Shown here: positions 1 to 64,000 of the stretch, piece after piece | How positions within the stretch are numbered: the stretch's first letter is position 1 | Layout of the letters: every line of letters begins with the position of its first letter | Assembly: GCA_032622095.1 (NCBI GenBank) | Contig: CP136067.1 | Span: 78,394,705-78,458,704, forward strand | Direction of reading: 5' to 3' | DNA length: 64,000 nt | Source: Siphonodentalium dalli | Taxonomy: Eukaryota; Mollusca; Scaphopoda; Gadilida; Siphonodentaliidae | The notes under the pieces: model-generated | The model's database searches: none | Seen by the model: the letters and a program-made list of their open reading frames with translations, nothing else | What the model was told of the DNA's origin: nothing | Position numbers and translations under genes: made by a program

Positions 1-701
1 CCTGTGTCGTCAGTTCTGATTTTTTTTCTCCTTTTCACTAAAAGTAATATCTCACAAAAGTCTTCGTGAGATGCCTTCACGTTTTTCTTGCATTAACAAA
101 AGCTTCTTCGTCAAAAAGCGATAGTAAACTGGCGATCTATATAGTGTTTTGTTGTCAAATCTCCTCCCTTGTCGATGTCTAGTTTCACCCAGCAATTATA
201 ACGCAATAACGTGTTGTGGACCAGTCATCACATAATTCAATTATGAAATCTAACGGGTGTTATTATTTTGCCGGTTGTCGTGACATTGATAAAATTGCGG
301 TAATCTGAGAGGCGACTTCGGCGAAATCCGGTGATAATTTACCTCATGAGGTGTGAACATTTGACAACCGAGCGCCTACGAAAGCTTTTCCTTACAAAAC
401 AACATACGGTTTTGTCAATGCTAGGAATGTGTCAAAACTTTCCCAAATGGAAGTGTTGTGTTGATCACTGTCGTCCTTTTGGCTCCATTTTGAAATAAGT
501 GGGAATATATATATTTTTTCTTATTTATTTGTATGATGTTAGATAGTTTCAGGTTAGTAAAGGACAAAATCAAAATTGGACGGCAAAGTAAAGGACCTTT
601 TCCCAAGTTTTCGCCCAGATAGAGGGCCGTCCTTTATAAGGGACGCTATAGGAATATATATATACAAGCAGTCGACGATCAGACATATATAAGAGGGCCA
701 C
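1..701. other. AT-rich stretch, no gene seen
   Basis: I see no conserved protein, RNA gene or clear repeat boundary here. Short ORFs on both strands are not persuasive. The stretch ends where the first 256-bp direct repeat begins. Confidence 0.5.
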
Positions 702-957
702 AATTTTCTGGAAGCGCAGAGCTTCGAAATTCACGCTATGCTGTCAAATAAATAAAAAAAATAGCAGGCATGATGCCCGCCAGAATTGGACAAAGATCAG
801 TAGATCAATTTATTTTGTATTGTATGTATAAGTATATCTTCATTTAAGTTAAATTAGTGTGTATAAAATAACACGTTTCAACCGCAAAAATATGATCAGC
901 ATGCAAGAGAGAATCTTGTTAGACGAACTGTCTACTCAGATATTATAAATTTATTAT
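702..957. repeat. 256-bp direct repeat, left copy (probable target-site duplication)
   Basis: This block recurs at 2572-2827 with a constant offset of 1870 bp and no indels. I count four substitutions (at 730, 823, 861 and 866), about 98.4% identity. Its right edge abuts the 3' tail of the LINE fragment at 958-2571, and the other copy abuts that fragment's 5' truncation point. It does not start with TG or end with CA and has no short duplication outside it, so it does not look like an LTR. I read it as an unusually long target-site duplication; a segmental duplication is the main alternative. Confidence 0.8.
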
Positions 958-2571
958 ATATATCTTTAATTATCCTCCATTACTGAAGATTATATATGAA
1001 CAAATAGCATATAAAGAACATGATACAATCGCTTATACATAAGCATATGAACAGTCAAAAGTATATACAAATATATATATATATATATATATATCATGCT
1101 GCATGGAGTTGGGTCTGCGCGCCTACATGCACGTACCGTCCACCGTCACGTACTGTTCGGCATGACTACACGCGGTGGTAATGCCCCCCCCCCCCCCAAA
1201 ACGCCATTTCGTCGCCGTTGGATACTCACATATAGGGGCGCAGCCACAACAGCATACATTGGTGTATGGTAAACGTACGCACGTGCACCCGGACGCGCAT
1301 GATACTGCAGCACTCGAGTGTCATCCTACTGGTCAACTGACCCCAACCGAATGGGACGCAGGCACATACACGCACAGTCACACGTGCACACGCAACTTAC
1401 ACGGATTTATTTATATAATTGAATGGTTTTATAAAGCAAGTGCGTTTTCAATATAATATAATTCGTGTGAGAATTTGAGACATATTATAACCTGGATATC
1501 ATATGTCATGGATGCGACGATAAGGTGTCACGTATATAGTTAAAGTGAAGTATAGTGAGGTATATATATAATTATATGTGACATATTCATTTCGATGATA
1601 ATATTATAGTGGTCGATATATGTATGAATAAAAAGGTCAAACGTGAACTATATTAAGTAACACCGATCATACCAGCATACAGGTAATAAGCTTGCCACAT
1701 TTTGACAACATTTTTGAAAATTATAATTGGAATGTCGTCATCTTCAATCATTATATCGATCTCAATTTCTGATAAGTTACCAAGGAGCACACTTAATTTG
1801 GCTTCTCCTGAGAGCGATTCGTATTTAAAGTAGGTATTAATCCCCAGTGCATCCATAATAAAATATTCCATCTCATTTCTAAACGAAAACATGGCCGTAC
1901 AATCAATGAATATATGAGACAAAATGTCGGTCGTGGTAGAACCACAGTTCGTACATGAAATTTCTCTGTTGATTCCTATATATATTTGGCTTATCAATTT
2001 GCCAATTGTGAGATACATGGTCTTATCTTCTGGATATAATTTACATAGGCGCCAAACATAAGACATACATAATTCTGTGTGTATTCTATTGAAGAGAGAA
2101 AAACCTGGGTCAGAATTTGTTCTTGATTTCCATGCATCCACGTGTGATGTTTCCATTCCTGTGTTAAAAATATGTTTCCACGAGTTTTTGTCCGGAAAAT
2201 AAGACTCTGTGGTAAAGCTAATTCGATAAGTCATATTGATCAAGTAATGTCACAAAGGTAGTTTTTAGAACAAGACAAACGTGACTCAGTGGTAGACAAA
2301 AGCATGTATATATTCATACATTCTATGAAAGAAAACTTGTTTAACAGTTTTCTTATTGTTGCATTCAACATTGCACAAGGATGATAATAGTGACATTTTC
2401 TTTTTATGTATGTAGAATTCTATTGAATGAATTCCAAGTAAGCCAAGAGCGATATCGGTCCGGGTCCTGGGTTCGAATCCCTGTATCGTTTTTATGCAAA
2501 ATCTATGAGTTCTTTCTATTTTGAGAATTTCATTTTGGGTTATATTCCACAATAGCTCGAGATCCGTGCCG
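958..2571 (-). mobile_element. 5'-truncated, decayed LINE fragment (same family as 38821-42829)
   Basis: On the minus strand this is the 3' 1.6 kb of a non-LTR retrotransposon. Its 3' terminus (plus-strand 958-1000: AT-rich tail, then tctttaattatcctcc and tactgaagat) aligns with the terminus of the longer LINE (38821-38860: tctttattgcctcc and attgaagat). The protein-coding part aligns with the C-terminal third of the longer LINE and runs up to 2571, where it stops at the second 256-bp repeat. The 3' UTR (958-1652) holds an (AT)n run near 1070-1094 and a 14-base C run at 1184-1197. It lacks the RT and endonuclease domains and cannot move by itself. Confidence 0.85.
1653..2571 (-). pseudogene. 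LINE polyprotein C-terminal remnant, broken
   Basis: Two minus-strand pieces, 2286-2571 and 1653-2243, are in different frames and separated by stops. The first carries RTHRFCIKTIQGFEPRTRTD and GLLGIHSIEF, matching IHRFCLKHIQG, RARTDIVLG and MLGIHPI in the intact LINE at 39553-42837. The second carries a Cys-x2-Cys...His...Cys element (SCTNCGSTTTDILSHIFIDC) matching the intact copy's C988-C1006 region, after a WRLCKLYP stretch matching WRTCRKYP. The known role of such C-terminal Cys/His segments in LINE proteins is nucleic-acid binding; that role here is inferred. The piece begins inside the region downstream of RT and cannot encode an enzyme. At least one frameshift and an in-frame TGA lie between 2243 and 2290. 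Confidence 0.85.
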
Positions 2572-2827
2572 AATTTTCTGGAAGCGCAGAGCTTCGAAAC
2601 TCACGCTATGCTGTCAAATAAATAAAAAAAATAGCAGGCATGATGCCCGCCAGAATTGGACAAAGATCAGTAGATCAATTTATTTTGTATTGCATGTATA
2701 AGTATATCTTCATTTAAGTTAAATTAGTGTATATACAATAACACGTTTCAACCGCAAAAATATGATCAGCATGCAAGAGAGAATCTTGTTAGACGAACTG
2801 TCTACTCAGATATTATAAATTTATTAT
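2572..2827. repeat. 256-bp direct repeat, right copy
   Basis: Second copy of the block at 702-957. It begins directly at the 5' truncation point of the LINE fragment. After 2827 the sequence (gctcaatag) departs from that after 957, where the LINE tail starts. Confidence 0.8.
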
Positions 2828-3528
2828 GCTCAATAGATTTTTAGATACTCAGATGTAATATAAATTTACATTTATTTTGCAATAAAATGACATGGTTCAA
2901 TATTTATGAAACTGATGCAAATATTATGAGTATAGTTGCCACGCAATATAATTATATATACATGGGGCAGAATGGTGACTCAGAATTATATTTAATATAA
3001 AGCATACTGTTGAAAAAAATCAGTCAGACGCTTGTCATTCATTTTGTGAGTTTCGCAGGCTTTTAGGAATGGTTATGGGGTATGGTAATGTCAAATGGAT
3101 ATAGCCTATACACAAACATCGCAGTCCGATTCAGAATAGTTACGTCAAACGAATAATGAAGAGGAAAAATAATTATTTAAACAATTTAAACAAACACATT
3201 TCGTCCATAATTAGTGTAAAATATATATTGGAAATGGCCGGTCCAATTGTTTCAAAATTGTAAAATGACGATGACGGTTTGTTTTCTTCGACATCTTTCA
3301 GATTAAAGACAAATTTCCTACCATTAATCTCTTAATGCAGACAGGAATTGTAATTCAATTTCTCCAATAAAAATATAACTCGAACTGTAGTCACTATACA
3401 TGTATATTAGAGTGAAACTCGTCTCAATAATCAATATTCGTATAATCTGAAAAGGTGCATATATAGTTTATAGAAGAAAACGATTGCTTTTTTAAAATAT
3501 CAGATTGAACAGATGTTATACTTCTCCC
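2828..3528. other. AT-rich stretch, no gene seen
   Basis: No recognisable coding sequence, RNA or repeat. It leads directly into the 54-bp minisatellite. Confidence 0.45.
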
Positions 3529-4764
3529 ATGCACTCTTTATATATAGGTACCAATATAGGTCATATAATAATTGATATATACATGCACTCTTTATATATA
3601 GGTACCAATATAGGTCATATAATAATTGATATATACATGCACTCTTTATATATAGGTACCAATATAGGTCATATAATAATTGATATATACATGCACTCTT
3701 TATATATAGGTACCAATATAGGTCATATAATAATTGATATATACATGCACTCTTTATATATAGGTACCAATATAGGTCATATAATAATTGATATATACAT
3801 GCACTCTTTATATATAGGTACCAATATAGGTCATATAATAATTGATATATACATGCACTCTTTATATATAGGTACCAATATAGGTCATATAATAATTGAT
3901 ATATACATGCACTCTTTATATATAGGTACCAATATAGGTCATATAATAATTGATATATACATGCACTCTTTATATATAGGTACCAATATAGGTCATATAA
4001 TAATTGATATATACATGCACTCTTTATATATAGGTACCAATATAGGTCATATAATAATTGATATATACATGCACTCTTTATATATAGGTACCAATATAGG
4101 TCATATAATAATTGATATATACATGCACTCTTTATATATAGGTACCAATATAGGTCATATAATAATTGATATATACATGCACTCTTTATATATAGGTACC
4201 AATATAGGTCATATAATAATTGATATATACATGCACTCTTTATATATAGGTACCAATATAGGTCATATAATAATTGATATATACATGCACTCTTTATATA
4301 TAGGTACCAATATAGGTCATATAATAATTGATATATACATGCACTCTTTATATATAGGTACCAATATAGGTCATATAATAATTGATATATACATGCACTC
4401 TTTATATATAGGTACCAATATAGGTCATATAATAATTGATATATACATGCACTCTTTATATATAGGTACCAATATAGGTCATATAATAATTGATATATAC
4501 ATGCACTCTTTATATATAGGTACCAATATAGGTCATATAATAATTGATATATACATGCACTCTTTATATATAGGTACCAATATAGGTCATATAATAATTG
4601 ATATATACATGCACTCTTTATATATAGGTACCAATATAGGTCATATAATAATTGATATATACATGCACTCTTTATATATAGGTACCAATATAGGTCATAT
4701 AATAATTGATATATACATGCACTCTTTATATATAGGTACCAATATAGGTCATATAATAATTGAT
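3529..4764. repeat. 54-bp minisatellite, about 23 identical copies
   Basis: The unit starts atgcactctttatatatagg, contains a GGTACC site and ends attgatatatac. It repeats with an exact 54-bp period, with the copy starting at 4717 ending after 48 bases. All copies give the same translation on both strands, so variation between copies is little or none. Because 54 is a multiple of three and the unit lacks stops in one frame of each strand, ORFs of 436 and 423 codons appear on opposite strands (3505-4815 plus, 3500-4771 minus). I treat both as artefacts. Such uniformity suggests recent expansion or ongoing homogenisation. Confidence 0.97.
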
Positions 4765-4814
4765 ACTGCAAATGCCAAACAGTTAATTTTCTTGACTGGA
4801 ACTTTGTCTCACTA

Positions 4815-5590
4815 AAATGTAGGCATTTAATAATTAAACACGCGATGTGCCGTAATACATAATGTCGCTGCTTTTATATATGTTCAATGAGAATGGAGTA
4901 TTAAATATACCCGAAGACATTGCAAGTTTAAGGATTTCCCAAATTATAAACATGTGATTGAAAAGGTTTTATTTCTATCATGTATCCATGCTCTATGGCT
5001 TTTTGTTTTCAAATAGGTCTACGAAGGAAGCATAAAATAGGTTGATATTGATAAATATACAAGAACTATTCAGATACCGGCATCATATTTATGCTCCGAA
5101 AAATACTTGCAATGGTCACAGCCATTTTGAAATGTTCGCACAGAAGTGAAACAAACGCTCTTTATTTCTACCTATCAGGAATAGAAAAACACGGAACGCT
5201 CTTTTCTGTTCCATACATGCATGGCTTTGCATGTTTTGGACCCAAGCGCACTGTGTTCGAAGTTGTATTTTGTATGCATATAACGTCATAAAAAAGTAGT
5301 TCGAGAATTTATCGATCTATTTCGATACAGGGAAAAATTAAAAAGCGATTATTAGTAGGTGTTTTTTGGAGCGTAATCAACAGATAAAATCCACTGTGAA
5401 TTAGTTTACGACCGTACGTACGTACGCCATACGCACACATCTCTAATGTGCGAATGTCGTTCAATTTTCCTAATTATTCGGTCAATTGCTTTAAATTTAT
5501 GCATATACGTTTTCAACATACAACATGCATATATATGGCAATATACAGGTATAGAGTACGAGGTAGCGCACTAAATGTATATTAGTACAT

Positions 5591-5637
<47 letters not shown>

Positions 5638-8320
5638 GGTATGTGCGTCCATGGGATATACCAAACAGTGGAATAACACCAGACGATTGAATAATATTCA
5701 TCTTTATGACGGATGTTGACCGGATGTGATGCCGATAAACCCGTCCCAGCATGCACCCGATGACCCACCGTTGGCAAAAACGCGGGTTTAGATATTTACG
5801 GTGTAAATTAACTATATAAGGATGATACCTGATTGGTGAGCGTTTTTGCCATTGCTTGGCCTAATCTAGGATGGTTTTAGCTGACTAATAGTTTGAAACA
5901 CGAATGTGGTCGGATAATACGGTTGGTTACGCGGTGGGGCCACGCTATAAATGTGTAAGTTTGTCGCCACCAGCAAGTGACTTTCCCGCCATATACGTTG
6001 CTATATAGGACTAGATTTGAAAGTTAGTGAATTCGCGCGAAGACAATATAATATATTGTTGCATCGGTGTGGCGCCCCCCTGCTGTTCACAATGCGACAA
6101 ACGCCACGCGTCACAGCCATAATGAGCGATACCCGATCGAGAGAGGGACATTCTCGGTTCACCATATACTATACCTTTCAACAGTTAATATGGTATTCTC
6201 CATGACAAGTAGATTGAGATTAGCGTAGAGACGTGTATCTAGATGGTAAATTCGTTACTTAATATCACCTCTGCCATTGAATCCGATGTCAGTGTCATCA
6301 CTGTCAAATTGTGATAAATTTAAGGGGCGGCACATTCAGTTCAACTTTTGATATACGAGAACATTTTAATGGACATGTGCTAACAGTATACATTTTTCAT
6401 GTGACTTGTGCCACAGTATATTTGGTAGTTGGTCGGGGTCGTTGGTGACAACCAACTATTTTCTAGAGTTGACGCTGTGCTGTCATTCGGGCGTGCTGAC
6501 TATAACGGCTAAGTCATTCCAGTATGGCTCGATGTACATAATCTATATCATATGCATAGAGTATTTGCGAGCAGGGGCGTGGCTATTGTGTCTCCGTTTG
6601 GTGTGTCACCGTATATAATTTCCAACTGCACTCCCCTCGAACCAGACCGAAATTCCCATGTTCGATAAATTCCGTTTGCACCCCCTCAGGTTGCATGGTA
6701 TTTACCACGTGGTCCCTCAATGTTTCAATTGTTGGACATTTCTAACCTGGTAAGATGATCTCCGCCCGCTGAGGGGGGGGGGGGGGGGTGGTGTCAAACT
6801 TGGAATTGACAACTACTAATCGCATGTTTCAGGCCAATATTTTCAAGTCGGGATATTCCAATTTGCACCTACACTTGGTTGGAATTTGGCAACTTTTGTA
6901 TGAACCAACTGTTGGATATGCATATACTAGCAGTAAACTAATGGTTAGAACGTATCCAACTGATCACAATTTGGCCATAAGCAGGAAATTATTTGACTTT
7001 TGGTCTATAATTGCTCTAAAATCTTTGAATTCCACACAAAATACTTGTTTGAAACAAAAGTAATCGGTTTTGTTCAAGTCTGGTCTGAAATTTGTGGTAT
7101 GATAATCATTCGGACCCGTGAAAACGTTTGGTACTGTTTTTACTAATTATCATGATAGAGCGATTCGGTGTCGGATTCTGAAATATATGCACGAAATCAA
7201 ATTCAAGATGGAACATGTTATACAATCAATGTGGTATCGAGAACAATAGCCAGATTCATATTACTGTCGTGTAACATTTGACGACTAGAAATAAAGACTA
7301 CCCTGTTGTTCTATGGCGCGAAAAACATACATATATTGCCTTGGGTTTATATAATCACTTAATCATCTCAAAGTGGTATGCTTAAAATTAAGAAGCGAAC
7401 AACTGTAGATCCTACGAGAAAACCTTAGAACCAAGAACTGGTTATATTGTTTTATTAACGGTCATCAACACTTTGTGTTCATGGCTAAATTTGACAAATC
7501 ATCCGCAGCGGATCGAAGTCACTGCAAGTCTTTGTTCGGTAGACGGCGAGCGAATTGATTATACAGACTTGTTGTAAAATAGTTTGTGTGTCTGTAAATC
7601 CGTCATCGATATACAAAACCACTGTGTTTTAGAGTAGAAAGGCAAACTGTTTGCTTTTGCCAATAAACCGCTCGATTTTTATTGCCCCTTGATCACCGTA
7701 TCAGTTCGCAGTAATTTCACTGCTGACAAATTATCGCTGCCAAGAACCTAATACAAAACCGATGTTTGTCGATCAGGATGAAATCCACGGAATCGCAGAC
7801 GGTGGCGAAAACAATCGAGATGCCACTATGACGGCCAAATAAATCATTCGGAGCTTCCTTGATTAATCAAAGTCTCGGCTGTTCTCACGCGGACGAGATA
7901 TGCGGAGATTCACACAGGGTCCGGGCCTGATTGTTTAATTAGAGTAACCGAGACCTAAAGGGCGGCCGTAAGTGAAAAATGGTCTCGAGGATTGGAACAT
8001 TAACAAATGTCAGATTTCCCAACCACGTGGTACTGACTTGAGTGGCGTTGATTGGAGGAAGATTGTGTTATTTATCATATACCGAGAAACCGAAAGGAGC
8101 GACAGATAAATAGTATAATATAGGTGGCAGTAATTAATTGTGAAAATTGTAATAAATGTTCGGGTGAATAGATCGTTGGTTTGTGTGAAATCTTATCTTA
8201 TTTCTGAGATAATTCACAGTTAATTTTGTTACCATTTGTAAACCAGTTAATCAGAGTTTGTAGAAAGAAATAGAGCCACGCATGCGCATTGTCGTCCTTC
8301 ACTCACATTACCGTATGTGG
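4815..8320. other. No recognisable gene; scattered simple repeats
   Basis: No ORF here resembles a known protein. Visible items are a (TA)19 microsatellite at about 5595-5632, a 16-base G run at 6773-6788, and one copy of the recurring aaacgctctttatt motif near 5153. The stretch before the G run (6721-6750, tttcaattgttggacattt) resembles a small dispersed family also seen near 56590, 61505 and 62105. Confidence 0.5.
5595..5632. repeat. (TA)n microsatellite
   Basis: About 19 uninterrupted TA dinucleotides. Simple sequence; no gene role can be read from it. Confidence 0.97.
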
Positions 8321-8790
8321 GCATCGAACCGGAAGTCTTGAAAACTGCTACTGTCCATAATCGTCTAGCCGGACTGCGATTATCTTATCCGCGACCTAAC
8401 ACGTCGGCTGTGTGGACATTACTAAAAAGGAAGGCCCTTTCAGTCAGAACATGGGTTCGAATATTTACAGATAAGGGACATTGAAACAGCGCATATCCTT
8501 CCTCCGAAATTGTGACAATACGAGTACTGGCACTTGCATATAAATCAGATTGATGAAGGCACGGACTAATTTGATTGTTCGTTACTTCAGATGTGCTTGA
8601 TTCAGTGGGCGTGAGCAAATTCTCATTTCTTATCAAAATGGCCAAGAATCGATCGGAATGGCACATATAGAGATGTTCCTCAACTCAAGATGACCCATGA
8701 AACTATTCCATCATGTCAACCCGAGCCAACCTCGCGACAAGCCCAGACTGTGACGATCTTATCCACGACCTACATGTATAACCACATATA
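8321..8790. repeat. Dispersed repeat family D1, two adjacent partial copies
   Basis: The segment 8540-8790 shares ordered blocks with 13365-13600, 16535-16790 and 55100-55275: a start like gcacggactaatttgattg, then ctcatttcttat, then a run like cccagactgtgacgatct followed by tatccacgacc. The stretch 8370-8455 resembles the same family's distal part (tctagccggactgcgattat, then cagtcagaacatggg). Copies are clearly divergent, which points to an old interspersed repeat of unknown class. Confidence 0.65.
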
Positions 8791-9785
8791 TAGAGTAATC
8801 TCCCTAGCTATATAGGCCCCCAAATCTATTCAGTTTAATTATGTTCACCAACACAATAGATATGACAAATTAAAACCTATATATGGAATTAAAATGTTCA
8901 TGTAAGACTTATTACGCATAACAACCAATTTCACGGGAGGAATACATGAGTTTCGGGTGCTTTCCGGTTCAGATTGGGTGATGATTCCAGGTACACTGTG
9001 AGGGGACCTGATATGGAGTTAGAGAGTTGGAGATGTAAGAAATGTCAGAGAGATATATAATATCTTCAAATGTATATGTAGAAAATATCATAGACTTTCC
9101 CCTGAAATGTTTGAAACACCCATGCATAAACTTCGACTCAATTGAAATCGCAATTATGCATTTGTCATGTGATGTCTGAACGGAATTTCAAGATTCATAT
9201 ATTTATGATATTCCATAAAGCATGCACTCCGAATAATACAACTGACGCCGGAGATATCTCGGCTACTATATGGTATCTTGCTTGGCATATATGTTTAGTG
9301 TCCTTGTGTAAATTAGAAATCCAAAACTAATCAAACGAAAAGTCTTATCTATACATAGCGTAAACGAAAACACCAACAGTCAAAGATAATGTATTCAGTT
9401 TGTGTTTCCATGCTCAGCAGTATATATCGGATAACGGAGAAATGAATACATAATACGAAATATAACCATCCCTATGGTAATAGTGACTTTAACATGAGCA
9501 GAACCGCCACGAACTCGCCTTGATTAATTGTGCTTTACCACGCAAACTGACAAGAAATCCCCGCCCGTGACTATAAAATCGAAGCTGCCACTATAGAGCA
9601 AATAAAGAGACGAATCCTGATGAGTTCCATTTCCATCGTGTTCCTTGAATATGTTGTCAAACAAAATTAAATTGAATATTCTTACGCATGGGGATAGGAG
9701 GCAACGGGAAACGTTTTACTTGCGTCATCATGTGTGCATTTTTTCAAAATGGATGACGATTATATATTGTGTTTCGTTTCTTATA
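8791..9785. other. No recognisable gene
   Basis: AT-rich, with only short random-looking ORFs. Nothing specific seen before the inverted-arm element begins. Confidence 0.4.
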
Positions 9786-11060
9786 GTCTAGGCAAATATG
9801 GACATAGGTGTCGCCTGGAGAGGGAATTTATGAGACCTACATTTTTAGTTAGCATGAATACCTAACTTTCGGAATCCGTATGTTGGATTTGTCAGATAGG
9901 CGGACTTTTTTCGCACAGCGTGGTTTTATTGAGGCACCTGGTGATAAAATCGGTCATTTTTTAAATAAAGCCGACATATTTGGCAGAGTATATTCACACC
10001 TTTTGAGAAGAGATATTCGTCCAATTTTGAAACCTGTGAATGGGGCGATAACCAGAGTAAGGTAATACATGTAACAATTGAATATCGGAGCGACAGTCAT
10101 AAAATAATTTTTAGGGTGAGAAGAATATGACGATTCACGCAAAGCGTTGTCTTTCGTTTCTTATAAAATCAGAAGTAAGATAGTTATGCCCAATTATTTT
10201 ATACCATGGAAAACTACTGCCATTTAGCTACGTTCTAATATATCACTTATCGCTGTTGGTCGCATTATTTTCTTATCAAAGGCAGAAAAATCACCCCCCC
10301 CCCCTAAAGATGAGAGGCGCCAGGCTGTGGTGTAAGGCACACAGAACGCACGATTATGTGCCAAATTGCGAAATTAACACAACGACCGTTGATAGACTGC
10401 TAAGATATTGTCTAATAGATATGTGTAGATATGTGTAGAGCACTCCAGTAACAATATTACATAATGTACCTCCTGAAATTTTTTTAAATTTTTTCTCCAA
10501 AAAGATAATCTGAAATGCATTTTGTCTTCTCCCGGGAGGCAAAAATGAAAATATTGTATTAAGGGTGGAGATAATTAGTGTAAACGGTAATTTCGTTCCG
10601 TCTTTGTTTAAAAACTGGCATAATAACCAAAGATGGCTGCCAATATGGTGGCCGGTATATAGGTGGGAATTGTGAAATTTGTAAGAACGCACGATTACTT
10701 GCCAAAATGACTTAACTAACACAACGGCCGTTGATAACCTGCTAGAGTTTTATGTAATATATATATCCCGATCCATCGACTAGAAAATTTAAGTGAAACC
10801 GGTACACAAAGCACCTCCTGGCCCCAATTTTTAATTAAATATTAAATTAGTTTAGTCCAAAACTAATCGAAAACCTATTTTTGTCATCTTCTCGAAATGC
10901 ATAAAGACTATAATGCAGCGTGGGTGGATAAAATTTGTATGTACGATAATTTCATGCCGTCGGTGGTTACTACGTGACATATTAACCCCAAGATGGCTGC
11001 CAATACGGTGGCCGGTATATGGATGGAAATTGTAAAATCTGCCATGCCGCAATTAACACC
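9786..11060 (+). repeat. Left inverted arm with two tandem subunits
   Basis: The terminal segment runs to about 10340. It is followed by subunits at about 10350-10690 and 10690-11050, each beginning near an aacacaacggccgttgat-like block and ending in an agatggctgccaatatggtg-like block plus a ggtggccggtatat stretch. The second subunit is more diverged. A 10-to-12-base C run interrupts the terminal segment near 10293. Confidence 0.75.
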
Positions 11061-13959
11061 ACCGCCGCAATGAAATGACTTATACAACCAATAGTCCTAT
11101 TATATTCATATCATTTTGCAATACTAGGACGTAACATTGGTCAGTTCTATTGCAATGACAACCAGATTGGTACCCACGAGTGAGAGGATCGACACATTTT
11201 GCATTCATTCGCGCTCAAGTAAGATTTGTTCTTCGAAATCGGTGGCATTTCGTGAAAATTATTTCACCATAAACATGATTGATTTAAGGCAGATGGCTGT
11301 CTGACTATCTTTGCGAAAAGAATAAGGGAATTGTGTAGGTTATATTAAATCTAACACGACATTTAAGTATACTTGGCACTCTCTATGGCTATTTGTAACA
11401 AAATGCGCCCGCGAATAGCAGAATTAACCAATTAACCAATTCGGATACATATCTCATCAAATAACTCATATTGATACGAATCGTTAGTTACCCTCTATCA
11501 ACGAGGCGTGGTTACAAGAACGGAGCTACTGATACATTGGGTCTCATGTATACCGTTCTAATAGTAAGTATAAATGGATCTCATTGACCAATAGCATTTG
11601 CTGCCCAGTCCGCAAGAGGACATATCCAGCAAATTATCAAACCGTCACATCATACAGGTTCGTTCAGTTTCATCATCACACAATAGACTCGTTTAATTCT
11701 AACATTTACCGGATTACTTTCCATGACACATATTTCGCAAACAAGGAGATGAAAACCTGGTTGATTTTCCTCTTGTAGTTTGTCAGCTGCTTAGCGGTGG
11801 GAGGTATTTGCTTGTACTAGCAGTAGATAAGTTGCAAAGCAAAGTCAAGGCTCTTAGGGACATTTCCAACAACGAAAATACCAGCGATGTGGTAAATCAC
11901 ATAAAACTGTCAAACTATGTCCCTATATATTTCGATTGTATGTTACTTTGTATAGTATGGTACTGGAGTCTCGTGTCACCCCATGTGCACTCGTGATTTC
12001 CAGAAGTGGCTGAATAATTGCTTGTAAGACGAGATACCACAAATATGGACAGTTATCCCATGCTAGATGAACAGTCATATTACCCATATCTTTCTATGCT
12101 GATGAGTAGGTAGGATTACTTCTGGAAGGCTGTACATTCAGAAAACAGCATATAGATCAGAGTATTGGCATGGAGTGTTATCATGTAGACTGATACATTT
12201 AGGACTTTTTGGTATCCCAGTGTAAGTCTTAGCTCATTATGACACCAAAATGAAAAGGACGACAATTTCAATTATTTGTATACATGCCATACACAGGTTG
12301 ATACCAGGAAGCGTATAATAACTTTATAGATAAGTCCAAAAGTAATGCGGTTAGGGACCTGCTGGTGCCAGCATGTCGGATGTCTGAAAACATACCATAT
12401 TTTGATTATGGCCGTTCATGATTAAAGCATTATAATTCCACCAACACGTCATATCTAACGCCAGATGTGTTACAGTTAAATTCAAATGTATCTATAGTTA
12501 ACACATTATGCTCGACGTGAGTAGACCGTGTGTATAGTGCGTATCCTGATATTATATTGTGGTAGTGTTTGATGTACAAATGGGTAAAACCAAATGGGAT
12601 CACGAGTCTTGGTGTAATTTGTCGCTGCATCCCAGAAATGACATATAGCAACAGCTTCTGTACAGACCAGAATCTGATCTACGATAACTCACCCATAGCA
12701 ACTCCGACTGTGCTGTGCGAAATCAGTAACTGGACACGATAGCCGCAGTTTAGTATTTAGTGAACAGCGTGTGGGGAATACATGCATAAGTCTTTGTAAA
12801 ATCGGGACGATATGGGGACGAGGATTTATTCTCCAAATTGTTTTCCGCCGGAGTTGCCTGTAAATACGAATATTGAATACAGCCCGATTGATACATTAAT
12901 GACATGGGTTTTACTTGCAACAGCAGCAGGTCTCCTGGTCTGAATATGACCAGTTCAGATGTAACATAACGTAGACAATTTTACTTTACCAAGTTGGAAA
13001 CAACATTTGATATTTATGAAGGTAATCGCTTTCATATATTGCAAATAAAGCGGTCCTTCGCGGCGATCTTGTTCAACAGAAACTGCATAATTAAGTTAGA
13101 CACACACTGGAGGGATTCTCATTCTGGACATGAGTAATCTTATGTTTATCACTGATCAGATCATTTTTCGGAAGATGCAAAATCTGAACTAATTTTGTAC
13201 GACGAGCGCTATCTTTTTCTGAATCTCATCTTCTTTGCGTTATTGGACACTAGTCAATGAAAGCGGCGATGGTGATTTAGGGTATGGGAAAATTCACTCT
13301 GTGTTAGCACGGCCGTCTTTTGTGGATAGACGCTATAGTACAGCAATTATGCACTGACTCAGAATCAAAATCATTGCTTCAAATGTGGTTGCTGCATTGA
13401 GTGTGAACAAATTATAATTTCTTATCGAAGTGGTCATGTATTTATCGGATGACACAATGATGTGTTCCTTATATCACATCTAGCTTTAAATCGGTCCTAA
13501 TTTTCGCCCAATCAAGTCGGAGTGTGAACCCGCACCAACCCCGTCTAGCCCAGCCTTCGATAATGGTATCCACGACATATCCACCTCATATGTACCATCA
13601 TATCTGGTAGCACTTGGAATAATATTCATTGAGAAAGATTGACCTTCCTATTATCGGGTTTAAGTAATTTCATATTGATTATGTCAAAGGTGACTGGCAT
13701 AAATAACAATCAGGCATTCAATGTATTACCCGGTTCTTCGTTTTAAACAATCCTGTTCATCTGTAAATACCTCGTTCAAATTGCCACCTATTTCAAGGGA
13801 CACGGATTACTTGAGCACGAATGCTCATGAATGCAAGACTCGTCAATAAAGGGCACCATTCAGGTAGCAATTTTAAATAGAATTGCGCATCATGATGTCC
13901 CGGAGTAACATGAATATAATTCTTTGGGTTGTGTGAGACATTAGATGGCGGCAATGACG
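11061..13959. other. Spacer of the inverted-arm element, no gene seen
   Basis: About 2.9 kb without any ORF above about 75 codons and without transposase motifs. It contains one D1 copy at 13365-13600. It could be captured host DNA or a decayed autonomous core. Confidence 0.5.
13365..13600. repeat. Dispersed repeat family D1 copy
   Basis: Shares tgtgaacaaat, atttcttatcgaa, ggtcatgtatttatcgg and tatccacgac blocks, in the same order, with the copies at 8540, 16535 and 55100. It is nested in the spacer of the inverted-arm element. Confidence 0.6.
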
Positions 13960-15255
13960 GCGATAAAAGTGAAACATGACATATTTCACCATTTATTCTG
14001 ACCACCATATTGACAGCCCTCTTGTGGTTAGTAAGCCATTTTGTAATCCAAAAACGACATTGAATTATCGCACACACCAAACATCTCCGCCACGATACAT
14101 TATGCGCTTTATGGCTTCCGATAAGATGACAACAATGGCTTTAGGTTATTTTTGGAGAAAAATGCCTAAATTTTATCAAAATTGTGTGCCAGGAGATGCA
14201 CTGTGTAATATTTTGACTTTATTGTTCGAGTTTGTAGATCGGAATATATACATTAAACTATAGTTTAGCAGTTCATCAACGGCCGCTTTGTTAGGTAAAC
14301 CATTTAAGCAAGTAATTGTGCGTTCTTACATATTTCACAATTTCCACCTATATTGCGGCTGCCATATTGGCAGCCATTTTGGGTTAGTATGTCATTTTTT
14401 AATCGAAGGCGGAATGAAATTGCCGTATACACCAATTACCTCCACCCTTACTAATTATTTTCTTTCTTTTTCGCTTCCAGAAAATAAAAAAACGCGTTTT
14501 ATATCATTTTTTAGGAAAAATTCTAAAATTTATTAAAATTTCGGGTCTGGGGGTACATTATATATTATTTCTACGTTAATGTTCGAGTTTGTAGACAGAA
14601 ACATATATATTATTACATTCTTTAGCAGAATTTCAACGGCTGTTTGTTGATTAAGCCTGTTGACATATAACCGTGAGTTATGTGTGCCTTATACCACAGC
14701 ATGGCGCATCTTAACTTTAGGGGAGGGTTGATTTTTCTGCATCTGATAAAAAATAATGCGGCCTGCAGCGATAAGTTATATATCAAAATATAGCCAATTG
14801 GCAGTAGTTTCCCATGGTATAAAACAATGTGGCACACCCATCTTACTTTATGATTTAAAAGAAACGAAAGTCAACGCTGTGCGTGAATCGTCATATTTGT
14901 CTCACCCAAAATATTATTTGACGTCACATGACATCATGACTACAATTCCGAGATTCAATGGTTACATGTTTTACCCTACTCTGGTTATCGCCCCACCCTC
15001 AGGTATCAAAATTGGAGGAATATTTCTTCTCAAAATGTGTGAAAATGCTCTGTCAAAAATGTCGGCTTTATTTAAAAAATGGCCGATTTTTTCATCGGGT
15101 GCCTCAAGAAAACCACGCGGTGAGAAAAAAGTCCGCCTATCTGACAAATCCAACATACGGATTCCGAAAGATTAGTATTTACGCTAACCAAAAATGTAGG
15201 TCTCATAAATTCCCTCTCCATGCAGGCGACACCTATGTCCATATTTGCCTGGCCT
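13960..15255 (-). repeat. Right inverted arm with two tandem subunits
   Basis: Reverse complement of the left arm: subunits at about 13960-14285 and 14285-14640, then the terminal segment to about 15255. Diagnostic matches are ggctgccatattggcagcca at 14358-14377, tctttagcagaatttcaacg at 14619, and ccgcctatctgacaaatcca at 15131. Confidence 0.75.
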
Positions 15256-15664
15256 ATTACCTCAGTCATTTATATAAGTGCTAATAACTATTGAAACCAA
15301 ACAGAACTGCATGCTATCTGGAGAAACTAAAATACTACTCCTGTCTGATATTGAACAATAAAACTACCATCTGTATATATTAGAACATGAATAATATGTA
15401 CCCTTTATGAACCAAAGAACTAGGCGACGAGTATCCCGTTATCCTGAAGTAAATACTTTATTAAAGAAACTCGGATCAATCGTTTTGAAACCATATATTT
15501 ATATAGAAGACCGAATACCCACAACTATCAGGACTCTTAAAAAGAACAGAAAGACTATTAGTAATCTGCGCCATTAAAAACAGATTTATGGAGATCGGAT
15601 CTGTCATTATATTGAAACAGCACAATGAACCGAAATTGTATATGTAACCATATATACGATTATT

Positions 15665-16511
15665 ATCCCCGCCAAATGAAATTTGTTGGGGATATAGGAA
15701 TGGGTTCCGTCCGTCCGTCTAGCCGTCCCGAATTTGTAAGAGTCATAACTTAAACAAATGTCGACGGATTTCAAAGATTTTTGGTATATGAGTTCACCTG
15801 ACCATTACCTAGAATGAGTTCGCAAGCCAGAGTTATTGGACTTTGTTTATTATTTTTGTCGAATTTACCAAATAGCAAATAGACGACGTCACAGGGCTCA
15901 TTTCCACAAATCTCAACGGATTTCAAAGATATTTGATCTAGAACGAGTTCGCAAACCAGGTCCGGCCGGACATTTTAAGCCGACTTATTGGACTTTGTTT
16001 ATTTTTTTGTGTGCAAATTGACGACGTCGCAGGGCTCATTTCCACAAATGTCAACGGATTTCAAAGATTTTTGGTATATGAGTTCACATGACCAGTATCT
16101 AGAACGAGTTCGCAAACCAGGTCCGGCCGGATATTTTCAGCAGAGTTATTGGACTTTGTTTATTATGTTTGGTGCAAATGGACGACGTGACATGGCTAAT
16201 TCCACAAAATTAATGTCAGCATATGTTTGGTATATGAGTTCACATGACCAGTATCTATAGAACGAGTTCGCAAACCAGATCCGGTCGGATATTTTCAGAC
16301 TTTGTTTATTATTTTTGTCGAATTTACCAAATAGCAAATAGACCACCTCTTGTTTAGCACATACTGAGAACGCAAACATTATTGAAAATGCACTTCCAAT
16401 TCAATTTTTTTCTTTAATCTCAATAAATCAATAATCATGATATATGAGATATACAAGATTCAAATACAAATATATGACAAAAGCTGCACAATTCGGCGGG
16501 GGATACCGCCG
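15665..16511. mobile_element. TATCCCC-ended element with internal tandem units
   Basis: The left end is a hairpin at 15665-15693 (atccccgccaaat pairing with atttgttggggat). The right end is a hairpin at 16494-16511 (CGGCGG and CCGCCG). The two ends are roughly inverted to each other (tatccccgccaaat against tatcccccgccgaat). Just inside the left end is the signature ccgtccgtccgtct. The interior holds about four tandem units of 140-160 bp containing caacggatttcaaagat and gttcgcaaaccaggtccggc. No protein is encoded. I judge it a non-autonomous DNA element related to those at 27577 and 34466. Confidence 0.65.
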
Positions 16512-16534
16512 TCTGCGACTGCTTGTTGATATAC

Positions 16535-16870
16535 ATATATATCAGAGTTATGGAGGCACGGACTCATTATGAGAGTTCATTGCTTCATATGTGCTAAATT
16601 CAGTGAGCGTGAACAATTTCTCATTTCTTATAGTAATGTCATGTATCGATGCACTGAGATGTCCCTAAACTCGCATACAGATTGAAAATCGTCCAGATTT
16701 AGACCATGTCGGGTTCGAACCCGTGCCAACCTCGTTTAGCCCAGACTGTGATGATCGTATCCACGACCCAACCATCTCATCTACGGAGACATCATTCAAA
16801 GGGAATCCATTTCACCGAGAGTTGGGAAGCGTATCAGTCTGAACATAGGGGATGCAGGGTGTGCCGATTC
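16535..16870. repeat. Dispersed repeat family D1 copy with pol III B-box-like sequence
   Basis: The best preserved D1 copy. It contains gggttcgaaccc at about 16711-16722, which fits the pol III B box (GGTTCGANNCC) on either strand because it is palindromic. No convincing A box was found, so a tRNA-derived SINE is possible but unproven. Confidence 0.6.
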
Positions 16871-16896
16871 AAACTCATACAAATGCGGGCTGTGTT

Positions 16897-17760
16897 ATGG
16901 GGTGTGCGGATGGATTCAAATTTGAAATCCAAAATGGCTGCTTGCGGCCACGTTTTTTGACGAATTCCTTAAATAATCGATGAATTCAATCTAGAGTTCA
17001 TCTTGATGGTCCATGTGAAGTTTTGTGACACTCGGATGAGTGATCTGTCCTGCAGGGTGTGCCGAAGGATTTAGTCATGTAAAGAGTAAAATCCAAGATG
17101 GACGCTGGCACCGATATTTTTCAACGAATTTCGGAAATAATCGATGGTACCCGTCAAGAGGTCACCATGAAGATTCATATGAAGTTTGATGATGACCGGT
17201 CAAGGGATGTGGTATGTAGGGTGTGCCAAAGGATTTAGTCACGCAAAGAGTAAATCAAAATATGGCTGCCTGCGGCTATGTTTTTAATCAAAAATCGTTC
17301 AAATTCGATAGCCCCCATCTAGAGGTGATCCTAAACTTGCCTGTAAATTTTCAAAACATTTCTCAAAAATAAATGCGGGCTGTAGGGTGTGCCGATGGAT
17401 TCAAATTTGAAATCCAAAATGGCTGCTGGCGGCCATGTTTTTAACGAAGGATTTAATCATGCAAATTTCGGAAATAATCAATGGCTCCCATCTATAAAGG
17501 TCATCCTGAAAATCCATATGGAGTTTGGTGACGATCGGACGAGGGATGCGGAAAGTATAGGGTGTTCCGAACGATTTAGCCATGTAAAGAATAAAATCGA
17601 AGATGTGCATGATGCACTGGCAGCCGTGTTTTTCAATGCATTGTGGAAATAATAGACGGCTGTCGTCTATAGTGGTCACCCTGGAGATCCTTATGGAGTT
17701 TGGTGATGGTTGTATGAGGGATGCGGCATGTATATATAGTGTGTGTCAAAAGGAAATTGT
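16897..17760. repeat. Tandem array of about 165-bp units
   Basis: Unit starts are recognisable by gggtgtgccgaaggattt-like sequence near 16900, 17055, 17218, 17384 and 17558. Some units carry a conserved atccaaaatggctgctggc and ggccatgtttt core. Units have diverged by substitutions and small indels. The short ORFs seen here are products of the repeat. The atggctgc...ggccat core resembles the core of the inverted-arm subunits (agatggctgccaatatggtg), which hints at a distant relation. Confidence 0.7.
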
Positions 17761-19072
17761 TGACGGACTCGGACGACAACCCATTGTATGGTATAATATA
17801 TAATACGTCTTGGTGGGCAGCGGGTCGAAAAGCCTCCGCTGCTCTGCACATTGTAGTTCTTAAATTGTGTTTGCATGGCTTACACGTCGTTTCCATAGCA
17901 GCCACACTAGTTTCCAATTTGACAGCCGGGTGGATCATGTCGCCAACATCCTCTGCCTTAATAAGAAATATAACTTAGCTGTGTGTCGGAGAGAAAAATT
18001 AAGTCGTGAAATGTTTATGGGGAAAATATCATTATATAATCCGTTTCCAACACATGAGTGGCAATGACAATGCCAACTAATTGGTGTGGTGGCTATTTGA
18101 AGCCAGCAGCCTATAAAAACAAGATTGGTGTGGGTTCTTTTCTCAGTTGGATTTTATGCCAATGATACCCATAGCGCATAAAGTTATTGGGCTCATAGAT
18201 TTAGAAATACACTAACTCTAACTCTTGTGCAGCACTATATAAAGCCAGTGTCACTGCATCATCGCAGTAGTGTGCAAACCCTACCGAAAAATCACAAAAC
18301 CACTGAACAATTCACGCATGCAAATGTTACTTGTCATGGAGGTGGAGTATACACCGAGAAATAATTCGTGTCAATTTGAATAAGTTATGGTTAGTCGCAA
18401 GCATTTGGAATTACTTCGACCAACCAACACATTTCAGCGAGTCACTATGACTAACTCTCACCTTAGTCATAGTGACTAAGTTACACACAGAATAACTAAC
18501 TGCAACACTGTCTCAAATGATGCTTATATAATATTCATTGCTAAATGTTTATTTTTCCATTGCATCGCAATTATGTTAGATCTATATATAATTGATCAAA
18601 TGTGATGGGAGGATATAATGACATAATTATATATCAAAACTTTACCCCCACATCAAAGGCTACATTGTTTTGAAAACAGGTTCTTATTTCACACGAAAAG
18701 AACCACACCACAAACTATTGGTATACCTCTCAACAGACCAGTATTGTAATATTGGATTTAGAGAATTGATTGAAACTTGTCCTGCTTTCAGTTCTGGATA
18801 TATCACATGGTTGAGTAATGGTTGTATTTGCACCAAATATCCAAAATTACATTATCACCTTCCCAGTGACTATTAACAGTTAGTCCGTATGGCATTTTTA
18901 CTAATGTCCCAAATCAGCCCTTTAAGCTAATCATTTATTAGTGGTTATGACTAACATCACCCTAGTCATTGTGAATAATGTTATGCATTATGACTAAAGT
19001 TTGTTTTCATAGGGACATACTTTGGAGTAACCTAATGTAGTCATATTAACTACCCCCCCCGAACATTTCAAT
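17761..19072. other. No gene; region with repeated TTAGTCATAGTGACTAA-type palindromes
   Basis: Around 18424-18492 and 18950-19010 there are several copies, in both orientations, of tagtcatagtgactaa and gttatgactaac. They could be inverted ends of an old element of about 0.6 kb, but I could not fix its borders. Nothing else recognised. Confidence 0.4.
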
Positions 19073-19589
19073 ATTAAAGATACGGGCGGCGTTGGCGGTT
19101 GGTATGCTGTTAAAATATTCACCTCCGTCAAAAACCGCTATATAAACAGAAAGAATATAGACAGACCTTGTTCTTATACCAATCAGAAATATGGCATCAA
19201 CAGTATGTTATTTACAAATATTTTTCCTTTGTTATGTAAATAAAAGAAAAAAACGTTACAGAATCTGGCTTTTGTTTAGATCCGGATATGGTAAACATAA
19301 AGAGCGTTATTTGTTACTGTTTTCCTGATATGGAAATAATAAAGAGCGTTCATATCATTTGTGTGTGATTAACCAATATAATTGAGCTGTATTATGTAAA
19401 CAGAAGCAAAACTTCTGTAACACGAGCGTGCTCTTGTACGCCATCGTACGTCTTGGCGACAATATACTATATACACGCTGATTATGTTTGGCATATGAAC
19501 AAAACTATATATATTTTAATATTCCTTCTGTTGATGGCGATTTGAACAAATATGAATATTTCTGCAACAAACGCCGCCCTTGCCTTTAA
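19073..19589 (+). mobile_element. TTAA-flanked MITE, copy A
   Basis: Flanked by TTAA at 19073-19076 and 19586-19589, with inverted ends agatacgggcggcgtt on the left and, reading inward, aggcaagggcggcgtt on the right. About 510 bp, no ORF. A second copy lies inverted at 32690-33213, also between two TTAA sites. TTAA duplication is the known signature of piggyBac-type elements; assignment to that superfamily is inferred. The interior has two direct copies of ataaagagcgtt (near 19300 and 19333). Confidence 0.75.
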
Positions 19590-21140
19590 GTGTCTCAGGC
19601 TGAAACATATAGAGTTTTATTCACATTAAAATTCTTATCAGCGGCAATTGACTTCCGAGTATCCTGTTACAGCCCAAAATGGCCCCACTTCTTGACAGGG
19701 TATCCTCGAATGATGTTTGCGTATTCGAAATCATCTAACCAATGATCCAATTGGATCTAACATACAACACGCCATAAATAATTATCCTGCAATAGTGTCA
19801 TAACCACGCAACAATGGCAAGCACAATATGTGGTATTTCTACAGAATGCCCCTATATCTGAAAAATGTATGGAAACTCAGACAATTTCCCCGGAATAGTC
19901 GCTGACTAAAATCCAACGCAAAAATAGTCCCGACCAAAAAAGGACCACATGTGAATGACGTATTTAGGTTTTCATGCCAAATTTTACGAAACCTGTTTTG
20001 TATTTTATTTAGCATAAAATTATTCGTTTAGAAAGAGTTGTGCCATATGAAAGACAATATTGTGTATAATGTCGATTTTTTTTTTGGTCCTTTTATTTCA
20101 TATAGATTTGACTTTTAGATGGGCAGCAATAATTATGTGCTAAGTTTTGATTGACAAAATGTATTTCTGTTATGTATATAGAGATAGTTTAATATGACCC
20201 ACTTTAAGTTTCAATACTGTTTGTTTGATGTTGTAACTGGTTAAACTGGAGACCTGGAACTCTGAATACAAAATAAATAAAGTAAAGTCCAAAGTACGTC
20301 CAAAGCAATTTTGTATATTCCCAATTCCTTAAGGTTTCGAAAAAAGTCTAGCTGCAAATAACAAGCGATGACAGCACATGCATGAACCGTGCAGTTGGTT
20401 TTGTCTGGCCATGTAACCCCATATCATGTCACGTGTATATACACCCCAGCGCGCTGTACTCCCTTTCTCAACAGATAAGTGGTAATTACTACAAACGACA
20501 CTCATGGGAATTATTGTAATCAATTGAGCTTATTTTGGGGATATCCCCACCTAATTTGCATAATGTCCACTTAGTGTCCAGCTACGGGAAATGGATTGAC
20601 TGATTGGAGGGACAGATTGCACTGTATATATGTGCTGATTTGATGAGAAATCGAAGAGAAATTACGGATAAGTTATAGGCAGCTGGCAATGCGTTAGTGT
20701 CCAAGCAAGCAATATATATATATATATGTTTTACTGTCAATCATTATCAACAGAGCGAAAAATGCTGTTGCACAAGTCATATTGGAATTACCCAAGTCCA
20801 ATGAAACTAAGAATCTTGTTCTCCACGAGAAAACCATCGATAGCTAGGAGACTCTGTAAATTTGTCAAGATTATGGAGAGTCGACTAGTTACTTGATGAG
20901 GTCAGGAAGAGGCCGCATAATATGCCTTCCCACGGCTGTGCCTTGGGTTGGTATGGTGTGGGGGTATTCGTTGGTCTTATCCAGTGACTGGTTTACCCTG
21001 CCCCTGATAGATTACAGCCAGAACAATATATTTGTATTGAATTGATATATTCCTTATTCGCCCAACACTGCCTCTGATATTATGTATACATATGTAAACA
21101 TGTTTTCTTTCAACCATTGATGTATGGTATAAGAAATAAA
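19590..21140. other. No recognisable gene
   Basis: No coding or RNA signal. A possible retroelement tail (aaaataaataaagtaaagtc) occurs near 20268, and a short (AT)n at about 20709-20726. Confidence 0.4.
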
Positions 21141-21168
21141 TCTATCTATCTATCTATCTATCTATCTA
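21131..21168 (+). repeat. (TCTA)7 microsatellite after AATAAA, likely retroposon tail
   Basis: An AATAAA-type polyadenylation signal at about 21135 is followed directly by seven TCTA units. LINEs and SINEs often end with a short microsatellite after such a signal, so 20900-21168 may be a decayed retroposon on the plus strand. The body was not identified. Confidence 0.5.
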
Positions 21169-21502
21169 AGAACGTCCCCCTTTGTCTAAGGCCCTATATC
21201 CATACCGACATATACCGTAAATATGAAAACACATATCACCTACATTAATTAGATCAATACGAAATTGCCGGGTGTGTTACCGCTGTTTGCTATTTATTTT
21301 TTCAATACCTCCATTTCTGGGGAAGAGTTTTTACAATCTACAAGAAAATTATTTAAAATTTTGAACATGTATATGACAACTGTGAAACAGTATATTATCT
21401 AATTAAGACTTATGTAAAAGTTAGAATGCAGACTGTGCATGTCACATTATAAGATGGCATGTGGATTCAACCACGGCTGTTTGTTATTGGTTTTCCTCTA
21501 AT

Positions 21503-21950
21503 GGTTACACTGGTGTAAATAGGGTTCGGAGTGACATCTAGCGGATGCGGGAGGAATATATAGGAGAGAATAAAATAGACACTGTGCCCTGATTGATCAA
21601 TAGCCGTGTGTGCTTTTTGCATAACAATTCATCACACCTCTTCCCTGTGATTTCCCATAGGTAAAATAGCCATTGGCACAGGAATTAACCCTTTGTAGTG
21701 AAGTTGAATTTTTTGGTGTGGTCTAAATTATGACAGTATTTTTTATGCGGTTCTGACACTAGTTACGAAAGCACAAGATTTAAAGGCGAATTCCCTGCTA
21801 AACGGACATGATTTTTTTGCGTAAACAGTTTCACCAAATGTCAATTTTTCAGATTTAAAAAATATTTTGGACCCAAAATTTATATTGCCAACAGTATACG
21901 CTAAAACGTTAGCATTGATGCCTATGGAAAACATTTACACCAGTGTAACC
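21503..21950. mobile_element. MITE with perfect 18-bp inverted ends
   Basis: The left end ggttacactggtgtaaat (21503-21520) is the exact reverse complement of 21933-21950. Both sides are flanked by TAAT (21499-21502 and 21951-21954), a likely 4-bp target duplication. The 448-bp interior has no convincing gene; the minus-strand ORF at 21743-21934 is short and unlike known proteins. It is non-autonomous and its superfamily is uncertain. Confidence 0.8.
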
Positions 21951-21954
21951 TAAT

Positions 21955-22831
21955 CAGGGAGCACGAGGCAAGAAGGTACGCTGCAGAGAAAATAGTCATT
22001 GCGTGCTTATTCTCAAGTACTTTATGTGGCTGTGTTGGAAAGTCAGAAGCATTTCGCTTTTTTTATTTTGGTCTCACAGTTCAAAATACAGTCTCAAATC
22101 CCCTGTCCATAGCTGGTGGTTTATGCTTGTTATCCAATTACGTGTTTGCGAGACGTCCGCTGGACTCATATTTTAGTTAAATACATCAATGCGAATGAGC
22201 TGCACTCACGAAATTTATATTCGTGTGGAGAGAGACAACTCTACATTATAATAACAGTAATAGCGGATGCAGTGTGGCAAAACCTTGCAAACACGCGTCT
22301 TTGCTACCAAGGAGACTTGTTGACAACGCATATGGTTACAGTACACCAATTATTCTCCTTATATAGGCGACAGTGTCAATGCCCGGGACTATGCTAGATT
22401 CCTTGTGAATTCTGGAACCTGGTCAATTTTGAAGAATGACTCTTCGGGCCAAATATGACCCAAACGAATTAATAGGTCCATGTGCCGTTTCCGTCTTTAA
22501 GTTTACCGCTTTTGATAATTTGAAATGGGCATATTCATTTGTCCAGAGCATGGGAAATAACAGGGTAATGAATTCAATGTTTATTGCGACATTGGCTCAC
22601 CAAAGTCACAAAATGCATATAATATCGAGTCGGGACCATCCCCAACTGGAGAATACTTTATTACAACATATACTATATTAACCAAGAAATATAATCCCTT
22701 CGTTGTCCTTTCAACGTTATAAAGTTCCCCGTCAGAACATTCAAAAAGTCCCAGGTTTTGAACTTGTGGAGTATGAGCTTCATGGCATGATATAGGCTAT
22801 ATATGATGTTACTGTTCGAGATTTGATCGTG
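21955..22831. other. No recognisable gene
   Basis: Two ORFs (22116-22397 and 22436-22681, plus strand) of 93 and 81 codons have no family resemblance I can see. Otherwise featureless. Confidence 0.4.
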
Positions 22832-24043
22832 CACTCTTATGACTAATGTGTAGGTTTTCTACACAAAATGTGTAGCCCTGCTACACAATCATTATTCAAT
22901 TTTGATCTTAAACATATTTGTGTAGTATATGTGTAGTTTCATATTCGTACACAAATTGTTTAACAATTTTTACACATAAATGGGTAATTTTTTACACATT
23001 TATACACAACTGTGTGTATAAAATCAACACATATCCCTTACACATTTTGTGTAGGTTCTTACACACACATTTCGTAGACAAGAAATGCAAGTTCAGTAGT
23101 CCGACCTGTGGGTATAGTATTAAATATATATGCAGATTTATATGTTAAAACTTTCATGGCGCATAGTGGTATGTAGTATTTTGTTCTGTACTGTGAGTTT
23201 GTGCTTTGAATGAACAAACCATGCAGGGTCGAGGCGTGATTGCATAATATTAGTATTATTACAACAATCATAACAAGAGTCTAAGGACAGTAATCGCCAT
23301 GAAAGTTTTAACAAATAAATCCTCATATACTATTAATACTAAACCCACAAATTGGAATTCTGAACTTACATCCTCGTCTACGATCGCTGTAGATTGTATT
23401 CCAAAAAATAGACTCAAACAATATGGCCATCACGTAGCAGACTATGCAACTGAATGAATGAATGAATGAATTTATTTATTGTCAAACTCGCTGCAAGTTA
23501 ATGCAGAACATTAGAGCAAAGACATATATACATATTTACAGGAAGGGTGAATTGTAGGATCACCTCAACAAAAATAAACAAATACATACTTTCACGTGTA
23601 TATTCCCACTAGCATGTTTACATAGGTTATACATTATATCAATCTAACGTCATATACGAAGATCATATATGTAACAGTTTTATCTAATCATAAAGCCAAT
23701 ATTCTTACGTTATAAGTTTATACGTCAAAATTATTTATTTTGAGACATTTTATCAATGTTTTCATCCACGACGCGAAAACCTAACTTAATGAATATCCAA
23801 AGTCTTCTCAACACACTGATATTCTGAATTGTCAGTAGGCTATAAAACTTTTCTTGGCTCGGGTATTGCCAATACCCGCATTGCGCATGCTCTACGTTCT
23901 TACACAATTGTGTGTAACAAAATATACACATTATGTGTAGAACGGCACTTGGTCTTAGTATGTAAAACTACACATTGCTATGTGTATTAACCGGGTTTAC
24001 ACATTTGATGTGTAATCGTTTCTACACATTAGTTATAAGAGTG
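22832..24043. mobile_element. 1.2-kb element with TGTGTA-rich inverted ends
   Basis: The 22-bp ends at 22832-22853 and 24022-24043 are inverted copies with one mismatch (cactcttatgactaatgtg on the left; ataactaatgtgtag reading in from the right). Inside each end, about 150-250 bp are packed with tgtgtag/ctacaca motifs in both orientations. CACT-type termini and many subterminal copies of one short motif are known for CACTA (EnSpm)-like elements; that assignment is inferred, with a possible TG duplication at the borders. No transposase is present. The middle contains a (TGAA)n tail of another retroposon at about 23451. Confidence 0.65.
23451..23480 (-). repeat. (TTCA)n retroposon tail
   Basis: On the minus strand, caataaataaattcattcat is an AATAAA signal followed by ATTC/TTCA repeats, as at the 3' ends of several LINE and SINE families. 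It marks a minus-strand retroposon 3' end nested in the TGTGTA-rich element. The body is not identified. Confidence 0.5.
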
Positions 24044-24127
24044 TGTGTTTAAATGGGCAGGTTGTTTGTATACCATGCTGTGTGATAGCTAATCGAAACA
24101 GCAGATTGTCACCCCGGAGAAACTTTA

Positions 24128-25720
24128 GTCAGCTCACCGACAGACCTCGTGCACTTTATGAAGTCCCATGCTACATATTTGCGGGGAAAAATAGTTGGAA
24201 AATTGTTGACTTCGATTTTAATCAGATTATATAAAGTATAAACAAACGTATTTTGGACATCTATAGATCAATATTGTCCATACAACCAAACTTAGCCATA
24301 TCCGTTAATACATCGTAATGAGCATAAAAGACTATAGGGATTGTAAACGACATCTGCTTATGTGAAGCCCTCTCCCTGGACAATGAAAATTAACAATATT
24401 ATTATTATTATTATTATTATATAAAATAAATATCCGAGGATGTGTACACTGATTGGACACCACATGACTTTTGTTAGTTATTTGTGACTTCATTTGGATG
24501 GAAACTGAATTGTCTTCTCAATATAAACATATAGTCTTACATCAACAGCATACCAACTTTCACAAGTGTGTCTTTTTTTAAGAATACGATCCAGTGCTCC
24601 AGGTTTCCAATGAATCCAATAGTTTGAAAATATAGCCATGTTTACGAACGATAACGTTTTTGACAGAAATTCTATGGTACATGTTTTAATACTGAAACAA
24701 GCCATATTTAGGTATAAACTGTCAGCTCACCGACAGACCTCATGCACTTTATGAAGTCCCATGCTACATATATGCTGCATCCCGGTCCGTAATTTGCATA
24801 TATGTATACCACTGAAAACCTGTGTATCGGTTTTACGTGCATTTAGTATCCGATATTATTAATCCCTCCAAATTACTTAGATATAATACATTTGGTAGGT
24901 TCTAATAAGCCTTCAATTCAATATCTGCATTTTGCGAATGGTGGAATTAGGAACAAGCAGTATAGGGTTATGCATCTTCTTATACTATATATATGGCGCA
25001 CGTTATCCACTTCTGGTTGTCATGACTATATGTAATATATATTATCATTATATGGACATCATGCAAATATATTACCTCGGAAACAAATATTCAAGTCAAT
25101 ATTCAGCAAGAAATAATAAAGTCATCGATACTCTCTTTCTGATATAGTATGAATGAAGAGCAGTTGTCTGACATATTTTCGGGAAAAAATAGTTGGAAAA
25201 TTGTTGACTTCGATTTTAATCAGATTATATAAAGTATAAACAAACGTATTTTGGACATCTATAGATCAATATTGTCCATACAACCAAACTTAGCCATATC
25301 CGTTAATACATCGTAATGAGCATAAAAGACTATAGGGATTGTAAACGACATCTGCTTATGTGAAGCCCTCTCCCTGGACAATGAAAATTAACAATATTAT
25401 TATTATTATTATTATTATATAAAATAAATATCCGAGGACGTGTACACTGATTGGACACCGCATGACTTTTGTTAGTTATATGTGACTTCATTTGGATGAA
25501 AACTGAATTGTCTTCTCAATATAAACATATAGTCTTACATCAACAGCATACCAACTTTCACAAGTGTGTCTTTTTTCAATAATACGATCCAGTGCTCCAG
25601 GTTTCCAATGAATCCAATAGTTTGAAAATATAGCCATGTTTACGAACCATAACGTTTTTTGAAAGAAATTCTATGGTACATGTTTTAATACTGAAACAAG
25701 CCATATTTAGGTATAAACTG
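24128..25720. repeat. 593-bp tandem duplication, second copy split by an insertion
   Basis: Unit 1 is 24128-24720. Unit 2 starts at 24721 (gtcagctcaccgacagacct) and, after an interruption, continues at 25177-25720, nearly identical to 24179-24721. Both copies contain an (ATT)n run (near 24396 and 25396). The lengths agree: 593 plus 405 predicts an end at 25718, against 25720 observed. A few substitutions and single-base indels separate the copies. Confidence 0.85.
24772..25176. mobile_element. 405-bp insertion inside the second duplicate
   Basis: This block interrupts the second unit exactly after acatat (24766-24771), and acatat occurs again at its right edge (25171-25176), consistent with a 6-bp target duplication. 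It carries a segment (gaatggtggaattaggaaca) related to 32485 and 26110. No clear inverted ends or coding content were seen, so the element class is unknown. Confidence 0.65.
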
Positions 25721-26254
25721 TGTAGGAAATCACCGTGGTTTATGTTAGTTATATTTAACATATGTTACGCGAAGCACTACGCACTTTGAATGCCCCGGCA
25801 GACGGGTTCCTTTAACCCTAGTCGTGATCTGCATTGAGATTACACTAACATATAAGAAACAGAACACGTTTTCAGATTTCAGAAAATCAAGATTGTATGT
25901 AATCATGATTATTGTTATACTGTTTGTAATTTTGTAATGCTTATGTTCATGATTTGATAGGAACGTCAGTACCACATTCGCTTCAACCGGAGCGTATTAT
26001 ACGAAGACTTTGCGGGGCTTCAAATGTCATCCATGTAATGTAAACATTTACGGTGTCAAACACATTTCCACACAACCGTGATTGACAAATGACAACAGAA
26101 ATCTAATGATTAGTAACAAGCGATATAGAGTTATGCCTCTTCGTATATGTGCTCAGGTTTAGGTTCGGTGGGTCCGGAGCAGTAGATTCCAGACCATGGT
26201 AGGGTTATCCATCTTATCTCAGCGAGTCTATCGCGACAACAAATATGAATTAAA
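25721..26254. other. No recognisable gene
   Basis: Contains a short segment near 26110-26240 related to 24940-24985 and 32485-32590 (blocks tagtaacaagc and cagcgagtctatcgcg), so it is part of another low-copy dispersed repeat. Nothing coding. Confidence 0.4.
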
Positions 26255-26406
26255 CAATTTACTTTCTGATCGAAATCAGCATTCGATTGCTTGGCCAGTT
26301 AATTAATAGTCAATTCGTATGTGCCAACATATATTAATTTAGCAATTTGCTTTCTGATCGAATTCAGCATTCGATTGCTTGGCCAGTTAATGGTCAAAGT
26401 GTATGT
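26255..26406. repeat. 88-bp direct tandem duplication
   Basis: The block caattt.ctttctgatcgaa (26255) recurs at 26343, with cattcgattgcttggccagt shared. Two copies only, with small differences. Confidence 0.8.
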
Positions 26407-27576
26407 TGTCTTTAAATCTACATTAATAAAACTAAATTGTTTGTTCGTCTGTTTGTTTGTCCGGTAAAAATCGACCAAACGGCTGGACCATCATAGCTGA
26501 AAATTTATATATATAGGGATAATTTGACTCTGGGAGCGTTATTAGATAGTCCAGTTTACATCAGGGGTGGTATTCACCAAGCGAGACTATTTTATAAACC
26601 AGGTAGTTTATTTGGTAGTGGCCGAACGCAAAGGTATCTTTGCTTTAGCGCCAACGACACACGCTGTCGATGATGTGATTGATCCAATCTATCAGATTTG
26701 TCACTTGTCAATTGACACCGTCTCACGACTAATTCGTGAACACTCACCGGCCACAATCGCCATGTATAGCGGTATAATTTTTGGGTATAATTGTGTGGAA
26801 ACTCATGCTTGCGTTTATACATCTGCAGAATGAGTTTCAATGATATTAATGAGGTTTTTTTTAATTAGCACAGTCTGAAAATGAAGAGCCAAGAAGATAA
26901 CGTCTCAGAAGATTTTTTTTGTGTTTTGGTTCTGTTTGGTGCCGGTTTCTTTGTTCTTAATATTTTGATTCATCTCTCCACAATGTCCATAAAAGTGTTA
27001 CGCTCATCGGCAGTGGGGGGGGGGGGGTCTGGAAAAGAATTGCACATATAGGGCCAAAAAAAAAGTTGTTTTCCGACCCCGAGGGACCCACCATCCCATT
27101 TGTGCAAATTTGTTCCTCCAAATGTTAGAGACCCACCCCTTTCTGATGTTTTTATCAAAATTTCAGAGTTTTTTTTAGCCGTTCTTTAATAACTGTGTTA
27201 AATCCCATTTGACTATCCTTTTTTGGTGCAAACTGTGTAAAATTAAGACTCAAGCAATCGGTAAAGCACAGGTCAGAAAAAAATGAAAAATAATCTGTAT
27301 TCCCAAGTGTTTTCTGGTGTTTCAAGTATCTAACAACAATAATAAAGCATTGTGTAGGTACACTGTATGTCACAAATTGCCCTAGACCGTTTTAAATCCT
27401 TAATATATCGAGCGTGTTTAGTCTGACAGAGAACACTGGCCAGTGTAAATAGTGGTAAACAGGTCAGGGGTTCTACAATTATTTATGCATGATCAACGAA
27501 CTCTTTAGTCTTATCCACTGGGGTGGGTGAGGAGAGGAATTGTTTTGGTTAAGTATACACATAGATATATGGTTAT
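26407..27576. other. No recognisable gene; G-tract
   Basis: Contains ttgtttgttcgtctgtttgt at about 26439, a motif type common at the edges of dispersed repeats, and a 13-base G run near 27015. The ORFs at 26567-26840 on both strands are not recognisable. Confidence 0.4.
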
Positions 27577-27985
27577 TATACCCCCGATATATAGTTGACG
27601 TCTCGAGCCGTCCGTGCGTCCGTCCGTACAAACATTTTGCATCATAACTCAAGAGTCGGTTGTCATATTTTGATGCTCTATGACATGTGACAGACCAGAA
27701 ATGGGGAACGAATATGCATAATATCACGGATTGTGAGCACCAATGCCTACCAGAGTTATCCATGGGCCCTGTTTATGAAATTCAGTCCGTACAAAGTTTT
27801 TGCAATATAAGTTGAAGTGTCGATTGTCGAATTTTGAAGTGGTTTGGTATGGTGATAGACCTGAATGATAGGGGAAGGATGCATATATTACTGCATATCA
27901 CAGGTTTCGCCTGTCGATGCATACCAAAGCTACCAACCTGGTTCCATCCGTAAACACATTTTGCATTATTATAACTCAACCATGT
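27577..27985. mobile_element. TACCCCCG-ended element fragment with tandem units
   Basis: The left end is tatacccccgatatatag, followed by ccgtccgtgcgtccgtccgt. Inside are two to three units of about 160 bp marked by tccgtacaaacattttgca near 27620, 27785 and 27945. The architecture matches the elements at 15665 and 34466, but no right terminus is visible, so it is probably truncated. Confidence 0.55.
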
Positions 27986-30900
27986 GTATGTATATATGTG
28001 CACTAGAGTCTGCAGTATAGTCTCAGTCAGATGCTATTCTTGATTTTAGTTTGAACTTTGAAGACATTGAAGAATGTCATTTCTCAATGCATCTGAATGC
28101 ATCACATTATTTCAGTTCATCTAGTTGTAAGCGATAACAGTATACAATTAGTATTTTAGTTTAGTCTTGTTGAGCAGTATTTAAGCTTCAAGATGAAGTT
28201 CGTAAATTCAAGGAGAATAGCGTCACCTTCAATTGGGATTGTCTGAACAGTAAACAGTAACGGTCATTCATCATAACCAATTCAGTTTTATTTGGACAAG
28301 TGTTGCAAATTAACATTATTTGCAATCATTCAAGATGAGAAATAACCAGAAGGAATGAATTTGATTGCATGCCAGAACGAGACAGTATTTCAGACATTAG
28401 AAATTTATGAGATACCCTTTTCAACTTCGTGTTTTGCAACAATCGGGTTAACGATATCTAGTCATCATTGAGTATTCGTCATGTAGTATTTGTGATACAG
28501 TTATTTTTATTTTATTACTTTTATTCGGGTAATACAACTGGGTAATATATATTATTTTTTTTACTCAATTACCGTTTTCCACTGTGAAGTGGAACGGGAT
28601 CCTGTGAAATCCAGAATGTGCTAAATCTGTTGAATGTTGAAAAAAACCCATTTTGGAAACAAATTACAAGCACGGTTGTTTCGGCCTCTGGACCACCCAC
28701 CCACCCCGGCCCTATATACGGATTTTTGTGTAGACCCCCCCCCCCCCCCCCATGTCGTCGGTGGTATATTTCCCCCCCACGTCCTTTTCCTTGGTTGCTC
28801 ATTGTTGAAATGAACCAAACGTGTACTGTTATGTTTATGTGACCGGTGGTCAATCTATGATTGACGCCAATCACCTTGATTGGATAATCCTATACCGCGC
28901 GGCGATGTCTTCCCATCGATATGTCCACCGATAGCTTTGCATTGAGCGTCGCCTCGTAAAACCACCTGGACTATATTATAAACCCAGCCAGTGAATAGCA
29001 CCCCTAATGTCTTAAAAAACCAACTGAGACTCCACAGTGAATGTAGTTAGCATGTAGCGTTAAACGCTCTTTATTCATACCATATCAGGAATAGCTTAAT
29101 GGTGAACGATCTTTATCGTTAGTCTACACAGAGACCGCAAACACCGCTTCGAATAGCATAAACGACCAAAACGCTCTTTATCCATACCATATCAGGATTA
29201 GTTCAACGGTCAACACATGGAGCAGGTGGGATATACAGAAGGAAGAAAAACGATGTGATGTACAGAGAAATTGTGTAAATGTATGCCAAAAACACTTCAA
29301 TTTATTTCCAATCTTCTTTACCCGAGCAACCCGAGCCGGGTTCCGCAGCTAGTACTACATGTAACAAAACAGTATTACAATTTACAAACAGATATAAAAT
29401 AGATGAAAATCAATTTGCCAAGGGCTTTAACTTGGTATTTCGTGGGGGGGGGGCCAAACGGTCCCTTTATTGTGCTATGATGCTGGTGGGTCCTTCTTAA
29501 TTGCTAGGCCAAACTGATACCGTCAAGAAAAAGTACGATTATTTTTTTATGTTGTCATTTTCGCGGTGTTTAGAAAAACATGGACCATGAAGATAGCCTT
29601 TTCACATGTTCCTAATATGGTAATAATAAAGAGTGTTTGTTTCACTTCTGTGCGAGAACTATAAAGCGGCCGGAAAATTGCTGAGACTTTTTCAAGTTAT
29701 TGTTCAGGGTAAATCAAGTCTGTAGATGGCTATTTCGTGGATCTATCGTATCGGTCGTTCCAAATTACGTTGATATAATATATGTTATTGAAATGAGTCA
29801 GTCCGTTTGGTTAACTAGTCCGATAGAGAATAACTTGAAGCGACTTTGGTGGTATAACTTAGTCAGGCCGTGACCAAATGCGTCAACGTTAAGCCCACAC
29901 TTTAATCGCATGTCCCTAAATGTGAGTCGTATAGAACACACTATCACATTATAAGTATTATCATATATATAGTTTAAACGGGACACGACGTACCCATACA
30001 GTTCTCTGCAATGGATTATCGCTTCAACGTCTGGGTCAGATTCTTCATCTCCAGTTAAACCTGGTTTAAACCTACATTGACGGTCCATGCCGCCAAACCG
30101 GTAAACAATGGTACTCTCGTGTGTTCACGTGCAGTTGTATTCAACACTTTCCATGCCCTGTGGTACTTCAATTTATGTTGCATGTTCTAAAATAGCTAAT
30201 AGTCATCCTTCAGTTGACCTGTTATGTTTTGTGAACTGGTCGCCATGTCAGAAATCATAACAGGCCAATTGGAGGATGCGTATTATAGCTATAGTTCTAA
30301 AGTTATAACTTTCATGCTGCATGAATCCCCATACTTGTCAGTATATGTTTGCAAATAACATAATGCTTGGATGGTAAGCAGCAACTATTAATCACTAGCT
30401 ATTGACATACCAAATGCATTATCTATAGGCGGCTACATATCAATTTGAATAATCAAACTCCTATCGATCACACGAGTAAGCGCAATGAGTAATTAGCTGT
30501 ATGTTTTATGCAATTGAGTTTCTGTCGCAACACACCCAAGTAACTTAAAAATATTTTATTTGATTGATTTGAGAGTAACAATTGGCCGTTCCGTATTCAT
30601 CCATTATTACAGCACAGACTTTCCCAAACCGACCAGCAACATTTGAATGTTACAATGTCGGTTCCATATATTCAACACATAGATTCATATTGGACGTATT
30701 TGATTCTGAAATAACCCCATAGTGGAATTACCACGTTAATCCGTATTATGGCGCGGGCCACAGTGAGAACACATTATAAAGAGCGTACATCTGGTCCGTC
30801 TGTTTAGGTTCAATAAGAGCGTGAAAAAGAAATGCCGATATGGATTATTTGTGTTTTTAAAATAAGTTCAATATATGAGCTTATTTTCCGGAGAACAGTT

Positions 30901-31240
30901 TGATATATTCATATACATGTATGTCATCAGTCTTGCACGAATCCAAGATAGTTCACAATTGGAAATGGTGAAGATATGTACCCGAGAATTGAGAATTTGA
31001 TGGAGGTTACTTCCTTTGGGATTCTCATATTTCGGTTATTCGAGATATATTTTAGAATTATATACTCTATTTCTGTTACCATCTGTCTTCCCCCCCCCCC
31101 CTGCATAAATACTTCAGATGGTGCCAATATCTAAATCTAGTAAACCTAATTGATGAAATGTGATGTTCTTGATACTTTAGTACATGTATTTGGCATTAAC
31201 TTGTACCTCACGTGCATGGTTCTACAAATGCATGTTAACA
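27986..31240. other. No recognisable gene; homopolymer tracts and agagcgtt motifs
   Basis: Contains a long C run at about 28735-28750, a G run near 29443 and a C run near 31089. Motif copies of aaacgctctttat lie near 29067 and 29168, with reverse-orientation copies near 29627 and 30776. The ORF at 29798-30088 (minus, 96 codons) has no recognisable motif. The two opposite ORFs over 28569-28874 exist because the C run translates as proline or glycine. Confidence 0.4.
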
Positions 31241-32186
31241 TGTATATTAACCATGTTATATATATAGAATACACCCATAGTAGCCGAGAATAACAAATTT
31301 TCACCACGAGTGGTATTGTGGTTTTAACCACGAGCCTTTGGCGAGTGGTTAAAACCACAATTCCACGAGTGGTGAATTTTTTTTATTCTCGGCTACTATG
31401 GGTGTATTTTGTTTATACCATAATTATTATTCTTCGGTCGCTTCGTAAATGTATTGCTACTGAGCTACTATGTGGTGACTGTTAACATGTATGTGCACCG
31501 AGTGACCCAAATATGTTAAGCTATCATGAATGTGGGTCACGCGTAGTAATACATATTTCTAGGAAATTCGGTGATCCGCCACTTTCTTGGGAATCAGTCA
31601 GCTGATGTGAACACACATTCAGATTTCCCACATTGCAGATACCATTAACAATCTATACGTTGTAGTCAACATGTAAGCCGTCGTTCGCTTTAAACACGGA
31701 AATGCAGACGAACACGTGCGTTTGTTTTGTTTACATTTTCAACAGCTATCGCCGACCTGTATAAAACGTGTACTTTGTCGGTGCATGCACCTAGCATAAA
31801 ACATCTTTAAACTAACTTTAATGTGTCATTTTTTGACAAGTAAACCCAGTAAATGGAATTGGATTGTATATATCGGTGTGTTTAGACCACTTATCGCATT
31901 TCAGTGTGTTTTGAGTCGGAAAAAGTGTGTATTTACTTCGCGAAGCGGGCGTGACGAAAAATTGGGCTAAATTTCGACAGCGAGGTCACCAGAGGTCAAA
32001 TGACGGGTCGTTCTACTATGGGTATAAACTTTTAACACATAAAGTGCCGTTGAAACATTTACACAACAGTATAAATTTATACCAATAGTAGGAATCGTTA
32101 TACCCACAGTAGGGTGTAAAGATGAAATTTACAAAACAGGTGTTATACACACAGTAGCATAGCCAATTATGGTATAAATGTATATT
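31241..32186. mobile_element. About 0.9-kb element with hairpin end and TAGTAG motifs
   Basis: Flanked by imperfect direct repeats tgtatattaaccatgtt (31241-31257) and tgtatattaaacatggtt (32169-32186). It begins with a 141-bp palindrome (31268-31408). The motif ctactatgggtataa and variants occur about six times in both orientations (near 31271, 31395, 32026, 32085, 32100 and 32140). No coding sequence. Probably a non-autonomous element; class unknown. Confidence 0.5.
31268..31408. repeat. Long hairpin, 64-bp arms
   Basis: The left arm 31268-31331 (starting aatacacccatagtagccg) and right arm 31345-31408 (ending ctactatgggtgtatt) are inverted copies with a few mismatches, around a 13-base loop. 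The arms themselves contain accacgagtggt, a small inverted repeat. Confidence 0.9.
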
Positions 32187-32689
32187 AAACATGGTTGTGA
32201 TGTATGAACTGATAAAATTGCCATGTTAAACGGGTTGATGAAACTACATATTTATAAAAATGTTGCATTGCTAGTGTTAATTGAATCTGTATAATCACCG
32301 TTTTAAAGAGGAAAGGTAGCCGTTTTCAATACGACTTATATAGCCACGCATTGTCTCGACCCTCTCAGACTATGTTCGAAGAAATTGTCATGCACTTTTG
32401 TTCTGAGTAATCTCTGGTAATATCCTTTGGGTTCTACCACTAATTTTGTCACGGACGTATGCGTTCAATCCCCACCTTTTGCGAACGGACGAATTAGTGA
32501 CAAGCAGAATATCACTACTCGTTCTTGTACGATGGGACCGGCAAGTAGATTTTAGAAAATGATAGAGTCTTTCGTCAGCTCAGTCTATCGCGCGAAGTCA
32601 ACAATTTTAAGCTAAAGTTGACTAAAATCTAATTGTTACAACTGCTTATATATTGATCCATGAATGTGTTAACCGATTCTCTTGGTTAG
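32187..32689. other. No recognisable gene
   Basis: Part of it (32485-32600) resembles segments at 24940 and 26110 (gacaagcag, tctatcgcg). Nothing coding. Confidence 0.4.
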
Positions 32690-33213
32690 TTAAAGGCATG
32701 GGCTGCGTTCGTTGCAGAAATATTCATATTTGTTCAAATCGCCATTAACAGAAGGAATATTAAAATTTATATAGTTTTGTTCATATGCCAAACATAATCA
32801 GCGCGTAAATACTATATTGTCGTCAATACGTACCGGTACGTAAACAAGAGCCTGCTCGTGTTACAGAAGTTTTGCTTCTGTTTACATAACACAGCGCAAT
32901 TCTATTGGTTAATCACACACAAATGATATAAACGCTCTTTATTATTTCCATATCAAGAAAACAGTAACAAATAACGCTCTTTATGTTTACCATATCCGGA
33001 TCTAAACAAAAGCCAGGTTCTGTAACGTTTTTTGCTTTTGTTTACATAACAAAGGAAAAACATTTGACAATAACATACTGTTTATGCCATATTTCTGATT
33101 GGTATAAGAACAAGGCCTGTCTATATTTTACTTTTATTTCTTTTTATGGTGGTTTTTGACGGAGGTGACTATTTTAACAGCATGTCCACCGCCAACGCCG
33201 CCCGTATCTTTAA
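32690..33213 (-). mobile_element. TTAA-flanked MITE, copy B
   Basis: Inverted copy of 19073-19589. TTAA lies at both borders (32690-32693 and 33210-33213). Ends are aggcatgggctgcgtt on the left and, reading in from the right, agatacgggcggcgtt. Internal aacgctctttat motifs are at about 32931 and 32970. Substitutions relative to copy A are spread along its length, so the two copies are not a recent duplication. Confidence 0.75.
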
Positions 33214-34345
33214 TGTAAACTTATTTATTGCATCGTATCACACAGATGCAATGAGATTGAGGCACAAATTACATAATTGACCTTGGCCTTGCCCACAATG
33301 ACATTCGTCTACCAATTATCAACACAAACTGGAAATTGGCGTGATTACGCCGTCGTTCCGGACAACGCATTTCTTTTAAGGCTTGTGAACTCAACATGTG
33401 AGTAAGGAAAATCTCACTTAGCTATCCACACGGGCTGTCTGTGCTAAAATGTGTAGGGTGGGAGAAAGTGATATATATACTCAACGGTGGTTATTGCGTT
33501 GAATGAATGTGAATCTCGAAAACAAGTGTAGAATAAACTATATTTATAGTCTCGTGTAAAGTGAGTTCATAAAAGCAATGTGGACCGTTCTTTTCTGTCA
33601 GAAAATATGCACATCTGCATCAAATTAACGATCGAAGTAGGGCGACAATATATAACTTAACGATTCGAGTAGCGTTTGAGTGTTGGTATGGTTCTTATTG
33701 TGCCATAATGGTCTATTCACGGTATGTGACACATATATCTGTTCTTGGAAGTTGTGCCGTAATTAGCGCCAATTTCGCCACGATATATCAATGGAGCCTA
33801 TTCATAGATCTAACTGAGAACAAATGTCCTCTGTTTATCTCGTGAGTATTCTCACTCGTGTCTGCAATCAAAATCAAATTTGAGGTTGTTGCCGATTCTC
33901 GAGGACGCACCCTTCATCAAGAGATTGTTGTAGGAGTCCATGTGTAATTATTTATTTTTTAAAAAATGACAAGCGTGTGTCTGTTTGAAAAACAAAAAAC
34001 CTCTTACAGTTCTTTCTATTTCAGCAACGTGGCAACGCATTCTCTGCTCGAAGTATATAGCAAAAGTTATATGTATTACAAACCTATAGCTTGAACGCGA
34101 TGTTGTATTGTCAGTTGCCGTGGCCGCAGCTTTCGGGGTTTCGCGATTCGGTCAACTATATATATATATATATATATAGCTGAGTATCACCAAAGTGAAA
34201 TACACATATCTGCAGCATGCATAACGTGACAAACAGTATTTTTTTTCACGAACAGGATTGACTTTGTGAATATCATGATGCAACCCCATCAAGACGAGTT
34301 GTTACCTCCATACGATTAAGACGTTAAATTCAGCGAACGCAATAT
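33214..34345. other. No recognisable gene
   Basis: Featureless apart from an (AT)n run at about 34158-34180 and an A/T-rich stretch near 34240 that may be the tail of the SINE whose head lies at 34346-34420. Confidence 0.4.
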
Positions 34346-34420
34346 GGACACAGTCGGGAATCGAACCAGTTTCTGCGCAGTTGGGTGACGTATATGGCAC
34401 CGAATGAGCCACCAGAGACC
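34346..34420 (-). mobile_element. tRNA-like SINE head
   Basis: On the minus strand, tggctcattcggt fits a pol III A box and ggttcgattcc fits a B box exactly, at tRNA-like spacing (about 45 bases). Acceptor and T-stem pairing is poor, so it is not a working tRNA gene. The body probably continues toward 34240, where an A-rich stretch occurs, but the 3' end is uncertain. Confidence 0.55.
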
Positions 34421-34465
34421 ATTTTCAGTATATGTGGTAGTGCTAACACTGATGTGTTATTGTTT

Positions 34466-35224
34466 TGTCCCCCGTAAAAATTATTTTCGGGGGACTATTT
34501 TAATCAGCTCCGTCCGTCCGTCCGGAGTTATAACTCCAGTAATGATCATCCGATTTGATTGAAACTTGGTATGTAGGTGTCTCAACAAAGAACACAGGTG
34601 CTCTGCAATTCTGGGTTTCTGTTATGGAGTTATTTCCCTTTTTGCAACTTTGTTTTTACTTAGAAAATTTCTCACTTTTTCGGTTTCCGGATGATATCTC
34701 AAGTTTGGATCCTTTAATTGCAAATACCGTTTTTATGTGGATCAGTCATATCAAGATACAGGTTGAGTTCGAATTTTTTCCGAGAGTTATGGACTTTTTT
34801 CGACTTAGAAAATTAAATTTTCTTCTTTTTTCTTTGGTTTCCGGATGATAACTCAAGTTTGGATTGTTTAATTGGAAATTCTGTTTTTTTGTGGGTCGTT
34901 CATATCAAAATACAGGTCAAGTTCGATTTTGAGTTTGATCCAATGATTTTCCCCAGAGTTATGGGCCTTTCGACTTTGAATTGTGTTTTTATAATTTTCT
35001 GTATGAGGGTACCTTCATGGTGTAATCAACTCCTCCTACAGTTTTGATCGTAGGTATTTGAAACTTCAGAGTATTGTTATCCACATATTGCAGATGTGCA
35101 ACATGTATATAGATAACGGAAAAATTATTTTTTTTACGGAATTATTAACCCTTTGGAACATTTCAACATTTTGTTTTAATTTCTTTAACAAAGCGGCATC
35201 GACTTGCCACGTTGTCGGGGGACA
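34466..35224. mobile_element. TGTCCCCCG-ended element with internal tandem units
   Basis: The left end is a 29-bp hairpin (34467-34495, gtcccccg pairing with cgggggac). The right end is gtcgggggacac (35213-35224), inverted to the left end. ccgtccgtccgtccgg follows the left hairpin. Two to three units of about 165 bp share ggatgataactcaagtttgg and gagttatgg. It has the same design as the element at 15665. The ORF at 34555-34848 runs through the units and is not a recognisable protein. Confidence 0.65.
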
Positions 35225-36415
35225 CTGTGGTCGGCCGACCTTTTATATTTTTTAATATGTTTTTCGTGCAATTCAAACTTTTTCGAAGAGAAGGCAAACG
35301 TATAACATATATCCGTCTCGTCACGTTTAATGAGCGGTTTAATCAATATATTTGATCGCAACATGGGCCTTCTACACCCATGGAATCCGTGTCGTCTCTT
35401 CAAAAGTTCCGACGACAGTTACAAACACAGCCGGCTTCATGATTTGTTATATTTAAATTGTGAGATCGGAGGTCAATTGACATGTTGACAAATTTTATCG
35501 CATATAGCTCAACACGACATGTTTAAATATAGAATACAGGTGATATAAGCATTTATCACATATTTAGCCCCTAAACCCGGCTTCATATGTTTAGTAAGAC
35601 ACACGCGTAATATCGGCACGCGCGGTGACGCAAGAGCTTAGCGCAATGGTGTTGATGTCCATGCCGGAACTTTGTTATTATGTTAATTGGAATATAATTA
35701 TGATATTCGATTTGTTTTAGGTTATTTAGTGTTGACTGTGAGCTATACATTGGTGATAAGGGCGGTCGAACAATTTTGTCAACATGAAAAGACACATTTA
35801 AAATGGAACTATATTTTGTTCTTGAAGGTGTCTTTACTTCCTCGTTGGTTGTGATAAGGTAATCAATATTATTTTGTTTTAACCCCAGCCGTTTCGAGAT
35901 CGTTTTTGTGGCCAAAATGTTGATTGTGATAAAATGGATCTCAAATTCGTCGCAATTATAGACGAAATTATTAACCTTTTCCACTAAATTCGATGCACTA
36001 GGTTAATAGACTTCGTATAGAATTGCGACTCATTAGAGATCCTCGATATATGTACTGAAAATCTCATTGACTCAACGCCGGTGTAACTATAGCCCCAAGC
36101 AACGTTGACCAAATCGTTGAGTAAACTAGTTATATATAGACTCAACAATCGACAACAACCCAATGACTGTACACGAGAGTGGTGTAAATCTTGATTAACT
36201 TTGACTGAAAAATGTAGCTCCCGTTGAGCAATCATCAGTTTTCTGAGTCAGGAAAAGGTGCACGATATGAGTTGGCTGGGGATATGTGTTGGGGTATACT
36301 CGAAACTGACCGGGTTCATATACCAAGAATGAGCAACATAATTGGAAATATCGGGAAATTAATGACGTATATATACGTCATCGCATATATATAACATATA
36401 AATAGAGGATCTACA
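35225..36415. other. No recognised gene; one unassigned 133-codon ORF
   Basis: The minus-strand ORF at 35583-35984 has no motif, transmembrane pattern or family resemblance I can see. It is long for this base composition but unsupported. Nothing else recognised. Confidence 0.35.
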
Positions 36416-36530
36416 ACGAGTCCCCATGCAGCTTATAGCGGAATTTACAAAACGAGTCCCCATGCAGCTTATAGCGGAATTTACAAAACGAGTCCCCATG
36501 CAGCGTATAGCGGAATTTACAAAACGAGTC
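36416..36530. repeat. 36-bp tandem repeat, three copies plus a partial
   Basis: The unit acgagtccccatgcagctta followed by tagcggaatttacaaa starts at 36416, 36452 and 36488, with a 7-base partial at 36524. Copies are identical except for one t/g change in the third. Confidence 0.97.
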
Positions 36531-37638
36531 CAGTAAATTAGGTCTGAACTGAGCCTTTATTTATTACTTGATCCAAAACTTCGCCAAAACCTACATAAAT
36601 CAACAAATGGGACGCAAAACTAACATCGGCTTCTATAAGTCATGCGATGACGATTCCCATTTGGCGTATATTTAATGGCGTATATTTAATGAAATAACTT
36701 TTCAAACTCTTCATTCATTATGGAAAAATATTGGAAGCCATAGTATTTTGGAAAGCGTACGGAATGTAAAAAGACGACAAACCGGAAGTCAAAGGTCACC
36801 TGACACTATTTCCTGTTATTAAACGAACGTTTAGTATCACAATTTATAGAATGGGTTTATTGAATGGAATAGGGGTAGGATCATGTAATAAATGTATATT
36901 TCGTGTAATTATCGACATATTTTGTCTCAACTACCAAATCATATATTATATACACAATGTTTTGACTTCAACAGAGCCGTTTCCGTTCAAAAGAGTCGGG
37001 TCTGTTCAAAGTCAGTCGTATTCTTCATGCCTCGAATTTTGATGCAGTATTTTATCACATGTGTTTCGTGCCAGTTATGAAACAAATAAAGGTCGAAAAA
37101 TACAAGAAATACTGTTCTCCAAAATCCTATCAATGCACTACAAATATTAGTCATCCATGCACAAGGGAACAAATAAAGTGCCCCCTCCATGTATATATAG
37201 AACCCACAGTGACCGAGAACATTACATATTTACTTATATCACATGAAACCCCTATTGTATCATTTAAAAAGTCCTTACATTTCCGTGTGCTGTATATACA
37301 TATCACTTGGCAGCGCCAACAAAATGACCGCGCCACGTCTTTGCATTGATTGAGGCGGATTAATACTCTTTCGAAAAGCCGTGCACAACACCAACTCCAG
37401 ACAATGCAAAATGATTACTTTGTTTAATAAAGTTAAACTATTGTCTAACTTCGTTGCATAAAGAAAATAGACTATATTTTCTGTCGCCAGCTACACAGCG
37501 CGCAATTGTCGTAATACTCGTATACGATTGTGAAGCATCTCAGCCAACGCTGTAAATGTATGTATTTTTCAGCTTCTTTTAAGGATATTGATTTGTTAAA
37601 AAGGCATAAAGCTCTAGTTTTTTTCATGTGATCTAAAA
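36531..37638. other. No recognisable gene
   Basis: Overlapping short ORFs on both strands around 36850-37350 show no family features. Confidence 0.4.
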
Positions 37639-37787
37639 GATCTTCAACTCGTTATGTTGGGATATAATATTTTATGAAACTCGTTTGATAAATTTGAGTC
37701 ACAACTCGACTGCGACTCGTTGTGAATCAAATTTATTAAACTCGTTTTATAAAATCGCATATATCCCAACATAACGAGTTGGAGATC
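37639..37787. repeat. Long hairpin, about 70-bp arms
   Basis: The left arm starts gatcttcaactcgttatgtt and the right arm ends aacataacgagttggagatc, pairing almost throughout around a short centre near 37710. The sequence is unrelated to the hairpins at 31268 and 47262. Likely a hairpin-type MITE. Confidence 0.9.
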
Positions 37788-37869
37788 CTCTATATATACT
37801 TGTACTTATATATTATACTTGTACTGTTTTCTTCTGATGACATGAAGTAAACGACTTTCGATGCATATA

Positions 37870-38180
37870 TATTTTGTTTTAAACCCGGCACATATATCAA
37901 CCAGCATGGGAACATGCGCACCTGCGATTTTCAGTTCAGTCTGACTCATTTTGGCGGAGTTATTGCCCTTTTTCGACATAGAATCGTACATCATGGGACG
38001 CATCTTTTCTCCGAGCCTGTATTCCGTTATTTTCCTGTCAATTGTTTTTAAACTCGGCACAGATATCAAACAACATTGGAACGTGCGCACCTGCAATCTT
38101 GAGTTAGGTCGGACTCATTTTGGCGGAGTTATTGTCTGTCCTTTTCCGACATAGAATTGCACATCCCGGGACGCATCTTT
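37870..38180. repeat. Tandem family with ggcggagttattgcc blocks
   Basis: Two units of about 180 bp (near 37880-37985 and 38045-38150) share aacccggcacatatatcaac-like starts, actcattttggcggagttat, and catagaat with gacgcatctttt blocks. A third unit lies at 43130-43240. The gagttat blocks recall those inside the TCCCCCG-ended elements, so these may be remnants of that group. Confidence 0.55.
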
Positions 38181-38192
38181 TGTCCGAATGCC

Positions 38193-38308
38193 GGACGTTT
38201 CCGCACCTGGACGTTTCGGCACCCGGACGTTTCGGCACCCGGTTTTGTGGTTCGGCACCTGGACGTTTCGGCACACTATTGTTCGGCACTTCGGACGTTT
38301 CGGCACCT
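38193..38308. repeat. 16-bp minisatellite (ggacgtttcggcacc)
   Basis: Units starting ggacgttt lie at 38193, 38209, 38225, 38261 and 38293, with degenerate ones between. GC-rich compared with its surroundings. Apparent ORFs across it on both strands are artefacts. Confidence 0.9.
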
Positions 38309-38801
38309 GATAATTTTCGGACCAACGAAACTACCGGTGATGAATATAAATGCATTCTTTATTTCAATAAAATCTTATAATTATATTATTACTAATCATA
38401 CACACTACGAAACGGTAAGCTGCGGTCCCGAAGTGCTTACTAAGCGATATAGCATTGTACATCCTGATAATTGAGGCAATAAAGAGCGTTTGCCTTACTT
38501 CTGTTCGAACTGTTGAAATTACTGATAACGTATTACTTATCTGAGCTTCCTCGTGGTATAGACGGTCGGCGTATTAGCATAACAAGTTAATTAGTATTAT
38601 ATGAATGTATCTACGGTTTTTTTTAAATTACAAGATTTATATGCATATTCTTCCATGCAGACATGCGCCTATTGATCGAAATCGAAAACGTACACCAATT
38701 TTAATAAAACCCAGAGAGGTGGCTTAATTCCTGGGAGGATTTCTTCATTATATTATTAGTAACGATAACACTACCTGATTACAAAACGAATTTGACAATG
38801 A

Positions 38802-38820
38802 CCGCTGACATAACAAATTA
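38802..38820. repeat. 19-bp target-site duplication, left
   Basis: ccgctgacataacaaatta, identical to 42828-42846. The true duplication may be 16-19 bp, because ccg could belong to the element. Confidence 0.9.
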
Positions 38821-39334
38821 TATATATATCTTTATTGCCTCCAGTATTGAAGATTTAACAAGACATAGTATACATGAATGTAACATAAATACATTTAGCA
38901 ATCAAGAAGTAATGAAAAGACAGACAAGAGAACAAACTACCGAGGAAAAGAATACCATTCTAATTGTATGTACACGAACACGAGCTTACATATCACATCA
39001 ACAGAAAACACACACCCTCTCGACCACACCCGTACGCATATACAATCTAACACATGGCGCAGACACAAACACAACCGTACATACATACGTTATGATGCAC
39101 TGTCACAACAGCACACCATAAGCAGGTGCATACAATTACAAAAGGAACTCTAGTTGGAGTTGGATTCGCTTAGAAGAATCTCTCTCCCCAAAGAGTCAGC
39201 AAACGCAATGCCCTTGCTCGACAATAGCTCCCCTATAAATGTATGCACCCATTAAGTGGAATAGACTATATGTAGGATGATGTTGCGACAGTGCAAACGC
39301 TAGCGCAAGAAAACATATACACACACGTATACAC

Positions 39335-39373
<39 letters not shown>

Positions 39374-42300
39374 ATCACACCCTCATATACACATACCTAT
39401 GCATACATATATATATATAATGATTTATTAATTTATTCATGTTTATTTAATTTGTCGTCTTCGGATTTTATGGACAGGACAGAATGTGGTACATTTAAGT
39501 ACGACTTATGGTGAACACCCGTAACGTTCAAACTTCAAAGATCAAAGGTTGTTTAACACAAACCGTCATGCGTAGTGGCTGAGAGTTCGACATAGCGCCT
39601 CCAAATTAAGTTTGTGTGAAGAACAATGAATCTCGTAAACTTTGATGTATCCTCAACTTGCTCAAGAAATGTGAATATATCACGTGGAAGATGTGTGAGA
39701 TGGAGCAATACGAGGTCGCTGTTGCTGAGACTCGTGGCCCATACGAATAGCGGTATGCCGAAACGATCAATCATCTGGTACCACATTTCGTTTCTGTGGG
39801 AATGCATAAGTGGGCTACTGCATGAGATAAGTGCGTGCTCGATAATATCAGAGTGTGACTGACAGCATAATGTGCATGTGTTTTGTTGAGAGAATGCGCT
39901 TCCTGCGATGAGCTGACCGACTGTGATAAATGCAATCTTATGCATAGGGTATTTACGACATGTTCTCCATAAGTGACACATAGTAGGGTTTGGTTGAATT
40001 TCTCGAAAACGCGCAAATGAAGTGTCACAATTTGTTCTCTCTGTCCATTTCTGTACGCATTTGTCGTTAATCGCGGTTTTTGTAATGCGTTTCCATTCGG
40101 ATTTCAGAGGAAATGAGCAGAAATGAGCATACTGATGCATATGCTCGGATAGGTTGTATTCAACAAGAGTGTTGTTAATGTCGCTGATGAAGGAATTTGG
40201 GTTTTCCAGTTGTCCCGTGAAGTACATGTGAAGTCTTGTGACAAAAATTTCCTTGCAAGCTTTGCCAGGAGGCATACGGCATAGGCTTCCAAACAAATTG
40301 AGTTTCCTGGCATCAATCAATGACTTGATAGGATGGATGCCAAGCATCCCCAAAACGATATCAGTGCGAGCACGTACAGGAAGTCCCTGGATATGCTTGA
40401 GGCAGAAGCGATGAATTTTCTCAAGAGTTGACCAATGGGTTTCTGATAGACCACACAATAGTTCAGATCCGTATAGACCCTTTGGAATAATTATGGATCT
40501 GTAAAGAGTTTCGCAACTTTGAGGGGTGATTCCACCTGCATACATACCAGCATTGCTCAGCATGAAGTAGGTGGATCTTATTTTGTTGACAATACAGTCG
40601 ATGAACTCACGAGCGAAGTCGCTTCTATGCAACGTTATGCCAAGATGGGTTATGTGATCAGTTTCGTCTACATACCCGTCACCAAGTTTCCATCTCCTTG
40701 GATGCACAGGCAGATTCTTCACTTTTTCATTGAATACAATGGTTTTACATTTCTGTGCGTTGTATGTAAACCGCCACAATCGGCTATACATTGTGCAAAT
40801 ATCACAGAGGCGTTGTAGGCCCACGTTTGTGAGCGAAAAAAGCGTCATATCATCCGCTTGAGTTGGCGACGCGCAGTTTGTGGAGACAATCCGAAGACCA
40901 TAGTTCGATGCCTCGAGTTCATATAACAGATCATCTATATACAACATGTATAAAAGAGGGGATAAAATTCCCCCTTGTCGCGTCCCTTGTAGTATTTTGA
41001 TTTCCCTTGACATTGATTTACCATAATTGACGAAGCACGAAAAGCCCGACAACATCTCCCGTAGTATGAACCATATATGTCCACGGAAACCACGATTGTA
41101 AAGTTTGATCAATAGGCCGTCTAACCACACAGTATCAAAGGCTTTACGGACATCTAGGAAACATGCATACAGCTTACTATTCTGCTCTGATGTGTAATTG
41201 ATGCATTCGCTAACAACATATGATGACATTAAGCAACTTATTTCTTTCTGGAACCCGTTCTGAAGGGGGTGAACTTTAACGAGATATGGTGTATTAATTT
41301 CGAAGCGATTGAGCAGAACCTTTTCCAGGAGCTTATAGAATATGGGTAAGAGTGTAATTGCTCTGTAGCTATCGAACTTGTTCTTTGGTTTGTCTCCACC
41401 CTTATGCAAGGAAATCATTAATCCCGTCTTGGCCATTTTTGGAACATGTCTGAGTTTCAACATCATAGACAGCATGTATGCTGTGCAGTTGAGCAATGTA
41501 TCGCCACCATGTACCACATGCTCATAGCATATGCGGTCGGGACCTGGGGCTTTCCCCTTTTTGGCATTACTAATAGCGTTATTGAGCTCTCTGTGTGATA
41601 TCTCATAAATGAGAGATTGGTCTACTTTAGAAGGTGACTTATGTTCAGAAATATCTGCAATCAAAAGTTGTATCTTCTCCAGATGTTCTGAATCGAAAGT
41701 GGGCGATTGTAGAGGTGAATATAGTTGTTCATAGTAATCTGCCCATGCAGCGGTGATGTCCGACGTATTCCGGATTATTTTGCCATTTACATTGAATAAT
41801 TTACTATCCGGTTTTGATTTCGATCTTTTGTTGTTAAAGAGCTTGAAAAAGAGACCCTGGTCTAACTCAGCTGAATTATCAATTTGTTCATTTTGAGCAG
41901 ACATGTATTGCCCATTACATTTGCGAAGTTCGCGGCGAAATTTGCGTTTAGCTTCTTTATAGTTGCCGTAGCTGATATTTACAATACCTCTCGGTCTCCC
42001 TTCTTCTAGCCATCTATTTCTAGTATTGCGCATTTCGCAGTGGAGTGATTCCAAAGAGTCGTTCCAATACGGTTTGGCGAAAGATTTGAAAGACTTTTTT
42101 GGTATGTGCTGCGTTGTAGCTTTGTTTATCGCACGAACAACAGAATCGTAGTACGAATCGAGATCATCGATGTCAGATATGGCAAAGTTCGGAAGACTGT
42201 CCTGCACGGCGGTTTGATAAGCATTGATTAAGTCTTCCGAGGCAGTGAACTTTTTCCAATTGCATGCTGAAATTTGGTTTTCTGAGCGACCCATTTTATT

Positions 42301-42829
42301 ATTATGTGGGTAATTTATGACCATTTTAATTGGCCTATGATTAGAGACATCCAGTGAATCGTCGTCGATGATTTCGATTTTCTGTACTAGGTACGATTCT
42401 TCCTCGGGAATGAGGATGTGGTCTATCATGGTACCTGGTCCACCATCGGTGGGTACGTATGTCGCAGAAGGCCCAATACAAGCGTCAGTATTGTTGACAG
42501 ACACCAGTGATTTTTGTGAGATAAGTTTGGATAAACTTCTATTTCTGGCATCCGATCTCTGTACACTGCCGTTAAAGTCACCCATCACAATGACGTGCCC
42601 TATTTCTGTGTACATATCGATAAGGTCTTGCACACGATTTATATAGTCTCTATACATTGTGACTGGGTAATTGCTGGAAGGGAGGTACACCTGAAAGATG
42701 TATACATACTGTGATTCTGATATCTGTATTTGAATGCCACAAATGCGATCGTCGTCGTATTGGATGACTGAAACGGCACTGTCCAAACTAGCATGCCATA
42801 TAATGGCAACTCCGCCTTTCGGCCTTCCC
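38821..42829 (-). mobile_element. 5'-truncated LINE (APE-type non-LTR retrotransposon)
   Basis: About 4.0 kb on the minus strand between perfect 19-bp direct repeats. The 3' end has an AATAAA signal (caataaagatatatatata on the minus strand) directly before the target duplication. The 3' UTR (38821-39552) includes an (AC)n run at about 39338-39372. The 5' end is cut inside the endonuclease domain. Perfect duplications and an unbroken ORF imply recent insertion. Clade is uncertain: the single APE-RT-Cys/His ORF without an obvious RNase H suits the Jockey/CR1/I-like groups. Confidence 0.93.
39338..39372. repeat. (AC)n microsatellite in LINE 3' UTR
   Basis: About 17 AC units in the 3' UTR of the LINE. 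The older LINE copy has no such run at the matching place. Confidence 0.95.
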
Positions 42830-42837
42830 GCTGACAT
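39553..42837 (-). CDS. LINE ORF2-like protein: truncated APE endonuclease, reverse transcriptase, Cys/His C-terminus
   Basis: An unbroken 1094-codon ORF. The first three residues (MSA) come from the target-site duplication; LINE sequence begins near residue 4, so the ATG is not the native start. Residues 4-175 are the C-terminal part of an APE-type endonuclease, with GDFN (86-89), IDH (138-140) and SNHRP (165-169); the upstream catalytic Asn and Glu motifs are missing, so nicking activity is unlikely. RT follows: GKAPGPD (428-434), LDVRKAFD (561-568), QGTRQGGILSP (617-627) and QADD (660-663), where most LINEs have Y/FADD. A Cys-x2-Cys...His...Cys segment lies at 988-1006. Known function of such proteins is target-primed reverse transcription of the element RNA in the nucleus. 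The 5' end and any ORF1 are absent. Confidence 0.93.
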   Translation of the reverse strand: MSAGRPKGGVAIIWHASLDSAVSVIQYDDDRICGIQIQISESQYVYIFQVYLPSSNYPVTMYRDYINRVQDLIDMYTEIGHVIVMGDFNGSVQRSDARNRSLSKLISQKSLVSVNNTDACIGPSATYVPTDGGPGTMIDHILIPEEESYLVQKIEIIDDDSLDVSNHRPIKMVINYPHNNKMGRSENQISACNWKKFTASEDLINAYQTAVQDSLPNFAISDIDDLDSYYDSVVRAINKATTQHIPKKSFKSFAKPYWNDSLESLHCEMRNTRNRWLEEGRPRGIVNISYGNYKEAKRKFRRELRKCNGQYMSAQNEQIDNSAELDQGLFFKLFNNKRSKSKPDSKLFNVNGKIIRNTSDITAAWADYYEQLYSPLQSPTFDSEHLEKIQLLIADISEHKSPSKVDQSLIYEISHRELNNAISNAKKGKAPGPDRICYEHVVHGGDTLLNCTAYMLSMMLKLRHVPKMAKTGLMISLHKGGDKPKNKFDSYRAITLLPIFYKLLEKVLLNRFEINTPYLVKVHPLQNGFQKEISCLMSSYVVSECINYTSEQNSKLYACFLDVRKAFDTVWLDGLLIKLYNRGFRGHIWFILREMLSGFSCFVNYGKSMSREIKILQGTRQGGILSPLLYMLYIDDLLYELEASNYGLRIVSTNCASPTQADDMTLFSLTNVGLQRLCDICTMYSRLWRFTYNAQKCKTIVFNEKVKNLPVHPRRWKLGDGYVDETDHITHLGITLHRSDFAREFIDCIVNKIRSTYFMLSNAGMYAGGITPQSCETLYRSIIIPKGLYGSELLCGLSETHWSTLEKIHRFCLKHIQGLPVRARTDIVLGMLGIHPIKSLIDARKLNLFGSLCRMPPGKACKEIFVTRLHMYFTGQLENPNSFISDINNTLVEYNLSEHMHQYAHFCSFPLKSEWKRITKTAINDKCVQKWTERTNCDTSFARFREIQPNPTMCHLWRTCRKYPMHKIAFITVGQLIAGSAFSQQNTCTLCCQSHSDIIEHALISCSSPLMHSHRNEMWYQMIDRFGIPLFVWATSLSNSDLVLLHLTHLPRDIFTFLEQVEDTSKFTRFIVLHTNLIWRRYVELSATTHDGLC

Positions 42838-42846
42838 AACAAATTA
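42828..42846. repeat. 19-bp target-site duplication, right
   Basis: Identical to 38802-38820. It supplies the ATG of the downstream minus-strand ORF. Confidence 0.9.
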
Positions 42847-44378
42847 GCACGTATAGTCGGATTATAGTCTTATAAATCATTATTACAATAACACATGTAT
42901 CAACTTATATGGCTCTAATAACAGTCGGTCTCAATATCGTCACCGATTAAAATGTTTGCCACTTAATGTGTGCGGTCTCATATTACAAAGCTATAAAGAC
43001 CACAATGTGTTTATTATACAGCATCGACATTGCGATTGCGAATTTTCATATTCTCGGTGTCAAAACTCAGAGAACGAAGATCATAGTATCTGGAGCCATA
43101 TTTATATAAGATATATATTCCGTCATTTTCCAGTCCATGTTTTTAAAAAAACTTGGCACAGATGTCAACCGGCATGGCACGGCATGGCAATTTTGAGTTC
43201 AGTCGGACTCATTCTGGCGGAGTTATTGCCATTGCTAATGGGGAGAATATTTATTGAAACACTTACTTCAGTGTTACCTTTTTACCTTAGAGATGCGTAT
43301 CTATGGCGAGATGCGAATCGGACGTGTGTGTCCCAGATGGTTTTCGGAAGATATCTTAATTCATAATCAATTAAATAAATCATATTCATGCTGCATTTGA
43401 GCTTAATGATAAGTGACACATATCATTTTCAATATGGTTGCTGTCCGCCAACGTTTGCGCATGCATGTTATATGGTTCTCGACGACCTATATAGAATTTG
43501 CTGATTATTTTGGTCCTCATAAGGTACATGTATTTCTAGTTATTGTGGTGTTCGATAATTTGATAAATTTGGTGAATTGACTGTTCAAATGAAATACATG
43601 TGCATGGGTTAAGTTTGAAATTGTGCTCTCCGATTTGCATATTAATTTTTATATTCGAATGACAAATTCAGTTACTACATGTATAAGGTATGTTACCTGC
43701 TAATAAACGACGGGAAGGGGGTGATGAGACCCTATATTTACTGTGAAATTTGCTTCGGTTCTTTTTTGTTAGACCAAAGATATAATTTTCCACACTTGCT
43801 CAATTTTTGGACTGAAGTGGTCATCAGTTGAAGAACATTTTCCAATCATATAGGTAGCCCCGTGTTGGAAAGCGTGAGGTCCTTGTTGTTGGAATATTCT
43901 AACCCAATTGGGTGAAAATATAAGTTGGGAATTCTAACATATGCAGGCCAAGTCAGGCTCTGAGTTTGATGTTCGTGTTATATGGCATTTTATTGACATG
44001 GAAAAGTATAGAGTGTGTCGCTCAATATATGCTAGTATTTGTTACACGCGAAGGCCAACCTATATATAGCGGGGAGCGACATCGTTTGATTAAACTCAAA
44101 TGGTCGGACATCTGATCCGGTCAGCGATGCTTGGCACGAATTCGAGCGATATATATATGGTATAAACAGGGTTAGTTTAAACATATTTTATTGCTATATA
44201 TTCATGTATATATACATTTCACTCTTCAGAAATTGGAGGACAATAAAGGTATATATATATATATAGACAAGGCGAATATATAGTTGGTGTATTTATAATG
44301 TGTATACTATTGAAGCGGGTTGGACAACGGTGGGGCGTTGTATGAAGAGCAATAATCTGCGATGCCATTTAGTCCATT
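42847..44378. other. No gene; one unit of the ggcggagttattgcc family
   Basis: The unit at 43120-43240 (ttggcacagatgtcaaccgg, ggcggagttattgcc) matches those at 37880-38150. The ORF at 42956-43366 (136 codons, plus) spans that repeat and has no recognisable domain. Confidence 0.45.
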
Positions 44379-44883
44379 TTATATATATATATGCTTCAGT
44401 GAGATCTTGATTACTGCATGGTTACTGAGGGGGCGTGATAAGACTAAGATAAGTACTGGATTAATGGTCTGATGTGTGGTGGGAGTTGTGGCCAGGTCGG
44501 GCGGTGCCTCACTAAACAAAGTATAATGCGGCAAACAAACACAAAAATAAATTATTTCAGTTAGTGAAACAAAGAAATTTATATATTGGGTAACTCCCAT
44601 ACATGTATGTAATTTTGTTTTGTATTATATTTTGTAATAAGTAAGCAGTTTTGTATAGTAAGACAGATCCAAGTCCAATGTATTTATGAACGGCCATGAA
44701 CATTTCAGTATTATCGCGGTCACTAATTAAGGGGTTTCCTATTACTAAGTTTTCCAGGGTTATATTGCCAAATTGTATCAAATAATCGAATAGTTTCTGT
44801 CTTATTTGTGAATAATAAACACATTTAAAGAAGTAGTGATAAACAGGGTTGTAAGTGGACGGGTCAGGTTGGTAACTTACCAA
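44379..44883 (-). pseudogene. Relic of a second LINE type, C-terminal end of polyprotein
   Basis: The minus-strand frame 44557-44883 contains YHYFFKCVYYSQIRQKLFDY, then LENLVIGNPLISDRDNTEMF and AVHKYI. This is the pattern of the H-x-(F)-x-C-x2-Y...R...L segment and following I...V..YI motif at the very C-terminus of Jockey/CR1/RTE-like reverse transcriptases. RT is absent; only about 100 residues and a 3' UTR remain, ending near an (AT)n run at about 44380. The sequence differs from the LINE at 38.8 kb, so it is another family. Could be overcalled, as it rests on one motif region. Confidence 0.55.
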
Positions 44884-47261
44884 ACTGATACGTCCATTTA
44901 CCGACGTTTACTAAATTCTTATATTGCGCATGCTTGACGTGTGAAGTTGGAAGTTTTCGCCCTAAACCTCCCTGATATTTTCACTCAGCAGTTGAAAACT
45001 GTGATATAAGATGAATATTGAATGAGTGAATTCCTAGCTAGAATTTGGCTCCCCTGATCTTTAAAATCAACAAGAAGTTAGTGTTAAGCAATAGCCTTAT
45101 GTATTCATATACATGGATGCTACTGGTGTGTGCATGTACTTCATCCAATACTCATCGGTGTGTGTATAATGCATCGTATAAAGTCACGTGTGCGGATTTA
45201 ACCATTTTTTCTCCCCCCCCCTTATGAACTGCAAAGTGATTCACGGTGACATGTCAATGTGTGCTTTGAGAACCGTGCATCGAAATACTATTAGGTATTC
45301 AAGTTTGTATATCTGCGATAATGCTAAATGTCCTTCATATTAGAATCTGCAAAACAAATTAAAACAGCACAAATCGCATGGATTCTAATCCAATCTGGAC
45401 CATAGCGCAATCAGCGCCTCCGAGGTTATATTCTCTACTTTACAATTTAAAACAGGCGTCTGTGGAATATGCATCTCTAGACAAATAGCATAATTACAAA
45501 TTGTATCACAGAAATACGGTTTGTGATAGAAATCCCATGGTGCTGTGAAACGTGATGAGGTTGAGATGAAGGGATGTGCGAGATTACTTTGACGCCCGTG
45601 CCTGTAATCTGCGGAAAAATCTCTATTGCAGTCCCGGAAAGTTCTCTGAGATTTAAATCGAGGGATATAGTTTGATTAATTGGCTGCTCTGAATAAATCG
45701 GAGTTTGATTTCGGTCCCGCAGCGGTGAGTAGCAGCGAGTTTGTTGATACAAACGCAGAACGCGCCGAAACAGGCGGGCCTGTGAGGTGATTAAGAATCC
45801 ATGTGCCAACTGGTATAGGGATATCGATGTAGTCCGATCACAAAATTGTATGATATTTGTACGTGAATATCGTCACGTTGAGACATATACCGAGCTGCGT
45901 CATGGCAAACGAAAGACTAAGTGCACATGCACGTGACCAAATCGTATTCTCGGAAGCCCGGAGGAAGTACCATAACTTTTTCAAGTGCACACCCTAAGAA
46001 CTGAAATTTCCAAGTATGTGAGGCTATATTTTCACCCCCTCTCGATTTGGAAACTTCCAACTTATACATGTAACTGAAACGTTCCAGCTCATATCTTTGG
46101 AAAGTGTCCCACATGTGGGCCCACAGATGGCCAATTCAGTTGAAAATATGAAAATCATGATCTATAAACAAAATAGATTACACTAAATATTGGTTCGAAC
46201 ATTAACTAACAGAGCAAATGAACCTATTTTAACTTCTGAATTTTCCAATGCTCGCTTGTTTTTATCGTCTACTGGGTTGTCCTAGTCAGTAACAGATGGT
46301 GAATCAGGGAGCTAAATGTGTTAAGAGTGCTAGAGGTGAGGGTAACTGAAGAATGGACTTCACGTGACACGTTATTAAAGGATGAAATCTTGTTTATTTA
46401 ATTTGTACATCATATCTTACTAATTTAAACTTGTGAATTAATGGGGGGTGGATTTTTGTGAGTGAGAAATTTATTTAACTAGCCGCTGTAGTTATGGGTT
46501 TTTCCATGTAAAATTTGGCTGCGGGATAGCCCCGTAGTACACTTGGGGATTTATTTTTAAATGTAAACGCATGACTTATGATTTTTCTTGCATTTTCGTG
46601 ATCAGCTGGTGTCAATCTAGCTGTGTAAACATCACTGGAGTGGCCTGCATGCCTTCAATTCGGTAAATTTGGCTGAAACGTCGTCTATATATGTGAAACC
46701 ATTTAGTTCAAGGATTCCTATAACGATTCTGCATGCTGGATATTATGGGTGCATCTGCGTGTATATATTATAGAGCGTTAAATGTAGGCATACCTATATA
46801 CGAAACAACAATCATTACCAACCAAATCCTACAACTTATTGTGAATCTCAAAAACGGGTTGAACATATTAGGTGAAGTTCATAGGGAAGAAGTTAGCAAA
46901 CACAAATTAAGTTTCTATACAGCACCTTAACGGATAGCTTACAAAATGGTTTATTATACCTCATATTAAAAGCCTATGTTAATTTCCCATAGGGTGTGAT
47001 TTTACAATTTGCAATGTTTCCCGCCCATGACACATTGCCGGTCACCATTTTTTGCAATGTTTACCGCTCCGACCGAAAGAGCCCGAACATGTTCACGGAA
47101 GCACCCGAACGAAATTTTATGACGTATTTTGACCGTGGCATTCAAACCGGAAACACCAAATTGTCACGATTCAGACGACTTCCGCACTCTTCAAAGTAAA
47201 CATCATGGATGCCGGTGTCAAATCGAAGCGATTCGCGGATGTTTCACATGGTTAGTCGGTA
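44884..47261. other. No recognisable gene
   Basis: Several short ORFs, including 45477-45809 (minus, 110 codons), lack family features. No structural RNA seen. A C run occurs at about 45213. Confidence 0.4.
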
Positions 47262-47413
47262 TAATAAAAACAATGGTGACGTGGCTCGAGGGCAACATTG
47301 CGGATAGTCTCCCCTTGGAACCAATGTCTCCCTCGGCTCCGCATCGGGAGACATTGGTTCATGGGGGAGACAATCCGCAATGTTACCATCGAGCCACGTC
47401 ACCATTTTTATAA
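47262..47413. repeat. Long hairpin, about 68-bp arms
   Basis: The left arm 47262-47332 (gtgacgtggctcgag, then ccaatgtctccc) and right arm 47346-47413 (gggagacattgg, then cgagccacgtcac) pair with few mismatches around a 13-base loop (tcggctccgcatc). GC content is well above the surroundings. Likely a hairpin MITE; it shares no sequence with the other two hairpins. Confidence 0.9.
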
Positions 47414-47683
47414 TGACATTAAAGGGGTAAACTTGAGTTTAAAATAAGATTCCTAACTGGTGTGCCTGTATAATACCTTATTGATCTATATCTGAATGGA
47501 ACTATTTCACCGGAGATGTCCTTTTAATGTTTACATACGCTGCATCGATTCTTCGCTGTTAATGCATCAGCTGTATATAGATAATAACAAGGTTACGTTC
47601 ACACACTGCAAATCTCGAGGCACAATTGCAGTAACTTTGCGCACATGGAAAATTGTTGAGTGATTCACTTCGAAATACGGAAA

Positions 47684-47812
47684 ATGCGACTACGATGGTT
47701 GTGTCTGCGTACAGAGCTGTGAAATTCGTCTACGATTGTTGTGTCTGCGATTAGAGCTGTGAAATGCGACTACGATAGTTGCGTCTGGGAATATATATAT
47801 AGAGCTGTGAGA
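47684..47812. repeat. About 40-bp tandem repeat, three copies
   Basis: The unit tgcgactacgatggttgtgt, then ctgcgtacagagctgtgaaa, repeats near 47686, 47726 and 47764. The third is enlarged by an (AT) insertion. ORFs over it are by-products. Confidence 0.85.
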
Positions 47813-50800
47813 TGTCAGGAGAGTTTTATTGATGGATTCTTCCCCAAAGTGTTTAAAGGATATAATTATGTATTTGTGTGGACATGCGAACTCTCTTCTG
47901 GAATTACAGAGATCATATATACGGTCTGACACAAACATGCGTTTTATAAGCAGTTCATCGTCTGCATGCTTTCAATGCAAATCTGTCAGTGTGTGCACGT
48001 AGCCTAACTATAGTTCTATAAACAGCATGTGCGCTGAAACAGGGAAGGCCATTTTAAATTCGATTGAGTGTGATATTGGAATACGGTATGCTCGACTACT
48101 CATGCTCCAGTGCTATATAGTCAGCTCACCGCGTGTCCATTTCACCAGAACTAAGATGATAAATGGAAATCTCGCTCAATAAACCAATCGGATGGAATTT
48201 ACTTGACAAATGAACGCTTTATCAGACAAACCGATCCGACTTGGGATTTCAATTAAGTCCAGCAATTCAACAGGGATGAAATTACCTGAACCTAAACTCA
48301 TGAAAACGGAATCAATCTAGCCGAACTGAATTAATTCTACGGTTATGATCCATAATAGGGAACTCCGGACTCGCATCGTCATTCCGAAGGGTAAACAAGT
48401 CGCATTGTCATTGGAGATAGGGACGTCTGAGTAAGAGTAATAGATGGGATGGACATTATATAGTTCATCAGAAATACCGTGATTGCTGTGTATTGCTGGA
48501 ACTTCGAGCGCAGATTACTTAGTGGATCTACAAGGACAAACACGACACCCTTGTATATATCAGAATGGAAGCTATCTTTTTCCCGCAACACAGCCAAACA
48601 TAGTAACAATTTCTGTCCATGGAGAAGTTAGGAATTACAATAAGTATTTCCTGGCGACATAAGCTCCTGCTGTGTGATCTGATTGAAACAAAATTAGTAT
48701 TATACCCCCGAATCTATGCATAAACTTCAAGGAAGAGATACACCATCTCTGAAATTCCCATGCGTATATTGTGGGTATAGTATACTGTGTGAATCGTAAT
48801 CTTCGGAGAAAAATATAATTCCATTAAGGGGTCTCGGGTTCTTCGTCAGAATGTCAACCCTGCCTATACGCAGTCCGTGTGAGCCAAAATTTAATATCGA
48901 AATTGTTTGATATTATACTAATACGATTGGCACATATTGGCATAAATGTTTACTTCTGTGCTTATCGGGAACTTATTTCAGATTCAAACAACATTTTGCC
49001 CGATATTCTTCGTGCATAAAAGGGTGATATGATTACCCGAGAAAAAATAGCTAGATTATCATTATAGTTCAACACAAAACAGTTTTCCTGGTATTGATGT
49101 TACACTGATAATTATAAAGTCCAAAGCACATGGTTCGTGCACCCTAACTAAATTTAAAATGCATCCATTTTAGATTAGTTCAATATAGAGACGCTATGCC
49201 GCCTTTTTGGTCTCCCGAAAATATCACATAGCTCGATCTGTATATATTGTCGATATATATATCATTTTCGGCACCGGGAGTTTGCTTGAGGTTATGGTTG
49301 AGGTACGTAAGCTAGATTACAAGTGTGGATGTGTGAAGATGCAGATAAAGTAATGTATGTGTCGGATCTATATGTTCGGATGTTCAATACTATAAATAAC
49401 ACAATATTCATGTCTCGTTATAATCATCTGACTGTATTTCAATAACTATGAAACACGACGATCATATGACTTGTCCCTTGTATGAGACGTGAGACGTCTT
49501 TCCTATGCCTGCATTATTTCTTCCGCGCATACCATTACAGATGGAATAATGCCACATCTATTATCGATGTCCAAGATTAGACAACGTGAAGTGTCACTTG
49601 AAACAACTTTCGTCGCAGAACAAGGCCAAAAACAAGGAAATTCAATTATATCGCGAGCGTGACCTAAACTATTATATAGAGATGGCCCCCACTTCAATGG
49701 GAGGACATCATCAATCTTACTCGACAGCAAATCAGAGGGAGCTGGGGGATCTACCTATGTCCGTACAATAAACGTGTCACAGAGGGGGAAGAGGGCAAAA
49801 CGTTTGGACATGTCGGACAAAATTCCCTTTATCGATAGCACTGCATACAACTCGGCCATGAATACAAGGAAAGCGTTAGCTTCAGTGATTTTCGTGCTGG
49901 ATCTGTTCAGTCATTTTTCATCTTTACAATATTTTGGACAGGGACTAATCATTCTATCTGAGTTTGTCACGTTTGACTGGCATGAAGCCGAAAGCATTAA
50001 ACAAGTCATTAATTTTATTATATCCAGGCCTGCAACTGGATTCAGCCAATAGCAAACGTCGCCATCATTCTCTGCTGAATAGTGATTTTTTGCGGAGCTG
50101 CGTGTCAATTTACGCTCTTCTGATACTCGAGCTAATCTGCTGTCGATTGCAAGTGCGATATATTCGCAAAGCTTTTAGATAAGAGGGCAATGTTACATTT
50201 CAACCCTGTTCGGTAATATATACTGACATGCTTCCTTATCTGCATTTTTTTCTCCTGACTTTTTGCATCCATCGGTCCATCAGAACGGTGGCACCATGGT
50301 GGCACGATAATGATTATGCCATACTTTCGCGACACAATTATCCAAGATTGAATCCTGTTATTATCGATAACATTCCCAAAATTTAAAGAAATGATATGCT
50401 TGAATATAGAAATAACAAATGCAATTCATAGTTCCAGCATATTCCGTATCAAGTATAGCGTATATGCCCAGGAACTGTGTTGTGGAAGGAATAATTTTAA
50501 TGGCTTTGCACTGTGTTTTTCCACAAACGTGGCAGTGTACAGTAGACTGTATCAATAATTGTTATGGTGTTCGGAAAACATGGTAGCCATAGGGTTATAA
50601 AAAAAAAATACGTCCCGTTTATTTCGTCCGTTTTAATATTTATTTTTCTACAGCAGAAGATGTCGACCTGCATGTAACTTCCTTTATATCACAATGTATA
50701 GAATATCAGCACTTGATTTGAGGATAGTTAATATTTTATACACTCTTTGTTGTTCATCCAGATCACCTTTGCATTATCAGTTCGACAATTGAGGCTCATA

Positions 50801-51787
50801 GATGGAATCAGTATATAACTGAAGGGGCCCATGTCCACGTGACGACCAACATAGCCATTTCTAGGTGCGCACATCAAACGAACGAAGTTGACGTAACGGC
50901 ACGGAGTGATTTATGACATTGATAATCGCATGAAATCGCGCCAACGGCGTGACTAGTTCAATAAAATATCGTCTGAAATAATCAACCTCATCCGCTTTTA
51001 ACGAATCCGGTTCTAACATCCGAGAAACCATATGTTATCACGTGATACATTATAATGGATTATATTGGGGGAATTTTCCTTATTTCAGTGTGTAACTATT
51101 TAATCCCATTTCAAATTGAACGCATCTATGTCGAGGGATATACATAATATGACCATCAAATTCTGTGGAGTTAAAAAGAGGTAAGTATCTTCTAATCGCC
51201 CTGACTCTACTTTGTTTATAAACAATATTAATATCTATTTCAACAAAATAAGTTTTATAAAAATTTTGATAGGGACACATTTAGGTAAAGGGCCGATAAA
51301 TTGGGTACACCTCATTGCTGGATGGAATACATATATATTTGTAATTATTCGTTCAGAAAATTTACAAAGCACACATGGTAAAATAGCAGATTCATGAAGA
51401 TGGAACGCCGTGATATCAGTTGCATAGCTATTTAAATAACAACAACAATTACTTTTCTTGACACAGCTTGACAATCAAGTGCAGATTTCTTTGTGTTCAT
51501 CAATGCTGGTTGGTTCTGTTGATATTATGATAATGTGCACTCCATCCGACGACACAGTAGAAATTTCTCCACCTGCCATTTATTTTCTTTATTTTTCCAA
51601 ACAAATATTAAATGGCCTACAATAAATTGAAAGTGGATATATATGATACGAACGAGTTATCACATATACATATTACGCGTAATATAAATTAAAGTGTAAT
51701 ACTCATGCGTGCAACTACACAACTGAGAATATAAATGGATATTCTTAAAAGTCACATCAAGCGCAAAAATAAAATTGGGGAATGTCC
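47813..51787. other. No recognised gene
   Basis: The ORF at 49774-50052 (plus, 92 codons) is followed by overlapping ORFs in other frames and has no identifiable motif. A tattatacccccgaat sequence near 48699 resembles the terminus of the TCCCCCG-ended elements, but no partner end was found. Confidence 0.4.
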
Positions 51788-51874
51788 AATTCTCAGTGTT
51801 AAAACAAATTTCAGTTTTTAAAATTCTCAGTATTAACAAAATTCTCAGTATTAAAAAATTCTCAGTATTAAAAA
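51788..51874. repeat. 17-23 bp tandem repeat (aaattctcagtattaa)
   Basis: Five variable copies of aattctcagtattaaaa with different spacer lengths. Confidence 0.85.
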
Positions 51875-54418
51875 AAACAATCTTCGTGTGAAAAATACAA
51901 ATTATATTTATACTATCATATTTCCAGTAAATTATATCTTCACCGAAATATTAATTGCATTGCTTCAAAATATTCTTCAATTCTCATCGCTTCTTCGAAT
52001 GATGGCATATATAGACAAATGTTTTTGTTTAGACATTGTTGAATGAATCCCATGCGCGTATTATGAATGGAAGTCGATTTTCTCACAAAAGTTGGGAAAA
52101 TTGAAACTGCAATTCGCGCACTTAAAATTATAAACAAACATTAACAAACAAAAAATAGTAAGGTGAAACTTATTTGAGAAAAAATAAGAGGAACGAAAAC
52201 CTTGAACCATTGATACATGTTATGTATTTATAGATGTTGCTTTCTTCGTTGCGTGTATCAGATGATCTCGTCGGACACGAAACACTATCTGCAGTTTATG
52301 TTTAAAGCATGCACGTATACTGAACATGGAAATGCACTTTATAGAAATATTGCGTTAATAAATAAAATAATGACATGAGATATTCTGCAGTGAATATATA
52401 TCTTTTTACGCAGGAAATCTTGTTGCCGACATCTAACACATTTTAGTTCTCGTAAGCTTAAAAGTGTATAGTGGCATTATACACGTAGAACAATAAGGTA
52501 TATGCATTTCATGCGTGTAAAAAGACAAGAAAAAAACAATCCTAAACGGACAAACAAACAATTCAACCAAACCAAACCAACAAAACTAATTTGGTAAACA
52601 GAAAATATAAACCGACAAAACAAACACATAAATCAAATACCAAAAATATATATGCTGAAACAGGCTTCAGTGTTAGCAATCAATGAACATGTTCGGTTTT
52701 GGTCAATTTTAGCAAGTAAAGTAATTCTAATTTCTAAAATCAAAGTTTCATAAAATTCACATAATCAACTCAAACAATATATGCTTGGAAACGCACATTT
52801 CAGACAATGACTTGCGCCTCTTCTTGTGCCGAAATAAAAGAAATCATCAATTAATTAACGGAATTTTAACTGATAATATGGAAATTTACACTAATATTAT
52901 GTGAAACTACAAGTGAGCAGAAACGCATACATTCCCGGAAGATTCAATCAGATTCAATTCGATAGCGAACTTTTATAGTTGTCAAATTTTCAACTTAAAC
53001 ATATCCTATATCACAAGCTGCTTTACGCCAAGGAAACGGGTTTACGACATAGGTTGGTGACACGCCTCTAACTCCACAAGAGAATATGGGTGGACAAAAA
53101 AGGGAGATACAAAGTGTGAAAGAACATCTGAGAGAGATAAGAATTAACACACACAAAATCAGTTATAGATGTTTCCCCGTCGCGCCACTTTATACCACAT
53201 GCGTACTCTAATCCGGAACTGTGCCTGGCAGCCCTCCGGAAGCAGCACCTTTTTGCCGACCACATTGTTGCAAACACATTGTGTCCCACGCGTTGAGAAG
53301 AAAAGGCTAAAACGGCATCACTAACAGAGCGCGAAAGAACATGTTTAGTCGCCATTGATATTACGACAGATATGAATGGGTTCCTTCACACCCGACTGCC
53401 ATCGTCTGTATGATAATCACAAGAAAAACACAACAATAATTTCTAATGAGATAGAATCGTTCATGCTTCACTTGTATTGAATTTGAATAAAGCTTCTGTG
53501 TTTCCGCCGACTTCCAGAATATTCAGAACTGTACATAACGTACGATTTCCGGGATATTTATCAAATGACTTGTAATTTTAGACGTATATATAGCGCAAGG
53601 TGGGTGTCCCGAATTCACTCGATTTTGTTTACCGACGGAAGATTATAAGGAATATCAGCACGGCACCAGCTCTGAACTGAAAAATGTGTCACCATATGCT
53701 ACATTCATTGCGAACCGCTGATAAAGAATACATCAGTAAAGTTAGTCTGTTGTTGACACCGTTGCCTTGGTTTTGAATTCAAGCACTACATGGATCCATA
53801 TTTAGGCATGATACATGTGGATCTTTTCTCCTGGCCATAACGAAAACCTCAAGTGTAAATGTCATCTCCGCTAGCCTTTATTTTTTCTGGAAACCTATGC
53901 CGATGTTTGTTTGTTAGTAACATATTTATTGTGGCTCCCAATATATACATTATTGAAAATTAAATGATGATGTGGAAGTAATGAATGATGAGGGAGTAAC
54001 CACTGGGGATTGGAGCACAAGTTATGCAACTTAGATTATAAAGCTCCGCTCCCCATGCCGATGTTAACACTATATAATCTGAAGTCTTTATACGGATCTA
54101 TAGGTTTTGGGGATCGAACGTTGCTAAATTGTTTGACTCAACTGGATTCTTAGAATGCCTGGCCTCAGAGCATACTGAATCCACCGAATCGGTATCAACT
54201 GTATGCGTCCATCTATTCTTATTTGCAAAGGATAAAATTGAATACAATTTCGTATAACAAAGCCTGCATGGTTTAATAATACAACTATAGATTCATGTAC
54301 ATTGCTGCTTAATCGTGAAATGTTGATTTAAATTTTAAAAGTCCTTCGTTATTCATATTTGACTCGTGCACATTTCACAATTTCACACTCCTATATCTTT
54401 AATATTTGATAGTATATA
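51875..54418. other. No recognised gene; one weak exon-like ORF
   Basis: The minus-strand ORF 53068-53355 (95 codons) begins MATKHVLSRSVSDAVLAFSS and is rich in Arg, Ser and Ala with few acidic residues early on, as in mitochondrial presequences, and is somewhat GC-richer than its flanks. I see no conserved domain or convincing splice context, so this is only a remark. The rest is AT-rich. Confidence 0.35.
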
Positions 54419-54831
54419 CAGGGTCCCCACTCTCTTGAAAAGTACTTGAATATCAGACCATTCCTTGAAAAGTGCTTAAATTCATTTTATTCCTTGAATA
54501 GTACTTGATTTTCACCCATCACCTTTGATAAGTACTTGAATTTAGTCAAATTGAGTATTTTTTAACAAAAATTTCTCTCAAATCCTTATAAAAAATGTAT
54601 CTGATAATTTTCGTTGAGTCGCATTTTCATAGAATTTAATACTTACTCTGTTTTTTCCTCAATATTAGAAGAAAACAAATTATAATATGGGAAGAATGTT
54701 TGCAGGCTATTTTATGATAGCGCCAAAATATAATGGTCAACTATAATTGTCCTTGAAATTTATCACTGCGGTCCACGAAAAGTGCTTGAATAGTGCTTAA
54801 ATTTGGATAGGAGTAATGAGTGGGAACCCTG
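54419..54831. mobile_element. hAT-type MITE
   Basis: Ends are cagggtccccactc on the left and gagtgggaaccctg on the right, near-perfect inverted repeats of the CAGGG type known for hAT elements. The interior repeats cttgaaaagtacttgaat and cgaaaagtgcttgaatagtg near both ends. 413 bp, no transposase. The expected 8-bp target duplication is not clear (agtatata before, atatacat after), perhaps blurred by AT-rich drift. Confidence 0.8.
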
Positions 54832-55907
54832 ATATACATTCAGTTCAATGATGAATTAAGATGTTAAGACATTTCCCAATATTCTTTAAAATATACAAAC
54901 TTATAGCCGTGTAATATTTGGCTTCAAAATTACAAATAATCAATTCTTCACTAGCTTCCACGATTTTGATTTCATTAGGCAGGTTGGGAACTATACACGT
55001 TCCCGTTATATACAGCTAACCTCAACATATACATTTGGTGAAAACGCCACTAATATCGTGGTTCGATTTCAGTCAGTGACTTGCAATTCTCATTTTATAT
55101 ACATGTATATGTCAGATTTATTGAGGCAAGGATTCGGCATTCCTTGCTTCAGTGATAGTGAAAACATTCTCAATTCTTGTCGAAATGGTCATGTATTGAT
55201 CGGAATGGTACATTGAACTCAATGAGATCAAGCTTGAAAATCGGTTGTATCGGTCCTGATTTTTTTTGGAAAGTGGATAACATGTATATATAGTTGAATT
55301 ACGAGAAACGGACAGAATATGGCAATACATATGTAATATAATACTATAATTCATAAATGCAAATCGCCGGCATGTCGTATCTGATAGAATTGTATTTTAT
55401 AATAATATTGGTCAATTTGTTTTACGAAGAAGACCTGCTTTATATGTTAGGATTTGTGGGACGAAATGAGCTGAACAAGGCAAAATGTTTTTGGAAGAAA
55501 CATAAGGCGTCATGATAATCTGTGAAGACGATTTTTACATTCCATTTTTTCTTGACCCGAAAGCAGACTCACCCAGTGCATGATGTTACTGTTGATGTCT
55601 CCATTTTAGTCTATAGGTGCCGCATAGGAAGCGGGTGTTCCCCTCACCAAATTTAGGAGACCACAGTTTCTTGAGGGTGAACTATTCCCATTTGAGAATC
55701 CGGGTGTTTCCGACCTCTAACAGGACGCAAACATAAATGTTTTGACTTTTCCGGTGGTACCCACCCGACAATTTTGGATTTTTAGATGACACCACACCAT
55801 TTTCTATTCAATCTAGAAAACATAATAAGTTCACACAAAAAAGCAAACCTGGTGTTCTTCCGATTGGCCGATGGTCACTCCATCATATATTAACATCCAT
55901 TTGCCGC
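54832..55907. other. No gene; D1 copy at 55100-55275
   Basis: The 55100-55275 segment shares attgaggcaaggattcg, ctcaattcttgtcgaaatgg and tgaaaatcgg blocks with D1 copies at 8540 and 16535. Nothing coding was recognised in the remainder. Confidence 0.5.
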
Positions 55908-56215
55908 CATATTCGATAAACGCTATTTCGCTGTTGCGAAATGGGCGATCGTTCGATCGCTTCTCGGCCTTTTGGCTAAGATCCGTGCTGTGAGATACGT
56001 CCCCGACGATGGTCACCCCATCGGACGGGACTTCCACGGTATGGGTTCGCAGCCTGAGGAGGACGAGTGGTCCTGGCTGACTGACGGACTTCCGCTTCTA
56101 GCGGGGAGGCAATTTGACCATCTCGTAAGGGTGGGCCACATCTTTCGGGGTGCTCAGTCGATAAGAGTGGTCCGCAATAGCACCTGGTTTAAAAAAAACA
56201 ACATATTCGATAAAC
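55908..56215 (+). mobile_element. SINE-like retroposon with U2 snRNA-derived head
   Basis: Bounded by perfect 14-bp direct repeats catattcgataaac (55908-55921 and 56202-56215) and ending in an A-rich tail (aaaaaaaacaa), so it is a retroposed copy. Bases 55956-55983 are identical to the first 28 nt of U2 snRNA (from atcgcttctcggccttttgg to aagatc). The next match is gatacgtcc (55994-56002), which in U2 lies further downstream, so the branch-site recognition part is missing. The remaining about 200 bp is not U2. The U2 segment tggctaagatc resembles a pol III A box, and ggttcgcagcc at 56044-56054 matches the B box at 10 of 11 positions. 34 bp precede the U2 start, including a tttcgc/gcgaaa hairpin. 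The ORF across it is incidental. Confidence 0.8.
55956..56002 (+). pseudogene. Partial U2 snRNA sequence (5' stem-loop, then deletion)
   Basis: 28 nt identical to the conserved U2 5' end, about ten unrelated bases, then gatacgtcc. It lacks the branch-point pairing region (GTAGTA) and the Sm site, so it cannot act as a spliceosomal U2. It serves as the head of the retroposon above. Confidence 0.85.
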
Positions 56216-59200
56216 TAAAGTTATGGTAATACATATATATTACTATTACTATACCATGCATTCCACTGTTTGGGCGTTGTATAAAAATATTAGAATATGC
56301 TAACAATTAGTTTGGTGGAAAGAACCAGGCTTACATATATTTTTTTCATTCTATTGATTTATTTATTAATTTCTGGTGGGCGTTTGGGTCCAAAAAGTTG
56401 ACCCAGGAAAAACAGATTTCATGGATGTGGTGGTGGGTGGTCATGCAGGGAGTGGAAATAAAGTTGTTTCCCCTCTGTGTCTGCGGATTTGTTCAAGCCC
56501 CTCCACCTGAGTTCAGTCCAAAACATGTACCGAATGTAGTTAATATTCACATTTTGTCTGTAACTTCCATCTGACATTTCTGTTTGGCATTTCCAACTGC
56601 TGAACGTTTTGGCTAAAGTTGGGAGGGGGTCAAACACTCCGATATGCAATCCCCTGTTGCCACGTACACGAAGCTACCTCATGATGTCGGTTAATGTAAG
56701 GACACCAATTTGGCCAACATTTAAATATGGAGAAGGATCACATTCTTGATGAATGCTCTGCCACTTTGCCATTCACCCGGCCCTTGTGTCCCACATTATA
56801 TTTTGCGACCCCGCCCGCCCTTGTCGCAAATGATATACAAATGTATAGGAATTGCATGTTCACAGACTGCAGCGTTCTCATTTCTTATAAGAATATATAT
56901 AGAGACTACATGAGTGAATGTCACGGTAATAGAATATTCTAACAGGAGAATGGCACCAAAGAAACCCAGAAATTGAATAGCAATATTAAATATTATCTCG
57001 AAGGATACATGGTTATGTTCGGGATGCAAGAAATACACCAAAACAATTTAGATCTTCCGTTCCATTTCATTGCGCGATGATAGAAATTCGTCGAATCGCA
57101 CTATCATGTCAATGGCGCGTATATTCCAAAGCGTTATATATATATATAGTGTGTGCTCAAATGACACACCATTTAAGACCCATACCAGTTCTCTATATAT
57201 GTTCCACATACTGTTTTGTGAACTGGCAAAGGTAACACGTTTGAAAAATACCGTCAATTCCATACGAACGCCAAACTGAATCTTCTCTCGACACCAAAGC
57301 AAACAAAATCATACCATGCATGACGCACCTAACGGCGAATGTGCGTTCCCATGATTGGCGCTAACCGTTTGGGTGGGAACTTGTAGTTCGCAAACTGCAT
57401 ATAATACACAGCAGATATAAGGATGTTCTTTTCGCTGTTTTGTAACAATCCAACGTATCTAAAACAGAATCGGAAGCGCATTAGCTCTATAATGTGCTTC
57501 ATGATACCATCTCATGTCGACATAGATCATTTATGCTCCGAGGGAACACGAATTCCAAAATTGGAACTGTAGGTTGATCTCAGCCATTTCATGCCATCCC
57601 CTCGATGGGTGTGTGGCTGCAACACAAATGGTGTCCATCCGTATATATACTTTGGACGGACATTTTCTCTGGTCATTTTTTGAATTGCACCAAGCCATAT
57701 ATACATACCACACAAAGAACTCTCTAAGCATCGCCTCGATCCTCTCGAAAGGCTATAAATGGCGTTATATAGCAGTGGAAATAACTCGAATAAACTACCG
57801 TTAGAATATTGTTGTCGTTAGTTCGGTCTTTGAATATTAACGACGGGGAGACGGGGAGACGTTGTGTGTTTTTGGGTATATATGTAGAATGTAAATTTTG
57901 AGACACAAGGTTGTATTGCCCCACATCATAATTACTTGTAAGATCCATGCACGTCGAAGAGTGTATACTACCACACATGCGTCTTCAAGTTAAACACTAA
58001 TCAAAGAGAATTTCGCGACACAGCATGCCTCTACTTATGTACCGCTACACAATCATGGATCTGAATGAAAACACGGTTGGACTAAGAGAGTTTTGCAGGA
58101 GATATTTGGGTCACATATGAAAAACTTCGCCGAGTAAACCCAAACTGCACTTCATCAATTAATAACGAGGCGGGATTGATATTGAAATTACTGTATCAAG
58201 AGGAACGGTGTCAGACTGAATTATATGATAGAATCCCGGACGATATCCACGTGGATGGAATACGGCTGTGTGATAGACCAGGCGAGGGGTTGTATTTTTA
58301 TTTCAATATATGAAGAGAAAAACGTTATATATCTCGCTCTTAGAATCTATTTATCGACCTTCATGTATTTGGAATTTTCCTATACCACCACGATTCAAGT
58401 GATTGTTGGTATATCACTATATAATATCAGCCACTGGCTGTCCGATTAACCATGTACATGTATATTGCCATCGTATCACGGATTTCCCCAAAACAAGCAT
58501 GACCCCACTAGAATCGTACGTTTTGCTGCCCAATCATGCATGCAATGGACAATATCGAACGACCTTACATGATTATGGTAGTCGTATTAATGGGAATCAT
58601 ATGCTGTTCCAACTTTACTACTACCAGCCAGCTGTCATGTACATGTACATTCGGTAAATATTGCTCCAACGAATATATAAATATATAATATAAACCGCAG
58701 TACAACACGCTAAATCATTAGCAATATGCATAATATAGACTGAACAATACAGTACTTCATTTAAGTCATGTTTTCAACCCAGACCACCCATATCCACACC
58801 AACTCGTTAGGCATTGAGACGAGCTATTAAATACTAATAGATTATCTACTTTCTCCATGTCGTTTAGCATAAAACCCTAACGATTAATGACCTTAAAACG
58901 AGTAGGCCCACCCCATCTATCTAAATAACGTCTATGTCGCATACCATTATAAATTCCATTATTGAGAACAGAAAGTGTCTCCCAAGTAATCCTTGAGAGA
59001 GGTGCCCGTTGCATTATAACAGCGTAATTGATGGAGGTTCTACCTAAATGATGCTTTGTAAAACACATCCATTTTCTTGTTTCTATCGAATACTCATTTA
59101 AATAAAAAGCTATTTGTTTCCCGATACAATAACGGTGCTGGATGACGAATTGCCCCTGCCGCTCTACACTGAGCCCTCCATAGTGGCCCATGATTAATGT

Positions 59201-59929
59201 TACTCCTCATGAGGCAAGTAATAACTTTAAACTTTGATAGTCTAACGATGAAGATAAAAATCAAATGACAGCTAAAATTTATGGTAAAGTTTGGTATAAA
59301 TGGATGCTTCTTTCCCAAATGCCTTATTTTTGTTTTCGGTGTAGAGCTCGTTAGTTTCCGTTGGTGGTTCTGGTATAAGCATGGCTGAGCAAGGAATACG
59401 GTTTCTGTCAATGGGACATCGGTATATTGGATTTATTAGGCACACGACACCATTACACATTGTTTGTTCTAAGTCTCTTCTGCTGGATCATACGAAAACT
59501 TGTCTCTTCTGCAAGCAATCAACGTTCAAGGTAGATTCATTTTTTTTTAATTTATAGATGCAAATACTTTTTCTAGAAACGTAACGGGCGTCCATGTGGA
59601 CTATAGATATATGTGACGCATATACTGTAACCTTCGCTGATATAATGGAATATCTTCCTATATGCAAAACATATATGTTGTCTTCACTATGCGGCTCTTA
59701 TTGTTGACAGCTTTAAGATGCAGGATGTTATAGATTTAGCATCCATGTAGCAACTGGCATGAACAGCGAATACGGCAATAGAAAATGAACGACATAGTAG
59801 TTGCATGCCATCAGCAAAGTATTCCTTATCGGGATTCCCTTGTTCTAATTATAACCGAAAGTTCTCGGCCATTAACGGGTCTCTCCTACAACGGCTCGCG
59901 CGGGTGCAACACTGACACTGCGCTTATAT
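56216..59929. other. No recognisable gene
   Basis: A fragment at 56585-56635 (tttccaactgctgaacgttt, then aaagttgggaggggg) belongs to a small dispersed family. Minus-strand ORFs at 58877-59460 overlap in different frames and show no recognisable domain; they might be a decayed retroelement, but I cannot support this. Confidence 0.4.
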
Positions 59930-60135
59930 TAAATATACGGATGACATTCGCGATGGACATTGCTGTTAAAATAGTCACATCCGTTAAAACCATCATAAAC
60001 AGTATTAATACTACAATTTATAGACAGATTGTGTTCTTATACCAATCATAAATATAGCATGAATAGGATGTTATTGTCACGATCGTAAGCAGTGTTAGTA
60101 AACAAAAGCCATGTTATGTTACAGTACAGCACTTA
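59930..60135 (+). mobile_element. Divergent partial copy of the TTAA MITE
   Basis: Shares gctgttaaaatagtcacatc, then gtgttcttataccaatca and taaatatagcatgaatagga blocks, in order, with 19105-19220 of copy A. Ends and TTAA flanks are not evident. Older or truncated. Confidence 0.55.
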
Positions 60136-62390
60136 AAGAATGTGCAATAAGCAAAACACTGAACACTGGAGATATCCCACTGTAAGAACTTTGGTTATAA
60201 CAGCACCATGTTGTTTACAACGTACCGTTATATCGCTCGGTAATCACCGCCACTCAATATGCCGGTGTTGAATTGGCACCGTGAATCAATCACTCTTTAT
60301 GTGTTGTATATATAAACAAACGCTCTTCTCGTACAAGTGTATATTGTGGATAATATCCTACTCATACTATCATTATACTATAGTTTTAGTATATTCTTGA
60401 GGAAATTGTCATAATTTGGTAACTTTTATTCCAAATTATAACCTGCAACCAAGGTCATCCGTGCCTTAAAGTATATGCGTATTGGGTTTATAGTTGATAG
60501 ATGCATGCATCCCATTGCAATATTCCTGGGTGTGGACCAGTTCATTTCTCTCGTTTCGTTGAATTTCACAAGTTTCATAATGTATATTCCCCCACAATTT
60601 TGTTTTATATATCTTATTTATACATCTAGCTATGTGTGAGGACCCGGGATTTTATGTTGTATATTTTGTCGTCCTGCAGTCTTCAATTTCCAGAAATTAC
60701 AAGTTATTCTGTTTACAAAGCAGCGACAAATTTTGCATTTAATACCAGTCTGCGTTTTGTTGTATTTTACATCTTATATATGCGTAGATGTGTCCCATTG
60801 ACCGGTAACCTTTCACTACGATTTTCTCACTCAAAGGTTCATGAATTCCATGAAATTGCCGTCAGCTATATATGCGTTAACCCATTTATTGCAATATTTT
60901 ATTGGCAAATATCATTGATAAAGTTCTCAGTTTAAGTAAGGTTTTATGTTCAAATTATCGAGGCGGCTTCTAGCGCTTAGATAGATACGCGCTATGAAGG
61001 GGTTCCACATTGGACTACATAACTACATCCCCTTGAACCACATCCAACTGGTTTCTCACAATCGCCTGGATGGTAGCATATTCTAATTTAATCAGTAGTC
61101 GGGGGTGGGGGGTATCCTCATATCAAGTGGTCTAACGCCATGCAATTTCACCCCGATTTTCCTTTCTTAATTAATTATCAGTTTCTGACTGGCCACTGGG
61201 GAGGGACCGGGACATACACGATCGACCATGGTTCGGCCCGGTGTCGAGAATTTTTTTAATCTGAACATGAAATTTGCTAAATCCTAGCATTCAGACTGGC
61301 AGAAAGCTTTCCAATTGTTGGATATTTTGAATCCTGATAATTTCCAACTCATGGCCATTTCAAATTAACAAAAGTAGGAAAATATGCAAATGTTGTTGGT
61401 CTAAAAATTACGAATTCTCCATTAATAAATTGTTGGAAAATCAAACTACGAGAACAATTTCAACCTATTATTTGGTGGTGTGAAATTTCCAACAAATGTT
61501 GTATCAGGTATATCAAATTTCCAACTGTTGAACATTTGACCAAAGTTGGGGGAGAGAGACACCCATGTCGTCACCTCCCCGTCTCAACCTTTTGTACATG
61601 GGAATCAATATATCGTGGATATATTCATGTATATCACATTTGAATACAACCGTTCATATACTTTATCATATGTATAGGTGGGGATTGATTTCTCATTTTA
61701 ATATATATTTACCATCTGAACGGACATGGTGCATTTGAACCGCAAGACTGCATGGTGTATATTGTAGCGAGGATAATAACTGCCTCCGGGTTTAGATTCC
61801 GACAAAAATCCCAATTCTATGGATAAATATTCCCTTGGCCCGATCCTTCGATCTGTTGAAAGATTCCAAACAAATGTTTACTAAATATGACTAAATATTC
61901 CACAACTAAAATAAGGAACACATTCGTTCTTATATCTGACTGAAAGTAGATGTAGGACATTATTAGACCCTGGATCTAAAACAATACATTTTACACCGAA
62001 TATCGTTTGGAAAAATTTATATTTGAGCTATCATAATCTATTTTCTAAGTCTGAAAATTCCAACCGATTTATAGTCAACACTCGATCGGTCTATGACTAG
62101 TAGAATCCAATTGTTGAAAACCTTACCAAGATGAGTGAAACAATAGCACCAACCCCTTCCATCTGCCGCTCGCCCTTGATGAAAGCAACTGATTATCCTG
62201 AGGCCCATTTAATCTAAATACAAATATCCAACAATCGATAACAGTAAGCGTATAACGTCGGCCAATAAAGCGAATGCGAATAACAATCTATAACATAATA
62301 TCGTTTTTTTTTTTGCAGTTGGCTCACCATATATACATTAACCGTCGATGTGATGAATTCTACCCGTAAAACAGTTTGCGATTACAAAAC
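60136..62390. other. No gene; ttccaactgttgaa dispersed segments
   Basis: Segments near 61300, 61505-61560 and 62105-62160 repeat ttccaactgttgaacattt followed by accaaagttggggg-type sequence, also seen near 6721 and 56590. Otherwise featureless. Confidence 0.4.
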
Positions 62391-62395
62391 GTGTA

Positions 62396-62442
62396 CCGGT
62401 ACGGGTAGCTACCGTACGCGTACCTTACCCGTACCGGTTTGA
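62396..62442. repeat. Perfect 13-bp inverted repeat around TACGCGTA-type centre
   Basis: accggtacgggta and tacccgtaccggt flank an 18-base loop that is itself rich in ccgtacgcgtacc. It is GC-rich and CpG-rich in AT-rich surroundings. Purpose unknown. Confidence 0.8.
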
Positions 62443-64000
62443 AATAGCAAACTCGCTAATATCTTAGTTTAGTTATGTTACCTAGCAATTAACCTAAAAG
62501 CTTTTTGTCAATAAACCAAGGAATTCCCAATTCTAAGCAAAATTGTCATGTCTCGAACCAGCAACACCATTGACAAATTCAGGCTATAAAATATAAGTTA
62601 CGTTTTTTATAATTAATGTAACATATATTTACCTACATATTCAACCTATTTTCTGATGCAATGGTCATGTCGAACTAGAGGTTTTGATCAATATTCCACA
62701 TATGAAGTATCATAGAGTTAGAACAATATGTTTCAAAAATAGAATTATACCCCGTGTTCATGTGTTTACAAGTATAGAGAAAGTCGTACTCGCACAAGTC
62801 AGTCACTCATAGACGTGTAGAATCACATGACATGTGACGTGGGGTTACAATCACTATGGCGCAATCGCTTGAAGGGGAATTTGTCTAATGTTTACATTTG
62901 TTTGAACGTGTTTAAATGCGTCGTTTGAACGATGCTGAAAGTTGCGGCGATGGACAACAATATCATAGTGAAATAAAACTTGAGAAAAATAATAAGTATT
63001 GTCTTGACATTTGTAGTTTTGTTTTGTGTCAGTAAAGGGGTGGTAACAGTCGGCATAATATATTGCGGTGGATGCTCTACTGGCAGGCCTTTTTACACAT
63101 CGCAGATCGAACTGTCATGCATAATATAACATCCAATCCTGTCGAATATGGGCTTTAATACCAATGTGTATGGATCAGGTTTCGGGTGTGAACGAGTGGA
63201 AATCGTATTAGTAAATCTGGAGAAGATGTCCCGATGACTTACATATATACCGTGACGGGTGTTTTTTTTCTTCTATCAGTGCATGCATGCTATGTCGTAA
63301 ACTCCAAGTAAAACTAGCCGCTTTCGTGGTATGTTCTATACAACTAAAGCTGAAACCGTTGTGATATAGAAAAAAAGCTGAATAAATACCAAAAAAACTA
63401 ACAATAAACAAAGCGTGAGCATTGTCATTTACTTTATAATTACTAATTTACATTTATCGACGACCTCAATCGTAGCCTATACTCCGCGCGGATAGATATG
63501 TAAATTTTAAAGTGATGTGAATTTAACACTCCGCTAGGATGTTAAAATAGAAATGGAGAATAATCTTGCTCAAAGCAATTATTTTATTTAATCGTATAAT
63601 CCAAATTTACAACACAAAAAGTCATTCTTATATAATAATTAAATGCATTGAGTCTCGATGGCGAGACCATTTGCGTTAGTTTATTGCCGATTGTTGCGTC
63701 TCGAATCGAGACGTAAATATTTACAATTGAGTGTAGTTCAGACGATATTTTCTGTGGAGTGGCATGGTTGATTTCTTTGAGATATTCGGCGATGTTAGTA
63801 GAATGCTACATTCCCCCAAATGGCATAGCGCCTGAATACTAATTTATCAGTTTCGCGCACCCGAATAAGTCCATAATATGTCTTTAACGAATTATTGTAC
63901 CCCAGAAGAAAAGAGGGACTATACCAAATCAACTTGTTTCCGCCTATATCCATCTGTCCATCTCTCCGCCCGTCTTGCATCGGCCTGGGAATATACTTAT
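62443..64000. other. No recognisable gene
   Basis: AT-rich with short ORFs only. No repeat borders or RNA genes seen up to the window end. Confidence 0.4.

Follow-up and report, generated by a model that had tools for sequence, protein, structure and literature searches.

Probable long target-site duplications of variable length recur in a LINE family of Siphonodentalium dalli

In a 64,000-nucleotide stretch of the Siphonodentalium dalli genome (the window), a truncated LINE copy is flanked by two 256-bp direct repeats, and we found long duplications of this kind to be a recurrent trait of the LINE family and not one odd event. The family often makes long target-site duplications of variable length, a behavior that is frequent but not universal. 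For the window locus itself, we consider it likely, with a probability of about 0.8, that both 256-bp repeats are one target-site duplication created by insertion of the window LINE copy with a distant second-strand break. The first-pass annotation of this DNA had proposed a long target-site duplication by insertion, and our results support that reading. Neither of the contrary observations it named (an independent interspersed repeat or a larger tandem duplication) was found, and the pattern recurs in the family.

The left copy of the duplication occupies positions 702-957, with borders ambiguous by a few bases, and the right copy occupies positions 2572-2827, both as placed by repeat alignment and genome search. 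The two copies are 98% identical over 256 bp without gaps and differ by substitutions at positions 730, 823, 861, and 866, a divergence of 4/256 or 1.6%; coordinates and identity thus reproduced the earlier description of 256-bp repeats with four substitutions and no indels. When positions 702-957 were searched against the 2.23-Gb genome (a search that skips very common words), the matches listed fell at two places only, both at the window locus, and no independent interspersed repeat was detected at this sensitivity. The right flank (2828-3527) had one genome match among those listed, which was itself, and this speaks against a larger tandem duplication at the window locus; no such duplication was found. 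The sole multi-copy part of the left flank (200-701) was an unrelated interspersed repeat at approximately 514-648. This 135-bp repeat (514-648) has many copies at 84-93% identity and does not touch the duplication. On the other side, an array of 54-bp tandem repeats, identical throughout, lies at 3528-4745, about 0.7 kb from the right 256-bp copy.

Between the repeats lies a 1.6-kb, 5'-truncated LINE copy on the minus strand (958-2571; L003), with its 3' end at 958, a broken C-terminal part of ORF2, and a 3' UTR containing (AT)n. The longest remaining stop-to-stop frame (1653-2249, minus strand) spans 198 aa of the ORF2 C-terminal region and is similar to the corresponding part of ORF2 of a related LINE at 38.8 kb. 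That ORF2 matched positions 958-2575 over 260 aa with 34.6% identity (E = 9e-41), supporting the original identification of 958-2571 as a LINE; a Pfam search of the broken ORF pieces of the fragment gave no match. The 3' border first assigned at 958 held, with the family tail TTAAAGATATAT present in 27 of the 30 loci examined, and the end of homology moved from 2571 to about 2573. This second placement was made by eye against other members of the family: close to the 5' truncation point, 6 bases that those members lack (approximately 2559-2564) are followed by LINE homology reaching about 2573, so the LINE and its target have 2 bp in common at the 5' junction. The 3' junction is ambiguous by a few bases because the sequence is AT rich. 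A tRNA-like motif noticed by eye near 2470 was recovered neither by ARAGORN nor by Rfam in the window and by eye is ORF2 coding sequence.

The related LINE (38821-42827, minus strand; ORF2 at 39553-42843) is bounded by an exact 19-bp duplication, 38802-38820 and 42828-42846, just as first annotated. Its ORF2 and the one in L014, a long copy of the window family, are 42% identical, and the two elements have a similar AT-rich 3' end. Its 19-bp duplication is unlike the long ones of the window family, a comparison that rests on one copy of the related LINE; in a further copy of its family (L074), a 29-bp repeat is present but stands apart from the LINE.

Family copies were collected with 958-2571 as the query, for which the best 40 of 349 candidate places were scored, and with a second query, 1400-1800, for which the best 40 of 163 were scored and 12 places were added to the first list. 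L014 spans approximately 6.3 kb, and its two long ORFs are both open, measuring 627 and 1200 codons from stop to stop. In its ORF2, Exo_endo_phos (E = 1.4e-13) and RVT_1 (E = 1.8e-26) domains both scored above the cut-off, and residues 1-776 had 10 distinct PDB matches, including LINE-1 ORF2p, R2, and an RNA-directed DNA polymerase. ORF1 gave a sub-threshold profile match only. L014 thus combines an AP-like endonuclease and a reverse transcriptase in ORF2, as expected of APE-type non-LTR elements, and family copies have a common 3' end with variable 5' truncation, some 5' starts being due to nested insertions. Judged by its sequence, the element is an APE-endonuclease LINE.

A survey of other family copies for long duplications, which the first-pass annotation had suggested, revealed more of them, with different sequences and abutting the LINE. 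Of 40 family loci, 28 entered the sample because their 3' end was intact and a 5' boundary with at least some flanking sequence was apparent. Two loci (L005 and L021) were excluded as duplicates of L006 and L020, three (L007, L025, and L026) for a 5' flank that was too short or absent, and seven (L027, L030, L032, L065, L071, L072, and L073) for lack of an intact 3' tail. We placed the 5' boundaries according to how far other copies covered each locus, in part with relaxed thresholds where copies were long, and set that of L003 by hand. We scored repeats between left and right flanks that ended at the LINE 5' junction and, in a stricter form, that fitted the 3' junction as well; 378 mismatched flank pairs, half of 756, were run as a control. 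A repeat ending at the 5' junction was present in 10 of 28 copies (9 of 27 with the window copy left out) versus 2 of 378 mismatched pairs, and a repeat fitting both LINE ends was present in 8 of 28 copies versus 0 of 378. L067 emerged as an 11th duplicated copy from follow-up beyond the survey test. Across the family, the duplications ranged from 51 to approximately 620 bp, and every repeat was a different sequence. In ten copies, we compared a left flank of about 2.8-3.6 kb with a right flank of 1.5 kb and saw no very long duplication abutting the LINE.

Besides the 256-bp repeat of the window copy, we observed repeats of 297 bp in L011 (297/297 identical), 142 bp in L031, 72 bp in L069 (72/72 identical), and 51 bp in L029, along with repeats of approximately 616-621 bp in L012 and approximately 154 bp in L070, the latter within locally repeated sequence. 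For L014, a length of 449 bp was inferred, the left copy being visible over 246 bp (246/246 identical). The repeat of L019, inferred to be 182 bp, is the weakest case because mismatched pairs also yielded a one-sided match of 20 bp. Its left copy holds 12-bp and 19-bp pieces, and comparison of 2424-2453 with 6568-6749 at this locus indicates one repeat copy without 151 internal bases and with both ends retained. L006 and its segmental duplicate L005 share a repeat of approximately 297-303 bp. These two loci are on contig C1, about 3.3 Mb apart on opposite strands with flanks in common, apparently through segmental duplication. About 490 bp resembling L005's own 3' flank interrupts the LINE of L005 (738-1226 and 4159-4599), and L006 lacks this interruption.

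In L067, a second copy of the right flank was found upstream by the flank query. A duplication of nearly 7 kb at this locus was considered and rejected: the real length is approximately 307 bp (304 of 314 aligned bases identical), and the repeat ends at the LINE start. The first boundary had been misplaced, since a multi-copy insertion (651-2961) of about 2.3 kb splits the LINE. As 500 bp of this insertion occurs at 99-100% identity in all of the best 40 places, it is probably a very young mobile element.

In the nine repeat pairs that were aligned, ungapped identity was 94.7-100%, with six of the nine at 94.7-98.6%; L011, L069, and L014 were 100% identical where visible. The side of the first nick could be seen in 10 duplications, 8 of which begin with an ATA/TAT-like sequence beside the AT tail of the LINE, the exceptions being L029 and L070. 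By eye, the far ends had no common motif.

No duplication was found in 17 of the 28 copies, 9 of which are uninformative or ambiguous. In L008, the LINE resumes further left of the apparent boundary, and loss of some target sequence is possible at this locus. The boundary-side sequence of L004, L009, L010, L016, L017, and L022 has relatives elsewhere in the genome, so that the boundary may belong to another element. L013 adjoins tandem repeats, and the right flank of L023 is multi-copy. The other 8 copies (L015, L018, L020, L024, L028, L064, L066, and L068) look genuine: no repeat abuts the LINE, and their left flanks were single among the matches listed. In these genome searches, which score no more than the best 40 candidates, "found once" means among the matches listed, and a near-identical L021 flank went unlisted; of the other flank queries, one set omitted L014-L017 and another omitted L029. 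The classical target-site duplication of about 10-20 bp, a typical and not a defining LINE trait, was seen in none of the ten copies that carried long repeats in the survey test. In the remaining 18, exact junction matches of at least 6 bp occurred in 5 (versus 32 of 306 mismatched pairs) and of at least 7 bp in 1 (versus 8 of 306), the longest being 7 bp; the excess at 6 bp is slight and there is none at 7 bp or more, so we do not assert that short duplications are absent from these copies. L017 has an 11-base junction match with one mismatch.

In L004, a 469-bp block starting exactly from the LINE 3' end has a 97.7% identical counterpart on the same strand, about 654 kb distant (L056, 1527-1995); it may be a rearranged duplication or a low-copy repeat, with multi-copy sequence beyond it. 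L020 and L021 lie about 1.2 Mb apart on opposite strands of contig C4 with flanks in common, apparently another segmental duplication.

We directly observed that the repeats exist, are rare, and fit the LINE ends, and that other copies show this pattern with different sequences. From these observations we infer the insertion history at the window locus, in which both breaks would have been part of one insertion reaction. The simplest account is target-primed reverse transcription whose second-strand break is distant and unspecific. The APE LINE would nick an AT-rich site, and the freed 3' end would prime reverse transcription from the AU-rich tail of the element; the AT-rich start of the duplications fits such priming by annealing to the RNA tail. 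The opposite strand would be broken tens to hundreds of bp away, not 10-20 bp, at an unspecific place, and fill-in would duplicate the DNA between the breaks. The second break might be made by the element or by a host nuclease, or a pre-existing gap or break might serve, and the unspecific far ends are consistent with a break placed without regard to sequence. In the standard model as described in a review, a second nick downstream of the first leads to duplication and one upstream to deletion (PMC2881922). If the break could fall far to one side of the first or to the other, copies with duplications and copies without would both result. We tentatively suggest, at a little below even odds, that second-strand control is loosened in this family, with tens to hundreds of bp duplicated or none at all (perhaps with deletion) and 10-20 bp seldom or never.

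A close relative of this distant-break reading is replication-coupled repair, in which reverse transcription would start at one nick and the other end would be joined at a replication gap or by break-induced copying, with no nuclease cut. Lengths from 51 to approximately 620 bp, the motif-less far end, and the copies without duplication would all suit it. However, the anatomy it leaves is identical to that of a distant cut, and it overlaps with the preferred explanation as a variant of it; we regard it as possible but on the doubtful side. The anatomy of any single locus would also suit a tandem duplication that came first and received the LINE precisely at its junction, or a larger duplication that came later and was combined with deletion, and L070 does sit among local repeats. 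Yet the fit to both ends recurred in 8 of 28 copies with unrelated repeats and in none of the 378 mismatched pairs, and 2828-3527 is single-copy among the matches listed, making this history improbable.

Eleven loci with different repeat lengths, identities of 94.7-98.6% in six of nine aligned pairs, and the presence of one insertion with its repeat at two duplicated loci (L005 and L006) make an assembly artefact from merged haplotypes very improbable. A reverse-transcriptase fragment enclosed by two direct repeats some hundred bp long might finally recall element-borne terminal repeats, LTR-like or Penelope-like. The block occurs at two places only among the matches listed, however, and the repeats differ between copies, unlike the terminal repeats of an LTR retrotransposon or Penelope-like element, which are part of the element and come back in its other copies; this explanation is left with hardly any probability.

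Long flanking repeats of LINEs have precedents. Rte-1 of C. elegans is reportedly flanked by a 200-bp repeat in a single case, similar in length to those of the window family. APE LINEs typically make duplications of 10-20 bp according to PMC6895275, which cites the 126-bp duplication of R9 from bdelloid rotifers as a distant example. Like the window family, R9 is a LINE with a duplication far beyond the usual length, but it has one stated length in ribosomal DNA (by title) as opposed to many lengths at many sites. For ZfL2-2 in chicken DT40 cells, PMC2666801 describes a 1228-bp duplication in 1 of 25 wild-type insertions, most other duplications being at most 20 bp and long target truncations also occurring; about a third or more of the examined window-family copies have long duplications. 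Human L1, for which PMC1291365 mentions duplications from several up to several hundred nucleotides long, resembles the window family in its occasional long duplications and its APE-type endonuclease, the class for which PMC6895275 gives the short typical length. Hebe, a rotifer LINE, has 7-12 bp duplications (PMC2861651). Single long duplications were thus already known (R9 and ZfL2-2). In the literature searched, which covered few subscription journals, we found no LINE family in which long duplications are frequent and vary in length.

How the second strand is cleaved during LINE insertion is in most cases simply not known, according to a review (PMC2881922). A family whose second break is often distant and a related LINE with a 19-bp duplication in the same genome make control of the break distance by the element's protein versus the host testable. 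If second-strand control is indeed loosened, this family would represent a naturally occurring and perhaps still active case of LINE insertion with its second step uncoupled from its first, and it would steadily produce duplicated segments of host DNA. Every insertion with a long duplication copies a few hundred bases of host sequence. Such duplications are easily missed by surveys; a recent one accepted only 10-49-base duplications within 200-base flanks (PMC13295347). Among the loci outside our sample, the LINE 3' flank of L026 recurs many times at 99-100% identity on C6 (34.05-34.18 and 35.43-35.50 Mb), frequently at intervals of about 4.4 kb, a pattern like that of a large tandem array.
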